From the NCBI GenBank assembly GCA_013376995.1, contig JACAAZ010000001.1, forward strand, positions 173,586-227,188: DNA of 53,603 bases, written 5' to 3'. How positions within the stretch are numbered: position 1 is the first letter of the stretch; each line of letters begins with the position of its first letter. Made by a program: the position numbers and the translations under genes. This document shows positions 1-53,603 of the stretch, piece by piece. The notes beneath the pieces were generated by a model that did not search any database, was not told where the DNA came from, and saw only the letters and a list, made by a program, of their open reading frames with translations. Origin of the DNA: Bacteroidota bacterium. GTDB taxonomy: Bacteria; Bacteroidota; Bacteroidia; Bacteroidales; UBA4417.

Positions 1-99
1 TGACTATCGAGTGACTATCGAGTGACTATCGAGTGACTATCGAGTGACTATTGAGTGACTATTGAGTGACTATTGAGTGACTATTGAGTTACTATTAAT
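1..99. repeat. 11-bp tandem repeat (minisatellite) at the window edge
   Basis: Eight uninterrupted copies of an 11-mer run from base 1 to 88. The first four are TGACTATCGAG and the next four TGACTATTGAG, so one C/T difference divides the array into two homogeneous blocks. A degenerate ninth copy (TTACTATTAAT) occupies 89-99. The array starts at the window edge and probably continues upstream. There are no spacers, so it is not CRISPR. An 11-bp unit would shift frame if translated, so it is most likely non-coding. Confidence 0.95.
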
Positions 100-227
100 T
101 GATTTTCCACAATACGCCAAGCCCTCAGCGCTTTGCGCTTCGCCCCTCCTGCGCTGCGCACTTCCCCCTGTGCATAACTTGTTCTAAAAATCCAGTTCTG
201 CTGTTTTCCTGAATTAGGCTTTTGGTA

Positions 228-235
228 TATCTTTG
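228..235 (+). promoter_or_regulatory. parE promoter -7 element TATCTTTG
   Basis: TATCTTTG matches the Bacteroidota -7 consensus TAnnTTTG exactly. It ends 9 bases before ATG 245, so the mRNA would have almost no leader. The TTG codon at 233-235 lies inside the element and is therefore unlikely to be the start codon. No clear TTG -33 box is visible, only a T-rich stretch near 204-207. Confidence 0.55.
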
Positions 236-244
236 ACTCGATTT

Positions 245-2140
245 ATGGAAACACAAGGCAACTACACTGAAGATAGCGTCAGATCCCTTAGCTGGAATGA
301 ACATATCCGGCAGCGCCCGGGGATGTACATTGGAAAACTTGGTGATGGATCATCCCACGATGACGGGATTTATGTCCTCCTAAAGGAAATCATCGACAAT
401 GCCATCGACGAGTATGTGATGGGGCATGGCCGCACTATTGAAGTAAGCATTAAGGAACATTCGGTAAGTATCCGTGATTATGGCCGGGGAATTCCTCTTG
501 GTAAGCTTATTGAATGTGTTGGCCAGATGAATACCGGGGCAAAGTACGATTCGAAAGTATTTAAAAAGGCTGTTGGATTGAATGGGGTTGGATCAAAGGC
601 CGTCAATGCCTTATCGAGTCATTTCACAGCCCAATCCATTCGTGAGGGGCGAACCAATACTGTTGAATTCTGCAAAGGCGACCTTATTTCTGAAACTGGT
701 GAACAGCTTTGTGAACTGAGGAATGGCACCCTGATCACTTTCACTCCCGATGAATCCTTGTTCGTCAATTTTCATTTTATCCCGGAGTACATAGAGCAGA
801 TGCTCTGGAATTATTGTTACCTGAATAATGGCCTCATTATATATTTCAATGGCCAGCGCTTTCTTGCCAAGAATGGATTGCTGGATATGCTTGAACGGGT
901 CAATAACGGAAACCCGATGCTCTATCCCCTGATCCATATCAAGGAGGAAGATTTTGAATGTGCTTTCAACCATAGTTCAAGGCAATCAGGAGAAGAATAC
1001 TATTCATTCGTCAATGGGCAGCATACTACCCAGGGGGGTACACACCTGGCAGCCTTCCGAGAAGCACTGGTTAAAACAATAAGGGAATTCTACAATAAGG
1101 ATTTTGAACCGGGCGATATTCGTTCTTCTATTATTGCCGCAGTCAGTGTCAGGGTTGCTGAACCGGTTTTTGAGTCCCAGACCAAGACTAAACTTGGATC
1201 CTCACACATGGAGCCGGGTGGTACAACCGTAAATAAATTTATCAACGATATTCTGAAGAAAAGGCTGGATAACTTCCTGCACATGAACTCGGATGTTGCT
1301 GAAGCCTTGTACCGTAAGATCCTTCAGAATGAAAAGGAACGAAAGGACCTTGCAAGTATCAAGAAACTGGCTAAGGACAGTGTTAAGAAAGTCAGCCTTC
1401 ACAATAAAAAACTACGTGATTGCAGGGTCCACTATAATTCAAATGATGAACGCAGGCTTGAAACCACTCTTTTCATCACTGAAGGTGATTCAGCGAGTGG
1501 AAGCATCACCAAGAGCCGCGATGTCAACACACAGGCAGTATTCTCGCTTAAGGGAAAACCGCTGAACTGCTATGGCATGACTAAAAAAGTTGTGTATGAA
1601 AATGAGGAGTTCAACCTACTTCAATCAGCCCTTAATATTGAGGATGAAATAGATAATCTCCGTTACAACAACATTGTTATAGCTACAGATGCTGACGTTG
1701 ACGGGATGCATATTCGCTTACTGCTCCTTACTTTCTTCCTGCAATTCTTTCCTGACCTCGTCAAGAGCGGGCATGTCTATATCCTGCAAACACCACTTTT
1801 CAGGGTTAGAAATAAGAAAAAGACAAACTACTGTTATTCTGAGGAAGAAAGAGTAGCAGCCATTGCCGAACTTGGCCCGAATCCGGAAATTACCCGTTTT
1901 AAAGGTCTTGGAGAGATTTCTCCTGATGAATTCAGGCACTTCATCGGTCCTTCCATGAGACTGGATCCCGTCATCCTTAAGCATTCCGGTGAAATAGACC
2001 AGGTTTTGGCTTACTACATGGGTAAAAATACACCCGAACGTCAAAGGTTCATTATCGACAATCTTCGACTTGAAGAAGATGTCCTGCCAGGTCAGAAGCC
2101 TAAAGAAGTTGCCCTGTCAGAACTTACTGCTGCAGGCTAA
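245..2140 (+). CDS. parE: DNA topoisomerase IV subunit B (GyrB/ParE family)
   Basis: Type IIA topoisomerase ATPase subunit, which with ParC decatenates chromosomes. The N-terminal GHKL ATPase domain shows the EIIDNAIDE box (residues 48-56), DYGRG, and the [14 protein letters not shown] lid. A QTKTKLG loop links to the transducer region. The TOPRIM domain has EGDSASG near 413, DADVDG near 482, and a KGLGE motif. At 631 aa the length fits the short ParE/GyrB form. The start is placed at ATG 245 because the upstream in-frame TTG 233 lies inside the -7 promoter element. No parC follows: the next gene is convergent and begins 2 bp away. ParE rather than GyrB is inferred from length and overall resemblance to Bacteroidota ParE; the motifs alone do not separate them. 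Confidence 0.9.
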
Positions 2141-2142
2141 AT

Positions 2143-3663
2143 TCAATCAGCAGTTATAGATTCAATTTTTTTGTAAGCGCGTCCAATGTATTGAATGATG
2201 TCGCCTGCTATGACAGCCTGCTTTCCTGATTCATCAGCAGCAAGGTCGCCCGAAAGCCCGTGAAGGTAAACACCAAGCAGGCAGGCATCCAAAGCTGTAT
2301 AATGCTGAGCCAGTAAACCGGTAATTATCCCTGTGAGTACATCTCCGCTTCCACCTGTTGCCATACCGGAATTACCCGTAGAATTAAAGAAACAGGTCCC
2401 GGAAGGAGTGCACGTTATGGTGTATGCTCCCTTTAAAACTATATACACCTTATGGCGTATACAATATTCCTTAAGTTTTTCAAGAGTTTCAAATCCATTT
2501 GAGGACTTGCCTGCAAGTCGTTCAAATTCTTTTGGATGTGGAGTAAGTATGCTGCCAACAGGGATAAATGCCTGCCATGTCTTCTCTTCTGACAATATAT
2601 TCAGGGCATCTGCATCCAACACCATTGGAATTTTGCAATCCTGAATCAATAGCCTCATAAGACTTTTTGCTTCTGCAGATGTTCCAAGCCCGGGTCCAAC
2701 GCCCACCGCATTGTAAGGCGACAAATCCGGTGGCCGGGAGCATTCCTTATCATTAGCATCAAGCGAGAGCATAGCTTCAGGTACCGAGCTTTGCAAAATA
2801 GAATATCCAGAAGATGGAATATGTGTGGTAAGGAGACCAACGCCCGATCGCAGGCATGCCTTTGAAGAAAGCACAGCAGCTCCAGTTTTACCATAACTCC
2901 CGCTTATCAAAAGAGCGTGACCATAGGTCCCTTTATGCGAAAACTTCCTCCTGACCTTTACCAATGATTTTATAGTGGATTTCGTGGTGAAGAAATTGGA
3001 ACAAGCTTCAGAATCAATCATTTCTGCATCCAGCCCAATAGGAAGTACAGTCCATTCACCAACATGAAGATCATTTTCTGCAAAGAGGAAAGCAAGCTTC
3101 GGGAATTGGAAACTTAAAGTATAATCAGCGTTAACAACCGGGCTTTCTTTCTGAACCGGATGATCAACAAAAAGGCCTGAAGGAATGTCAATGGACACAA
3201 CAAAAGAATCCAAACGGTTGATGAAATGAATTACCTCAGAAGCCAAACCGGAAATTGGCTTAGAAAGGCCGGATCCAAATATTGCATCGATAATTATGTC
3301 AGATTCACCAGGTTCCCAACTTAGTGCTTCAGAATAATAAACAGGCTTAATGCCTGATTCCCTCAGCCGCGTATGGTTCATCCTGAAGTCATTTGAATAC
3401 TTTCGTTCTTCATCGGGAATGGCAACACGCACCATATAATTAGCCTTCCAGAGCATCCTGGCAATAGCCAGCCCATCACCTCCGTTATTTCCAGGACCAC
3501 AAAAAATATAGAAGACAGGATTCCTGCCGGCCAATTTAGCTAATAACCATTCATAACATTGAACGGAAGCCCTTTCCATTAGATCGATTGAATTGACCGG
3601 CTCATGCTCAATCGTATAGGCATCTGCCTTTCTGACTTGTTCTGCTGAAAATATCTTTATCAT
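2143..3663 (-). CDS. nnrD: Bifunctional NAD(P)HX epimerase / ADP-dependent NAD(P)HX dehydratase
   Basis: Repairs hydrated NADH/NADPH. The N-terminal YjeF_N epimerase domain (about 1-215) carries CGPGNNGGDG near residues 55-64 and the DAIFGSGL segment. The C-terminal ribokinase-like dehydratase domain has GVGPGLGT, a TPHPKEF motif, and NSGMATGGSGDVLTG with the catalytic-type Asp near 441. The 506-aa length is normal for the fused enzyme. It is convergent with parE (2-bp gap) and divergent from hydE across 150 bp. Function follows from established family knowledge. Confidence 0.93.
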   Translation of the reverse strand: MIKIFSAEQVRKADAYTIEHEPVNSIDLMERASVQCYEWLLAKLAGRNPVFYIFCGPGNNGGDGLAIARMLWKANYMVRVAIPDEERKYSNDFRMNHTRLRESGIKPVYYSEALSWEPGESDIIIDAIFGSGLSKPISGLASEVIHFINRLDSFVVSIDIPSGLFVDHPVQKESPVVNADYTLSFQFPKLAFLFAENDLHVGEWTVLPIGLDAEMIDSEACSNFFTTKSTIKSLVKVRRKFSHKGTYGHALLISGSYGKTGAAVLSSKACLRSGVGLLTTHIPSSGYSILQSSVPEAMLSLDANDKECSRPPDLSPYNAVGVGPGLGTSAEAKSLMRLLIQDCKIPMVLDADALNILSEEKTWQAFIPVGSILTPHPKEFERLAGKSSNGFETLEKLKEYCIRHKVYIVLKGAYTITCTPSGTCFFNSTGNSGMATGGSGDVLTGIITGLLAQHYTALDACLLGVYLHGLSGDLAADESGKQAVIAGDIIQYIGRAYKKIESITAD

Positions 3664-3787
3664 TCAGATTCGATTACTATTCAAAGGTACGAAAATCGGT
3701 AGCGATTTCTTTGGATAGCCGGCGCTATTCTTTAGTGGATTAAGGATAGAGCAGTTAGTTGAACCCTGTTTTTTAAGTTAATAAATG

Positions 3788-3795
3788 TAACTTTG
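3788..3795 (+). promoter_or_regulatory. hydE promoter -7 element TAACTTTG
   Basis: Exact match to TAnnTTTG, 18 bases before the hydE ATG at 3814. The nearest TTG upstream (3759-3761) is 26 bases away, longer than usual, so the -33 box is uncertain. A short leader is implied. Confidence 0.5.
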
Positions 3796-3813
3796 TTGCC
3801 AAATTAAATCATC

Positions 3814-4908
3814 ATGGATCATTCGGTTGAGCAGATACTGAATAAACCTGTATTTGAACGGGAAGATCTCATTGTTTTGCTTAATGCAGACAAGAAAGAG
3901 AGAGAACTGATTTTTAGAAAAGCAGCCGAAGTAAAGAAGGAATTTGTTGGGAATAAAGTCTATTTCAGGGGTTTGGTTGAACTTTCGAATATTTGCTCCA
4001 AAAACTGTTACTACTGTGGGATTCGAAGTGGTAATAAGGTGGTAGACAGGTATTTTGTTAGTGATGATGAAGTTCTGGAAGCTGCCAGGTACGCAATGGA
4101 TAATGGTTATGGATCCATGGTAATTCAATCAGGAGAACGCACAGATAAGGTATTTGTGAAGAAAGTGACCAATATGCTTGAAAAGATCAAAGCTCTTTCT
4201 GATGGGAAACTTGGTATTACACTATCCATGGGAGAACAAACGGAAGAAACTTACAGGCAATGGTATGCTTCAGGAGCGCACCGCTACCTTTTGCGGATAG
4301 AATCATCAAATCCGGATCTGTATTATAAAATTCATCCGAACGATGCGCGCCATTCCTTTGATTACAGGCTGAATGCTTTGCGCTTACTGCGAAAGGTAGG
4401 CTATAATGTTGGAACAGGTGTAATGATCGGATTGCCATTCCAAACCATCGATGACCTCGCCGGAGACTTATTGTTTTTCAGGGACATGGATATTGATATG
4501 GCAGGAATGGGGCCGTATATAGAACATAAGGATACTCCTCTTTACCAGTACAGGAATATACTCATGCCTAAAGCTGATCGTTTTTACCTTTCACTGAAGA
4601 TGGTCGCTATCCTTCGCATAATGATGAAGGATATCAATATAGCAGCAACAACAGCGATGCAAACCCTTGATAAACAGGGCCGTGAAAAAGCGCTTAAGGT
4701 TGGTGCAAACATAATTATGCCGAATCTTACTCCTGTAAAATATCGTGAAGGCTATCTTTTATATGAAGATAAACCCTGCATCAATGAAGAGGCAAGTGAG
4801 TGCAAGAATTGTCTCGAAGCTCGTATTCATATTGCCGGTGATGAAATTGGCTATGGAGAATGGGGAGATTCAAAACACTTTGCTGCACGCAAGCAATCCA
4901 ATAACTAA
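3814..4908 (+). CDS. hydE: [FeFe]-hydrogenase maturation radical SAM protein HydE
   Basis: Radical SAM enzyme that helps build the diiron subcluster of the [FeFe]-hydrogenase H-cluster. The SAM-cluster motif is C61-x3-C65-x2-C68 (CSKNCYYC). The following segments, including SMGEQTEE, HRYLLRIESSNPDLY and GTGVMIGLPFQT, fit the HydE/BioB TIM-barrel family. Three C-terminal cysteines, C322-x7-C330-x2-C333, match the accessory-cluster spacing of some HydE proteins. The 364-aa length is typical. hydF, hydG and the hydrogenase are not in the window, so they must lie elsewhere or be absent. A related PylB-like or methylornithine-synthase role is possible but less likely. Confidence 0.85.
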   Translation: MDHSVEQILNKPVFEREDLIVLLNADKKERELIFRKAAEVKKEFVGNKVYFRGLVELSNICSKNCYYCGIRSGNKVVDRYFVSDDEVLEAARYAMDNGYGSMVIQSGERTDKVFVKKVTNMLEKIKALSDGKLGITLSMGEQTEETYRQWYASGAHRYLLRIESSNPDLYYKIHPNDARHSFDYRLNALRLLRKVGYNVGTGVMIGLPFQTIDDLAGDLLFFRDMDIDMAGMGPYIEHKDTPLYQYRNILMPKADRFYLSLKMVAILRIMMKDINIAATTAMQTLDKQGREKALKVGANIIMPNLTPVKYREGYLLYEDKPCINEEASECKNCLEARIHIAGDEIGYGEWGDSKHFAARKQSNN

Positions 4909-4977
4909 TCATCCTGCATTTCAAGCAATAATCAGCACCCCGGTTTGATCCGATGATGCTACCTTAATCCGAATTAG

Positions 4978-6408
4978 ATGCCCAGAAGACCCTATCCGCT
5001 TTTTGAGAATGTTACCATCATTGATGCAGGCGCCGAAGGAAAAGCAGTTGCACGTGTTGATGAACTTGTTGTTTTTGTTCCCTTTGCAGTGCCCGGAGAT
5101 GTAGTAGATATACAGGTTGTGGCAAGGAAAAAGAGTTTTTGTGAGGGCAGGGTTACCCTCTATCACAAATATTCAGAGCGAAGAATAGAGGCTTTTTGCA
5201 GCCATTTCGGAACATGCGGGGGATGCAAATGGCAGAACATGTCCTACGAAGACCAGTTGATGTATAAGCAGAAACAGGTGGACGATGTTTTCCAGCGAAT
5301 AGGCAAATTTGAATATCCGGCTATCAGGCCAATTCTGCCATCCGGGCAATCAACGTATTACAGGAATAAACTTGAGTATACATTCTCAAACCGCCGATGG
5401 CTGGATAGAGAAGATATGCAGCTTCCAGCTGAAGAAAGGCAGATGAATGCCCTGGGATTTCATATTCCACAATTATTCGACAGGATACTTGACATTGACC
5501 ATTGCTACCTTCAGCCGGAACCCTCAAATGCCATTCGCCTGGCAGTTAGAGCATATGCTATGGAACAAGGGCTTGAGTTCTATGATGCACGCACTCATAC
5601 CGGGTTTCTCAGGAATATCATCATCCGGAATACCACTACCGGCCAGGTTATGGTTATCGTTGTTTTTGCAAGAAATGACAGGGAGGATATTGAGGGTATG
5701 ATGCACTTTATCAAAAGCTCATTTCCCGTGGTTGCTTCCCTAATGTATGTAATCAACGAAAAACACAACGATGTGATTACCGACCAGGAGGTTTTGCTTT
5801 GGTCTGGTGATCCTTTCCTTCTTGAAACAATGCCGGACCCGGTAGGAGAGGGGAAGATACTAAAGTTCAGGATAGGGCCGATTTCCTTCTTTCAGACCAA
5901 TCCAAAACAGGCCTGGCATCTATATAAAACAGCTTTTGACCTTTCCGGTTTCACCGGATCAGAAGTAGTTTATGACCTGTATTGCGGCACAGGGACCATC
6001 AGCAATTTTATTGCGCATGCAGTTAAGGAAGTTGTTGGTATTGAATATGTTGAATCTGCTATCAGTGACGCCCATGTAAATTCAGAAATCAACAATATTA
6101 AAAATACCCGGTTCTATGCAGGTGATCTTGCAAAAGAACTAACAGCTGAATTTGTTGCCTTGAATGGAAAACCGGATGTAATTATTACTGATCCTCCACG
6201 CTCCGGAATGCACGAAAAAGTGATTAAGCAAATTCTTGAGATTGCTCCTCAAAAAGTAGTCTATGTGAGCTGCAACCCTGCTACACAGGCCAGGGATATA
6301 GCCCTGCTGGGTGAAAAGTACAGTGTTGCTGATGTACAACCGGTCGATATGTTCCCGCATACTCATCATGTAGAGAATGTCGTTCTCCTGAAACTCACTG
6401 AGAAATAG
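4978..6408 (+). CDS. rlmD: 23S rRNA (uracil-5-)-methyltransferase, RlmD/TrmA (RumA) family
   Basis: SAM-dependent m5U methyltransferase. An N-terminal TRAM-like OB fold (about 1-60) is followed by Fe-S ligand cysteines C74, C80 and C83 (CSHFGTCGGC). The SAM-binding motif is DLYCGTGT. Motif IV is TDPPRSGMH, and the catalytic cysteine sits in YVSCNPATQARD. The 476-aa length fits RlmD-type enzymes. Bacteroidota often carry one or two paralogues, so U1939 specificity is inferred. The last 14 bases overlap the 3' end of convergent aroK. Confidence 0.87.
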   Translation: MPRRPYPLFENVTIIDAGAEGKAVARVDELVVFVPFAVPGDVVDIQVVARKKSFCEGRVTLYHKYSERRIEAFCSHFGTCGGCKWQNMSYEDQLMYKQKQVDDVFQRIGKFEYPAIRPILPSGQSTYYRNKLEYTFSNRRWLDREDMQLPAEERQMNALGFHIPQLFDRILDIDHCYLQPEPSNAIRLAVRAYAMEQGLEFYDARTHTGFLRNIIIRNTTTGQVMVIVVFARNDREDIEGMMHFIKSSFPVVASLMYVINEKHNDVITDQEVLLWSGDPFLLETMPDPVGEGKILKFRIGPISFFQTNPKQAWHLYKTAFDLSGFTGSEVVYDLYCGTGTISNFIAHAVKEVVGIEYVESAISDAHVNSEINNIKNTRFYAGDLAKELTAEFVALNGKPDVIITDPPRSGMHEKVIKQILEIAPQKVVYVSCNPATQARDIALLGEKYSVADVQPVDMFPHTHHVENVVLLKLTEK

Positions 6409-6913
6409 CGGACAACTTTCTTATCTGTAAAGCAGCATCTTTTGGATCAATCTGAAGCGGCGAAAGAATAAGCTTTGCAGATTCATAATAAAATTCCCTC
6501 TGTCGAAGGTGATCCTCTACATGCTTATTAAAGTCATTCTGACTGAATGAGTTTAACAACGGCCTCTTTTTGGGCGACTCGTTGAGTCGCTTGACAAGTA
6601 CGTCAAGCGGAACTTTTAGGAAAACAGTAATACCACAACTATTCATAAATTCCATATTCTGGAGGTAACAAGGGGTTCCACCTCCAGTGGCAAGTATGAA
6701 TTCCTCCTGCTTAGCTAGCTCTACCAGGAGCTTGTGCTCGATATCCCTGAAGTGAAACTCACCATATTTCAGGAAAAATCCAGAAATGTTGATCCTGTAG
6801 CGGGCCTCAAATTCATCATCGAGATCGAAAAACGGAATATTCATCTCCCTAGCCAATTTTGGCCCAAAGGTGCTTTTCCCGCTCCCCATGTATCCGATTA
6901 TAAAAATCCTCAT
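6395..6913 (-). CDS. aroK: Shikimate kinase
   Basis: Phosphorylates shikimate at the 3-OH, the fifth step of chorismate synthesis, in the cytoplasm. It has the Walker A motif GYMGSGKST (residues 7-15), the shikimate-binding D30-L-D32 region, R57 in the FRDIE segment, and GGG at 77-79 (ATGGGT). The 172-aa length is standard. It is not next to other aro genes. Its 3' end overlaps that of rlmD by 14 bp on opposite strands. Upstream it is divergent from recQ. Confidence 0.93.
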   Translation of the reverse strand: MRIFIIGYMGSGKSTFGPKLAREMNIPFFDLDDEFEARYRINISGFFLKYGEFHFRDIEHKLLVELAKQEEFILATGGGTPCYLQNMEFMNSCGITVFLKVPLDVLVKRLNESPKKRPLLNSFSQNDFNKHVEDHLRQREFYYESAKLILSPLQIDPKDAALQIRKLSAISQ

Positions 6914-7048
6914 ACTGCAAATATAGAGTAAAGCATATAAATAGTTATGGGCTAAAGGACTGCTTGCAACAATGATTAAGAAGTAATCGGAGGCTATAAT
7001 TGAATGATATCAGGCAGTGCTTGGATTCAATGTTGTATCTTCGTAGCT

Positions 7049-8953
7049 ATGCTTACCAATCCAAAGGAGATACTTAAGAAATACTGGAATTATGACTCTT
7101 TTCGCCCTTTGCAGGAAGAGATCATTCAATCTGTATTGGCTGGGAAAGACACGCTGGCATTGCTCCCGACTGGAGGTGGTAAATCCATTTGCTTCCAGGT
7201 TCCGGCACTTTGCCAGGAAGGACTTTGCCTCGTGATAACACCTTTGGTCGCCCTAATGTCCGACCAGGTTGAGAATTTGAAAAAAAGAGGTGTTCCGGCA
7301 GTTGAGATCCATTCCGGAATGCATGCCAGGGAGATCAGATATGCATATGAAAAATGTTATGATGGCAGGGCAAAATTTCTTTATCTATCTCCAGAGCGAA
7401 TTGATACAAGCGCTTTTAAGGAAATGTCGGTTCACCTGAATGTTTCTTTGATAGCAGTAGACGAGGCTCATTGTATTTCGCAGTGGGGTTATGATTTCAG
7501 GCCACCCTACCTGAAGATCGCTGAAATCAGGAAACTGTTCCCGGCTGCACCAGTGTTGGCACTTACAGCCACAGCAGTATCCAGAGTTGTTGATGATATT
7601 CAGGACCGGTTGCTGTTCCCCAGGCGGAATGTATTCAGCAAAAGCTTTTATCGGGATAACCTGGCTTATGTAGTTTATAAGGAAGAAGACAAATACCGGA
7701 AGCTACTAAGGATTTGTAACGGCGTTAAAGGGACTGGAATTGTTTATGTCAGGAATCGCAGAATAACTAAGGAAACAGCCGAATATTTGAACAGGAACGG
7801 AATCCGGGCGGGTTATTACCATGCCGGCCTTGATCCTGTAATTCGTTCATCCAGGCAGAAGGAATGGATGAATGAAAAAATCCGTGTTATTGTTGCGACC
7901 AATGCCTTCGGTATGGGTATCGACAAACCAAATGTCCGATTCGTCGTGCATCTTGATCTCCCCGATACATTGGAAGCCTATTTCCAGGAAGCAGGGCGTG
8001 CTGGAAGGGATGAAAAGCAATCATATGCAGTAACATTGTATAATGAAGGCGACCTGATCGACGCACGCCATTTTCTCGAAATGGCCTGGCCCGAGCCACA
8101 AATTATCCGGTCAGTGTACCAGGCTCTTGGAAATTATCTTCAGATTGCTGTTGGAAGCGGTAAGGATTTGTCATTTGATTTTGATCTGGAATTATTTGCC
8201 TCTACCTATCGCTTTAAGCCCATCACGGTTTTCAATGTTCTGAAAATACTGGAAAGAGATGGTTACATAACATTAACCGATGCGATGAATTCTCCTTCCA
8301 GGGCATTCTTCCTTGTTGGCAAAGAAGCTCTTTATAAATTCCAGGTTGAAAACCGGCAGTCCGATCCAATTATTAAGGTTTTGCTGAGATCTTACAGTGG
8401 ACTGTTTACAGATTTTATACCTGTAAATGAATACGAAATAGCGCGTCGTTTGGCATCGGATCGTGAAAGTGCAGTCGAACAACTCATCTCGCTTTCGAAA
8501 TCAGGGATATTGGAGTATGTCCCTCAATCTAAAGTTCCACAGTTGATTTTTAATTGTGAAAGGCTAGCTCCTGAAGATATTGGCTTATCCAGGACCTTCT
8601 ATTTTGAAAGGAAGAAAGAGGCCGCTGCAAAACTGGATAAGCTAATCCAGTATTTGGAAAATAAAACTCGTTGCAGGAGTATAGGCTTGCTGGAGTATTT
8701 TGGAGACTCTACAGGGAAGGATTGCGGAATTTGTGACATATGTCTTGCGAGGAAGTCTTCGTCGCTTAGAGAGGATGATTTTGGTCACCTGGAAGCCTTG
8801 CTTCTTCAGATGCTTTCGGAAGGCAGCAAAAACATTCGTGACCTGGTTCACCTCATCCCTTCAGTAAGCGAAGAAAGAATAGTTGAAGTCATCAGAGTTC
8901 TCCTTGATCATGAAAAGCTACGGATTGAAAATGACATGATAAGTGTTGCTTAA
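7049..8953 (+). CDS. recQ: ATP-dependent DNA helicase RecQ
   Basis: 3'-5' superfamily 2 helicase for recombination and fork repair. Walker A is PTGGGKS (K45 from this start), the DEAH box is near residue 137, and motifs LTATA and FGMGIDKP are present. Motif VI is FQEAGRAGRD. A zinc site follows in the C-terminal part (CR... CGICDICL). The roughly 634-aa length indicates RecQ core plus RQC with a short tail. ATG 7049 is preferred over TTG 7004 because alignment-like family sequence starts there. A near-consensus TATCTTCG (7036-7043) also sits just upstream. The stop overlaps the start of the glycosylase gene by one base, which indicates an operon. Confidence 0.93.
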   Translation: MLTNPKEILKKYWNYDSFRPLQEEIIQSVLAGKDTLALLPTGGGKSICFQVPALCQEGLCLVITPLVALMSDQVENLKKRGVPAVEIHSGMHAREIRYAYEKCYDGRAKFLYLSPERIDTSAFKEMSVHLNVSLIAVDEAHCISQWGYDFRPPYLKIAEIRKLFPAAPVLALTATAVSRVVDDIQDRLLFPRRNVFSKSFYRDNLAYVVYKEEDKYRKLLRICNGVKGTGIVYVRNRRITKETAEYLNRNGIRAGYYHAGLDPVIRSSRQKEWMNEKIRVIVATNAFGMGIDKPNVRFVVHLDLPDTLEAYFQEAGRAGRDEKQSYAVTLYNEGDLIDARHFLEMAWPEPQIIRSVYQALGNYLQIAVGSGKDLSFDFDLELFASTYRFKPITVFNVLKILERDGYITLTDAMNSPSRAFFLVGKEALYKFQVENRQSDPIIKVLLRSYSGLFTDFIPVNEYEIARRLASDRESAVEQLISLSKSGILEYVPQSKVPQLIFNCERLAPEDIGLSRTFYFERKKEAAAKLDKLIQYLENKTRCRSIGLLEYFGDSTGKDCGICDICLARKSSSLREDDFGHLEALLLQMLSEGSKNIRDLVHLIPSVSEERIVEVIRVLLDHEKLRIENDMISVA

Positions 8954-9564
8954 TGGTAGATAGAAATTTTATGGAATTGTCTCATGCTTTTTATACTCGT
9001 AACGATGTATTAGATATTGCCCGTGATTTGCTAGGGAAAGTGCTTTGTTCATCTTTTGATGGAATTGTAACTTCAGGTATCATTACCGAAACTGAAGCTT
9101 ATGCAGGAGTGACGGACAAGGCCTCTCACGCTTACAATGGAAGGAGGACACAAAGAACAGAGATCATGTTTTGGGATGGAGGGACAGCCTATGTCTATTT
9201 GTGTTATGGAATGCATTCCCTGTTCAACGTCGTTACATCGTTACAAGGTATTCCGCATGCAGTATTGGTTAGGGCAATAAAGCCTCTGGAGGGCATAGAT
9301 GTGATGAAAGAAAGAACCGGGAAGAAGGCGATAGGTGATAAGGAAGGGATAGGTCCGGGGAAAGTCTCTAAATTACTGGGAATTCACTTTAGCCATAGTG
9401 GTTGGAGCCTGGTAGAACCGGAGAATCAACTGTATGGTGACCGGATATGGATTGAAGACAGGATGATCCGGGTTGATCCATCAGAAATTGTATCAGGTCC
9501 CAGGATAGGTGTTGATTATGCGGGCGAAGACGCCCTATTGCCTTACCGGTTCAGGATCTTTTAA
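8953..9564 (+). CDS. DNA-3-methyladenine glycosylase, AAG/MPG family
   Basis: Excises alkylated purines in base-excision repair. Family signatures visible are LARDLLGK-like near the start, the catalytic-region ETEAYAG, DKASHAYNGRRT, VYLCYGMH, and VLVRAIKPLEG. The 203-aa length matches bacterial Aag. The ATG overlaps the recQ stop (TAATG), so the two are probably co-transcribed as a repair operon. A second in-frame ATG at 8971 is a possible alternative start. A terminator follows directly. Confidence 0.92.
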   Translation: MVDRNFMELSHAFYTRNDVLDIARDLLGKVLCSSFDGIVTSGIITETEAYAGVTDKASHAYNGRRTQRTEIMFWDGGTAYVYLCYGMHSLFNVVTSLQGIPHAVLVRAIKPLEGIDVMKERTGKKAIGDKEGIGPGKVSKLLGIHFSHSGWSLVEPENQLYGDRIWIEDRMIRVDPSEIVSGPRIGVDYAGEDALLPYRFRIF

Positions 9565-9569
9565 TAAAA

Positions 9570-9600
9570 AAAAGGGGCCCCGATTAAAAGGGCTCCTTTT
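9570..9600. terminator. Bidirectional terminator between the glycosylase and HU genes
   Basis: An 11-bp stem, AAAAGGGGCCC (9570-9580) with GGGCTCCTTTT (9590-9600) and one G-U wobble, has a 9-base loop. On the + strand it is followed by T-rich sequence. On the - strand it runs into a T8 tract (complement of 9566-9573). It fits the convergent arrangement. Confidence 0.8.
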
Positions 9601-9625
9601 CATTTTTTCAATAGATAGGGGGAAA

Positions 9626-9895
9626 TCAGGAAATAGCTGATAATTCTTTGCCAGCTTTAAATTTGGCAACTTTCTTAGCGCTAATTGTAATTTCCTTACC
9701 AGTTTGTGGATTACGTCCTTTGCGGGCAGCGCGTTTTGAAACAGAAAAAGTTCCAAATCCCACGAGAGCAACCTTATCACCTTTCTTAAGTACCTTGTGG
9801 GTAACAGCGATAAAGGAATCCAATGCTTTCTTGGCACCTGCTTTTGTTAAGCCAGCGTCTGCAGCAATTGCATCAATTAATTCTGCCTTGTTCAT
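9626..9895 (-). CDS. HU-family nucleoid DNA-binding protein (copy 1)
   Basis: Small basic histone-like protein that bends DNA. The 89-aa sequence has the HU fold throughout. It has [10 protein letters not shown] at the N-terminus, the GFGTFSV strand, and the conserved [10 protein letters not shown] arm tip with the proline that intercalates DNA. It is a close paralogue of the gene 166 bp upstream (10062-10334). The two differ mostly in the N-terminal helices and the C-terminus. Each has its own full promoter, so they are separate transcription units. Confidence 0.95.
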
Positions 9896-9936
9896 GTTTT
9901 TGAGATTTTAATTAATAAAGGTTAACTGATATTATA

Positions 9937-9967
9937 CAAAAATAAGGTATTTGCATTTAAATGCAAC
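9937..9967 (-). promoter_or_regulatory. HU copy 1 promoter (TTG-N20-TATTTTTG)
   Basis: On the minus strand, TTG at 9967-9965 is followed after 20 bases by TATTTTTG at 9944-9937. This is an exact match to the two-part Bacteroidota consensus. The HU start codon is 42 bases downstream. Confidence 0.75.
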
Positions 9968-10015
9968 GAGATTAAAAAAAACACTTATTTGAGTTCCTCT
10001 GACTGCCACAAATAA

Positions 10016-10041
10016 AAAAGCCCCGGGGTTACCGAAGCTTT
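10016..10041 (-). terminator. Possible terminator of HU copy 2
   Basis: An interrupted stem, AAAGC with GCTTT enclosing CGG with CCG, lies 21 bases beyond the HU copy 2 stop. On the minus strand it is followed by CTTTTTTATTTG. The pairing is imperfect, so this is tentative. Confidence 0.4.
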
Positions 10042-10061
10042 CTTATTATTCCAAAGCAAGC

Positions 10062-10334
10062 TTATTTAACTGCTTTTGAAAGGTCAGCACCAGCTTTGAA
10101 CTTAACGACTTTCTTGGCACCAATTTTAATTTCTTTGCCAGTCTGTGGATTGCGGCCTTTGCGGGCAGCACGCTTTGCAACTGAGAATGATCCGAATCCT
10201 ACCAGTGCAACCCTGTCGCCTTTTTTCAGAGCCTTATGAGTAGCAGCGAGGAAAGAATCCAATGCCCTTTTAGCATCAGCTTTGGTCATACCGGCTTCTG
10301 CAGCCATTGCTTCAATTAATTCTGCCTTGTTCAT
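10062..10334 (-). CDS. HU-family nucleoid DNA-binding protein (copy 2)
   Basis: A 90-aa HU homologue with the same landmarks as copy 1: MNKAELIEAM, GFGSFSV, and [12 protein letters not shown] at the arm tip. Copy 1 and copy 2 share long identical stretches around the arm, indicating a tandem duplication. This copy has more Ala/Lys substitutions, for example in the DRALVGFG-adjacent segment and a KAVK tail. It may form heterodimers with copy 1; that is inference from HU biology. Confidence 0.95.
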   Translation of the reverse strand: MNKAELIEAMAAEAGMTKADAKRALDSFLAATHKALKKGDRVALVGFGSFSVAKRAARKGRNPQTGKEIKIGAKKVVKFKAGADLSKAVK

Positions 10335-10376
10335 TTTTGTTGAGGTTTAAATTAATAATGGTTAATTAATGTATCA

Positions 10377-10406
10377 CAAATATAGTCTATTCTTAGCTAA
10401 AATCAA
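10377..10406 (-). promoter_or_regulatory. HU copy 2 promoter (TTG-N19-TATATTTG)
   Basis: On the minus strand, TTG at 10406-10404 is followed after 19 bases by TATATTTG at 10384-10377. This is a full Bacteroidota consensus promoter, 43 bases upstream of the start codon. Confidence 0.75.
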
Positions 10407-10517
10407 GGGTTTGCTGCTTAACACCCTCCAAAATGTTAATAAAGTAGGCACTTTGTTGAAAACTTCGCTAGATATTAGCTGATTTTAGAGGCTTTTTGCC
10501 AAAATAAATTCAAATTA

Positions 10518-11486
10518 TTATTGCATTTTCCAGTTGCCGTCAATCGGAAATCCCCGCAGAAATTCAGGAGTTGTCATCCTTTTCTTCCCTTCGAGCTGCA
10601 AATCAATGATCTGTAAGCTTACATCAGCTGTTTTTACTTCAAGAAGGTTTTTACGGTCAGTAATTAAAGTGCCTGCAGAACAATCAAGGATATCAGGCTT
10701 TAAGACAGACTTGAATATTTTAAGGGAATATACCTTTCCATCGGGTGAAAGAAGTGATGTATAAGCACCTGGAACGGGACTTAGTCCCCTGATCCTGTTG
10801 TGCAGTTGGAAAGCAGTTTGATTCCAGTCGAGCTGGCAGTCTTCTTTAAATATCTTTGGAGCAGGTTTTAACTCAACTATTTCAGTGATCATATCACCCT
10901 GTTCTCTAAGAGGCACCTGCCCGGTACTGATCGTATTGAGCGTATCAACAACGAGTTGCGCTCCTGCTAAAGACATCCTGTCGTGAAGAGTTCCTGCTGT
11001 GTCATCCTCCCGGATTGGTAATTTCTGAAACAAAATAATTTTGCCTGTATCGATCTCATGGTCCAGGAAGAATGTTGTGATCCCCGTCTCTTTTTCTCCA
11101 TTTATAAGCGCCCAGTTAATCGGGGCAGCTCCACGGTACTGTGGCAGGAGGGAGGCATGCAGGTTGAAGGTTCCTAGGGCCGGCATTTGCCATACATCCC
11201 TGGGTAACATCCGGAATGCTACTACCACCTGGAGATTGGCCTTGAATGAGCGAAGTTCTTCAATGAAAGAAGGATCTTTCAGGCTGACAGGCTGAAGGAC
11301 GTGCAGCTTATGCTCAAGAGCAAATTCCTTAACCGGTGATTGCCTCAATGCTCTCCCGCGCCCAGCGGGTTTGTCGGGGGCAGTAATGATGGCACAGACT
11401 TCAAATCCCGAATCCAGAATCGCCTTTAAAGGGGCAACAGCAAAATCTGGTGTGCCCATAAATATGATCCGTAGTTTTTGCTTCAT
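10518..11486 (-). CDS. fmt: Methionyl-tRNA formyltransferase
   Basis: Formylates Met-tRNA(fMet) for translation initiation. The N-terminal formyltransferase domain shows FMGTPDFA, the flexible-loop TAPDKPAGRGR, the catalytic NLHASLLPQYRGAAP with Asn and His, and the FFLDHEIDTG motif with the catalytic Asp. The C-terminal OB-like domain covers about residues 205-315. The 322-aa length is standard. Its partner enzyme, peptide deformylase, is encoded 39 kb away at 49915, not adjacent as in many bacteria. A terminator separates it from the upstream TPR gene, so it may have its own promoter. Confidence 0.96.
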   Translation of the reverse strand: MKQKLRIIFMGTPDFAVAPLKAILDSGFEVCAIITAPDKPAGRGRALRQSPVKEFALEHKLHVLQPVSLKDPSFIEELRSFKANLQVVVAFRMLPRDVWQMPALGTFNLHASLLPQYRGAAPINWALINGEKETGITTFFLDHEIDTGKIILFQKLPIREDDTAGTLHDRMSLAGAQLVVDTLNTISTGQVPLREQGDMITEIVELKPAPKIFKEDCQLDWNQTAFQLHNRIRGLSPVPGAYTSLLSPDGKVYSLKIFKSVLKPDILDCSAGTLITDRKNLLEVKTADVSLQIIDLQLEGKKRMTTPEFLRGFPIDGNWKMQ

Positions 11487-11503
11487 CCTACCCCCAAAAA
11501 TAA

Positions 11504-11530
11504 AAAATACCTGAACAAGCCAGGTATTTT
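11504..11530 (-). terminator. Intrinsic terminator downstream of the TPR membrane protein
   Basis: A perfect 10-bp stem, AAAATACCTG (11504-11513) with CAGGTATTTT (11521-11530), has a 7-base loop. On the minus strand it leads into TATTTTTTATTTTTG. It lies 22 bases beyond the TPR gene stop and 18 bases before fmt. Confidence 0.85.
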
Positions 11531-11552
11531 CATTTCATCTAAATGTATCTTA

Positions 11553-12242
11553 TTATTTACCTGCCAGTAATTTGGCACGTTCTATATACTTTTCTATATC
11601 ACGGGCTTCAAGGCTTTTGTAATGTTCTTTCTGGATCTTTTCATAGGTCTCAATTGCCTTGTCGTATTTTCCCATATCCTCGTAAATCCATGCTGCACGC
11701 ATAAGGTAAATAGGAGAAGACAGATCATTATTGCTGCGGTCAACAGCTTTCAGATAATAGTCAAGCGCTTCATCTTTCTTTCCTAATTCCATATAAGCGT
11801 CACCAATACCACCCAATGCCATCGGGGCAACCATATCATCATTGCCGCTGAATTTTTTCAGGTAGGTGATGGCGTCTTCAAATTTGCCTTGCTTCAGGTA
11901 TATGATCCCTGCATAATACTTTGACAGGTTGCAGGCTTTGGTCATGCTGTAGTCATCGATAATTCCCAAAAAGCCGACAGAACTTCCATCACCATTGAGA
12001 GCTTTATTAAGTGAATCTTCTTCGAAATATTTCTGAGCCATAAACATCTGGCTCTGAGCTTCTTTCTCTCTCGGGACAAGGAACAGGCGTTGGAAAGCAA
12101 AGATGCCCAAACCAATGACGATAATAGCGCCAATGATGATCATCAGGGTTTTCTGGTGCCTTTCAATGAACTGTTCAGATTTACTTAATGCTTCCTCAAC
12201 TACGTGGATTTTATCTTCCGTATTGTCAGTCTTTTTGGCCAT
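11553..12242 (-). CDS. Membrane-anchored tetratricopeptide-repeat protein
   Basis: 229 aa. A charged N-terminal segment is followed by one membrane helix (about residues 32-51, IIIGAIIVIGLGIFAFQ). The rest, residues 60-225, is predicted periplasmic and holds several TPR units, for example KYYAGIIYLKQGKFEDAITY, GIGDAYMELGKKDEALDYY and AAWIYEDMGKYDKAIETYE. The architecture resembles YfgM-type chaperone proteins. The function is not known from the sequence. A TACTTTTG element (12269-12262 on the minus strand) lies 20 bases upstream of the start and is the likely promoter -7 box. It is followed by its own terminator. Confidence 0.85.
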   Translation of the reverse strand: MAKKTDNTEDKIHVVEEALSKSEQFIERHQKTLMIIIGAIIVIGLGIFAFQRLFLVPREKEAQSQMFMAQKYFEEDSLNKALNGDGSSVGFLGIIDDYSMTKACNLSKYYAGIIYLKQGKFEDAITYLKKFSGNDDMVAPMALGGIGDAYMELGKKDEALDYYLKAVDRSNNDLSSPIYLMRAAWIYEDMGKYDKAIETYEKIQKEHYKSLEARDIEKYIERAKLLAGK

Positions 12243-12389
12243 AATGCTTAATTTTGAGGCGCAAAAGTAAATTTTTTTTCTGAATTAACACATCTCAAAA
12301 GCATTTTTTACTAACAAAACTCTAACTGTCAATTCACTTGCCGAGATTTGCCAGTGCATTTTTACTTTATCAGGCTCATCGAAATACCT

Positions 12390-13196
12390 ATGCACAAGTC
12401 AGTTTTAATATTCCTTATAGTACTTTTCAGTCATTCAGCATTCGCGGGATGGATACTGACAGGCAGGTACCTGGATCAGAATGGTAAGACTATTATGCAG
12501 CGGTATTTTATTCAGGACTACAATGTTAAATTTGAGCAATACGATATCATTTACACTTTTAACCTCAAAACCCACACACTGATCCTGGTAGATCCTGTCA
12601 GGCTGCTTTACTATAAAGGCACCATTGAAAAATACATCGAAGGCTGCCTGAGGCAAAAAAATGAAAGGCTTCAGAAACTTATGGAAGAAATCCCTGCAGA
12701 TCAAAGGGAAGAATATAAGACAAAGTATTCAGCACAATTCGCAGGTTTCGGGAAACCTGTGCAGGTAACAAAAGATTCTATCAGTATAGTTCCCCTGGAT
12801 GACTCACTCAAGGTATTTGGAAAAGCAACGGATAAATATGAAATTCGGCTTAACAACCGGAAGGCTGAAGAACTTTGGATATCTCCTGCACTGTTGATCA
12901 ACGCTCAGTTTGATTGGAGGGCCTTCCTATACTTTATTTCCGTGCTTGAACCTGATAATATGCCTTTGCAATACATGGCTTCGAATCCTTACCTGGATCT
13001 GCTTGGAACCGGATTTCCTGTCAGGAGAATACTCGTTTTTAATGGATACAGGAATGATTTCCAGATAAATAAAGCAGAAGAAAAAGTTATTCCCGGGTAT
13101 GAATTTGGCATCCCGGCTCTCTGCAAGGAGGTGCCAGTTTCACAATGGATTAACAGGGACCAGGACATGAATCCGAATTATGATGATTATGAGTGA
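12390..13196 (+). CDS. Exported hypothetical protein
   Basis: 268 aa from ATG 12390, where a clean signal peptide begins (MHKSVLIFLIVLFSHSAFA, cleavage after AFA). The longer TTG form starting at 12348 would bury that signal, so it is rejected. The mature part is mixed alpha/beta without a motif I recognise. It includes GRYLDQNGKTIMQRYFIQD and an amphipathic segment near 95-120. It resembles periplasmic DUF4412-like proteins only loosely. The gene overlaps the following methyltransferase start by 8 bp, implying translational coupling. Confidence 0.8.
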   Translation: MHKSVLIFLIVLFSHSAFAGWILTGRYLDQNGKTIMQRYFIQDYNVKFEQYDIIYTFNLKTHTLILVDPVRLLYYKGTIEKYIEGCLRQKNERLQKLMEEIPADQREEYKTKYSAQFAGFGKPVQVTKDSISIVPLDDSLKVFGKATDKYEIRLNNRKAEELWISPALLINAQFDWRAFLYFISVLEPDNMPLQYMASNPYLDLLGTGFPVRRILVFNGYRNDFQINKAEEKVIPGYEFGIPALCKEVPVSQWINRDQDMNPNYDDYE

Positions 13197-13887
13197 GCAA
13201 CTACCCGATTTTGACACGAAAAGGAAATTGCGTGATTACCTTGCAGGATTTATTACTGAACGAAGGTTCTCCCTCTTTAATAAGGTAATCAGTAACCGGA
13301 CCAGGTATGTGAGCCTCATCCTGGAAGATATTTACCAGTCGCACAATGCCAGCGCTGTTTTGCGTTCATGCGATTGTTTTGGGGTACAGGATGTCCACAT
13401 TATTGAGAATAAAAACCTTTACGAGGTAAACCCGGATGTAGCCCTGGGATCTTCACAATGGTTAACCCTGCAGAAATACAATGGCCTTGAGAATAATACG
13501 ACTGACTGCATTCAACGGATGAAAGGACAGGGTTATAGAATTATTGCCACTACACCAAGGGAAGACGCTCCATTGCTCGATGACTTTGATGTGAAAGCAG
13601 GAAAATTTGCACTCATGTTTGGGACTGAACAGGAAGGATTGACAGATAATGCATTTCAATTGGCTGATGAATTTGTCAGGATACCCATGTTTGGATTTAC
13701 GGAAAGCTTTAATATTTCTGTTTCTGCCGCTTTATGCCTGTTCCACTTTACTTCTGCCATCCGCAAACAGAAAGTTGACTGGGAACTTACGGAAACTGAA
13801 AAATTGGATGTTCAACTGGATTGGTTGCGTGCAACCATCAAGGAAAGTGAAATGATTGAAAAAATGTTTTATAAGAAAAATAATTGA
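13189..13887 (+). CDS. trmH: tRNA/rRNA 2'-O-methyltransferase, SpoU/TrmH family
   Basis: SPOUT-fold RNA ribose methyltransferase, probably for tRNA G18. Motif 1 is SHNASAVLRSCDCFG (N and R conserved). Motif 2 is MFGTEQEGL, and motif 3 is IPMFGFTESFNISVSAAL, with the trefoil-knot SAM site. ATG codons at 13180, 13183 and 13189 are in frame. The last (MSEQLPDF) is preferred for the least overlap with the upstream gene. TrmH rather than another SpoU member is inferred from length (about 232 aa) and the GFTESFNIS motif. Confidence 0.85.
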   Translation: MSEQLPDFDTKRKLRDYLAGFITERRFSLFNKVISNRTRYVSLILEDIYQSHNASAVLRSCDCFGVQDVHIIENKNLYEVNPDVALGSSQWLTLQKYNGLENNTTDCIQRMKGQGYRIIATTPREDAPLLDDFDVKAGKFALMFGTEQEGLTDNAFQLADEFVRIPMFGFTESFNISVSAALCLFHFTSAIRKQKVDWELTETEKLDVQLDWLRATIKESEMIEKMFYKKNN

Positions 13888-13894
13888 AATTTTC

Positions 13895-13926
13895 TTGGAA
13901 AAGGATACATAGTTTTCCTATTTTTA
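13895..13926 (+). promoter_or_regulatory. THX promoter (TTG-N21-TATTTTTA)
   Basis: TTG at 13895-13897 and TATTTTTA at 13919-13926 are 21 bases apart. The last base deviates from TAnnTTTG. It lies 32 bases before the THX ATG. Confidence 0.5.
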
Positions 13927-13957
13927 CAGCAAATGAACTATTCTAAATCAATTAAAC

Positions 13958-14272
13958 ATGGGAAAAGGAGATAAGAAATCGCGTAGGGGCAAGATTCATA
14001 TCGGCAGTTATGGTACCCGGAGGCCCCGGAGTAAAAATCAATATGTACCCGAAATTGCAACACCCAAGGTGAAGGAAAAATCAGCAAAACCTGCTCCTGA
14101 ACCAGCAAAGAAAGTAGCTAAGGCAGCTCCTGTAGCAGAGCCAGTAGTTGAGATCGTTGAAGTTCCCGTTGTTGCTGAAGTAGTTCCCGAAACTGCAGCT
14201 GTTGAGGCTGAAGCTGAAGTGAAGAAAGCTCCCCGCAAAACAACCAAAAAGACTAAGGAAGCTACCGAATAA
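13958..14272 (+). CDS. Small ribosomal subunit protein THX (bTHX) with long C-terminal extension
   Basis: The first roughly 28 residues (MGKGDKKSRRGKIHIGSYG, then TRRPRSKNQ) match the very short basic THX peptide of the 30S subunit head. Family members are often only 25-50 aa, but this ORF continues to 104 aa. The extension is low-complexity Ala/Val/Pro/Glu with Lys-rich ends, including PAPEPAKKVAKAAP and a KKAPRKTTKKTK tail. A promoter precedes it and a strong terminator follows, so the full ORF appears to be a genuine single-gene unit. The role of the extension is unknown. Confidence 0.85.
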   Translation: MGKGDKKSRRGKIHIGSYGTRRPRSKNQYVPEIATPKVKEKSAKPAPEPAKKVAKAAPVAEPVVEIVEVPVVAEVVPETAAVEAEAEVKKAPRKTTKKTKEATE

Positions 14273-14293
14273 AAGATTTTCGAAGCGTATTTA

Positions 14294-15691
14294 TTAAGGA
14301 TGTGAGGTGGCATTGCTCCTCACATTTTTTTTATAGATCTCACCCCTGTGCTCAAAGTTCTTGAACATATCAAAGCTGGAAGCAGCAGGTGAAAGCAGGC
14401 ATATCTTTCCTTTAACAGTGACCCTTTTAGCTATTTCTACAACTTCTTCATAATTGCCTGCTTCATAAATTGCTTGCCCGGCCTGAATTCCTGAAGTGAG
14501 CAATTCAGATTTCATTCGTTTGCCTGCTTCGCCGATGAAAATAAGGTTGTCTATTCCTGAATGAACCAGGAAAGGATAAAGAATATGATAATCAATACCC
14601 CGGTCATATCCGCCAAGGATAAGTGTGCCAACCTTTTGAAGCGTTTTTACCGCTTCAATGGTTGCCTCAGGGATAGTGGCAATTGAATCATTGAAATACT
14701 GGATACCATCGTATTCTCCGACAAACTCAATTCTGTGCTCCAGCCCTTTAAATGAGGAAATTGCTTTTCGCATCTTCTCAGGTGAAACCCCGGCAATATG
14801 GCAGGCTGTTACAGCAGCCATGATATTCGAAAAATTGTGCTCCCCCGGCAGGCTTAATGAAGGTGACACATCGAAAAGCTTTTTAATGGAACCTTCTCTT
14901 TTCATCCAGACTGCATTCTCAGTCCTGAAAATCCCGTCTGAAGAAAGGGGATGAAGTGAGTAAGGCAATAAAATATGCTGGAGTGGTTCACTTTCCTCTA
15001 CCAGTTTATCCAGAAGTTTGTTATCAGAACTGTAAATAAAAAAATCGTTCTTATCCTGGAACTTCCCAATATTCATCTTTGCTTGCTGGTAGGCCTCATA
15101 ATTCACATAATGGTCCAGGTGCTCCTGGAAAATATTGAGCAGCAATGCAATATGAGGCGATTTACTAAGGAATTCCAGTTGGTGGGAGGAAAGCTCCATC
15201 ACGATCAGGGTAGCCTCTGTAATCTCAGGTATGCCTTCAAAAGGGGGAAGACCAATATTGCCTAGCAAGATCGAGTGAAAACCTGAACAGGAAAGTATGT
15301 GATGAATAAGGCTTGATGTAGTGCTTTTGCCTTTTGTACCGGTTACGCCAATAACCTGTTTTCCGTATTCCTGCAGGAAAAGGCTGGTCTGGGAGGTAAT
15401 CCGGCTCTTGTCAAACCCTTCAGGAAGTACATGGAAAGATATCCCCGGGGCTTTAATTACAAGATCATAATTCAACAATTGCTTCATACAACCGGAACCA
15501 AGATGAAGGATTGCCTTTGGATCTGAAGATAGATCAGGATCTTTCGATATCTCCTCATTATTGTCAATAATGCCAAGAAGTTTTTCAGGGAACAAGTTTC
15601 GGATCAGGTTGTAGCTGGAACGTCCTTCACGCCCGTACCCAAGAATGGCAACTCTCTTCCCTTCGGTCAGCCGGTTTATTAATTCCTTCAT
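14294..15691 (-). CDS. murD: MurD-family UDP-MurNAc-L-Ala--glutamate ligase (candidate MurD2, L-Glu-specific)
   Basis: ATP-dependent Mur ligase adding the second amino acid of the stem peptide. The N-terminal Rossmann-like domain has ILGYGREG. The central ATPase domain has GVTGTKGKSTTS (115-126), GNIGLP (144-149), ELSSHQLE, and the NIFQEHLDHY segment. A C-terminal ligase domain has GGYDRGID and LLSPAASSFDMF. The 465-aa length is normal. The start ATG overlaps the stop of the upstream gene (ATGA), so the two are translationally coupled. Because that partner looks like MurL, this ligase may use L-Glu, as Xanthomonas MurD2 does. The substrate is inference; a standard D-Glu MurD cannot be excluded from sequence alone. 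Confidence 0.9.
   Translation of the reverse strand: MKELINRLTEGKRVAILGYGREGRSSYNLIRNLFPEKLLGIIDNNEEISKDPDLSSDPKAILHLGSGCMKQLLNYDLVIKAPGISFHVLPEGFDKSRITSQTSLFLQEYGKQVIGVTGTKGKSTTSSLIHHILSCSGFHSILLGNIGLPPFEGIPEITEATLIVMELSSHQLEFLSKSPHIALLLNIFQEHLDHYVNYEAYQQAKMNIGKFQDKNDFFIYSSDNKLLDKLVEESEPLQHILLPYSLHPLSSDGIFRTENAVWMKREGSIKKLFDVSPSLSLPGEHNFSNIMAAVTACHIAGVSPEKMRKAISSFKGLEHRIEFVGEYDGIQYFNDSIATIPEATIEAVKTLQKVGTLILGGYDRGIDYHILYPFLVHSGIDNLIFIGEAGKRMKSELLTSGIQAGQAIYEAGNYEEVVEIAKRVTVKGKICLLSPAASSFDMFKNFEHRGEIYKKNVRSNATSHP
14300..14332 (+). terminator. THX terminator, inside the 3' end of murD
   Basis: Stem ATGTGAGG (14300-14307) and CCTCACAT (14318-14325) with a 10-base loop is followed by a T8 run to 14332. 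It serves the + strand THX gene while coding, on the other strand, for the last codons of murD. Confidence 0.85.
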
Positions 15692-17070
15692 GAAATTGCA
15701 GACTTGATGATATCCAGGAAGCGCTGTCCTAAGAAATGCTGTCCATTGATTTCATGCAGCAATTGGTAGGACTGAACTGGATGATATTGGTTGAAATTGG
15801 AAGTATTGCTATAGTAGTCGATCAGTAAAGGCCATTTTTCTTTTGCATGTTCCTGGATGAACATTTGAAGTGCAGCATTTACTTCTTCAATAGTGCCGAC
15901 ACATTCAAAGGGCTTGACAGCATCCATGCCGGTAAGTTCTTTAAGATATCCTATCATTCCTGCATCTTCATAAAGGTTCTTGCCAAAAATCTGGATCAGT
16001 TCATTCAGGGGGATAAAGGGGCTCAGGATAATCCAGGCAAAAAGGCATTTTGGACAATGCCCGCACCATACATCAGTCTTGGATCCTACGTTGCAGCTTT
16101 TAAAAACCGGGTAGTACCTTACCTGCCTGGAGAATAGCATGGCAATCTGCAGTTCGCTCAGGGGCCGAAGGAAACTAAAATAGTTGAAGTCAGCTGAGAT
16201 GTATTTTGCAACATATTCCCTGAAATCTTTTTCAAAAGAGTAGGATTTGGAATACTGATGATTTACTTCAGTCCCGGCAACCGTTGGCTCATTGGCAGAT
16301 GACTCGTTTGACAATGCGATATGCCTGCAACCATAGATCGATGCAACCAGGAGGGTATAAAATGCCAGCAGGGCTGAAAATGGCGTATGGCCATTGAGAA
16401 AGCCTTCACTGTTCAGTTTGAGAAGCAACGGATCGATGCTGCGATTGACCTCTGCGATCTGAAGATTGGAAAATCCGGCCTTATTGCAAGTCTCAACACT
16501 GGCTCCCCTCGGATTAAGGATGAATGGACGAACTTCATAATCATTTCTAAGCAGTTCCAGTGTGACAACTGAATCCTTGCCACCGCCTATGGGTACCAAT
16601 ATGCAGTCAGAAAGTTCAATACCTGAACTCTCATGATTTTTGCCTTCAGATTCAATTGTCAGGAAATCCTCCATCGAAACCTTAATGCCATTTGTAAAAA
16701 AGAACTCACCCAGGCCTTGATAATATACATTTTTCCACCACTTTACCTGGCCTTTGTCAAGGCTGACACCTTTTACTTTGATCACCTCAGGACAAGCAGC
16801 TTTCCAATAGCTTATCAATTCTATCATCCCGATGTGAAACAGCAGGTTCTGAAATAAGGATGACGTTATGAATTTTTCATCGAGTTTCTTTTTCAGGTTT
16901 GATTTAACTGGGAAATGGAATTTCGGGCGGAAAATATGGGTGTCAGAAAGATTGAAATGATATTCAACTAGGATACCATCGACCTGGACTTTGCTGTAAA
17001 ACCCTTCATACGACAAAAATGGAAATTTTTCCCGGAATGAGTTGAATTTCAGCTGACCAGGGGTTTGCAT
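15688..17070 (-). CDS. murL: Probable UDP-MurNAc-L-Ala-L-Glu epimerase (MurL-like PP-loop protein)
   Basis: 460 aa, no signal peptide. Residues 160-167 read PIGGGKDS, a PP-loop (ATP pyrophosphatase) motif. Further on are SNESSANEP (254-262) and a cysteine cluster C326, C336, C339, C342 (WCGHCPKC). This pattern, together with immediate coupling to a MurD-type ligase, fits MurL. That Xanthomonas enzyme uses ATP to epimerise the L-Glu of UDP-MurNAc-L-Ala-L-Glu. A TACTTTTG element (17136-17129, minus strand) lies 59 bases upstream. Assignment rests on recalled family features and gene order, not on alignment. A different PP-loop enzyme acting on the MurD product is the main alternative. Confidence 0.75.
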   Translation of the reverse strand: MQTPGQLKFNSFREKFPFLSYEGFYSKVQVDGILVEYHFNLSDTHIFRPKFHFPVKSNLKKKLDEKFITSSLFQNLLFHIGMIELISYWKAACPEVIKVKGVSLDKGQVKWWKNVYYQGLGEFFFTNGIKVSMEDFLTIESEGKNHESSGIELSDCILVPIGGGKDSVVTLELLRNDYEVRPFILNPRGASVETCNKAGFSNLQIAEVNRSIDPLLLKLNSEGFLNGHTPFSALLAFYTLLVASIYGCRHIALSNESSANEPTVAGTEVNHQYSKSYSFEKDFREYVAKYISADFNYFSFLRPLSELQIAMLFSRQVRYYPVFKSCNVGSKTDVWCGHCPKCLFAWIILSPFIPLNELIQIFGKNLYEDAGMIGYLKELTGMDAVKPFECVGTIEEVNAALQMFIQEHAKEKWPLLIDYYSNTSNFNQYHPVQSYQLLHEINGQHFLGQRFLDIIKSAIS

Positions 17071-17208
17071 ATTACTTTGGATTGTTTGGTTAATAAATAA
17101 AAAGAAGATTTAAGCGAGTATTAAACTTCAAAAGTAATCATTCAAATGCAAATAAATGTCCAATAGCTGCGTTATTAGGACATATCAGGTTTGAAGGGAT
17201 GGTTTTTG

Positions 17209-17216
17209 TAAATTTG
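17209..17216 (+). promoter_or_regulatory. yqgE promoter -7 element TAAATTTG
   Basis: Exact TAnnTTTG, 16 bases before the yqgE ATG. A TTTG at 17190-17193 is 15 bases upstream, a little close for a -33 box. Confidence 0.5.
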
Positions 17217-17232
17217 TAGTAAGAATCAACAT

Positions 17233-17793
17233 ATGAAGGCAACATTGGAACCCGAAAGTGGCAGGATATTGGTTAGTGAACCTTCACTTACTGATCGGTT
17301 CTTTGCGCATTCGGTAGTCCTTATAGCCGAACATGATACAGAAGGGAGCTTCGGGCTTATCATAAATAAACCTTCCAATATTCGATTAAGCCAGATTACC
17401 GACGAATTCCCCGGATTTGATCCTTACCTCTTCCTGGGAGGGCCCGTAAAAGTTGAGAACCTCTACTTCATACACACAAAAGGCGATATCATTGAAGGCA
17501 GCCTGAAAATTATGGATGGACTTTTTTGGGGAGGCAATGTAAAGCAGATCAAGCAGTTGATAAGGTCAAATCAATTATCTGAAAAGGATATCCGTTTTTT
17601 TATCGGATATGCCGGCTGGCAGCCCAGCCAACTTGCCAGGGAACTTTCAGAGAATTCATGGCTTGTGCTGAAAACTTCCGTGGATGAAGTCCTCAAAGTA
17701 AACACGGAAAGTGCCTGGCGCAAAATATTAATCTCAATGGGTGAAGAATATGCTCCCTGGGTCAACTATCCTGAAGACCCACAGATGAACTGA
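17233..17793 (+). CDS. yqgE: YqgE/AlgH family protein
   Basis: 186-aa cytosolic protein of the UPF0301 family. Visible family features are the N-terminal G-I-L-V-S-EPSL segment, FAHSVVLIAEHDTEGSFGLIINKP, the LFLGGPV turn, LFWGGN, and RFFIGYAGWQPSQL near residue 125. The biochemical role is not established. Some members are linked to alginate regulation, and in other bacteria the gene often neighbours ruvX, but here ruvX is 32 kb away. It is convergent with the rhomboid gene, 17 bp apart. Confidence 0.93.
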   Translation: MKATLEPESGRILVSEPSLTDRFFAHSVVLIAEHDTEGSFGLIINKPSNIRLSQITDEFPGFDPYLFLGGPVKVENLYFIHTKGDIIEGSLKIMDGLFWGGNVKQIKQLIRSNQLSEKDIRFFIGYAGWQPSQLARELSENSWLVLKTSVDEVLKVNTESAWRKILISMGEEYAPWVNYPEDPQMN

Positions 17794-17810
17794 TCGCTCC
17801 TGGCCAGGTT

Positions 17811-18437
17811 TCACCGGAGAAAAAAACTCAGAATTTGCTGAAGGAAAATTGCGAAAAGGGATGGTTTGAGGGCTAACGTAAAAACAAAACCAAAAACTGC
17901 TCCCCAGAAATGTGCATCATGCCCGATGTTGTCGAGGTTCTTCTTTGACATGTACCAGGAATATACCAGGTATAAGATCCCGAAGATAATAGCCGGAATC
18001 CCGAAAGGAATCAGGAACAGGTAAATCTTGCTCAAAGGGTCAAAAACAATGCTTGCAAACACGATTCCAGATACCGCGCCTGATGCTCCAACCGCGTTGT
18101 AGGAATAATCATCTTTATATTTCCCATAGGATGGAGTGGTGGAAAGAACGATCCCCCCAATATATAGGAGCAGATAATAGAAGATGCCTTTAACGCCAAA
18201 GACCATTCCGTATCGAAGCTCTACGTTTGAGCCAAAGGAATAGAGCACCATCATGTTGATGATCAGGTGTATCCAGCTGGCATGAACTAGCCCATAGGAT
18301 AAGAACCGGTAGGAGTGTTTGAAGTGCTTGATGTCATAAGCATTGAACATCAGGCGCTTGTAAAGGTCCGTATTGCCAAAAGCTATTATGGAAACCAAGG
18401 ATGAAATGCCAATAATGGCCAGGGTAACAGGGGGCAT
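17811..18437 (-). CDS. Rhomboid family intramembrane serine protease
   Basis: About 208 aa from ATG 18437, with six predicted membrane helices. Catalytic features (numbered from that ATG) are H52-x4-H57-x3-N61 in VHASWIHLIINMM, nucleophile S119 in GASGAVSG, and H176 in the AHFWGAVFG helix. It should be active as a protease. A TTG-initiated form at 18467 would overlap the upstream gene, whereas ATG 18437 follows its stop by one base. The tight spacing suggests co-translation with the adjacent membrane protein. Substrates are unknown. Confidence 0.9.
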   Translation of the reverse strand: MPPVTLAIIGISSLVSIIAFGNTDLYKRLMFNAYDIKHFKHSYRFLSYGLVHASWIHLIINMMVLYSFGSNVELRYGMVFGVKGIFYYLLLYIGGIVLSTTPSYGKYKDDYSYNAVGASGAVSGIVFASIVFDPLSKIYLFLIPFGIPAIIFGILYLVYSWYMSKKNLDNIGHDAHFWGAVFGFVFTLALKPSLFAIFLQQILSFFLR

Positions 18438-18438
18438 C

Positions 18439-19260
18439 TTACTTGACCGGTACTTTTGTATAGTCAATTTCTGAGCCGAACATTGAGTGCGGGATCAGGT
18501 AGACAACCAGGACAATCAAAGCAGCAGCAACAGGCCATAACTTGTTGGACGGGTCTCTTTTGAGCTTATAGGCGGCAAAAGCCCAGGCAAGGACCATAAC
18601 CAATGTCTTGTTGTCAGTCAGGTCATGTCCAAAAGGCCATCCTGTCCAATAGGCATCGAATGCATATTTCTGTACAAGCGGGCCAAGGATCAATCCTCCC
18701 GGAATCAGAAATACAAGAGACATAATAGCATATTTATATGTTCTAACTCCTTTTATCAGGGATTCAATGGCTGTCCGACTGCTGAATAGCAAGCCGAGAA
18801 ACATACAAAGAATATGCGGTATAAGCACATATAGTGGCACAGGACCTTTGAAACGCATTACAATAAAATTGTCATTTTTAGCGGCAACCGTTGTTTGCTG
18901 AACCCCATTACTCAGGATTATCTTGTACATTATTTTACCTGCAGCGGGCTGTTTAGGCATCATGAAGGAGAGCTTCTTTCCTGAGCGGAGCATCTGGGCA
19001 CTGGTAATGCTGTCATTACTTTTAAATCTTTTGTATAGGATGGTTCCTGAAACAGATTCGTCAGGAACTTCTATGCTGATCTCCGCATCCTTATCGTTTT
19101 CAGCTGTCCGGATCAAACTGTATTTGACTTCCTGGTTATTGATCTTTGTTTTGCCATTTACAGGATAGGTCGGGCCTGTCATTTTTTGATATTCGGCTGC
19201 TACAACAGTGAATACCACTGCAAAAATCCACCAGAGAACTGATTTGGTCGTTGCGCTCAT
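18439..19260 (-). CDS. Membrane protein of unknown function, coupled to a rhomboid protease
   Basis: 273 aa. An N-terminal membrane helix (about 7-23, VLWWIFAVVFTVVAA) is followed by a roughly 110-residue extracytoplasmic domain with beta-strand character (30-140). Four or so further helices follow in the C-terminal half, including VLIPHILCMFLGLLF, IMSLVFLIPGGLILG and AALIVLVVYLIPHSMF. I do not recognise the family. Its stop is one base before the rhomboid start, so the two probably function together. The N-terminal domain could be a regulator or substrate of the protease, which is speculation. Confidence 0.75.
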   Translation of the reverse strand: MSATTKSVLWWIFAVVFTVVAAEYQKMTGPTYPVNGKTKINNQEVKYSLIRTAENDKDAEISIEVPDESVSGTILYKRFKSNDSITSAQMLRSGKKLSFMMPKQPAAGKIMYKIILSNGVQQTTVAAKNDNFIVMRFKGPVPLYVLIPHILCMFLGLLFSSRTAIESLIKGVRTYKYAIMSLVFLIPGGLILGPLVQKYAFDAYWTGWPFGHDLTDNKTLVMVLAWAFAAYKLKRDPSNKLWPVAAALIVLVVYLIPHSMFGSEIDYTKVPVK

Positions 19261-19465
19261 ATTTATTGATTTTGATGAAACGAAAACATTATCGTATTGT
19301 TTATGTTTTCAGAAAGCAAGATTACTAAAAACTCAATTCATATGCAAAACTAGTTATATGAAATTACCTTTTGCGCTTTTCTTGATACTATTATATACAT
19401 AAATTCGTTAATAAGCTTGACCTGCTTCTATTGATTTAAGAATTAGCATTTTAGTTAAACGCCAT

Positions 19466-20989
19466 TTGACAACGCGGAACTTTCAAATTAATAAGCTCGT
19501 TGCTTTCCTGCTGATCCTGTTAGCAGGAACCAGTGCTTATTCCCAGGAGATGCTGGGAATCATGAATAGTAACTATGCGGGAATCAACGGTGCAATATTG
19601 AACCCGGCAACACCTGTTTCTTCTCCCTATTATCTGGATATCAATGTTTTGTCAGCTCACTTTTTTGCAGAGAATAACTATATCTACTTTGCAAAGGATG
19701 AATACAGGTTCAAGCGATTTCTCCAGCCTAACCCAACTTTTCCTACCCATCCTCCTGATGGTAAAGCTTACTATGACTATTACACAAATCCTGATAAGAA
19801 GGGTTTCGTAAACCTGAGGGTAATGGGGCCTTCTGCAGCGGTTGTAATGGGCCGTCATGCAATTGGATTTTATGAAGATGTTCGGTCAGCAACTTCGGCA
19901 AGGAATTTCTCCTATGAACTTGCAAAATTCATGTTTGAGGGTTTAACATTCCCACCTCAATATGACATTAATTATATTGATGAAAATAAAATGGCTTTGG
20001 CTAACCTGGAATGGGCTGAACTGGCATTAAATTATTCTTATGTTTTCAGGAATATGGACACACATTACTGGACAGCCGGAATAACAGTGAAAAGTTTACA
20101 GGGATATGCAGGTGCCTATGCGAATATCAATCATCTGGATTATATAGTTCCTGATCATGACACGCTGATTGTGAACTCCGCAATCGGAGAAGCCGGTATT
20201 TCCCTGCCACTTGATTACCAGGCTAACACTCTTATAAACTCACCCATTTTCAGGGGGAAAGGAGTCGGATTTGATATTGGAGTCACCTTCCAGCAAAAAC
20301 AGCGTTCATCAGGGCTTTCAAATAATTTTACCACACTCTGTTCCCAATCGTACACACCTTATGTCTATAAAATTGGTATTTCCTTGCTTGATATAGGAAG
20401 GATCCGATTTAAAGACAATGCAATCAAAGCCGTTCTTGATGACCGGAGCACCATTTGGCCAGGTATCAGTAATGTGAACTTTCAGAACATAAATACAATG
20501 GTGAACGATATAAGCAACCACTTTTATGGAAATACCACGCAACTGGTGGCTGATAATAAAATAGTGATTGGGTTGCCAACAGCTTTTAGTGTCCAGGCTG
20601 ATTACAATGTTCTTGGAAATTGGTTCATGAACGGCTCGCTCATCTATCCTATCAAATTGATGAAAGTTTCTGTTGTGCGACCAGCATTACTGGCCTTTGC
20701 ACCAAGGTACGAAACAAGGTTAATTGGAATAGGGATGGTTGCTTCATTTTACGATTGGAGCAAATTTCACCTGGGGATAAATGCCAGGTTCAGGGGATTG
20801 TTCGTGGGAACTGAAAAACTTGGGGCCTTCTTCCATTTCTCTGATTTTACTGGTATGGATATTTATGCCGGAATTAAAATTAGTTTCCTCAAGGGTAAAT
20901 GCAGGCCAAAGGTTTCCGACAAGTGTGACCCAAATGAATATAAGAAATTCCATATCAAGAGAAGCCGGTCAGATATGTTAAGGTTCTGA
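19466..20989 (+). CDS. DUF5723-like outer membrane / exported protein
   Basis: 507 aa with a signal peptide (KLVAFLLILLAGTSAYSQ) near residues 10-27. The mature part begins with LGIMNSNYAGINGAILNPA, typical of Bacteroidota beta-barrel proteins of the DUF5723/PorP-like class. It is rich in alternating aromatic strands, and a short basic tail ends the protein. The only start that includes the signal sequence is TTG 19466; no in-frame ATG precedes residue 29. Function is unknown; a link to surface secretion or gliding is only inferred. Confidence 0.75.
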   Translation: MTTRNFQINKLVAFLLILLAGTSAYSQEMLGIMNSNYAGINGAILNPATPVSSPYYLDINVLSAHFFAENNYIYFAKDEYRFKRFLQPNPTFPTHPPDGKAYYDYYTNPDKKGFVNLRVMGPSAAVVMGRHAIGFYEDVRSATSARNFSYELAKFMFEGLTFPPQYDINYIDENKMALANLEWAELALNYSYVFRNMDTHYWTAGITVKSLQGYAGAYANINHLDYIVPDHDTLIVNSAIGEAGISLPLDYQANTLINSPIFRGKGVGFDIGVTFQQKQRSSGLSNNFTTLCSQSYTPYVYKIGISLLDIGRIRFKDNAIKAVLDDRSTIWPGISNVNFQNINTMVNDISNHFYGNTTQLVADNKIVIGLPTAFSVQADYNVLGNWFMNGSLIYPIKLMKVSVVRPALLAFAPRYETRLIGIGMVASFYDWSKFHLGINARFRGLFVGTEKLGAFFHFSDFTGMDIYAGIKISFLKGKCRPKVSDKCDPNEYKKFHIKRSRSDMLRF

Positions 20990-21150
20990 CAAGTAATTCA
21001 CTTCTTGGTTATTGCTTTTAATAAAACTCAATAATCCATTTATCCACTTGACTATGCAGGTTGTAATTCCTGAAGAGGATGCATATAGGTCTATGATTAA
21101 TCACCTGGTTTGTAAGAGAAATGTTGAATTTTCAGCAGGACAGAAATGCC

Positions 21151-22413
21151 TTAGCCGTCAACCGTCTTTACATCCATAGCATCTCGTAAGCCATTGCCTA
21201 TAAGCATGAAAGCCAGCACCATGATCATTATGGCCAGGCCTGGAAAAATAGCTAGGTAAGCATAGTCAAGAATAATATAACCATAATTTTCCCTTATCAT
21301 ACTTCCCCACGAAGGCATGGGAGGCTGAACACCGATGCCGAGGAAACTGAGCCCGGCTTCAAGTAAAATGGCCGATGCAAAATTGGCTGCAGAAATGACG
21401 ATTACCGGTGCCATGGCATTTGGCAGGATGTGCCTGAATATTATCCTCCCGTGTCGATAACCTAGTGCCACGGAAGCTTCAACAAAATCTTTCTCTCTCA
21501 GGCTCATAAATTGCCCTCTGACCACACGCGCTACTTCAACCCACATCGTGAGCCCAACAGCAATGAAAACCTGCCAGAAACCTTTACCCAGGGCAAAAGT
21601 GATTGCAATAACCAGGAGAAGGGTAGGGACCGCCCAGATTACATTGATCAGCCAGATAATGAAAGCATCGACTTTCCCGCCAAAATAACCTGCCAGGGCT
21701 CCAAGTAATATCCCAACAAATAGAGAAATGAGGACAGATATAAAGCCAACGGAAAGACTGATCCTGGTCCCGATCATCAATTGGCTTAATACATCCCTGC
21801 CATAGCGATCGCTTCCTAACAGGAATTTTTTATTGGATATTGAGTTATGTTCAATATCTGACCGAAGCTCGGCAATCTTCTTAATAATATGTTTGCCATC
21901 CGCAGTGATAAAATTAACATTCTTACCTGTTAAAACTGGTTTTGTGCCGTCCTTTATGGGATAAAGTATTTCCGGAAAGCCGAAAGTGAGTTCTTTTCCA
22001 GGAACCGTATCTCCTGTATATTCATTGATGGTTAAAGAACAAGAATCAAACCTGATCCTGGAATAGGGGATATCTCTGTATGCCGCCACCTCTCCAAATA
22101 GCATTCTTTCAACCAAGTTTGATTCTTCCAACATTTCATTTTTTCTCACCTTCAATACCTTGACGGAGAACCCCGGTTTCTTCATTGAAAGAACCAGGTT
22201 TTGCTCATTCACCATCGGGCTATGGTCAGGAGAAATAACATATCCCAGTATTGTCATCAGGACAGTAAGACAAATAAATACCAACGAACCATAAGCTATA
22301 TGGTTTTTACGGAATCTTCGCCAGGCCAGTTTGCCCAGGGAACCTGAGGAAATATATTTTCTTTTATTGAACCACAAAATGTACAGGAAATTAAAAGGTC
22401 TTATCTCCTCCAA
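21151..22413 (-). CDS. ABC transporter permease, oligopeptide/dipeptide (DppC/OppC) type
   Basis: 420 aa. One N-terminal membrane helix (about 41-62) is followed by a roughly 135-residue extracytoplasmic insertion. The BPD_transp_1 core comes next, with [15 protein letters not shown], the EAA loop [25 protein letters not shown], and [12 protein letters not shown]. The C-terminal DAMD segment is typical of OppC. No partner OppB, ATPase or binding protein is nearby. The start appears to be TTG 22413, inside the 3' end of the AIM24 gene (23-bp overlap); no ATG lies near the N-terminus. A later TTG at 22377 is an alternative. Confidence 0.85.
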
Positions 22414-23161
22414 GTATTCCGCCGAGGATGCCTCCTCCTATACCTCCGATACCACTGCTCTGTTCGCGGTGTCCCCCTGCAGCAGCATGAATGCGGTCAG
22501 CAAGGCGGGAGAAAGGTAAACTTTGCAGGTACACTGTTCCGGGCCCTGACAATCGTGCAAGGAACAGTCCTTCTCCGCCAAACAAGGCATTCTTGAAACC
22601 TCCGACAAACTGAATGTCATAATCAACGGAAGGAGACATGGCCACTATACAACCAGTATCAACCCTTAAGTTTTCATTCGGGGCAAGGTCTCTCTGAATG
22701 ATAGTTCCGCCGGCATGAACAAAGGCCAGGCCGTCTCCTGATAGACGCTGGAGTATGAAACCTTCTCCTCCGAACAGGCCTGCACCCATTCGTTTGGTAA
22801 AAGCAATATCTATGTCGATGCCATTAGCGGCGCAAAGGAAAGAATCCTTCTGGCAAATGAAGGTTCCTCCAACAGTACGCATATCCAATGGAATTATTTT
22901 CCCGGGATAAGGGGCGCCGAAAGAAACATGCCGTTTGACGGATGCCGTATTGTAGAAGGTTGTGATAAAGAAACCATCTCCGGTCAGCATTCTTCTAAGG
23001 CCCTTGAATATGCCTCCACCAGTTCCGGTTTCCATCTGGATACCATCTTCCATGAACATCATGGCGCCAACTTCTGCCCTGACTGCTTCATTGGGGTCCA
23101 ATTCGATTTCGACGATCTGCATATCATCGCCATAGATCTTATAATCAATAACATCTGCCAT
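22391..23161 (-). CDS. TIGR00266 / AIM24 family protein
   Basis: 256 aa. Built from repeated Gly-rich beta segments such as [36 protein letters not shown] and [18 protein letters not shown], the hallmark of the AIM24/tryptophan-RNA-attenuator-like beta fold. It ends in a glycine-rich tail ([14 protein letters not shown]). Family function in bacteria is unknown. A TAGATTTG element (23193-23186, minus strand) lies 24 bases upstream and may be its promoter. The stop codon lies within the start region of the downstream permease gene. Confidence 0.88.
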
Positions 23162-23242
23162 TGGTTTGCTTTTTTGAAATTTTCACAAATCTAAGGAGAA
23201 AGATGAAAGATGAGAGGGTTGGCGGTAAGAAGTTTTGGATGA

Positions 23243-23317
23243 AAGGGTGAGAGGGCGAGAGGGTGAGAGGGCGAGATAGCGAGATAGCGGGAAGTAGGAA
23301 GTAGGAGGTCAGAAGTC
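23243..23317. repeat. Octamer (GAGGGYGA-type) and heptamer (GGAAGTM-type) microsatellites
   Basis: Six 8-base units run from 23243 to 23290: AAGGGTGA, GAGGGCGA, GAGGGTGA, GAGGGCGA, GATAGCGA, GATAGCGG. Four 7-base units then follow at 23290-23317: GGAAGTA twice, GGAGGTC, AGAAGTC. The heptamer belongs to the same family as the ACTTCCG array at the right edge of the window, read on the opposite strand. Confidence 0.85.
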
Positions 23318-23591
23318 AAATTGCAAATTGCCCCGAAGGGGAGCCATTGGCTCAAATTTCAAATGTAACAATACTATGTATCAATTTTAATTTTGAAATT
23401 TACATTTTGATTTTTGAAATTATGATTATCTCTCAGAGGCAATACTAAGATGTCCTATTACGAACTTCCATCAATTTTAATTTTGAAATTTACATTTTGA
23501 TTTTTGAAATTTAACATTTGACATATGCATCATTCTCCTACCTCTTACCTCATACCACTGTCACTCCCAAAAATGTTTTTTCTGTCAGCAT
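23318..23591. repeat. AT-rich spacer with a 42-bp direct repeat
   Basis: The 42-bp sequence starting ATCAATTTTAATTTTGAAAT occurs at 23380-23421 and again, without a difference, at 23470-23511. The copies are 90 bp apart start to start. Within each copy, TTTTGAAATT and TTTTTGAAATT are near-duplicates. A partial inverted match (CAAATTTCAAATGTAA) lies at 23353-23368. No ORF, RNA gene or promoter is seen before the tRNA promoter at 23592. Confidence 0.85.
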
Positions 23592-23621
23592 TTTGCAATA
23601 AAGATAAAATCCCTATTTTTG
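23592..23621 (+). promoter_or_regulatory. tRNA-His promoter (TTTG-N18-TATTTTTG)
   Basis: TTTG at 23592-23595 and TATTTTTG at 23614-23621 are 18 bases apart, a full Bacteroidota consensus. Transcription would start about 9-10 bases before the mature tRNA 5' end. Confidence 0.75.
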
Positions 23622-23635
23622 CACCTCATTTACAT

Positions 23636-23710
23636 GGTGATCGTAGCTCAGTCGGTTAGAGCGTCAGATTGTGGATCTGAAGGTCGCGGGTTCGAGCCCC
23701 GTCTTTCACC
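23636..23710 (+). tRNA. tRNA-His (anticodon GTG)
   Basis: The cloverleaf is visible. D-stem GCTC/GAGC, anticodon stem TCAGA/TCTGA, anticodon GTG at 23671-23673, and T-stem GCGGG/CCCGT with loop TTCGAGC are all present. The histidine-specific extra G(-1) at 23636 is encoded and pairs with discriminator C73 at 23710. CCA is not encoded. The acceptor stem is odd: GTGATCG faces CTTTCAC, so pairs 5:68 (U-U) and 6:67 (C-U) are mismatched. It has its own promoter and terminator. Confidence 0.93.
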
Positions 23711-23714
23711 CTCT

Positions 23715-23759
23715 AAAAAAGAGCAGTTATGGCTTTGGTCGTAACTGCTCTTTTTTTTT
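23715..23759 (+). terminator. tRNA-His terminator
   Basis: A perfect 9-bp stem, GAGCAGTTA (23721-23729) with TAACTGCTC (23742-23750), is flanked by A6 on the left and T9 on the right, which extend the pairing. It is a strong intrinsic terminator just after the tRNA. Confidence 0.92.
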
Positions 23760-23891
23760 CAAAACAACTTTCTATGGACTTTCGTCAATTCTACACTTTG
23801 GTTGATTATTCCACTTGCTTTATGTTCAGTACCTTAGCTTTGTTAATAACTTATTCGTGGAGAAGTGAGGAGGATTAGCAGCGAAAATCCT

Positions 23892-23899
23892 TATTTTTG
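23892..23899 (+). promoter_or_regulatory. dnaB promoter -7 element TATTTTTG
   Basis: Exact TAnnTTTG ending 6 bases before ATG 23906. The in-frame TTG 23897 lies inside the element. That rules it out as start if this promoter is used, and implies an almost leaderless transcript. Confidence 0.5.
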
Positions 23900-23905
23900 G
23901 AGCCT

Positions 23906-25468
23906 ATGGAAGAAAACGAGAAACAGGATTCCTTTGCAGCAAGGAAGCGTGGGAAAAGACCCATGACTCAGAAACAGGCATTCCTGGAGCATGGCAAACT
24001 TCCGCCCCAGGCTGTTGATCTTGAAGAAGCAGTTCTGGGAGCAATGATGCTCGAAAAGGATGCTGTTACAGCTGTCATAGACATGCTTCATTCTGAAGTA
24101 TTCTATAAAGAAGCTCACCAGGCAATTTATGAAGCTATTCATACCTTGTTTTCTGCCAATCAACCCATTGATATTTTAACGGTTACCAATCAACTTAAGT
24201 CAAGCGGCAACCTGGAACTCGCTGGAGGCGCTTTTTACATTACCCAGCTGACAAGCAGGATTGCGTCATCTGCCAATATTGAATACCATGCCGGGATTCT
24301 GATGCAAAAGCACCTTCAAAGGGAGCTCATCAGGATATCAACGGAAACCATCAGGGACTCCTTTGAAGATACAACAGACGTCTTTGATCAGCTGGATAAG
24401 GCTGAGCAGAATCTGTTCCAGATTTCAGAAACCAACCTGAGAAAGAAAACCCAGCTGATGCCGGAGATCATTCATAAAGTACTTCAACAGATAGATGCTG
24501 CAAGGAAACATGATAATAGCTTTACCGGGGTTCCATCAGGTTTTACAGAGTTGGACGGAATTACAGGAGGCTGGCAAAAATCCGACCTTATTGTGATCGC
24601 TGCCCGCCCTGGTATGGGTAAGACCGCATTCGTGCTATCCATGGCCAGGAATATGGCTGTTGAATATAACAAGGCTGTTGCAATGTTCTCGCTTGAAATG
24701 ACCTCGGATCAGCTGGTAACCAGGCTTATTTCATCCGAGGCCGAACTTTCTGCCAGTGCCCTGCGAAAGGGACAATTGCAGTCATATCAGTGGGAGCAAC
24801 TCAATGCCAGGATCAATAAGCTGGTTAATGCACCTATATACATTGATGACACTCCGGCTCTTTCCATTTTTGAACTTCGTGCAAAATGCAGGAGGTTGAA
24901 AGCCCAGTATGATATTCAAATGATCATCGTTGATTACATTCAGCTCATGACTTCGGGTTCAGAGGGAAGAGGTGGTAACCGCGAACAGGAAATATCAAAT
25001 ATTTCAAGATCATTGAAAAGCCTTGCAAAAGAGCTGGGTGTTCCGGTAATTGCGCTCTCACAGCTTAACCGTTCTGTTGAAACCCGTCCAAATACCAGTA
25101 AGAAACCTCAGTTGTCTGATCTCAGGGAATCCGGTGCCATTGAACAGGATGCGGATCTTGTACTTTTTATATATCGTCCTGAATATTATAAAATTACAGA
25201 AGATGAAAACGGAAACTCCACAGAGGGTAAAGCCATGATCATCGTTGGAAAACACAGAAATGGTGCTACAGGGGATATCTGGCTAAGATTTATTAATACT
25301 TTTGCCCGCTTTGAAGACCTGGAAAGTGCAATTATGAGTCCGGAGCAGGTTGCTGCACTTACTCCCAACCAGAACTTTGACCGCTCAACAAACACCATTA
25401 CCCTGCCTTCCAAAATTAATTCAATGTCAGATGATGGAGATTCACTTCCTCCCGATCTCAGCTTTTAA
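23906..25468 (+). CDS. dnaB: Replicative DNA helicase DnaB
   Basis: Hexameric 5'-3' fork helicase. The N-terminal primase-interacting helical domain (about 35-135) begins with PPQAVDLEEAVLGAMML. The RecA-like motor has IAARPGMGKTAF (Walker A), FSLEMT, MIIVDYIQLM (Walker B), and SQLNRSVETR. The arginine-finger region DLRESGAIEQDADLV is also present. The protein is 520 aa from ATG 23906; there is no intein in the P-loop, which is a common insertion site in DnaB. The C-terminus has a 40-residue low-complexity tail. Confidence 0.96.
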   Translation: MEENEKQDSFAARKRGKRPMTQKQAFLEHGKLPPQAVDLEEAVLGAMMLEKDAVTAVIDMLHSEVFYKEAHQAIYEAIHTLFSANQPIDILTVTNQLKSSGNLELAGGAFYITQLTSRIASSANIEYHAGILMQKHLQRELIRISTETIRDSFEDTTDVFDQLDKAEQNLFQISETNLRKKTQLMPEIIHKVLQQIDAARKHDNSFTGVPSGFTELDGITGGWQKSDLIVIAARPGMGKTAFVLSMARNMAVEYNKAVAMFSLEMTSDQLVTRLISSEAELSASALRKGQLQSYQWEQLNARINKLVNAPIYIDDTPALSIFELRAKCRRLKAQYDIQMIIVDYIQLMTSGSEGRGGNREQEISNISRSLKSLAKELGVPVIALSQLNRSVETRPNTSKKPQLSDLRESGAIEQDADLVLFIYRPEYYKITEDENGNSTEGKAMIIVGKHRNGATGDIWLRFINTFARFEDLESAIMSPEQVAALTPNQNFDRSTNTITLPSKINSMSDDGDSLPPDLSF

Positions 25469-25561
25469 TTAACGCTTCTTAACAAATAATACCCTTGTTT
25501 CTGCGTTACTGTATCCAACTGTTCTTACCAATAGTTGTTTTAAGATAATAGGTTTAAAAGA

Positions 25562-26818
25562 ATGAAAAAGTATTATTTCCTTTTATTGTTACTTAGCTCG
25601 GTCACTTTTTCCCGCGCTGCCTACCTGCTTATCCCTATGGATGAGAGCCAGAAAAATCACCTGAAAGCTTACGGTATTGCCTACTGGATACTCAAACAGG
25701 ATGCTGAAGTTAGTTGGCTGTTGAATTATCGCGGCGGAAGTTTTATGATGAAGTACAATAAACTCATTGAAAACGAGTGTATTATAAGAGGTGTGAGTTT
25801 TGAAGCAATTGCAGATGCACAGTCCTCTGCAATTTTGCAGGAGATAGCTGATCCGGAAGTGAATATGGATGAGGTAAAGCTCAGTAAAGCCCCCCGGATA
25901 GCCGTTTATTCACCCAAAAACAAGTTGCCATGGGACGATGCAGTTACCCTGGCACTTACTTATGCAGAAATACCTTATGACCTGGTCTATGATGAGGAAG
26001 TAATTAATGGGGTTTTGCCAATGTATGACTGGCTTCACCTGCACCATGAAGATTTTACCGGGCAATATGGTAAATTCTGGGCAGCCTATAAAAATGCCGC
26101 CTGGTACAGGGAAGATGTCCGGGTGAATGAAGAAATGGCCCATAAACTCGGATTTACTAAAGTTTCACAAATGAAACTGGCTGTTGCAAAAAAAATCAGG
26201 GATTTTGTTGCAGGAGGTGGTTATCTTTTTTCTATGTGCTCTGCACCTGATAGTTATGATGTAGCTCTTGCTGCGGATCAGGTAGATATTTGTGATGTAA
26301 TGTTCGATGGTGATGGAATGGATCCTGATGCACAATCAAAACTAAATTATGATAACTGTTTTGCATTCAAAGATTTCAAAATCGTCACTAATCCTTACGA
26401 ATACGAAATTTCATCTATAGATGTATCAGAAGTAAGGAAAGTTAAACCAGAGAATGATTTCTTTACTCTATTCGATTTTTCGGCAAAATGGGACCCCGTT
26501 CCAACGATGCTTTGCCAGGACCATGAACAGGTAATTCATGGATTTAGGGGACAAACTACTGCTTTCAACAAACGCTACATCAAATCAGATGTAGTAATTA
26601 TGGGCGAAAACAAAGGCCTGGATGAAGCCAGGTACATCCACGGAGAATTTGGAAAAGGAACATGGACTTTTTATGGAGGTCATGATCCTGAAGATTATGA
26701 ACATAGGGTAGGGGACCCGCCAACTGACCTGAGCCTGCATCCTAATTCACCCGGGTACAGGTTAATCCTGAACAATGTACTGTTCCCCGCGGCTAAGAAA
26801 AAGAAACAAAAAACCTAA
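25562..26818 (+). CDS. Exported protein of the Bacteroidota family often labelled 'asparagine synthetase B'
   Basis: 418 aa with a signal peptide (MKKYYFLLLLLSSVTFSRA). The first mature segment (YLLIPMDESQKNHLKAYGIAYW, then WLLNYRGGSF) is highly characteristic of a conserved Bacteroidota protein. The middle has IAVYSPKNKLPWDDAVT, the HLHHEDFTG stretch near 158-165, and GGGYLFSMCSAPDSYD with C226. It resembles a class I glutamine-amidotransferase-like (flavodoxin-like) fold. No asparagine synthetase domain is visible, and export makes that role unlikely. The name is recalled from public annotations and is probably wrong; the true function is unknown. A Lys-rich tail ends the protein. Confidence 0.75.
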   Translation: MKKYYFLLLLLSSVTFSRAAYLLIPMDESQKNHLKAYGIAYWILKQDAEVSWLLNYRGGSFMMKYNKLIENECIIRGVSFEAIADAQSSAILQEIADPEVNMDEVKLSKAPRIAVYSPKNKLPWDDAVTLALTYAEIPYDLVYDEEVINGVLPMYDWLHLHHEDFTGQYGKFWAAYKNAAWYREDVRVNEEMAHKLGFTKVSQMKLAVAKKIRDFVAGGGYLFSMCSAPDSYDVALAADQVDICDVMFDGDGMDPDAQSKLNYDNCFAFKDFKIVTNPYEYEISSIDVSEVRKVKPENDFFTLFDFSAKWDPVPTMLCQDHEQVIHGFRGQTTAFNKRYIKSDVVIMGENKGLDEARYIHGEFGKGTWTFYGGHDPEDYEHRVGDPPTDLSLHPNSPGYRLILNNVLFPAAKKKKQKT

Positions 26819-26843
26819 TTTTTGCTAAAACACTTCTTAGCCA

Positions 26844-27623
26844 TTAATTCTTGTCAGGATTAATGGAATCAGCACTCATTATATTCATTAGATGAATTGC
26901 TCCCGTGTGGGAAATGGACAGTTGTGTCCTCTGATTATTGAATTCAAACACTAATAATTTCAATCTTGGACTGATGGTGTGAATGTAATTCTTATTGACG
27001 ATTGTAAACCTGTCAATTTTAATGAGTTCACTGGTAGGTAACATTTCTCCCAATTCACCAATTCCATGCATAACGGTTAATTCTTCTCCATTCGTGAAGT
27101 ACATTCTGGAATACTTTCCATCAGATGTTGCATAGACTATAGAAGTGGTTTTTACGAATATCTTGGAACTTCCGGAATTAAGGCTGATCTTATTTTCATT
27201 ACGGTACATGTTAACCATGCTCTGTACCTGGTTTGAGTGTGTATTGGAAACGATCCTGGACTTTACATTTTCCAATGCCTGGTCCAATTCTTCCTTTATA
27301 ATAGGTTTGAGCAGGTAATCAGCCAATCCAAGCCGGATAGCTTTCTTGTAGAATTCAGGTTCAGAAAAAGCAGTTGTAATTATAGCCTGGATAGGAAGAT
27401 TGATCTCGCTGAGATCCTCGAAGAACTCAAGTCCACTCATTTCAGGCATCTGTATGTCAAGGAATAAAATATCAGGCTTGTGCTTTATCACACTCATTAA
27501 GGCATCCTTTGCATTCTCACAAAGATCCATTACCTGGATTTCAGGATGATATTTATTGAGACGCTCTTTCAGTAACAATCTTGCGTTCTCTTCATCATCC
27601 ACTATCACTGCTCTTAGATTCAT
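26844..27623 (-). CDS. LytTR-family response regulator
   Basis: 259 aa. The receiver domain (1-120) has acidic residues D9/D10, phospho-acceptor D56 in FLDIQMP, T84, and K106 in LLKP. A linker is followed by a LytTR DNA-binding domain (about 145-245), with KIFVKTTSIVYATSDGKYS and HGIGELGEML. No histidine kinase gene is adjacent, so it is an orphan. It sits between a secreted protein (convergent) and galK (divergent), and may control one of them, which is inference. An inverted repeat, CCATTAAT/ATTAATGG (26841-26866), overlaps its stop. Confidence 0.92.
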   Translation of the reverse strand: MNLRAVIVDDEENARLLLKERLNKYHPEIQVMDLCENAKDALMSVIKHKPDILFLDIQMPEMSGLEFFEDLSEINLPIQAIITTAFSEPEFYKKAIRLGLADYLLKPIIKEELDQALENVKSRIVSNTHSNQVQSMVNMYRNENKISLNSGSSKIFVKTTSIVYATSDGKYSRMYFTNGEELTVMHGIGELGEMLPTSELIKIDRFTIVNKNYIHTISPRLKLLVFEFNNQRTQLSISHTGAIHLMNIMSADSINPDKN

Positions 27624-28113
27624 GGCAATCTATTTATAGTATCTTTTATTCCAGTATTTATGGAGCTAACTGAATAATTCATAACACGAATCCAGGGAGG
27701 AAATTTTTTGGGAAAGGATAAAAAAAGAGGCTTACTACTGAGGATATGTAATATTTTTTGCTTGCGCAAAGATACTGAAAATCTCTGGTGGTTTTCAAGA
27801 ACAAAGAACACTGTTAAAACAACTTCAACCTGGTGAAGGGCTGGAAGTGGAAAATTCTTCACTGTAGTAAGCCTCGCTCTTTCTCATTACATTGAAAAAC
27901 AAAGTTAAATTGGAAAATTGAAATAACTGCTAGTCCTAACTCGATTATACATGAAATGGAATTATAGGGAATGAAATTGATATTATGGAACATGAAATCA
28001 GAATATGAACCGAGATTTAGTAATTATTTTATCAATTTGCAGCACTTTTACTTCCAAACTCAAGCGGACATTAGCCCTATTTTCTTTCTATTTTGTAATT
28101 CAATCACTGAAAA
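27624..28113. other. 490-bp divergent intergenic region between LytTR regulator and galK
   Basis: It contains a minus-strand promoter for the regulator: TTG 27798-27796, then 21 bases, then TATCTTTG 27774-27767, giving a leader of about 140 bases. Upstream of galK only a weak TATTTTG (28091-28097) is seen. A short minus ORF at 27862-27620 has no recognisable content and is not called. No RNA structure was recognised. Confidence 0.5.
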
Positions 28114-29271
28114 ATGGATACTGTTCAGCTAGAAACCATGTTTGCCAACCTCTATGGGAATAGTGAAACGAGAGTCTTTTTTGCGCCTGGAAGAGTAAAT
28201 CTGATAGGCGAACATACGGATTATAATGGTGGGTATGTATTACCTTGTGCTTTGAGTTTTGGCACTACATTGATTTTAAGGAAAAATAAGCTGAACCGGA
28301 TCAGGTTGGCAACCACCAATTTTGATTTTCGTGCTGATCTGCCGTGGGCAGAAATAGGAGATAAAGTTGGGAATGAATGGATTAATTATCCTTTGGGCGT
28401 TTTGTTGCAATTCAAACAAAGAGGGTTCAATATAGGTGGGGTAGATATGTTGTTTTCAGGAAATATTCCCAATGGCGCAGGACTTTCTTCATCAGCTTCC
28501 ATTGAAATGGTTACTGCCATTGCTATTGACGATCTTTTGGATATTAAAATGGATAGAGTGGAGTTGATCAAACTTTGCAGAGCAGCTGAAAATCAATTTG
28601 TGGGTATGAATTGCGGTATAATGGATCAGTTCGCAGTTGGAATGGGACATAAAAATTCTGCGCTTTTTCTCAATTGCCGAAGCCTGGAATATAAAATAAT
28701 CCCTATGAATATTGGCGGATTTTCACTGGTTATTGCCAATACAAACAAACGCAGGGAGTTGGCTGCTTCCAAATATAATGAACGGGTTTCAGAGTGCTCA
28801 ACAGCTTTGAAAGTCCTAAGGCAAGTAAAGCCTATGGCTGATTTGACAGATATGAGTATTGCAGAATTTTCCGGGCTTGAATACCTGTTTGAAGATACGA
28901 CCATTTTTAAAAGGGCAAAGCACGTGATCAGCGAAAACGACAGAGTGCTTCAGGCAGTATCAGCTCTTTCCTCTGGAAACCTTACTCTATTCGGAGAATT
29001 GATGAACCAGTCTCATATATCCTTGAGAGATGATTACGAAGTAACTGGTTTTGAACTTGATTCGATAGTTTCTGCTGCCTGGAATACAAAAGGGGTTCTA
29101 GGGGCAAGGATGACTGGTGCAGGTTTTGGTGGTTGTTCCGTGAACCTGGTTAAAGATTCAGTTGTTCAGGACTTTATTTCTAATGTAGCATCTGCGTATA
29201 ATTCGCTTACCGGGCTTACTGCTGAATTCTATAATGCGTCTCTTGGGGATGCAGCCGGAAAGGTAGATTGA
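28114..29271 (+). CDS. galK: Galactokinase
   Basis: GHMP kinase making galactose-1-phosphate in the Leloir pathway. Signature 1, GRVNLIGEHTDYNGGYVLP, lies near residues 27-45. The ATP loop is IPNGAGLSSSASIE near 120-133. GIMDQFAVGMG contains the catalytic-type Asp. MTGAGFGGCSV forms the C-terminal GHMP motif. The 385-aa length is standard. galT and galM are not present here. The downstream sugar transporter and ROK kinase point to a hexose-use locus, although a 414-bp gap with its own promoter separates them. Confidence 0.96.
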   Translation: MDTVQLETMFANLYGNSETRVFFAPGRVNLIGEHTDYNGGYVLPCALSFGTTLILRKNKLNRIRLATTNFDFRADLPWAEIGDKVGNEWINYPLGVLLQFKQRGFNIGGVDMLFSGNIPNGAGLSSSASIEMVTAIAIDDLLDIKMDRVELIKLCRAAENQFVGMNCGIMDQFAVGMGHKNSALFLNCRSLEYKIIPMNIGGFSLVIANTNKRRELAASKYNERVSECSTALKVLRQVKPMADLTDMSIAEFSGLEYLFEDTTIFKRAKHVISENDRVLQAVSALSSGNLTLFGELMNQSHISLRDDYEVTGFELDSIVSAAWNTKGVLGARMTGAGFGGCSVNLVKDSVVQDFISNVASAYNSLTGLTAEFYNASLGDAAGKVD

Positions 29272-29601
29272 ATGAATTAGTGAATTATTCTTTGAATAAT
29301 AAGTGCATAAACTGAATTACAGCAAACATTTTCTCAAGCAGGCATTATTTCATTGCAAAAAATGGCAAGCTGCCGGTAGTTTTCTGCACTTTCTTCAAAG
29401 GCTCGTTGCCAGTTCGGTAACTTCCTGATGCTTCATTAGAGTGAATAAAGTAATGACTGATTGAGAACGAATCAGTTACCTATTATATAGATTTTTGAGT
29501 GCTTGCCTAAAAAAAATCTTCATTTCCAGGATGGATAATTTCTACGAAATTTTATTAACTAACCAGTAGTTTAAAAGTATATTGGGGAAGTTGATACAGT
29601 C
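29272..29601. other. Intergenic region between galK and the sugar transporter
   Basis: 330 bp without an ORF or RNA I can support. An imperfect inverted repeat, TGGCAA (29363-29368) with TTGCCA (near 29406-29411), could form a large hairpin but has no T-run. No clear terminator for galK was found. The transporter promoter begins at 29602. Confidence 0.4.
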
Positions 29602-29632
29602 TTGATGCAGATATGAAAAAATTGTACATTTG
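29602..29632 (+). promoter_or_regulatory. Sugar transporter promoter (TTG-N20-TACATTTG)
   Basis: TTG at 29602-29604 and TACATTTG at 29625-29632 are 20 bases apart, a full consensus. The transporter ATG is 53 bases downstream. The promoter should drive the transporter plus the ROK kinase. Confidence 0.75.
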
Positions 29633-29685
29633 CTCATCTGCGAATTGATCTTAGTATTCATCCATTCACAAAAACAATCAAATTC

Positions 29686-31035
29686 ATGGCACAGGAACAG
29701 AAAAATGCGAATTACGGATTGGGTATGAGTGTTATTGGCTCCATTTTCTTCATATTCGGATTCGCCACAACATTCATCATCACCCTTAGCGGGAAGGTAA
29801 AAGATATTTTTGAGCTCACTGAATTTCGGGCTCAATTGTTAAGTTTCGCTTTCTTTATTACTTATTTTATCATTTCAATACCAATTGGTTTATATATCAA
29901 AAAGATCGGATATAAAAATGCGCTTATTGCAGGCTTGCTGCTCATGGCTGCCGGTAGTTTCCTTTTCTACCCGGCTGCTAAAATGGTTTCATTTCCATTA
30001 TTCCTAGCCGCTACCTTTGTGCTTGCCTCGGGAGTTGTCTTTTTGCAGACTGCTGCCAATCCTTATGTTACAGCTCTTGGACCTCAAGATTCAGCAGGAG
30101 GACGTTTAAACCTGACTCAGGCTTTGAATTCCATCGCTACCATGATTGCTCCATGGATCATTGCAACATTTATTTTCAAAGGTACTGACCAGATGCTTGA
30201 CCAGGCTCAGAAAGCCCAGACTGTTCAGCTACCTTTCATCCTGATGGGTGTAATGGTGGTTTTGGTTGCACTAGCCATTTTCCTGATAAAGCTTCCTGAA
30301 GTTGGAGGTAAATCGGAGGAACAGCGTAAAAGCGTTTGGGGGCGTCCTCATGTTCTTTTGGGAGCGCTTGGAATATTCTTTTATGTTGGTGCTGAAGTTG
30401 GAACTGGTGGTCTGATCATGAGCTACCTCAAAACCACCTTGTCAATGGCACCCGAAGTTGCTGGAAAATATGTTGCCATTTATTGGGGGGGTGCCATGGT
30501 TGGACGATTTTTCGGCTCAATCATGCTTTCCAATATGCAGAACACTACCCGTAAATATACCTATGTCGCGCTGGTGTTATTACTAGCACTGGTTTCAGGA
30601 TCATTTGTTACAGAATGGAGCTGGAATATCGGGTTGATATTTATGCTGATAGCCGTAGGAAATTTTGTCCTTATGCAGTTTGGCGGTGGAAGGGAAGGCC
30701 GTTCACTTGCTGTGTTTGCTCTGACAGCTGCTGCTCTTGCATTGATTACTGCGTTTTCAACTGGCAATATTGCAATGTGGACTGTTATTTCGATTGGAAT
30801 GTTTAACTCCATCATGTTCCCGAATATTTTTACCCTCGCAGTTAAGGATCTTGACCAGGGGGAATTGAGCACGGCTTCAGGGATCATAAATACCCTCATC
30901 TGTGGAGGAGCAATTATTCCGCTGATCATGGGCAAGATCGCCGATGTTTCAGGTTATTCATGGGCATTCATTGTTCCTGCTGTATGTTACCTGTATATCT
31001 TTTTCTTTGCTATCAATGGTAGCAAGATTCGTTAA
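29686..31035 (+). CDS. Sugar MFS transporter, FHS (FucP/GluP) family
   Basis: 449 aa with about 12 membrane helices and no signal peptide. Family features are FFIFGFATTFIITL in helix 1, YFIISIPIGLYIKKIGYK, and the long motif FLQTAANPYVTALGPQDSAGGRLNLTQALNS typical of glucose/galactose:H+ symporters. Helix 7 onward contains FFYVGAEVGTGG. Substrate is inferred as glucose and/or galactose from the family and from the flanking galactokinase and ROK kinase. It is 21 bp upstream of the kinase gene, so one operon is likely. Confidence 0.9.
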   Translation: MAQEQKNANYGLGMSVIGSIFFIFGFATTFIITLSGKVKDIFELTEFRAQLLSFAFFITYFIISIPIGLYIKKIGYKNALIAGLLLMAAGSFLFYPAAKMVSFPLFLAATFVLASGVVFLQTAANPYVTALGPQDSAGGRLNLTQALNSIATMIAPWIIATFIFKGTDQMLDQAQKAQTVQLPFILMGVMVVLVALAIFLIKLPEVGGKSEEQRKSVWGRPHVLLGALGIFFYVGAEVGTGGLIMSYLKTTLSMAPEVAGKYVAIYWGGAMVGRFFGSIMLSNMQNTTRKYTYVALVLLLALVSGSFVTEWSWNIGLIFMLIAVGNFVLMQFGGGREGRSLAVFALTAAALALITAFSTGNIAMWTVISIGMFNSIMFPNIFTLAVKDLDQGELSTASGIINTLICGGAIIPLIMGKIADVSGYSWAFIVPAVCYLYIFFFAINGSKIR

Positions 31036-31056
31036 TTATAAATACTGAAGATAAGA

Positions 31057-32079
31057 ATGAAACAAGTTGCAATTGGAATCGACATTGGTGGTACTAATAC
31101 AGCCATCGGCGTAGTCGACAGGGATGGAAACCTGGTTTATGAAAAGAAGCCGCAACTGGCTACTCCACAGAAAAAGGAGAACCCAACCGGTTCAGAATTA
31201 CGGTCGGAAGAGCTAATGGAAAATTTTATTTCCGCCCTGACCAAAGAAATCAAAGCAGCTATTGAAACCGTAAAGCAGATCAATCCTGATATCGAAGTAG
31301 CCGGTATTGGAATTGGCGCCCCAAATGCCAATTATTACAGCGGTACCATCGAACATGCTCCAAACCTACCATTCGTAGGGGTTATTAATTTTGCACATCG
31401 CATTCATAATGAATTTCCTGAAATCAAACATGTCAGGCTTACTAACGATGCCAATGCAGCAGCCTTAGGAGAACTGATTTACGGCGGAGGCAAGGGGATG
31501 AAGAATTTTGTGATGATCACCCTTGGGACAGGCTTGGGAAGCGGGCTAATTGTGAATGGCGACCTCGTTTATGGTGCTGATGGATTTGCAGGTGAAGTGG
31601 GCCATACAACGGTTGTTCCTAATGGCAGGGTATGCGGATGCGGTGGTTTAGGCCACCTTGAAGCTTACTGTTCTGCTACTGGAATGAAAAGGACTGTTTA
31701 TGAATTGCTGGCAAAATATAATAATACGGAAAGTGTATTAGCCCAGACTCCCTATACTGATATGACTGCGAAAATCGTTTTCGATGCTGCAGAAAACGGA
31801 GATAGTATTGCAAAAGAAGTCTTCGAAGTAACTGGCGAAATCCTGGGTAGGGGATTGGCTGATGCTGTCCACTATCTCAGCCCAGAGGCAATCTTCCTGT
31901 TTGGAGGTCCTACTGCTGCCAGAGAATTTATTTTCAAACCTACTAAAGACAGTATGGAACATCACCTTCTGCCTATATTTAAAAATAAGGTGAAAGTTCT
32001 GCCTTCTGAATTGAAAGAAGGCTCTGCAGCCATAATTGGTGCAAGTGCCCTCGTTTGGAAAGAATTAGAAAAAAACTGA
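31057..32079 (+). CDS. ROK family sugar kinase (glucokinase-like)
   Basis: 340 aa. The N-terminal phosphate loop is GIDIGGTNTAIGVVD. Sugar-binding/catalytic landmarks are NDANAAALGE, LGTGLGSGLIVNG, and GFAGEVGHTTV. The zinc-site motif is CGCGGLGHLEAYCSATG. LFGGP and GSAAIIGASAL close the C-terminal half. It likely phosphorylates glucose delivered by the FHS transporter just upstream; substrate specificity within ROK proteins cannot be read from the motif alone. The gene is followed by a strong terminator. Confidence 0.9.
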   Translation: MKQVAIGIDIGGTNTAIGVVDRDGNLVYEKKPQLATPQKKENPTGSELRSEELMENFISALTKEIKAAIETVKQINPDIEVAGIGIGAPNANYYSGTIEHAPNLPFVGVINFAHRIHNEFPEIKHVRLTNDANAAALGELIYGGGKGMKNFVMITLGTGLGSGLIVNGDLVYGADGFAGEVGHTTVVPNGRVCGCGGLGHLEAYCSATGMKRTVYELLAKYNNTESVLAQTPYTDMTAKIVFDAAENGDSIAKEVFEVTGEILGRGLADAVHYLSPEAIFLFGGPTAAREFIFKPTKDSMEHHLLPIFKNKVKVLPSELKEGSAAIIGASALVWKELEKN

Positions 32080-32105
32080 AAATTGATTCACAACTTATTA
32101 GCCTG

Positions 32106-32147
32106 GCAGTTTAACTCTCTTATTTGAGTGTTAAACTGCTTTTTTTT
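32106..32147 (+). terminator. Terminator of the sugar transporter-kinase operon
   Basis: A perfect 10-bp stem, GCAGTTTAAC (32106-32115) with GTTAAACTGC (32130-32139), and a small inner CTC/GAG stem are followed by T8 (32140-32147). Confidence 0.9.
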
Positions 32148-32508
32148 GCTTGTATTTCAAGATGTGAAATTTATAGAAAGAAAGACGGTTGGTGACGCTG
32201 AAATAATAAATGTTGTTACAAACGATTATTCTTGTTGGGTTAACTTAGGACAATATTACTGTTTTTAGCTCTCCTCAGGCAACTATTGGGATTTTCTGTG
32301 TCTTATAAGACAGGGTATACCTGAGGGAGTTCCAGTTTATTGCAGGCTTATGATTTTACCTTAAATTTCACCCTTAGGCACTGCGCTTCTGGCGATACTA
32401 CACGGCAATTTTGAAGAGAATAATTGAACGACTCGCATCCATCAAAATTTGAAAGGCAATTTTGAATTACTTCAATACGTTAATGTTATAAATACATTAG
32501 CAGAAGTG
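32148..32508. other. Intergenic region with a nested inverted repeat
   Basis: About 360 bp with no ORF I can support. At 32271-32329 the arms CTCCTCAGG and CCTGAGGGAG (one extra G) enclose a perfect 14-bp palindrome, TGTCTTATAAGACA (32299-32312). A hairpin with a nested inner stem is therefore possible. No T-run follows it and no promoter motif was noticed just before it. The rest is unremarkable AT-rich sequence. Confidence 0.6.
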
Positions 32509-32538
32509 TTGATTAATAACAAAACTTGCATACTTTTG
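32509..32538 (+). promoter_or_regulatory. Promoter of the giant PKD protein (TTG-N19-TACTTTTG)
   Basis: TTG at 32509-32511 and TACTTTTG at 32531-32538, 19 bases apart, form a full consensus promoter. The ATG is 66 bases downstream of the -7 box. Confidence 0.75.
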
Positions 32539-32604
32539 AATACTAAAAATTCTCTCTAGTGACCGACATAAGACTGCATTTTACTCCTTAACGTATTGCA
32601 TCTG

Positions 32605-35600
32605 ATGAAGAACAAAATACTCTTGGCTTTGCTCCTTACTATTCTGGCGGTGGGGTTACAAGCTAAATTCATGCGTCTGAGTGCCCAACCATCAGTTGAT
32701 TTTACATTTACTGGTATTTGCGTAAATAGCCCGACAACCTTTTCAGTGAATACAGCTGTTACAAATGTTGGGGTTGTTACCAACTGGAATTGGGATTTTG
32801 GAGATGGTACATTTTCAAACCAGCAAAATCCAACCTATACCTATGCCGGACCAGGCACTTATACGGTAATCCTCACAATTACAGACACTTCAGGAGCTGT
32901 TGGTTCAGCTACGCATTACGTTACGATTGAACCTTTGCCAATCCCTAATTTTAGTTACAATACTCCCAATTGCCAGAATGAACCAGTCCAGTTTCTTAAC
33001 CTGTCAAGTACCTTGTATGGTTATATAAAAACATGGATTTGGAACTTCGGTGATGGCAGCCCTGTCGATACGATTAACTTTCCGGTTGATCCTAATGTTA
33101 CTCATGTTTTTCCAACCTTTGGGACGTTTAATGTTACGTTAACGGTTATCAATTCGGATAGTTGTACCAATACAGTCTCTCTCCCGGTAGTTGTAACACC
33201 AGGCCCGATTGCAAACTTTTATTCAACCGGAAAATGTGAAGACCAGGTCGTTCAATTCAATGACGCCTCCTTTTCAAACGGAGCCGGAAACGTAGTTTCC
33301 TGGGCCTGGGATTTTGGTGATCCTACCTCCGGGATAAACAATACTTCAAATCTTACAAATCCTACTCATATATTTTCAAATCCGGGAACTTACAATGTTT
33401 GCCTCATTATTGTGAATTTCAATAATTGTAAGGATACGATGTGCAAACAGGTACTGGTCTATCCTCATCCTCCGGTTGATTTCACATACACCAACGCCTG
33501 TCTGAACCAACTCATTTATTTTGATCCTGATCCGCTAATAACAAATATCAATGCCATAGGAAACTGGTTATGGGATTTTGGCGACGGAATTACATCTACT
33601 GCCCGAAATACTGCACATAACTATATTGCTGCAGGTACATATACTGTTCAGCTTACAGTTACCGATACTGCAGGATGTATAAATACTGTTTCTCACAGCA
33701 TAACCATTCATCCACTTCCAGTACCTCACTTTGATGCCGGTACCACAAATTGTGCCGGGGCTACAGTTCATTTCAATGAATTATCTTCTACTGTTTTTGG
33801 CTATATAATAAAATGGGTCTGGAATTTTGGAGATGGAACAACTGACACTGTATTCCATCCTGGTGATCCAAATGTTAACCATGTTTATCCAAATCCAGGT
33901 ACCTATAACGTTACCCTGACTATTACGGCATCCGACAGTTGTACAAACTTTGAGACCCAGGTAATAACCATTCATCCCAACCCAGTTGCCAATTTTGTTT
34001 TTGGTGTCACTTGTTTCGGCACCCCTGTTGATTTTACTGACATCTCTCAAAATAATGGCGGTGGCTCACTGGTTTTATGGAATTGGGATTTTGGTGACCC
34101 CAGTACAGGCGTGGCGAACTTTTCTACATTGCAGAATCCAAGCCATATGTATTCGGATACCGGGACTTTTGTAGTTTCTTTGGTTGTAGCTACCAGCAAT
34201 GGATGTTCAGATACCATTCAATACAATGTCACTGTTAAGCCAAAACCGGCTGTTGATTTCACAACGCAGAACAATTGCCAGAATAATGCAGTGCTGTTTA
34301 TTCCCAACCCGGCAGTAATGAATATCCCTTCAATTACCTCCTGGAACTGGAACTTTGGTGATGGTGTAACCTCTACCTTAACTTCACCAACGCATACATA
34401 TACCATATCTGGTACCTACAATGTAACACTGACGGTGTCAAATACGAACGGATGCAGCAATACCATCATAAAACCAGTAGTTATTATACCTCAGCCAATT
34501 TCTAACTTTGATTACAGCCAACCTGCATGTAAAGGATCAGATGTTCAATTCTTCAGCCTGGCTTCTGCCAATCCGGGATACATTGTACAATGGATTTGGA
34601 ATTTTGGTGACGGGAATAATACAACGATTGGATTCCAGGGAAACCCCAACGTACTCCACACATACGGGAATTATGGAACCTTCAATGTTACTTTAACGGT
34701 AAAGACCAATGACAGTTGCACAAAATCATTTACAAAACCCATTACAGTTGCTCCAAACCCGTTAGCTAATTTTTCTTTCCAAACAACCTGTATAAATTCT
34801 CCGGTTCAATTCAATGATCTTTCACAGGCCGGGGGCGGATCTATTTCAGACTGGCAATGGAATTTTGGAGAACCTGCATCCGGCTCCAATAATCAATCAA
34901 CTCTGCAGAATCCTCAACATACTTTCTCAGCACCAATTACCTACATTGTTTCCCTGATAGTAACTAATAGCGGTGGATGTAAAGATACAATACTGATTCC
35001 TGTTCCAATTCATGGGTTACCAGGTGTTGATTTTACGAGTTCTGCCGGCTGTGTCAATGATTCAACTCATTTTGCCAGTTCCCCATTCGTGGATTCTTTG
35101 GCTGTCGTCACCAGGGAATGGGATTTTGGTGATGGAATTACAGCTACCCAACAAAGCAATCCTTATCATATTTATACTTCTTCGGGCGTATTTACAGTGA
35201 CGTTAACTGTTACCGATACAGCCGGCTGCGCTAGTGTAAAGACACATACTGTTTCGATCTCTCCACCCCCGACTTCATTTTTCCAGGCATCTACTCCTGG
35301 TTGTACCAATATTCCGATACTATTCAATGACTTGTCAACACTCACAAACGGACAGTTTACTTCCTGGTACTGGGAATTTGGGGATGGTTCGGATACACTG
35401 ATCAATGCTCCCGGGAATCCGGATATTTCGCATATCTACATTGCTGCCGGGAATTTTGTTGTTAAACTGAAAGTAAATACATCTCAGGGATGTGAAGCTT
35501 CATCCCAGCTAACGATTACGATATCGGCTAGTCCATTGTCAGAATTTAGTTTTGAAAATACATGTGCTGCTGCACCTGTTAACTTTACCAGCCAGGCCAC

Positions 35601-38454
35601 TCCAAATGGAGGAACCTCAATCATTGGCTACCTCTGGAATTTTGGTGATCCTTCATCAGGTATCAATAATACTTCTAACCTTCAAAATCCTGCTCATATT
35701 TATGCTACGGCAGGGACGTATACAGTGATACTACAGGTAACCAATGCTGATGCATGCCCGGATACCGTTTCACACACTGTAACTATCCTTGCCAAACCAG
35801 GTGTTGATTATTCATGGGCAAACACCTGTCTTGGAACAACTACCCAATTCACCGTCAATACAGCTACAACTAATGTGCCTGCAGTTCAGACCTTTGATTG
35901 GGACTTTGGTGATGGAACAGCACATTCTTCTCAGCAGGATCCAACTCATGCTTATACAGTTACCGGGAATTTTACTGTCATTCTCAGTATTACAGATACA
36001 GCAGGTTGTATGAACCAAAAACAATACTCGGTAACTATAAATCCGCAACCAACTGCCTTATTCAGTTTTACCAGCGGATGCCTGAATACGCCAGTTGATT
36101 TTACAGATGAATCATTTACTTCGAGTGGAGAGCAGATAACCAACTGGCATTGGGACTTTGGTGATCCTGCCCTAACAAATGATACATCCAATGTTCAGAA
36201 TCCATCCTGGACCTATTCCACTCTGGGAATTTATAATGTAACCCTGACTGCTACCTCTGAAAGTGGATGTACCGATACCCTGCAAATCCCTGTCCAGGTT
36301 TTTGGATTGCCTACACCGAATTATACTTACACCGCGGCACCATGCAATAATGGTGCAGTCTACTTCCAGGATTCTTCCTCCAGCCAGCAGGCTACCATTG
36401 TTTCCTGGTTATGGGAATTTGAACCTAATAGTTTCTCAACTCTGCAGAATCCGGTTTACGTATTCTATGCAAGTGATTCCTGTTACCCTGTCAAGTTAAC
36501 AGTAACAGATAACAGGGGCTGCAAAAGTTCTGTAATCGATACTGTTTGTGTGCCAGCACAACTTACAGCTAATTTCCTTGCGCCACCAACCTGTCTTCTC
36601 GATACAACATACTTTACATCTCATTTAATTACTCCAACAGGAGACTCACTGGTGTTCTTTAACTGGAATTTTGGTGAACCTACTTCCGGTCTTAATAATA
36701 CATCAACCCTGAGAAATCCTTCGCATTATTACAGTCTTCCAGGAATCTACACTGTATTAATGTTAGCTACTGATATTCATAATTGTTCATACCAGACTAA
36801 CCAGACTGTTACCATCAATCCATTGCCTTTGCCCCAGTTTACATATACTAATGGGTTATGCGACAGTACAATTAAGTTTGAAGAGACTTCTACGGGAAGT
36901 GGCAGCCCTATTACCCAATGGATATGGGAATATGGTGACGGAACGATGGATACAATTTATTCAGCTATCAATGCAGATACCGCTCACCAGTATGTGAATC
37001 CAGGTATTTATACTGTTAAACTTACTGTAATCAACGGAAACGGCTGCAGCCAGTTTGTCACTGATAGTGTACTGGTCAAGCCTTGTATCAAAGCTGAATT
37101 TGATACAGTGAACACCCCCTTACTATGTCAATACTACGATATAAAATTTGCTGACAGTAGTTATTCCGGTTTGCCGATCAACAGTTGGTACTGGGATTTT
37201 GGGGACGGGACTGACACAACCTATTCTTCTCAGGTTAACCCGCTAATTCATAAATATTTAGTTCCGGGAACCTATAAAGTCAAAATGCTTATTACTACTT
37301 CCGTCTCCGGAAAATCTATCAGTGACTCCACATCCATGAATGTAAAGGTTATTGCCAGTCCACAGGCGGATTATTCAGTAGATCGGAATTGCTTCAAGGA
37401 TCCAGCTAAATTCACAAATCTTAGCAATACTAATGGAGTGCCTATATCCGGGTATAGATGGGATTTTGGAGATTTGGCTTCTGGAACAAGTGATACAACG
37501 TCAATATTGAAAAGTCCTGAGCATACTTTCACTACTCCCGGTTTTTATACCATTCAGCTGATTGCAAAGAATATATCCAATTGCGAGGATACTATTAAGA
37601 AGCAAATCCAGGTACAACCTTTACCTACTGCTGATTTTAGTAATAAGTTAGCATGTGCTGGTGACCAAACAGAATTTATTGATAAGTCGGACAGTGTGGT
37701 GGCGCCACTTCAATTCTGGAATTGGAGTTTCTTTGGAAAAGATGGTATACTGGGATACAGAACCGATGAGAATCCTACTTTTACATTTGTGGTTCCCGGA
37801 AAGTACCTCGTTAACCTGCAAGTTATTGATACCAATGGTTGTATTTCCAATAAAAGTGATTCCATTACTGTGAATGAGATACCTACCAGCATATTTTCAT
37901 ACAATGAAAATTATATGGATATGCAGGGTCACTTGCAATTTGTTAATTCTTCTCCTCCATCTTCTACGAAGTTTTTCTGGGATTTTGGTAATGGTGAAAC
38001 CTCTTATGCCAGGGAGCCTTTAGTTTATTATGAAACTGATGGGACATACAAAATCACCCTTGTTACATGGAATGATTTGAATTGCTCTGATACAATAAGC
38101 CAGGATTATGTATTCATGGTTAAAGGCTTATACATTCCCAATGCTTTTTCACCAAACAATCCACATGAGGAAGTAAGGCTGTTCAAGCCTGTCGGGGTAA
38201 ACCTTGATACATACAGGATTGATGTTTATGACAGGTGGGGAAATGCATTATGGCATTCGGATAAAATTGATGCTGCAGGCCATCCTGTTGAGGGATGGGA
38301 TGGAAAGTTCAATGGAGCTACAGTTCAGGAAGGCGTATATGTGTGGAAAGCATCAGCCGTATTCAAGGATGGAACGATATGGAGCGATGAGAACATTGGG
38401 AAAATGGATCCATTGGTAAAGAGTGTCTATGGTACTGTTACCCTGGTCAAATAA
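32605..38454 (+). CDS. Giant surface protein: 21 PKD-type repeats with type B T9SS C-terminal domain
   Basis: 1949 aa from ATG 32605 (TTG 32596 would only add three residues). The signal peptide is MKNKILLALLLTILAVGLQA. About 21 PKD domains follow, each with the W-x-W-D/N-F-G-D/E-G/P core and a NPxHxY turn. Residues from about 31 to 1066 are four copies of a three-domain cassette, starting at V31, V291, V550 and V808. A fifth first-type domain starts at V1067 and more divergent domains follow. Residues from about 1838 (LYIPNAFSPNN) to the end (YDRWGNALWHS, EGWDGKFNG, GVYVWKA, GTVTLVK) form the gliding-motility/CHU_C-type sorting domain. Export by type IX secretion and surface or matrix attachment is inferred. 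No catalytic domain is present. Confidence 0.93.
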   Translation: MKNKILLALLLTILAVGLQAKFMRLSAQPSVDFTFTGICVNSPTTFSVNTAVTNVGVVTNWNWDFGDGTFSNQQNPTYTYAGPGTYTVILTITDTSGAVGSATHYVTIEPLPIPNFSYNTPNCQNEPVQFLNLSSTLYGYIKTWIWNFGDGSPVDTINFPVDPNVTHVFPTFGTFNVTLTVINSDSCTNTVSLPVVVTPGPIANFYSTGKCEDQVVQFNDASFSNGAGNVVSWAWDFGDPTSGINNTSNLTNPTHIFSNPGTYNVCLIIVNFNNCKDTMCKQVLVYPHPPVDFTYTNACLNQLIYFDPDPLITNINAIGNWLWDFGDGITSTARNTAHNYIAAGTYTVQLTVTDTAGCINTVSHSITIHPLPVPHFDAGTTNCAGATVHFNELSSTVFGYIIKWVWNFGDGTTDTVFHPGDPNVNHVYPNPGTYNVTLTITASDSCTNFETQVITIHPNPVANFVFGVTCFGTPVDFTDISQNNGGGSLVLWNWDFGDPSTGVANFSTLQNPSHMYSDTGTFVVSLVVATSNGCSDTIQYNVTVKPKPAVDFTTQNNCQNNAVLFIPNPAVMNIPSITSWNWNFGDGVTSTLTSPTHTYTISGTYNVTLTVSNTNGCSNTIIKPVVIIPQPISNFDYSQPACKGSDVQFFSLASANPGYIVQWIWNFGDGNNTTIGFQGNPNVLHTYGNYGTFNVTLTVKTNDSCTKSFTKPITVAPNPLANFSFQTTCINSPVQFNDLSQAGGGSISDWQWNFGEPASGSNNQSTLQNPQHTFSAPITYIVSLIVTNSGGCKDTILIPVPIHGLPGVDFTSSAGCVNDSTHFASSPFVDSLAVVTREWDFGDGITATQQSNPYHIYTSSGVFTVTLTVTDTAGCASVKTHTVSISPPPTSFFQASTPGCTNIPILFNDLSTLTNGQFTSWYWEFGDGSDTLINAPGNPDISHIYIAAGNFVVKLKVNTSQGCEASSQLTITISASPLSEFSFENTCAAAPVNFTSQATPNGGTSIIGYLWNFGDPSSGINNTSNLQNPAHIYATAGTYTVILQVTNADACPDTVSHTVTILAKPGVDYSWANTCLGTTTQFTVNTATTNVPAVQTFDWDFGDGTAHSSQQDPTHAYTVTGNFTVILSITDTAGCMNQKQYSVTINPQPTALFSFTSGCLNTPVDFTDESFTSSGEQITNWHWDFGDPALTNDTSNVQNPSWTYSTLGIYNVTLTATSESGCTDTLQIPVQVFGLPTPNYTYTAAPCNNGAVYFQDSSSSQQATIVSWLWEFEPNSFSTLQNPVYVFYASDSCYPVKLTVTDNRGCKSSVIDTVCVPAQLTANFLAPPTCLLDTTYFTSHLITPTGDSLVFFNWNFGEPTSGLNNTSTLRNPSHYYSLPGIYTVLMLATDIHNCSYQTNQTVTINPLPLPQFTYTNGLCDSTIKFEETSTGSGSPITQWIWEYGDGTMDTIYSAINADTAHQYVNPGIYTVKLTVINGNGCSQFVTDSVLVKPCIKAEFDTVNTPLLCQYYDIKFADSSYSGLPINSWYWDFGDGTDTTYSSQVNPLIHKYLVPGTYKVKMLITTSVSGKSISDSTSMNVKVIASPQADYSVDRNCFKDPAKFTNLSNTNGVPISGYRWDFGDLASGTSDTTSILKSPEHTFTTPGFYTIQLIAKNISNCEDTIKKQIQVQPLPTADFSNKLACAGDQTEFIDKSDSVVAPLQFWNWSFFGKDGILGYRTDENPTFTFVVPGKYLVNLQVIDTNGCISNKSDSITVNEIPTSIFSYNENYMDMQGHLQFVNSSPPSSTKFFWDFGNGETSYAREPLVYYETDGTYKITLVTWNDLNCSDTISQDYVFMVKGLYIPNAFSPNNPHEEVRLFKPVGVNLDTYRIDVYDRWGNALWHSDKIDAAGHPVEGWDGKFNGATVQEGVYVWKASAVFKDGTIWSDENIGKMDPLVKSVYGTVTLVK
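32695..35802 (+). repeat. Four ~777-bp coding super-repeats (PKD A-B-C triplets)
   Basis: The GTTGAT (Val-Asp) that opens each cassette falls at 32695, 33475, 34252, 35026 and again at 35803, giving periods of 780, 777, 774 and 777 bp. In each cassette, domain A has a FGDG with short loop, B has a long loop ending in N/D-P-N/D-V/I-x-H, and C has FGDP/FGEP-x-SG. The copies are diverged at DNA level. Confidence 0.85.
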
Positions 38455-38475
38455 AATAAGGCAAAGAAAAATTGA

Positions 38476-38509
38476 AGAGGGCTTCTAAAAAGGATGCCCT
38501 CTTTTTTTT
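38476..38509 (+). terminator. Terminator of the PKD protein gene
   Basis: Stem AGAGGGC (38476-38482) and GCCCTCT (38496-38502), 13-base loop, followed by T8. It lies 21 bases after the stop codon. Confidence 0.88.
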
Positions 38510-38519
38510 GGAATTCTGC

Positions 38520-38550
38520 AAAAAAAAACCTGCTTCGCATTTGAAGCAGG
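38520..38550 (-). terminator. Terminator of the E1 dehydrogenase gene
   Basis: A perfect 8-bp stem, CCTGCTTC (38529-38536) with GAAGCAGG (38543-38550), is followed on the minus strand by T9 (complement of 38520-38528). It forms a back-to-back terminator pair with the + strand terminator at 38476. Confidence 0.88.
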
Positions 38551-38577
38551 GGAGTATGCATTTTGTGCAGGTACAGA

Positions 38578-40623
38578 TCAATAATTCAGAAGGTCAGAAA
38601 CTGCCAGGTAGATTTTATCTGCATTTGGAAGGATTGCTTTTTCAAGGATGCGGTTGAAGCCAACAGGTGTGAAAAGAGAGCCAACTCTTTTGACAGGTGC
38701 ATCCAGGTATTGAAATGCTTCTTCCGCAATCATGGAAGCAATTTCACCTCCAAAGCCACCAAACACTTTATCTTCATGAACTACAAGTACCTTGTTGGTC
38801 TTCTTGACACTCTTGAGAATTGCATCTTTATCAAGCGGAATGAGAGAGCGTATATCAACCACTTCAATGCTTTTGCCGGATTCTTTTTCAATTCTTTCAG
38901 CGACTTCAAGGCACATGGGAGTTGTATTGCCATAGGTAATTATACTCAGGTCTGATCCTTGACGCCTGATTCTTGCTACTCCGAACGGAACTTCGAAATC
39001 ATCGGGAACAAAGGATTCAGCAGAAGGATCATTATACAAAGCCTTTGGTTCAAGGAAAAGGGTAGGGCCTTTTGAGCGCATGCTGGTTCTTAAAAGTCCG
39101 GCGGCATCATCTGCAGACGATGGATATACTATCCTGACGCCGGGAATTGATGCCAGTGCGCCTTCAATTGTTTGGGAATGGTATAGCCCACCCCCGATAT
39201 AACCACCGGATGCGAGCCTTATTGTTACGTTGGGGGCGAAAGCTCCGTTTGTCCTCCAGTACTCATGGCTTACTTCAAGGTACTGTTCCATGGCAGGCCA
39301 GAAATAATCTGCAAATTCAGCACCTTCAACCACTATCCGGATCTTCTCATTGTAACGGCTCATGCCATCTGCAGTTCCCATGATATAATCCTCGGCAATA
39401 GGGCCATTGAAAACTCTCACAGAGCCGAACTCTTGCTGCATACCCTTGGTAACGTTAAATATCCCGCCTTTTTCTTTATTGGCAACATCCTGTCCCCAGA
39501 TAAAAGTATCAGGATTAGCCCGAAATTCGGCTTTAAGAGTATCGTTCAGTGCCTGGATAAGTTTGAGTTTTTTACCTTCATTCAGATTATGCAATCCATC
39601 AGGATATTTTACAGAAACATAGGGCTCAGGCATCACGAAGTTGAATACTGATGCAGGGTCCGGGTCGGGTGCTGTCATGGCTTTACGGTGGGCAGCCATC
39701 ATCTCTTTCTGAGCCTGTTCATCTATAGCATTCAATTCATCTTCGGTAAAGGTCCCCGATTTTACCAACTGTATCCTGTACCTTTCAAAAGGGTCGGATG
39801 CTTTGGCACAATGCCTTTCATTATCATCACGATACAGCTCGTGCTTGTCAGAATTTGAGTGAGAATGGATGCGCACAACACTGGCATGAACAATTACAGG
39901 TTCCTGCTTTTCCATGGCATGCCTCTTCGCTTCAATCATTGCATTCATTGAAGCAAACACATTCTTTCCATCACAATGTATGATCCTGAGGTTTTTGAAC
40001 CCCCTGAAATTATCAGCTGCGTAAGTATTGGCAGTTTGATCCCGTTTTGGTACCGAGATACCATATCGATTATCCTGGAACACAAAAATAACTGGAAGCT
40101 TTTCATTGCTGGCCCCATTTATGGCTTCGTAAACATAACCTTCGGATGTTGAAGATTCTCCCTGGGAACTTATTGCCACTCCTTTTGCTCCATATTTTTT
40201 TATGGCCCTGGCAACACCAACAGCATGTTGAGTATGGTTACCGGTGCATGATGAAACATTATGGATATTCCATTCAGGCTTGGCGAAGTGATTTGACATG
40301 TGCCGGCCGCCACTTGCAACATCTGTAGCCTTTGAAATACCATTAAGAATGATCTCTTCCGGTGTTAACCCAGCCGAGATGGCAGTTAGCATGTCCCGAT
40401 AATACGGAAATAAATGGTCGGTTTCCTTATCAAAAACCTGGCCAATAGCAAGTTGAATTCCATCATGACCGGCATATGGTGCATGGTATGACCAACCTAG
40501 TGCTTGTTTAAGATAATTAGGGGCACGTTCATCAAGTTTGCGCCCAAGGCTCATCAGGTAGTACCAGTTTTGAAGAGTTTGTTTTTCAACGGTTTCTAGT
40601 CTGTAGCGGGGATTCTTTTCCAT
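38578..40623 (-). CDS. 2-oxoacid dehydrogenase E1, fused alpha and beta subunits
   Basis: 681 aa. The alpha half (1-340) binds thiamine diphosphate with G155-E156-S157... and N185 (QGESSTSEG... FQDNRYGIS). The Glu in place of the usual GDG Asp also occurs in branched-chain E1 alpha (GEG-type). The beta half (about 355-681) has NGPIAEDYIMGTADGMS, FADYFWPAMEQ, RLASGGYIGGG and LFLEPKALY. The fusion is common in Bacteroidota. The substrate (branched-chain 2-oxoacids versus pyruvate) is uncertain. E2 and E3 genes are not in the window. Confidence 0.9.
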   Translation of the reverse strand: MEKNPRYRLETVEKQTLQNWYYLMSLGRKLDERAPNYLKQALGWSYHAPYAGHDGIQLAIGQVFDKETDHLFPYYRDMLTAISAGLTPEEIILNGISKATDVASGGRHMSNHFAKPEWNIHNVSSCTGNHTQHAVGVARAIKKYGAKGVAISSQGESSTSEGYVYEAINGASNEKLPVIFVFQDNRYGISVPKRDQTANTYAADNFRGFKNLRIIHCDGKNVFASMNAMIEAKRHAMEKQEPVIVHASVVRIHSHSNSDKHELYRDDNERHCAKASDPFERYRIQLVKSGTFTEDELNAIDEQAQKEMMAAHRKAMTAPDPDPASVFNFVMPEPYVSVKYPDGLHNLNEGKKLKLIQALNDTLKAEFRANPDTFIWGQDVANKEKGGIFNVTKGMQQEFGSVRVFNGPIAEDYIMGTADGMSRYNEKIRIVVEGAEFADYFWPAMEQYLEVSHEYWRTNGAFAPNVTIRLASGGYIGGGLYHSQTIEGALASIPGVRIVYPSSADDAAGLLRTSMRSKGPTLFLEPKALYNDPSAESFVPDDFEVPFGVARIRRQGSDLSIITYGNTTPMCLEVAERIEKESGKSIEVVDIRSLIPLDKDAILKSVKKTNKVLVVHEDKVFGGFGGEIASMIAEEAFQYLDAPVKRVGSLFTPVGFNRILEKAILPNADKIYLAVSDLLNY

Positions 40624-40745
40624 TAATTGTGGGTAATTTCTTGCAATACATAAAACACCTTAAGAACACATGGAAAATCAGATTTGTTCAACAATTAGTT
40701 TCAAAATTGTAACAAAGGTTCTGACTTTAACTCTATCAAATATGA

Positions 40746-41315
40746 TTATTCCCTGATAATGGAGTATAATCCATTTTCAAATAATCTGATGATAGTTGAC
40801 GGCTTAGAAAGAATAAAGCTGTCCTGGTTGTAACTTACTACATAATCAACCTGGCTTTTCAGCTCCTCAGAAATTTGATTGAACAGGGTAGGGGTAGGTT
40901 CGCTGGTAAAATTTGCAGAAGTAGAAACTATGGGCCGGCCAAATTGGCTAATTAAGGAGTTGCAGAATTTTTCCTTTACGATCCGTATAGCGATAGTGCC
41001 ATCTTTGGCTATTACATTAGGAGCAAGGTTACGTGCATTTGAATAAATGATTGTAACAGGGTTATTTATACTCTGCAATAGATCAAAAGTTATTTCGGGT
41101 ACATTCTTAACATACAAGGCAAGGCTGTCAAAACTATCTATAAGGACTATCAGGCTTTTGGTTCCATACCTGCGTTTAATCCTGTGTATTTTGTCAACAG
41201 CAAGATAATTGGTAGCATCACAACCAATCCCCCACACCGTATCAGTAGGATATATCAAGGTACCTCCTTCATGAAGCACCTGTAATGATTTTTTTATTTC
41301 ATCCTGAATATCCAT
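40746..41315 (-). CDS. tsaC: L-threonylcarbamoyladenylate synthase (Sua5/YciO/YrdC family)
   Basis: Makes threonylcarbamoyl-AMP from Thr, bicarbonate and ATP for the t6A37 modification of ANN-decoding tRNAs. The YrdC-fold signatures are GGTLIYPTDTVWGIGCDA (residues 17-34), a KRRYGTKSLIVLI segment with the phosphate-binding K/R residues, TIAIRIV, and IVSTSANFTSEPTP. At 189 aa it is the short, Sua5-domain-less form. TAACTTTG on the minus strand (41429-41422), 107 bases upstream, may be its promoter. Confidence 0.92.
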   Translation of the reverse strand: MDIQDEIKKSLQVLHEGGTLIYPTDTVWGIGCDATNYLAVDKIHRIKRRYGTKSLIVLIDSFDSLALYVKNVPEITFDLLQSINNPVTIIYSNARNLAPNVIAKDGTIAIRIVKEKFCNSLISQFGRPIVSTSANFTSEPTPTLFNQISEELKSQVDYVVSYNQDSFILSKPSTIIRLFENGLYSIIRE

Positions 41316-41434
41316 AGGGGTTAATCAATCACACCAATTATCAGTAGAATCTTTCAGCATTCCAATTTCACCCAACCTTAAAATTGGATTTTATATCTAC
41401 TCAGCCGGGTTTTGGAAAATACAAAGTTAACGAA

Positions 41435-42553
41435 TCAGGAAATGATTTCCTGATACAACTCCATGATTCTTTTTATAATAAGGTCACTGTCAAATTTTGC
41501 AGCCTGGTTTTTACCCTCAGATATCATGGTATTCCTGAGCTCAGAGTCTGAGATAACTTGCTGTATAAGAAAAGCAAGCTCCTCAGGAGAACGGGGGTCA
41601 CAATACCGGGCCGCATCTCCTCCCGTTTCACGAAAACAGCTTCCAGTACTGGTAATTACAGGTGCTCCTGAATACAAAGCTTCTAAAATTGGAATACCAA
41701 ATCCTTCATAAAGGGAGGGGTAGAGAAAGGCTTTTGCTGTTTGGTACAGCCCGGGCAAATCATATGAATCAACGTTATGCAGTACTTTTACCTGGCTTTC
41801 CATCTTGTGCTGGGCAATGTACTCTTTGAGTTGTTCCAGGTAAGGAGTTGCTCTGCCTACGATTACAAGTTCTATGTCCAGTTTGCCTATCTGCAAAGCT
41901 TTCAGAATTACGAGCATATTCTTGCGTTCCTCTATGGTGCCAACAGTCAGGATAAAATCCTTGGAAACCTTGTACATCATCCTGATAGCTGACCTCTCAG
42001 CATCAACAATTCGTTTCCTGTACAGGGCATCACAGGTCTGATAGGTTACTTTTATCTTCGCCTCAGGTATTTTATAAAATTCAATAATATCCTGTTTTGT
42101 AGCTTCACTGGTGGCAAATACCATGTCTGCAACCCTGCACGCATGGCTGAACTTAATGTCGTATATGAATCTGTCAGCTTTTTTATATAATTCCGGGTAG
42201 CGCTTAAAGATCAGGTCATGAATGGTAACAGCAGTCTTTACCCCGGATTTCCGAATTCCAAAAGGCAGTTCATTGCTTAATCCATGGTAGAGGTCAAGTG
42301 AGTCAAGCTTGATATCATTTTTGATGTAATAGCTTCTCCATGCTGATGGAAAAGCATGGGAAAACAGGTGTCGCGGAGGCATGATTCTCTGACCAAACAC
42401 AGGTTCATACAGCTCTGATTTCCTCAAATTATGATAGAGCAGGTATTTGTTTTCAGGATAATATTCAGAAAGCATTGTAAGAAGACTACGACTGTAGTTG
42501 CCCAAACCACTTCGGTTCATAAAGGCACGTTTTGCATCAAAGCCTATTCTCAT
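41435..42553 (-). CDS. Glycosyltransferase, GT4-like family
   Basis: 372 aa, GT-B fold. The N-terminal acceptor domain starts MRIGFDAKRAFMNRSGLGNYSRSL-like, followed by TIHDLIFKRYPELY. The C-terminal nucleotide-sugar domain has FILTVGTIEERKN and the E-x7-E motif in YEGFGIPILEALYSGAPVITS. The C-terminal GGDAARYCDP segment is typical of GT4. It lies alone, not in a polysaccharide cluster, so the acceptor and sugar are unknown. Its stop is 119 bp before the tsaC start. Confidence 0.9.
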   Translation of the reverse strand: MRIGFDAKRAFMNRSGLGNYSRSLLTMLSEYYPENKYLLYHNLRKSELYEPVFGQRIMPPRHLFSHAFPSAWRSYYIKNDIKLDSLDLYHGLSNELPFGIRKSGVKTAVTIHDLIFKRYPELYKKADRFIYDIKFSHACRVADMVFATSEATKQDIIEFYKIPEAKIKVTYQTCDALYRKRIVDAERSAIRMMYKVSKDFILTVGTIEERKNMLVILKALQIGKLDIELVIVGRATPYLEQLKEYIAQHKMESQVKVLHNVDSYDLPGLYQTAKAFLYPSLYEGFGIPILEALYSGAPVITSTGSCFRETGGDAARYCDPRSPEELAFLIQQVISDSELRNTMISEGKNQAAKFDSDLIIKRIMELYQEIIS

Positions 42554-42719
42554 ATTGATTGCCTGCAGTTATTTAAATAATTAATTACCAGGGTTTATCT
42601 GTTAGATATTCAAAAATAACCATGCAATATTTTATTGCGAATTAGGATATCTAAAGGTATAGATGTTATAGTTTCGGATTTGAACTGAATTCAGTATAAA
42701 CTATTATTTTTCTCATAGA

Positions 42720-43538
42720 TCATGCATCCACATTATAATCGCGAAGTGCATCATTCAATGAAGTTTTCGTATTGGTACTTTCTTTCCGCTGGCCTATGAT
42801 AAGTGCACATGGAACGTGGAAATCACCCGCCGGGAATTTTTTTAAGGTTGAGCCGGGAATTACGACTGATCGGGGAGGGATATAACCTTTATATTCTAGC
42901 GGTTCTGTGCCTGTAACATCAATAATACGGGTGGAACCGGTAATTACAACATTTGCGCCCAGAACAGCTTCTTTACCAATGTGAGCGCCTTCTACCACGA
43001 TACACCTTGAACCAAGGAAACAATTATCCTCCACAATGACTGGTGATGCCTGGACAGGTTCCAGTACACCACCAATTCCAACCCCACCGCTCAAATGAAC
43101 ATTTGACCCGATCTGGGCACAGGATCCGACAGTAGCCCAGGTATCGACCATTGTACCAGGGCCAATCCATGCTCCTATATTAACGTAGGAAGGCATCAAA
43201 ATTACTCCCGGAGATATATACGCTCCATACCGGGCAACCGCATGAGGCACGACCCTGATACCCAATTCTTTATAATTTTTCTTGAGGGCCATTTTATCAT
43301 GAAACTGCAGGATTCCGGCTTCCATAACTTCCATTTGCCTGATAGGGAAATAAAGGATTACTGCCTTTTTAAGCCACTCATTCACTTGCCATCCGGAATC
43401 TGTTGGTTCAGCTATCCTTACCTGGCCTTTATCCAGCATCTCAATAATATATTCAATGGCTTCACAGGTTTCGTGTAATTGCAACCTGTTCCTGTCATCC
43501 CATGCTAATTCGATAGTTTTCTTAAGGTCGTCCATCAT
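42720..43538 (-). CDS. dapD: 2,3,4,5-tetrahydropyridine-2,6-dicarboxylate N-succinyltransferase
   Basis: Succinyl-CoA-dependent step of diaminopimelate/lysine synthesis, so the succinylase branch is used. An N-terminal helical domain (about 1-95) is followed by a left-handed beta-helix of hexapeptide repeats. This includes ARYGAYISPGVILMPSYVNIGAWIG, GTMVDTWATVGSCAQIG and GGVGIGGVLEP, and ends in CALIIGQR. The 272-aa length is standard. Two adjacent in-frame ATGs (43538, 43535) make the first residue uncertain. Diaminopimelate feeds the same peptidoglycan peptide as the murD/murL pair. Confidence 0.96.
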   Translation of the reverse strand: MMDDLKKTIELAWDDRNRLQLHETCEAIEYIIEMLDKGQVRIAEPTDSGWQVNEWLKKAVILYFPIRQMEVMEAGILQFHDKMALKKNYKELGIRVVPHAVARYGAYISPGVILMPSYVNIGAWIGPGTMVDTWATVGSCAQIGSNVHLSGGVGIGGVLEPVQASPVIVEDNCFLGSRCIVVEGAHIGKEAVLGANVVITGSTRIIDVTGTEPLEYKGYIPPRSVVIPGSTLKKFPAGDFHVPCALIIGQRKESTNTKTSLNDALRDYNVDA

Positions 43539-43606
43539 TCTCCATATCGGTTAAACAAATAAAATTAAAAAAATCTTAAAAAAGGATAGTGATTGAAATT
43601 TCTTTT

Positions 43607-43614
43607 TACATTTG
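43607..43614 (+). promoter_or_regulatory. Efflux operon promoter -7 element TACATTTG
   Basis: Exact TAnnTTTG located 38 bases before the tetR ATG and 13 bases before the palindromic operator. No TTG with good spacing is visible; the nearest, 43593-43595, is only 11 bases away. Confidence 0.55.
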
Positions 43615-43627
43615 CCTGCTTTTTAAA

Positions 43628-43645
43628 TGAATGAACATTCACTCA
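43628..43645 (+). promoter_or_regulatory. Probable TetR operator palindrome
   Basis: TGAATGAACATTCACTCA is an 18-bp imperfect palindrome with 7 of 9 symmetric pairs matching. It lies just after the expected transcription start and 7 bases before the tetR ATG. TGAATGAA-type half-sites are common for TetR repressors. Autorepression of the whole export operon is inferred. Confidence 0.65.
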
Positions 43646-43652
43646 TAAATAT

Positions 43653-44237
43653 ATGGCACGAACAATTGATGATAACAAAATTGCCAGGATCCGGCAGGCT
43701 GCTCTTGAGATGGTGGTTAATAGCGGATATGGCGGCGCTTCTATTTCTTCTATAGCACAGAATGCAGGAGTAGCAGTAGGATACCTGTACAGATTTTATC
43801 CCGGTAAATCGGAATTGGTGCATGACCTCTTTTACCGGACCTTAAAAGATCTTGCTGACAAACTTGAACAAATTCTGGATGATAAGCACTCTTTCGAAGA
43901 GGTTTTGGAGAGTTTGATCAGGTCGATTTTCGAAAAGGCTAATAAACAGCCGGAGCAAATCAAATTTCTGTATGTATTGATGCATGACTATTCATTTCGT
44001 ATGGAAAATGAAATGCGTGACCGGATTTACCGTCTTTGCAGGTTGATGATCGAAAAAGGGATGAAAGTAGGATTGATAGGGCCTGAAATAGATGAGGAGC
44101 AGATTTTCCTGCTCAGTGTTGCCTATCCGCTACAGTTCATAAATATGCGTATGAAAAATCTTTTCTACCAGTCAGACCTGTCAGAGAAAGAAATTGCAGC
44201 AACCTATTCTATCTGTTTAAAATCTTTAAGTGCCTAA
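43653..44237 (+). CDS. TetR/AcrR family transcriptional regulator
   Basis: 194 aa. The N-terminal helix-turn-helix covers about residues 8-60. Its recognition region is ASISSIAQNAGVAVGYLYRFYPGKSELV. The C-terminal ligand-binding domain is helical and does not resemble a specific subfamily. It is the first gene of a five-gene export operon; tolC starts 3 bases after its stop. It likely represses its own operon through the palindrome between promoter and start codon, and would be released by an unknown ligand. Confidence 0.92.
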   Translation: MARTIDDNKIARIRQAALEMVVNSGYGGASISSIAQNAGVAVGYLYRFYPGKSELVHDLFYRTLKDLADKLEQILDDKHSFEEVLESLIRSIFEKANKQPEQIKFLYVLMHDYSFRMENEMRDRIYRLCRLMIEKGMKVGLIGPEIDEEQIFLLSVAYPLQFINMRMKNLFYQSDLSEKEIAATYSICLKSLSA

Positions 44238-44239
44238 GC

Positions 44240-45772
44240 ATGAAAACCACTAACGGATCCATCTACCTGCAAGCTTTTCTATTTCTTTGCAGTACTGCTT
44301 GTTTGGCTCAACCGCTGGCAGTAACACATCCTCTGACCTTTCAACAGGCATTGGAAATTTCTCTTGGGAATAATCATGCCCTGAAGCAGGTTGATGCTCT
44401 TAAAAAAGAGAAACACCAGGAATCCTTATCTGCCAAAGGGCTATACCTTCCAAAAATAGGTTTATCAGCCAGTTATATGGCGATGTCCGATAATCTTCAC
44501 CTGGATTTAACAGATGTAAGAGATGCCATAACACCTTTATACCAGGTAATGGCCAACTATGGCAGATTTTCCGGGGTACCCAATCCGGATCCTGCTACCA
44601 GCCAGCAAATGCCCATTCTTCCAGATGATATCTCGACCCAGGTTATCAGGGCCAAGATGCAGGAAGGACTCAGCGCAGTTCAATCCGGTGATTGGGATCC
44701 TGTCTTGCAGAAAAAACAATTCAGCACTGTTGATGCAAATCTTCAATGGCCTTTGTATACCGGAGGAAAGATTCGTGTGGCCAATAAGGTGGCAGAGATC
44801 AGGGAATCAGAGGTAGATGCTGTCAGGGAGCAGAAATCCGGAGAACTGATCAGTGAACTGGCTGAGCGATACTTCGGCCTTTGTCTCGCAAACCAGGCTC
44901 TTAAGGTCAGGCAAGACGTACTCAAGGGTATGGATCAGCACCTGGATGATGCTGTCAAAATGGAAAAGCAGGGAATGATAGCCAATGTAGATGTTCTTCA
45001 TGCCAGGGTCTACCAGTCGCAGGCTAACCGTGAATTTTTGAGAGCCCAGCGCAATTGCGATGTGGTAAACCAGGCATTGCTGAATACGTTGGCTATGGAT
45101 GAGAACCTGGAAGTTGAAACTTTATCCCAGCTATTTTATCTTGATACAATTGAACCACTTCAATATTTTGCTGAATCAGCCAGGAAAAACAATCCTTTGC
45201 TGCAGCAGGTCATATCAAGAAAAGAGCAGGCAGGATTGGGCGTAAAGGCTGAAAAAGCAGGGTTCCTGCCTGATATTGCGCTGCAGGGAACCTATAATGT
45301 AGCCAATCATGATTTGTCAGCTTATGCCCCGGATTGGATAGTTGGAGTTGGAATGAAATGGACCTTGTTTGATGGAGCATCCAGGCTTAGAAAACTTAAT
45401 GCATCAGGTTTCAGGGTGAACCAGGTTGAACAACTCCAGATGAAGTCGGAAAGTGATGTTTCGACACTGGTTTATAAACTTTACCAGGAATTGAATATGT
45501 ATCATGAGCAACTGCTGCAACTTGAAACTGCAAGGGATTTTGCAGATGAATACCTGAGAGCCAGGGAAGAAACCTTCCATTCAGAAATGTCAAATTCAAC
45601 TGAACTGATGGATGCAAAATTGGCCCTTGCACAGGTTAAAATTGAGCGTTTACAGGCTATGTACAGCTATGATCTGACATTGGCGAAGCTTCTTGAGGCT
45701 GCCGGTATTTCCGGGCAATTTGAAGTTTACCAGTTGCGGGCAGGTGTGAAAACAGAAAAATATCAGAATTAA
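44240..45772 (+). CDS. TolC family outer membrane efflux protein
   Basis: 510 aa. Signal peptide MKTTNGSIYLQAFLFLCSTACLA is followed by PLTFQQALEISLGNNHALKQ, a typical first helix of the OEP family. Two OEP repeats are seen (about 35-290 and 305-495), with long coiled-coil helices such as KKEKHQESLSAKGLYLPKIG and the later SRKEQAGLGVKAEKAGFLPDI. It forms the outer membrane exit duct for the adaptor and permeases encoded next. It is 12 bases upstream of the adaptor gene. Confidence 0.92.
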   Translation: MKTTNGSIYLQAFLFLCSTACLAQPLAVTHPLTFQQALEISLGNNHALKQVDALKKEKHQESLSAKGLYLPKIGLSASYMAMSDNLHLDLTDVRDAITPLYQVMANYGRFSGVPNPDPATSQQMPILPDDISTQVIRAKMQEGLSAVQSGDWDPVLQKKQFSTVDANLQWPLYTGGKIRVANKVAEIRESEVDAVREQKSGELISELAERYFGLCLANQALKVRQDVLKGMDQHLDDAVKMEKQGMIANVDVLHARVYQSQANREFLRAQRNCDVVNQALLNTLAMDENLEVETLSQLFYLDTIEPLQYFAESARKNNPLLQQVISRKEQAGLGVKAEKAGFLPDIALQGTYNVANHDLSAYAPDWIVGVGMKWTLFDGASRLRKLNASGFRVNQVEQLQMKSESDVSTLVYKLYQELNMYHEQLLQLETARDFADEYLRAREETFHSEMSNSTELMDAKLALAQVKIERLQAMYSYDLTLAKLLEAAGISGQFEVYQLRAGVKTEKYQN

Positions 45773-45784
45773 TACTACAATCCA

Positions 45785-46801
45785 ATGAATGCTAAACCAG
45801 TAAAGAATAAAGGGATTTTGCCGGCAGCTATCGGGCTGTCAGCCTTAGTTTTCTTTCTCATCTATTCCGTATGGATGCTATCGAGACCGGAACCCGTTGA
45901 AGTCCAGGGAATGGTTGAATCGACACAAGTAAAAGTAGCTTCTAAAATTCCTGGAAGAATAGATAGCCTTGCTGTTGAAAAAGGACAGCAAATAACCAAG
46001 GGGCAATTGTTGTTCACACTGGTAAGCCCTGAAGTTGATGCAAGGTTAGAACAGGCATCCGCAGCTCTCAAGGCTGCTCAGGCGCAGAATGCAAAGGCGA
46101 TTAAAGGTGCGGATAATGAGGATATAGAAGCAGCTTATGATGCTTTCCAGAAAGCCAATGCGGCCCTTGAATTAGCTGAAAAGACCTTTAACAGGATGGA
46201 TAATCTGCACAAGGATGGCGTTATCCCGACTCAAAAGCTTGATGAAGCTGAAGGCCAGCTGAAAGCTGCCAGGGAAACAGTAAACGCTGCCAGTGCAGTT
46301 TGGCAGAAAGCCAAGAATGGTACACGCTCAGAAGATAAAGAGACTGCTGAAGCCCTGGTTGAAAAAGCAAGGGCAGTTATCAATGAAATCCGTTCCTTCG
46401 AAATTGAAACCAATATCTATGCACCTATTAGCGGAGAAGTTGCAAATGTTATAGCAGAAAGGGGAGAACTCATCTCTTCGGGATATCCTGTGATTACTCT
46501 TGCTGACCTTGCTGACAGTTGGATAACATTAAACCTTCGGGAGGATTTTCTGGCAGATATAAAGATGGGAAGCACATTCAAGGCATCAATTCCAGCTCTG
46601 AAAAACCGGGAAATTGAATTAAAGGTAACTTATATCAGTCCACTCGGAAACTTTGCCACATGGAATGCAACTAAAACTACTGGTGATTTTGACATGAAAA
46701 CCTTTGAGATCTATGCAAAACCGACCCAAAAAGTAGAAGGATTAAGGCCCGGAATGAGTGCTTTGATTGACTGGACAAAACTGAGAAGAGCAAATAAATA
46801 A
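45785..46801 (+). CDS. HlyD-family periplasmic adaptor protein
   Basis: 338 aa. One N-terminal membrane helix (about 11-30, LPAAIGLSALVFFLIYSVW) is followed by a lipoyl-like half, EVQGMVESTQVKVASKIPGRIDSL, and an alpha-hairpin rich in Ala/Lys/Glu (about 80-200). The second lipoyl half and barrel include YAPISGEVANVIAERGELISSGYPV. It bridges inner-membrane permeases to TolC. The closest general match is the YbhG/YhiI type that works with ABC-2 permeases. Confidence 0.92.
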   Translation: MNAKPVKNKGILPAAIGLSALVFFLIYSVWMLSRPEPVEVQGMVESTQVKVASKIPGRIDSLAVEKGQQITKGQLLFTLVSPEVDARLEQASAALKAAQAQNAKAIKGADNEDIEAAYDAFQKANAALELAEKTFNRMDNLHKDGVIPTQKLDEAEGQLKAARETVNAASAVWQKAKNGTRSEDKETAEALVEKARAVINEIRSFEIETNIYAPISGEVANVIAERGELISSGYPVITLADLADSWITLNLREDFLADIKMGSTFKASIPALKNREIELKVTYISPLGNFATWNATKTTGDFDMKTFEIYAKPTQKVEGLRPGMSALIDWTKLRRANK

Positions 46802-46824
46802 CTATTTAGCCGGAGAGCGGTGAT

Positions 46825-46844
46825 AGCCGGCCTCATTGCCGGTT
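46825..46844 (+). other. Intercistronic hairpin between adaptor and first permease
   Basis: AGCCGGC (46825-46831) can pair with GCCGGTT (46838-46844) around a 6-base loop, with one G-U pair. No T-run follows, so it may be an attenuator or an mRNA-stabilising structure rather than a terminator. Confidence 0.4.
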
Positions 46845-46872
46845 TAACCATCTCTTCTTATATTGATTTCTC

Positions 46873-48048
46873 ATGAAGATTATCAAACCGTTGCTGAATG
46901 TTGCCAACAGGGAATTGACCCGAATGCTTGGTAAATGGCCGTACCTGTTTATTATTTTTATTGGCCCCTTACTCGCTTTCCTTGTAATTCTCTGGACATT
47001 TTCTGCCAATGTGCCTTCCAATTTGCCAATATCTGTAGTCGATGAAGATCATACCTCAGTGAGCAGGCTGATTTCCAGGATGGTAGATGCAACTTCGATA
47101 GCGAAAATCGTACAATCAGTCCCGGATTTGGCTACGGCAAAGCAGGAGATGGAGAAGGGGGGGATAGAAGCTATTTTGTACATTCCATCAAACACTGAAA
47201 AGGAGATCATCAGGGGACGATCAGCTGAAATTGCCCTATATGTCAACAATGTAAATGTGCTAAAAGGAGGATTGCTGAGCAGCAGCATCTCAAAAACCAT
47301 TACCACAATTTCAGCGGGCATGGAATCGCAGATGCGAATGAAAAGAGGTGCATCCAATTCAGAAGCACTTCAGCAAACCATGCCGGTGATGCTGCATACA
47401 GAAGTGTTGTTTAATCCCTTTATAAACTATTCTTATTTCCTTACTTCCAGCCTGTTACCAGTCATGCTTATCGTATTTACCTTGTTGGGATCTGTTTATA
47501 CCCTTGGAAATGAACTTAAAAATGGTACAGCCTCAGAATGGTTGAAGAAAGCGGATAATAATATTCTGGTGGCCCTGATGGGGAAAATGATTCCCTATAC
47601 TATCGCTTTCGGGAGTATGGCAATGCTTATGAACCTTATCCTTTTTTCTTACCTGGGTGTGCCTATGAAGGGACATTTCCAGATGATTATACTTGGGGAA
47701 CTCCTGATGATACTCAGTTACCAGTTCCTGGCTGTATTCCTTGTAGGGCTGACCTATAACCTGAGATTGAGCCTTTCAGTGGCCAGTGCCTATACCATGA
47801 TGGCATTAACATTTTCCGGGCTTACATTCCCCATATTTGCGATGCCACCCATAGCGCGGACACTCGCACATTTATTCCCGTTTACCTATTGGTTGAAAAT
47901 ATTTATCAGCCAGGCATTACGAGGTGAGCCGGCAATTAATGCTTTGTATCCTATGTATGCCTTCTGGCTCTTCATCTTCCTGGGAGCATTGTTTATTCCG
48001 CGACTGAATTATGTGATGAAGAATGAAAAATACTGGGGGAGATTCTGA
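46873..48048 (+). CDS. ABC-2 type transporter permease (first of two)
   Basis: 391 aa of the ABC2_membrane_3 type. One N-terminal helix (about 17-38, LFIIFIGPLLAFLVILW) is followed by a large extracytoplasmic domain (about 40-180) that begins with ISVVDEDHTSVSRL. A C-terminal block of about five helices follows, with SVASAYTMMALTFSGLTFPIFAMPP. It has no Walker motifs. It overlaps the next permease gene by one base (TGATG). Substrate unknown; drugs or lipids are possible given the YbhS/YhhJ-like architecture. Confidence 0.9.
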   Translation: MKIIKPLLNVANRELTRMLGKWPYLFIIFIGPLLAFLVILWTFSANVPSNLPISVVDEDHTSVSRLISRMVDATSIAKIVQSVPDLATAKQEMEKGGIEAILYIPSNTEKEIIRGRSAEIALYVNNVNVLKGGLLSSSISKTITTISAGMESQMRMKRGASNSEALQQTMPVMLHTEVLFNPFINYSYFLTSSLLPVMLIVFTLLGSVYTLGNELKNGTASEWLKKADNNILVALMGKMIPYTIAFGSMAMLMNLILFSYLGVPMKGHFQMIILGELLMILSYQFLAVFLVGLTYNLRLSLSVASAYTMMALTFSGLTFPIFAMPPIARTLAHLFPFTYWLKIFISQALRGEPAINALYPMYAFWLFIFLGALFIPRLNYVMKNEKYWGRF

Positions 48049-49280
48049 TGAAAAATAAAATCTTGAAAGGGCTTTCGCAAGTGTATCAATTCATGCTTGA
48101 TGAATTGAGAATCATCTTCCATGACCCCGGGGCCATCCTTGTATTTTTCATAGCTTTAATAATTTATCCTTTACTCTATTCATTGGCTTATGATAATGAA
48201 ACTGTCAAGGAAAATCCTGTAGCATTTGTCGACCTGGATCACTCCTCCTTCAGCAGGAAACTTGCCAGGATGGCTGATGCCACTGAACAGCTCAAAGTAA
48301 GTTGGTACCCTGGAAGTCTTAAGGAAGCACAGCAGCTGTTCTTCAATGGGGAAATCAGGGGTGTAATTCTGGTTCCCAAGGGTTTTGAAAAGAATATCCT
48401 AAGAGGGACCCAGGCTACGGTAACTGTCTATACGGATGCAGGCTATTTTTTGCTTTATAAACAGGTTTATGCGGGATCTGTATATTCACTCACAGCATTT
48501 AATACTGGTATCAAAGCCACGAGGCTATTAAATGACGGTATAACACTTAACCATTTATGGGAAGTCCCTGAGCCACTCAAGTTAAATACACATACACTTT
48601 ATAATCCTGCAGGCGGGTATGGCAGTTTTGTAATGACAGGAATTATCCTGGTGATCTTACAACAGACTCTATTGATTGGAATCGGGTTGTTAGGCGGAAC
48701 TACAAGGGAACGCAACAGGTACAACCACCAAAAGGGGCCGAAAGAGATTACAGGCGGCAGTATTTCAGCAGTTTTAGGCAAATCAATGGCCTACCTGCTG
48801 ATCTACCTGGTAAACTCAGTTTTTGCGTTAATGTGGGTTTATCAATGGTTTCATTTTCCGGATAAGAGTGGTTTCCTATCTACGCTGATCCTGCTAGTTC
48901 CATACCTTTTGTCGGTTTCATTTCTTGGACTTGCAATCAGTGTCCTGTTTCGTGAAAGGGTTCATTCCTTATTATTCATGGTTTTTCTTTCACCCATTGT
49001 CCTGTTCCTCAGCGGACTTTCCTGGCCGGCATCATCCTTGCCGCCTTTACTTTATTCTCTGGCACACCTTTACCCAAGTACCATCATGGTACCTGCCTAT
49101 ATCCGCATGCGTATGATGGGTGTGAGCGTCGGAGCTGTTTCCATTGAATTAGGCTGGCTTTTGATTCAGATGAGTGCTTACTTTGTGCTGGCATGTGTTT
49201 CCTATCATTATGCCCATAAGCGCTTTGACAGGAAAATTGGTAATCTTGCTGAAATTGAATTACCTGTCGACCCGACCTGA
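48048..49280 (+). CDS. ABC-2 type transporter permease (second of two)
   Basis: 410 aa with the same layout as its neighbour: N-terminal helix (about 27-47, ILVFFIALIIYPLLYSLAY), periplasmic domain starting VAFVDLDHSSFSRKL, and a C-terminal helix bundle with FLSPIVLFLSGLSWPASSLPPLL. The two permeases are diverged paralogues and probably form a heterodimer. Neither has an ATPase domain and none is encoded in the operon, so the energy source must be encoded elsewhere or differ. Confidence 0.9.
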   Translation: MKNKILKGLSQVYQFMLDELRIIFHDPGAILVFFIALIIYPLLYSLAYDNETVKENPVAFVDLDHSSFSRKLARMADATEQLKVSWYPGSLKEAQQLFFNGEIRGVILVPKGFEKNILRGTQATVTVYTDAGYFLLYKQVYAGSVYSLTAFNTGIKATRLLNDGITLNHLWEVPEPLKLNTHTLYNPAGGYGSFVMTGIILVILQQTLLIGIGLLGGTTRERNRYNHQKGPKEITGGSISAVLGKSMAYLLIYLVNSVFALMWVYQWFHFPDKSGFLSTLILLVPYLLSVSFLGLAISVLFRERVHSLLFMVFLSPIVLFLSGLSWPASSLPPLLYSLAHLYPSTIMVPAYIRMRMMGVSVGAVSIELGWLLIQMSAYFVLACVSYHYAHKRFDRKIGNLAEIELPVDPT

Positions 49281-49315
49281 AACTGTTTTTACTATAAATC
49301 CAATTGGCAATTTGA

Positions 49316-49323
49316 TACCTTTG
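49316..49323 (+). promoter_or_regulatory. ruvX promoter -7 element TACCTTTG
   Basis: Exact TAnnTTTG, 17 bases before the ruvX ATG, with no well-spaced TTG upstream. It would separate ruvX from the export operon. Confidence 0.5.
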
Positions 49324-49340
49324 CAGGCTCATTTTTCATT

Positions 49341-49763
49341 ATGGGCCGGATAATCGCAATAGATTTTGGACAGAAAAGGGTAGGGGTCGCAGTAACGGAT
49401 CCAGGCCAGATGATTGCGGGCCCACTGGATACAGTTGCATCCATGGATATACTGGCTTTTTTAGAAAAGTATATTGCTGCCGAAGATGTAGAATGTATCG
49501 TGGTTGGAGAACCCCGGCAGATGAATAATGAACCTTCTGAATCTGCTAGGTTTATTGAGCCTTTTGTCAAAAAACTAATCCAGTTGTTTCCGGGATTGAA
49601 GATTGACAGGGTGGATGAAAGGTTTACTTCAAAAATGGCATCCCAGGCTATACTTGCTTCCGGGGCTAAGAAAAAAGACAGGCAGGATAAAGGATTGGTT
49701 GACCGCGTGAGCGCTGTTATCATGCTTCAAACCTACCTTGAAACCAAATCTATGATGAGATGA
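49341..49763 (+). CDS. ruvX: Holliday junction resolvase RuvX / YqgF family
   Basis: 140 aa RNase H-like nuclease. Conserved acidic residues are D8 in AIDFGQKRVGVA, E57 in VVGEPRQM, D92/E93 in VDERFTS, and D121 in LVDRVSA. The family was proposed as a resolvase and as a pre-16S rRNA nuclease. The second role has better support in E. coli. It precedes def and a TPR lipoprotein, an arrangement I recall as common in Bacteroidota. Confidence 0.93.
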   Translation: MGRIIAIDFGQKRVGVAVTDPGQMIAGPLDTVASMDILAFLEKYIAAEDVECIVVGEPRQMNNEPSESARFIEPFVKKLIQLFPGLKIDRVDERFTSKMASQAILASGAKKKDRQDKGLVDRVSAVIMLQTYLETKSMMR

Positions 49764-49770
49764 TCCGTTT

Positions 49771-49800
49771 TTGATTCAAACTTAGTTTATATAAGTTTGT
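49771..49800 (+). promoter_or_regulatory. def promoter (TTTG-N18-TAAGTTTG)
   Basis: TTTG at 49771-49774 and TAAGTTTG at 49793-49800 lie just after ruvX, leaving a leader of about 110 bases before the def ATG. This is longer than for most genes here. Confidence 0.65.
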
Positions 49801-49914
49801 TGATCTTTGTGAATGAAAGTTGAAACTAAAGAATTGTTAGATAAAATATCCGGTAATCTTATGAATAGGGCTTTATGTCTCAATATTCATAAATAATCGA
49901 AATCGTTAACGCAC

Positions 49915-50478
49915 ATGATATTTCCTATTGTCGCATACGGACATCCAAATCTCAGAAAGGTATCCGTAGATATTACACCTGAATATCCAGGGCTTCAGCA
50001 GTTGATAATTGATATGTGGGAGACCATGTATTATTCAGTTGGAGTAGGTTTGGCGGCTCCCCAGATCAATCGCCAGATCCGACTTTTTGTAATTGATGCC
50101 AATCCTTATACAAAGCAATATCCTGAGGCTGAAGGCTTCAAGAAAGTTTTTATTAATGCGCATATCGTTGAACGCCGGGGAGAAGAATGGGCTTATAATG
50201 AAGGCTGCCTTAGCATTCCTGATATCCATGAGGATGTTTACAGGCCTGATGAAGTCAGGATCAAATACCAGGATGAGGAATTCAATTCGCACGATGAATG
50301 GTTCGGTGGGATTATTGCCAGGGTTATCCAGCATGAATATGATCACCTTGACGGAATTTTGTTTGTTGATAAGATTCACTCTCTTCGCAGGATAATGCTA
50401 AAACGCAAACTTCTTGACATATCAAAAGGAGATATCCAGGTAGGATATAAAATGATATTTCCACCCAAGAAGAAGTAA
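49915..50478 (+). CDS. def: Peptide deformylase
   Basis: Metallo-enzyme that removes the N-formyl group from nascent proteins. All three motifs are intact: GVGLAAPQ (43-50), EGCLS (96-100, metal ligand C98), and QHEYDHLDG (139-147, ligands H140 and H144 and catalytic E141). The 187-aa length with a basic C-terminal extension is typical of Bacteroidota. Its partner fmt is 39 kb away. Confidence 0.97.
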   Translation: MIFPIVAYGHPNLRKVSVDITPEYPGLQQLIIDMWETMYYSVGVGLAAPQINRQIRLFVIDANPYTKQYPEAEGFKKVFINAHIVERRGEEWAYNEGCLSIPDIHEDVYRPDEVRIKYQDEEFNSHDEWFGGIIARVIQHEYDHLDGILFVDKIHSLRRIMLKRKLLDISKGDIQVGYKMIFPPKKK

Positions 50479-50618
50479 ATACAGCCTCTGGAAAAGTGAC
50501 ATTAACAAATACGTATTTTGATACCTGTCGTAGGATACACTTGTCAAGTTTCCTTGAAATGATTGTTTAATAACTTGTATTTCAGTACACTATAAATAAT
50601 TTCTCTAAAAGTAAAAAC

Positions 50619-51161
50619 ATGTTTCGTTCTATCTCATTCTCAGCCATTTTTACATTCCTGCTCATGCTTACTGCGTGTGGCCCTTCACGTGAAAAAATGA
50701 TATCCAGGCTTGATGAAATGGATAAAGCACTTACAGCATCTCATCCTGCTGATTCAGTTAAAGTGGGGGAGTTGATCAGTGCGTACCAGGGATTTGCCCA
50801 CAAATATCCCAAGGATAGTCTTGCACCTCTTTATCTCTTCAAAGCTGCCGGACTATGCATGAGTTTCAACAAATCAATTCAGGCCCTGGATATTTACAGG
50901 GCTATCAGGGCTGATTATCCTACCTGGCGGAAAGCTCCTGATTGTCTGTTCCTTGAAGGCTTCATTTTCGAAAATAATATCAAGGACCTGGCAAAAGCAA
51001 AGCAGGTATATACCGAGTTTATTGCTCAATATCCAAATAGCGAACTGAGAGATGATGCAGAGAATGCAATCAAGTACCTCGGAAAGCCTTTGGATGAAGT
51101 AATAAGGGAATTTGAGGCAAAAAATGCCGCAAATGATACCCTGAAAACCGCGGGGAAATAA
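50619..51161 (+). CDS. TPR-containing lipoprotein
   Basis: 180 aa with a lipoprotein signal (FTFLLMLTAC, lipidation Cys C20). Residues 45-160 hold TPR-like helical pairs, for example LISAYQGFAHKYPKDSLAPLYLFKAAGL and AKQVYTEFIAQYPNSELRDDAENAIKYLG, resembling BamD/YbgF-type repeats. It sits in the ruvX-def context and is convergent with cdaA, whose stop is 2 bases away. Role unknown; an envelope assembly function is inferred. Confidence 0.87.
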   Translation: MFRSISFSAIFTFLLMLTACGPSREKMISRLDEMDKALTASHPADSVKVGELISAYQGFAHKYPKDSLAPLYLFKAAGLCMSFNKSIQALDIYRAIRADYPTWRKAPDCLFLEGFIFENNIKDLAKAKQVYTEFIAQYPNSELRDDAENAIKYLGKPLDEVIREFEAKNAANDTLKTAGK

Positions 51162-51163
51162 GG

Positions 51164-51952
51164 TTATCTTGATGTGCTAAAGTCTTCTGTCAGGGCACTC
51201 TTCAGCCCGGAGGCTTTTACGTCCAGCGTTATATGCCCATCCTTGCAGTAAGAAATTTTACCTGTCTGTTCAGAAACAATGATGGCAATGGCATCCGTCT
51301 TTTCAGTTATTCCAATAGCAGAACGATGCCTGAGTCCGAATTCTGAAGGGAGATTAGAACCTGCAGAAACCGGAAGTATACACCTGGCAGCCTTAAGCCG
51401 GTTCGCAGCAATAATAACTGCACCATCATGAAGCGGGTTATTCTTGAAAAAGATGCTTTCTATCAGCTGATCAGATATCTGGCTATCCAAAGCCATTCCG
51501 GTATCGGTGAATTCCGAAAGGTCATTTTTCCTTGAAACCACTATCAGTGCACCGGTCATTGTCATCGACATCCTATGGCATGCCTGGACAATAGGATCAA
51601 TTTCAATCAGGTCTTCCTGCTTGAAATGTAGTTTCCAAAACAGGAATTTTAGGCGGTTCTTTTTAACAAATCCGGGAGATCCAATTGCCAGTAGAAATTT
51701 TCGTATCTCTGGTTGAAACACAACAATAAATGCAATAAATCCTACCGAAATAAAAGCACCGAGTAGATCACTCAGCAGATCCATTCCCAGGGATTTAACA
51801 ATCCGCCAAATGGCAAATATGGCTAATATCCCAAGGAAAATATTAACGGCGGCTGTCCCTTTCAACAGGTTGTAAAGTGAATACAGCAGGATTGCAACCA
51901 ACAATATGTCGATCACGTCCAGGAGCCTGATATGCAAAAAAATGGGAATCAT
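51164..51952 (-). CDS. cdaA: Diadenylate cyclase CdaA
   Basis: Membrane-bound synthase of c-di-AMP from two ATP. Three N-terminal membrane helices (about 10-80) are followed by the DAC domain, with DGA at 176-178 (LHDGAVII) and RHR at 208-210 (LRHRSAIG), both catalytic motifs. The 262-aa length is typical. Two TATCTTTG elements on the minus strand (51995-51988 and 52025-52018) lie between folP and this gene. The first has TTG 22 bases upstream, so cdaA may have its own promoter in addition to folP read-through. No cdaR or glmM is nearby. Confidence 0.94.
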   Translation of the reverse strand: MIPIFLHIRLLDVIDILLVAILLYSLYNLLKGTAAVNIFLGILAIFAIWRIVKSLGMDLLSDLLGAFISVGFIAFIVVFQPEIRKFLLAIGSPGFVKKNRLKFLFWKLHFKQEDLIEIDPIVQACHRMSMTMTGALIVVSRKNDLSEFTDTGMALDSQISDQLIESIFFKNNPLHDGAVIIAANRLKAARCILPVSAGSNLPSEFGLRHRSAIGITEKTDAIAIIVSEQTGKISYCKDGHITLDVKASGLKSALTEDFSTSR

Positions 51953-51987
51953 TCGGTGTCTTTACTATATTCAACTCTGATCCAAAC

Positions 51988-52020
51988 CAAAGATAATACT
52001 TCAGTATCACTAATTGGCAA
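51988..52020 (-). promoter_or_regulatory. Possible cdaA promoter (TTG-N22-TATCTTTG)
   Basis: Minus-strand TTG 52020-52018 and TATCTTTG 51995-51988. A second TATCTTTG (52025-52018) overlaps the TTG. It sits just after the folP stop, 36 bases before cdaA. Confidence 0.45.
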
Positions 52021-52026
52021 AGATAA

Positions 52027-52902
52027 TTATTCGCCCTTGTTACGGAATGCCTTCACAATTTTAATCACCTGCACTGCTTCTTTCACATCGTGAACTCTGA
52101 GTATGTCAGCACCTCCTAACAACGCCAAAGTATTTAGCACTCCAGTTGCATGCAGTGCCTCTTCAGCCTGTATGCCCAATAATTTATTGATCATTGATTT
52201 CCTTGAAACTCCAACCAGCAATGGTAAGCCAAATCGCTTAAAATGTGGAAGATCATTCAATAGACTGTAGTTGTGTCCGAGCGATTTTCCAAAGCCGAAA
52301 CCAGGGTCCAAAATAATTTGATTAACGCCTAACTGTTTGAGATGCTCTATTTTATTGCTGAAATAAAGGTCAACTTCATTGAGTAAATTGTTGTAGGATG
52401 GATTTATCTGCATGGTTGCGGGTGTGCCTTGCATATGCATGAGGATATAGGGAACCCCAAGTTCAGAAATTGCTGAGAACATACCTTCGTCCATATTTCC
52501 CCCGGAAATGTCATTTATGATTCCGGCACCATTTTCGACTGCAAGCCTCGCAACTTTAGCCCTGAAAGTATCCACGGAGAAGATAGTATCCGGAAACTGC
52601 CTAACCAGTTTCATCAATGCATCCAACAAACGATGCAGTTCTTCTTTCTCGCTAACTTCGCGTGCCCCTGGCCTGGTCGAAATACAGCCAACATCAATGA
52701 TGTCAGCTCCCTCAAGAAGCATTTCTTCAACCCGGTCAAGGTATTTATCCTGCCCCTGATACCTGCCACCATCATAAAATGAATCGGGTGTGAGATTTAG
52801 GATACCCATCACTTTTGGAATATCCAAACTGATGATTTTATCACCACACTGCAATGATCGGTTTGCAGAAAAAGCTGTACTTTTATCTCTCGAATCCGGC
52901 AT
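52027..52902 (-). CDS. folP: Dihydropteroate synthase
   Basis: Condenses p-aminobenzoate with dihydropterin pyrophosphate in folate synthesis; the sulfonamide target. TIM-barrel motifs are MGILNLTPDSFYDGG (near residue 34), DVGCISTRPGA, FSVDTFRA, NDISGG, LMHMQGTP, ILDPGFGFGKS, GVSRKS, and the C-terminal LRVHDV. At 291 aa it is standard. TAACTTTG (52930-52923, minus strand) lies 20 bases upstream of its start. It is followed by cdaA on the same strand and divergent from the DUF1599 gene across 36 bp. Confidence 0.96.
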   Translation of the reverse strand: MPDSRDKSTAFSANRSLQCGDKIISLDIPKVMGILNLTPDSFYDGGRYQGQDKYLDRVEEMLLEGADIIDVGCISTRPGAREVSEKEELHRLLDALMKLVRQFPDTIFSVDTFRAKVARLAVENGAGIINDISGGNMDEGMFSAISELGVPYILMHMQGTPATMQINPSYNNLLNEVDLYFSNKIEHLKQLGVNQIILDPGFGFGKSLGHNYSLLNDLPHFKRFGLPLLVGVSRKSMINKLLGIQAEEALHATGVLNTLALLGGADILRVHDVKEAVQVIKIVKAFRNKGE

Positions 52903-52938
52903 TTATCAACATATGCTGAATGCAAAGTTACTGAATCT

Positions 52939-53487
52939 ATGTCTAAAACTACTTTCGACCAATTTGATAAAGTTCTGGCTGTATGCAAGGAGATATTCCT
53001 GGCAAAAATGAAAGATTATGGAACGGCCTGGCGTATTTTACGAACTTCATCACTTACTGACCAAATATATATTAAGGCCAGCAGGATACGCAGTATACAG
53101 GAAAAAGGTGAAAGCAAGGTAAATGAAGGGATTGAACCGGAATTCATTGGGATAATCAATTATTCCATCATGGCCTTGATCCAGCTTAAACTGGGCACTG
53201 CTGAAGAATCCAGGATGGATCCCGTGCTCGCTGAAAACCTGTTCGAAACCTATGCCTGTGAGGCAAGGGATCTTATGGGAAACAAGAACCATGATTATGG
53301 AGAAGCCTGGAGACAGATGAGAATTAGCTCACTGACGGATATCATTCTGATGAAGTTATTGAGGATTAAACAGATAGAGGACAACGACGGGGTTACGGTT
53401 ATTTCTGAAGGCCTGGATGCAAACTACCTGGATATAATAAATTACTCCGTTTTTGCACTCATTCAGCTTGAGGTTGTTAATAGTTGA
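52939..53487 (+). CDS. DUF1599 protein with two tandem domain copies
   Basis: 182 aa made of two similar halves (about 14-84 and 105-177). Each contains DYG-T/E-AW-R, SSLTD, a K-x-x-R-I-R/K-x-I helix, an EG segment, and a IINYS-IMALIQL-like end. The compact helical pattern and acidic residues suggest a MazG-like or all-alpha NTP-pyrophosphatase-type fold, but that is inference; the family function is unknown. It is divergent from folP-cdaA over 36 bp. Confidence 0.88.
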   Translation: MSKTTFDQFDKVLAVCKEIFLAKMKDYGTAWRILRTSSLTDQIYIKASRIRSIQEKGESKVNEGIEPEFIGIINYSIMALIQLKLGTAEESRMDPVLAENLFETYACEARDLMGNKNHDYGEAWRQMRISSLTDIILMKLLRIKQIEDNDGVTVISEGLDANYLDIINYSVFALIQLEVVNS

Positions 53488-53513
53488 TCGTTAATAGTTA
53501 ATAGTATCTGGTT
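53475..53513. repeat. GTTAATAGTT short repeats after the DUF1599 gene
   Basis: GTTAATAGTT occurs at 53478 and 53490, and GTTAATAGTA follows at 53497, partly overlapping the DUF1599 stop. Short imperfect tandem repeat, no known role. Confidence 0.6.
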
Positions 53514-53583
53514 GCATGCAATAATTTAAAGAAATTTCGAGATGTCCCTACTAATTTAATCCTTCATTTCCTGTCTGCTGCCT

Positions 53584-53603
53584 ACTTCCGACTTCCGACT
53601 TCC
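53584..53603. repeat. ACTTCCG heptamer array at the right window edge
   Basis: Nearly three copies of ACTTCCG run into the end of the window, so the array is probably longer. On the other strand it reads CGGAAGT, the same heptamer family as the GGAAGTA units at 23290-23317. Confidence 0.85.

What the first reader, a model, noticed from the sequence alone, without database searches (positions are those of the whole stretch)
14294..17070. MurD coupled to a MurL-like PP-loop protein: alternative route for D-Glu into peptidoglycan in a Bacteroidota-type genome
Seen: the two genes overlap by ATGA. The 460-aa upstream protein has PIGGGKDS (PP-loop), SNESSANEP and WCGHCPKC. Known: in Xanthomonas, MurD2 adds L-Glu to UDP-MurNAc-L-Ala and MurL then epimerises it using ATP, bypassing glutamate racemase. 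Inference: this organism may do the same, with the ligase preferring L-Glu.
Basis: partly seen in the sequence, partly recalled or inferred. Interest (0 to 1): 0.8.

Follow-up and report, generated by a model that had tools for sequence, protein, structure and literature searches.

The report
Cell-wall D-glutamate made without racemase
The two overlapping genes look like the enzymes that add ordinary L-glutamate to a cell-wall building block and then flip it to D-glutamate; related bacteria seem to use this route in place of the usual racemase, and many of them have trimmed the older ligase down to one conserved domain.

Summary
Observation confirmed. Window 14294-15691(-) encodes a Mur ligase, 15688-17070(-) a MurL-type PP-loop protein, overlapping by ATGA.

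MurL: NCBI's Xanthomonadales MurL model matches at E 8e-80, below its order-level cut-off; 37% identity over 324 aa to Xanthomonas sacchari MurL. Ligase: same E/I/R at three L/D-Glu positions as X. sacchari MurD2, against D/K/K in the genome's own dcw MurD, and groups with it (100/100). No glutamate racemase was found in the genome. In 393 genomes of the order MurL occurs in 124 and MurI over cut-off in 241; none appears to have both. Some lineages fuse MurL and MurD2.

Unexpected: canonical MurD persists. Of 123 MurL-positive genomes, 70 keep it whole, 47 keep only its C-terminal ~182 residues in the mraY-ftsW slot, 6 show neither; 29 of 29 MurL-negative controls keep it whole. If truncation is irreversible, stubs arose at least six times. 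They are under purifying selection (dN/dS 0.05-0.21, 7 measurable pairs) but have lost conservation at catalytic positions, suggesting a non-catalytic role.

Module: known kind, new host group (Bacteroidales). The stub is the surprise. No biochemistry was possible.

The parts
15688..17070 (-). [quoted passage not shown]
   Evidence: NF041275 E 8.2e-80, 268 bits, cut-off 700; 37% identity to X. sacchari MurL over 324 aa; AF2 model pLDDT 95.1
14294..15691 (-). [quoted passage not shown]
   Evidence: TIGR01087 324 bits; E190/I337/R364 = E. coli positions 182/319/348, as in X. sacchari MurD2; clade with X. sacchari MurD2 100/100
15688..15691 (-). ATGA overlap: start of murD2 over stop of murL
16570..16593 (-). 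PP-loop PIGGGKDS in MurL (residues 160-167)
   Evidence: GGGKDS invariant in 60 of 60 aligned MurL and in X. sacchari
16285..16311 (-). SNESSANEP motif in MurL (residues 254-262)
   Evidence: S254, N255, E256, S258 invariant in 60 of 60 and kept in X. sacchari
16045..16068 (-). WCGHCPKC motif in MurL (residues 335-342)
   Evidence: W335, C336, C339, K341, C342 invariant in 60 of 60 and kept in X. sacchari and two Pseudonocardia homologues
15320..15349 (-). Mur ligase ATP-binding loop GVTGTKGKST in MurD2
   Evidence: K115 (E. coli numbering) kept in 54 of 54
15107..15127 (-). QEHLDHY: E190, the D182E position that helps set L- versus D-Glu
   Evidence: E in 53 of 54 MurL-linked ligases, D in 31 of 31 dcw MurD
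14675..14692 (-). NDSIAT: I337, the K319 position
   Evidence: I in 54 of 54 MurL-linked ligases, K in 31 of 31 dcw MurD
14597..14614 (-). GGYDRG: R364, the K348R position
   Evidence: R in 54 of 54 MurL-linked ligases, K in 31 of 31 dcw MurD

Best explanation
The pair is the MurD2-MurL module. [quoted passage not shown] Step 2 (inferred from X. oryzae enzymology, PMC8788868): MurL binds ATP in a PP-loop site, activates the alpha-carboxylate of the new L-Glu residue as an adenylate, which makes the alpha proton removable; [quoted passage not shown] This supplies the D-Glu of the wall, so glutamate racemase is dispensable and is gone. The canonical dcw MurD stays intact in the window's genome but is free to lose its catalytic part; in many relatives it has, leaving a C-terminal-domain protein that is still selected for a non-catalytic role near MraY/FtsW (role inferred).
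For: MurL family match; same gene order, also overlapping, in X. sacchari; 75 of 80 named loci have MurL followed by (69) or fused with (6) MurD2. Specificity residues E/I/R in the window as in X. sacchari, D/K/K in its own dcw MurD; E197D/R358K in X. oryzae MurD2 switches it to D-Glu and K319T lets E. coli MurD accept L-Glu (PMC8788868). MurD2 clade with X. sacchari 100/100; both other placements of X. sacchari and E. coli rejected, p 0.0003 or less. No MurI in the genome; its two PF01063 proteins are IlvE and a PabC-like protein, not D-amino-acid transaminase. MurL 124, MurI over cut-off 241, no genome read as having both, of 393 (Fisher 3e-75). In 46 of 46 stub genomes searched no canonical MurD N-terminal/central part was found, and in 42 of these 46 MurD2 is present with a full-length frame.
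Against: No activity was measured. The score is far below NF041275's curated cut-off of 700. MurD2 is only 28% identical to X. sacchari MurD2, no closer than to E. coli MurD (29%); a quick tree with a MurC outgroup left its place open, and both trees carry long-branch warnings. The genome keeps a full-length canonical MurD with the catalytic residues checked intact, unexplained if no free D-Glu is made. It is 96.66% complete, so murI could sit in a gap of this one assembly, though hardly in 124. One stub genome, G069, shows no MurD2 at all. MurI/MurL counts are not phylogenetically independent: the dcw-MurD tree needs only 2 changes of state. The structure search found no significant match.
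Confidence: 0.92

Rival explanations
1. The dcw MurD with D-Glu from salvage or an unrecognised racemase makes the wall, and the window pair is a back-up or serves another polymer.
For: Full-length dcw MurD in the window's genome and in 70 of 123 MurL-positive genomes, with catalytic residues intact in the 48 checked except one N271D. D-Glu racemase activity of a bifunctional DapF is reported in another bacterium (PMC5885031, title and abstract start in the listing only).
Against: 47 MurL-positive genomes have only a MurD stub; in the 46 searched no catalytic canonical MurD part was found, and no MurL-positive genome has a TIGR00067 match better than E 6e-22. In those the pair is the only visible route.
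Confidence: 0.05
2. The 460-aa protein is another PP-loop enzyme (for example a tRNA- or base-modifying one) that merely sits beside a MurD.
For: PP-loop and a Cys-rich WCxxCxKC motif; the best, weak, Foldseek hit is the tRNA thiouridylase MnmA.
Against: NF041275 E 8e-80 against E 0.084 for the next NCBIfam model; 56 of 78 family-invariant residues kept in X. sacchari MurL; fusions with MurD2; mutual exclusion with MurI.
Confidence: 0.02
3. The MurD stub is a decaying pseudogene or an mRNA/operon spacer before ftsW, with no protein function.
For: Stubs evolve fast (end branches up to 2.65, one 5.91) and have lost conservation at catalytic positions.
Against: ORFs of about 182 codons in 47 genomes; dN/dS 0.05-0.21 in the 7 of 23 listed within-family pairs that could be measured, 16 being saturated; D317, W341, V363, G370, P411, F429 kept in 98-100% of 41 stubs.
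Confidence: 0.15

Closest known systems
MurD2 (XOO_1320) and MurL (XOO_1319) of Xanthomonas oryzae, and the X. sacchari murL-murD pair
   Same: X. sacchari pair: homologous proteins, same order and overlapping (20 bases), same E/I/R specificity residues, PP-loop and Cys motifs. X. oryzae is reported to lack MurI (PMC8788868)
   Different: Bacteroidales, not among the genera named in PMC8788868 or in the passages seen of PMC5808125; 28-37% identity; canonical dcw MurD kept or reduced to a stub (not compared in Xanthomonas); MurL-MurD2 fusions in some lineages
Canonical MurD of the dcw cluster (E. coli MurD)
   Same: Mur ligase family and ATP/Mg residues
   Different: D182E, K319I, K348R; encoded outside the dcw cluster, paired with MurL
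MurI glutamate racemase / D-amino-acid transaminase
   Same: Provides the D-Glu of peptidoglycan
   Different: Not found here; MurL would act on the bound nucleotide-sugar dipeptide and use ATP
PP-loop ATP pyrophosphatases (MnmA, argininosuccinate synthase, LarE)
   Same: GGGKDS loop; they appear at ranks 1, 9 and 25 of a weak Foldseek list, with Rossmann-type and other proteins between. That they adenylate substrates is recalled
   Different: No solved structure matches significantly (best E 0.01, TM 0.16); the reaction is epimerisation

Membership tests
MurL epimerase (broad family) | Sequence homology to known MurL with conserved PP-loop and Cys motifs | tested here: met
   NF041275 E 8.2e-80; 37% identity over 324 aa to X. 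sacchari MurL, 56 of 78 family-invariant residues shared
MurL epimerase (broad family) | Gene paired with a MurD2-type ligase | tested here: met
   ATGA overlap in window; 75 of 80 named loci adjacent or fused
MurL epimerase (broad family) | Host lacks MurI / D-amino-acid transaminase | tested here: met
   in 393 genomes of the order no MurL-positive one has a TIGR00067 match better than E 6e-22
[quoted passage not shown]
   needs enzyme assay
NCBIfam NF041275 MurL_Xanthmoales equivalog (order-level model) | Score over curated cut-off of 700 bits | tested here: not met
   268.5 bits; 0 of 393 genomes of the order reach it. By its name the model is for one order; the window protein is not filed under it
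MurD2 L-Glu ligase | Glu and Arg at the positions of X. oryzae E197 and R358 (E. coli D182, K348) | tested here: met
   window E190, R364; 53 and 54 of 54 MurL-linked ligases; 0 of 31 dcw MurD
MurD2 L-Glu ligase | Common ancestry with Xanthomonas MurD2 | tested here: met
   100/100 clade; both alternative placements rejected, p 0.0003 or less. Long-branch warnings; a quick tree with MurC outgroup was not decisive
MurD2 L-Glu ligase | Ligates L-Glu in preference to D-Glu | not testable with these tools
   needs enzyme assay
Canonical MurD | D182, K319, K348 of the D-Glu enzyme | tested here: not met
   window ligase has E, I, R
PP-loop ATP pyrophosphatase fold | Fold similarity to solved PP-loop enzymes | tested here: inconclusive
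   best Foldseek hit MnmA E 0.01, probability 0.98, TM 0.16; no hit at E<=0.001

The most novel reading that the evidence does not exclude
The C-terminal domain of canonical MurD has a second, non-catalytic job in wall synthesis or division. Bacteroidales that hand D-Glu incorporation to MurD2-MurL expose it: freed from catalysis, dcw MurD is cut at least six separate times to a ~182-residue protein between mraY and ftsW that keeps a set of invariant residues and sheds its ATP- and glutamate-binding ones. A natural separation-of-function experiment on a textbook enzyme.
Probability: 0.5. Interest if true: 0.82.

Novelty: new variant of a known kind. Interest (0 to 1): 0.66.

Why it matters
D-Glu in peptidoglycan is usually credited to MurI. 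Here nearly a third of the sampled genomes of one order (124 of 393) appear to do without it and to use an ATP-driven epimerase instead, so MurI annotation and MurI inhibitors would miss these bacteria, while MurL-MurD2 inhibitors could reach them. The repeatedly trimmed MurD gives a direct way to ask whether a Mur ligase domain has a role of its own next to MraY and FtsW.

Tried and rejected
Other D-Glu sources in the genome were looked for and not found: PF01177 0 matches, TIGR00067 0, PF01063 2 matches that classify as IlvE (432 bits) and as a PabC-like protein by a weak match (28.5 bits) and a PabB-like neighbour recognised by eye. PF01177 alone was misleading in relatives: 6 of 28 MurL-positive genomes of the first set of 60 have a match. 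Four of these six were in the TIGR00067 draw and gave E 3e-18, 5e-9, 4e-11 and none; G002 and G007 were not tested with it. I read such matches as other Asp/Glu-family racemases.

A split MurD (missing half encoded elsewhere) was tested and rejected: the canonical N-terminal and central part finds nothing closer than E 6e-29 in 46 stub genomes, against E 2e-96 or better in three intact ones. A single origin of the stubs was rejected.

Promoter and terminator scans round the pair gave no more than shuffles. A first quick tree did not settle MurD2 ancestry and was redone; the two tests are the same split, so the third placement was tested. In one search the 26-row comparison group mixed 18 MurL-negative and 8 MurL-positive genomes (separates them). 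Paper searches listed only two works on MurL/MurD2 and none that I recognised on a stand-alone MurD C-terminal domain; only listed rows were seen, of open PMC papers; the original X. oryzae research papers were not held or read.
Full report
WHAT IS THERE. The finding's two ORFs are real: 465 aa at 14294-15691 and 460 aa at 15688-17070, both minus strand, sharing ATGA, with the 460-aa gene first in transcription. The downstream protein is a MurD-type ligase (TIGR01087, 324 bits, cut-off 212). The upstream protein has no Pfam family (best E 0.12) but matches NCBI's Xanthomonadales MurL model at E 8e-80, 268 bits, below that model's 700-bit cut-off, which none of 393 genomes of the order reaches. 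Of five other window proteins sent to Pfam, four look like housekeeping genes (formyltransferase, SpoU methylase, AlgH-like, RecQ-type helicase) and one had no match.

THE HOST. The window is G000:C1:173586-227188 of a 5.05-Mb, 43-contig genome, 96.66% complete. Three same-genus contigs (G006:C199, G008:C68, G007:C20) have the same lengths as records CAIJPI010000199, CAIWMA010000068 and JAIFMH010000004, titled uncultured Bacteroidales or Bacteroidetes. That the order is Bacteroidales is my inference from these and most other titles.

IS IT MURL? A local alignment with the annotated MurL of Xanthomonas sacchari gives 37% identity over 324 aa, E 3e-65. Of 78 residues invariant in 60 aligned Bacteroidales MurL proteins, 56 are kept in X. 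sacchari, including GGGKDS, SNExS, NHQxSK, SCN, WCxxCxKC and KPFxC. The AlphaFold2 model is confident (mean pLDDT 95.1, pTM 0.93). Foldseek against the PDB finds nothing at E<=0.001; the first hit is the PP-loop enzyme MnmA (E 0.01, probability 0.98), with argininosuccinate synthase at rank 9 and LarE at rank 25 among unrelated proteins. This is compatible with, but does not prove, an adenylating PP-loop enzyme. PMC8788868 (parts 1 and 2 of 3 read, the main text) reports ATP to AMP and proposes adenylation of the alpha-carboxylate, but knew no domain.

IS THE LIGASE MURD2? In X. oryzae MurD2, E197 and R358 (E. coli D182 and K348) set L- versus D-Glu; changing both to the E. coli residues switches the enzyme, and K319T makes E. 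coli MurD accept L-Glu (PMC8788868). In 54 MurL-linked ligases from the loci I fetched (those with BLAST over 250 bits; a few cut at the locus end) these positions read E in 53 (D in G049), R in 54 and I (for K319) in 54. In the dcw MurD of 16 MurL-positive and 15 MurL-negative genomes they read D, K and K in 31 of 31. The window ligase is E190/I337/R364; X. sacchari MurD2 is also E/I/R, and the window genome's own dcw MurD is D/K/K. K115, N138, E157, H183, K198, N268, N271, R302, D317 and T321, recalled as ATP, Mg or substrate contacts, are intact in 54 of 54. In a careful tree of 32 rows the Bacteroidales ligases and X. sacchari MurD2 form one clade, 100/100. Putting X. sacchari with the dcw MurDs (p 0.0003 and, as the same split from the other side, 0.0002) or with E. 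coli MurD (p 0.0003) is rejected. X. sacchari and E. coli are long branches, the program warns of this, and an earlier quick tree with a MurC outgroup was not decisive.

IS MURI MISSING? The genome has no PF01177 or TIGR00067 match. Its two PF01063 proteins are a branched-chain transaminase and a PabC-like protein. Across 393 genomes of the order, drawn evenly, MurL occurs in 124 (one, G067, only as a weak fragment at E 7.5e-5) and MurI over cut-off in 241. I compared the lists by hand: 28 of the 124 have a TIGR00067 match, the best at E 6e-22 (G373); single matches over the 146.65-bit cut-off lie at about E 1e-42 or better. The table does not print pass or fail per genome; four genomes must pass by joined pieces, and G023, G379, G225 and G369 fit best, but for G310 (5 matches) and G373 (3) this is a reading, not a printed result. 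On that reading none has both, and 28 have neither; some of these are incomplete, and one, G030, has no MurD over cut-off. Fisher p is 3e-75, but genomes are not independent: on a tree of 74 dcw MurDs the label needs 2 changes, 1 forced, so one or two swaps could explain it. In a draw of 395 genomes of the phylum, at least six of them of this order, a real MurL was found only in the window's genome; two others have E 1e-4 matches in frames of about 800 aa.

LINKAGE. NCBIfam finds MurL then MurD in the one fusion tested. In some genomes the pair is apart: MurL and MurD2 lie on different contigs in G016, G374, G086 and G346.

THE SECOND MURD. The window genome's dcw cluster holds a full-length canonical MurD (446 aa, 402 bits). 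In 123 MurL-positive genomes (124 less G067) scanned with a C-terminal-domain profile, it is full length in 70 (three of them, G027, G110 and G122, cut at the N-terminus by a contig end but reaching into the central domain), a short ORF in 47, and not found in 6; in 29 MurL-negative controls it is full length in 29 (47 of 117 against 0 of 29, Fisher 3e-6). The 47 lie in 20 of the order's family groups, 10 of which also hold full-length copies. In 45 of 47 stub loci mraY is found on one side and ftsW on the other; the other two (G374, G391) lack one of them, with the fetched stretch ending at a contig end. Of 41 stubs measured, 23 are exactly 182 aa and the range is 176-205; G391's 205 is a frame running off a contig, whose extra 23 residues do not look like MurD. 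Where an upstream ORF could be seen, most start 0-72 bases after it and three start 129-238 bases after it. Thirty of the 41 begin at the alignment column of a Met that exists inside the full-length protein (E. coli position 256; Met in 47 of 48 MurL-positive full-length copies).

IS THE STUB FUNCTIONAL? Within-family dN/dS is 0.054-0.214 in 7 of 23 listed pairs; the other 16 are saturated at silent sites. In 41 stubs, positions near ATP or glutamate are released: N268 in 15, N271 in 7, K319 in 23, T321 in 25, K348 in 9; others are kept more often (R302 in 32, S415 in 30). D317, W341 and V363 are kept in all 41 and A393, G370, P411 and F429 in 98%. On a careful tree of 51 C-terminal domains (25 stubs, chosen to avoid the longest branches) the stub state needs 10 changes, at least 6 forced by well-supported branches, and one clade of stubs is rejected (p 4e-137). 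The larger quick tree of 95 rows needs 11 and forces 3. Stub and full-length copies are sisters within one genus (G166/G333, 100/99). As a stub can hardly grow back, I read these as at least six truncations, unless dcw genes moved between lineages. The missing N-terminal and central part was not found elsewhere in any of 46 stub genomes searched (G064 was not in that search). In 42 of those 46 MurD2 has a full-length frame; in G073, G154 and G329 the frame is short (184, 283 and 242 aa), and in G069 no MurD2 was found, also not beside its MurL. So in most stub genomes MurD2 is the only complete MurD-type ligase seen, which is the strongest genetic argument that it serves the wall.

MECHANISM. 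Shown by sequence: both enzymes, their pairing, the specificity residues, the absence of MurI, the loss of the catalytic part of MurD in 47 genomes. Known from X. oryzae enzymology (PMC8788868): L-Glu ligation and ATP-to-AMP one-way epimerisation. Inferred: that the window pair does the same, that the PP-loop holds the ATP, and that the MurD C-terminal domain has a role of its own.

NOVELTY. The module is a known kind. The two papers found on it name Gammaproteobacteria, Alphaproteobacteria and actinobacteria (PMC8788868) and low-similarity orthologues in a fungus, cyanobacteria and an amoeba (PMC5808125, passages); the word Bacteroidetes occurs in neither. New here, as far as the listed results show for open PMC papers: order-scale replacement of MurI in Bacteroidales, MurL-MurD2 fusions, and the repeated reduction of canonical MurD to a conserved C-terminal domain.

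Noticed in passing
L098-L102, L252-L257, L259, L260, L301, L302 and other loci: Canonical dcw MurD reduced to a conserved C-terminal protein of about 182 aa in the mraY-ftsW slot, in 47 of 123 MurL-positive genomes.
   Followed up: yes
L093-L097; L138, L147, L172, L173, L181, L186: MurL and MurD2 encoded as one protein of about 880-940 aa (L094 and L147 appear to be the same contig).
   Followed up: partly
L295 3764-5164 and L296 3764-5173 (Pseudonocardia plasmids): MurL homologues of 28-32% identity annotated as hypothetical proteins, with no MurD gene listed in the roughly 4 kb on either side; they keep the Cys motif. Possibly another peptide epimerase.
   Followed up: partly
L294 (NZ_CP010410.1): The X. 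sacchari murL-murD pair lies on a 508-kb record called a plasmid, beside other housekeeping genes; it may be a chromosome piece or a chromid.
   Followed up: no
L144, L183, L184: MurL with about 5 kb downstream and no MurD2 next to it; where their MurD2 lies was not checked.
   Followed up: no
L305 (G069:C108): MurL-positive genome with a MurD stub and no MurD2 found in the assembly (92% complete).
   Followed up: partly
G035, G092, G143, G174, G195, G249: MurL-positive genomes in which neither full-length dcw MurD nor a stub was found: complete loss or assembly gaps.
   Followed up: no
G030: 98% complete genome of the same order with no MurL, no MurI match and no MurD over cut-off; may lack peptidoglycan synthesis.
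   Followed up: no
L005 1465-2832 (G000:C1, outside the window): A second MurC-like ligase (TIGR01082, 225 bits, below the 335 cut-off), perhaps a peptidoglycan-recycling ligase.
   Followed up: no
L164: A MurL locus of Bacteroidales type in a record titled uncultured Ruminococcaceae; probably a mislabelled or mixed bin.
   Followed up: no
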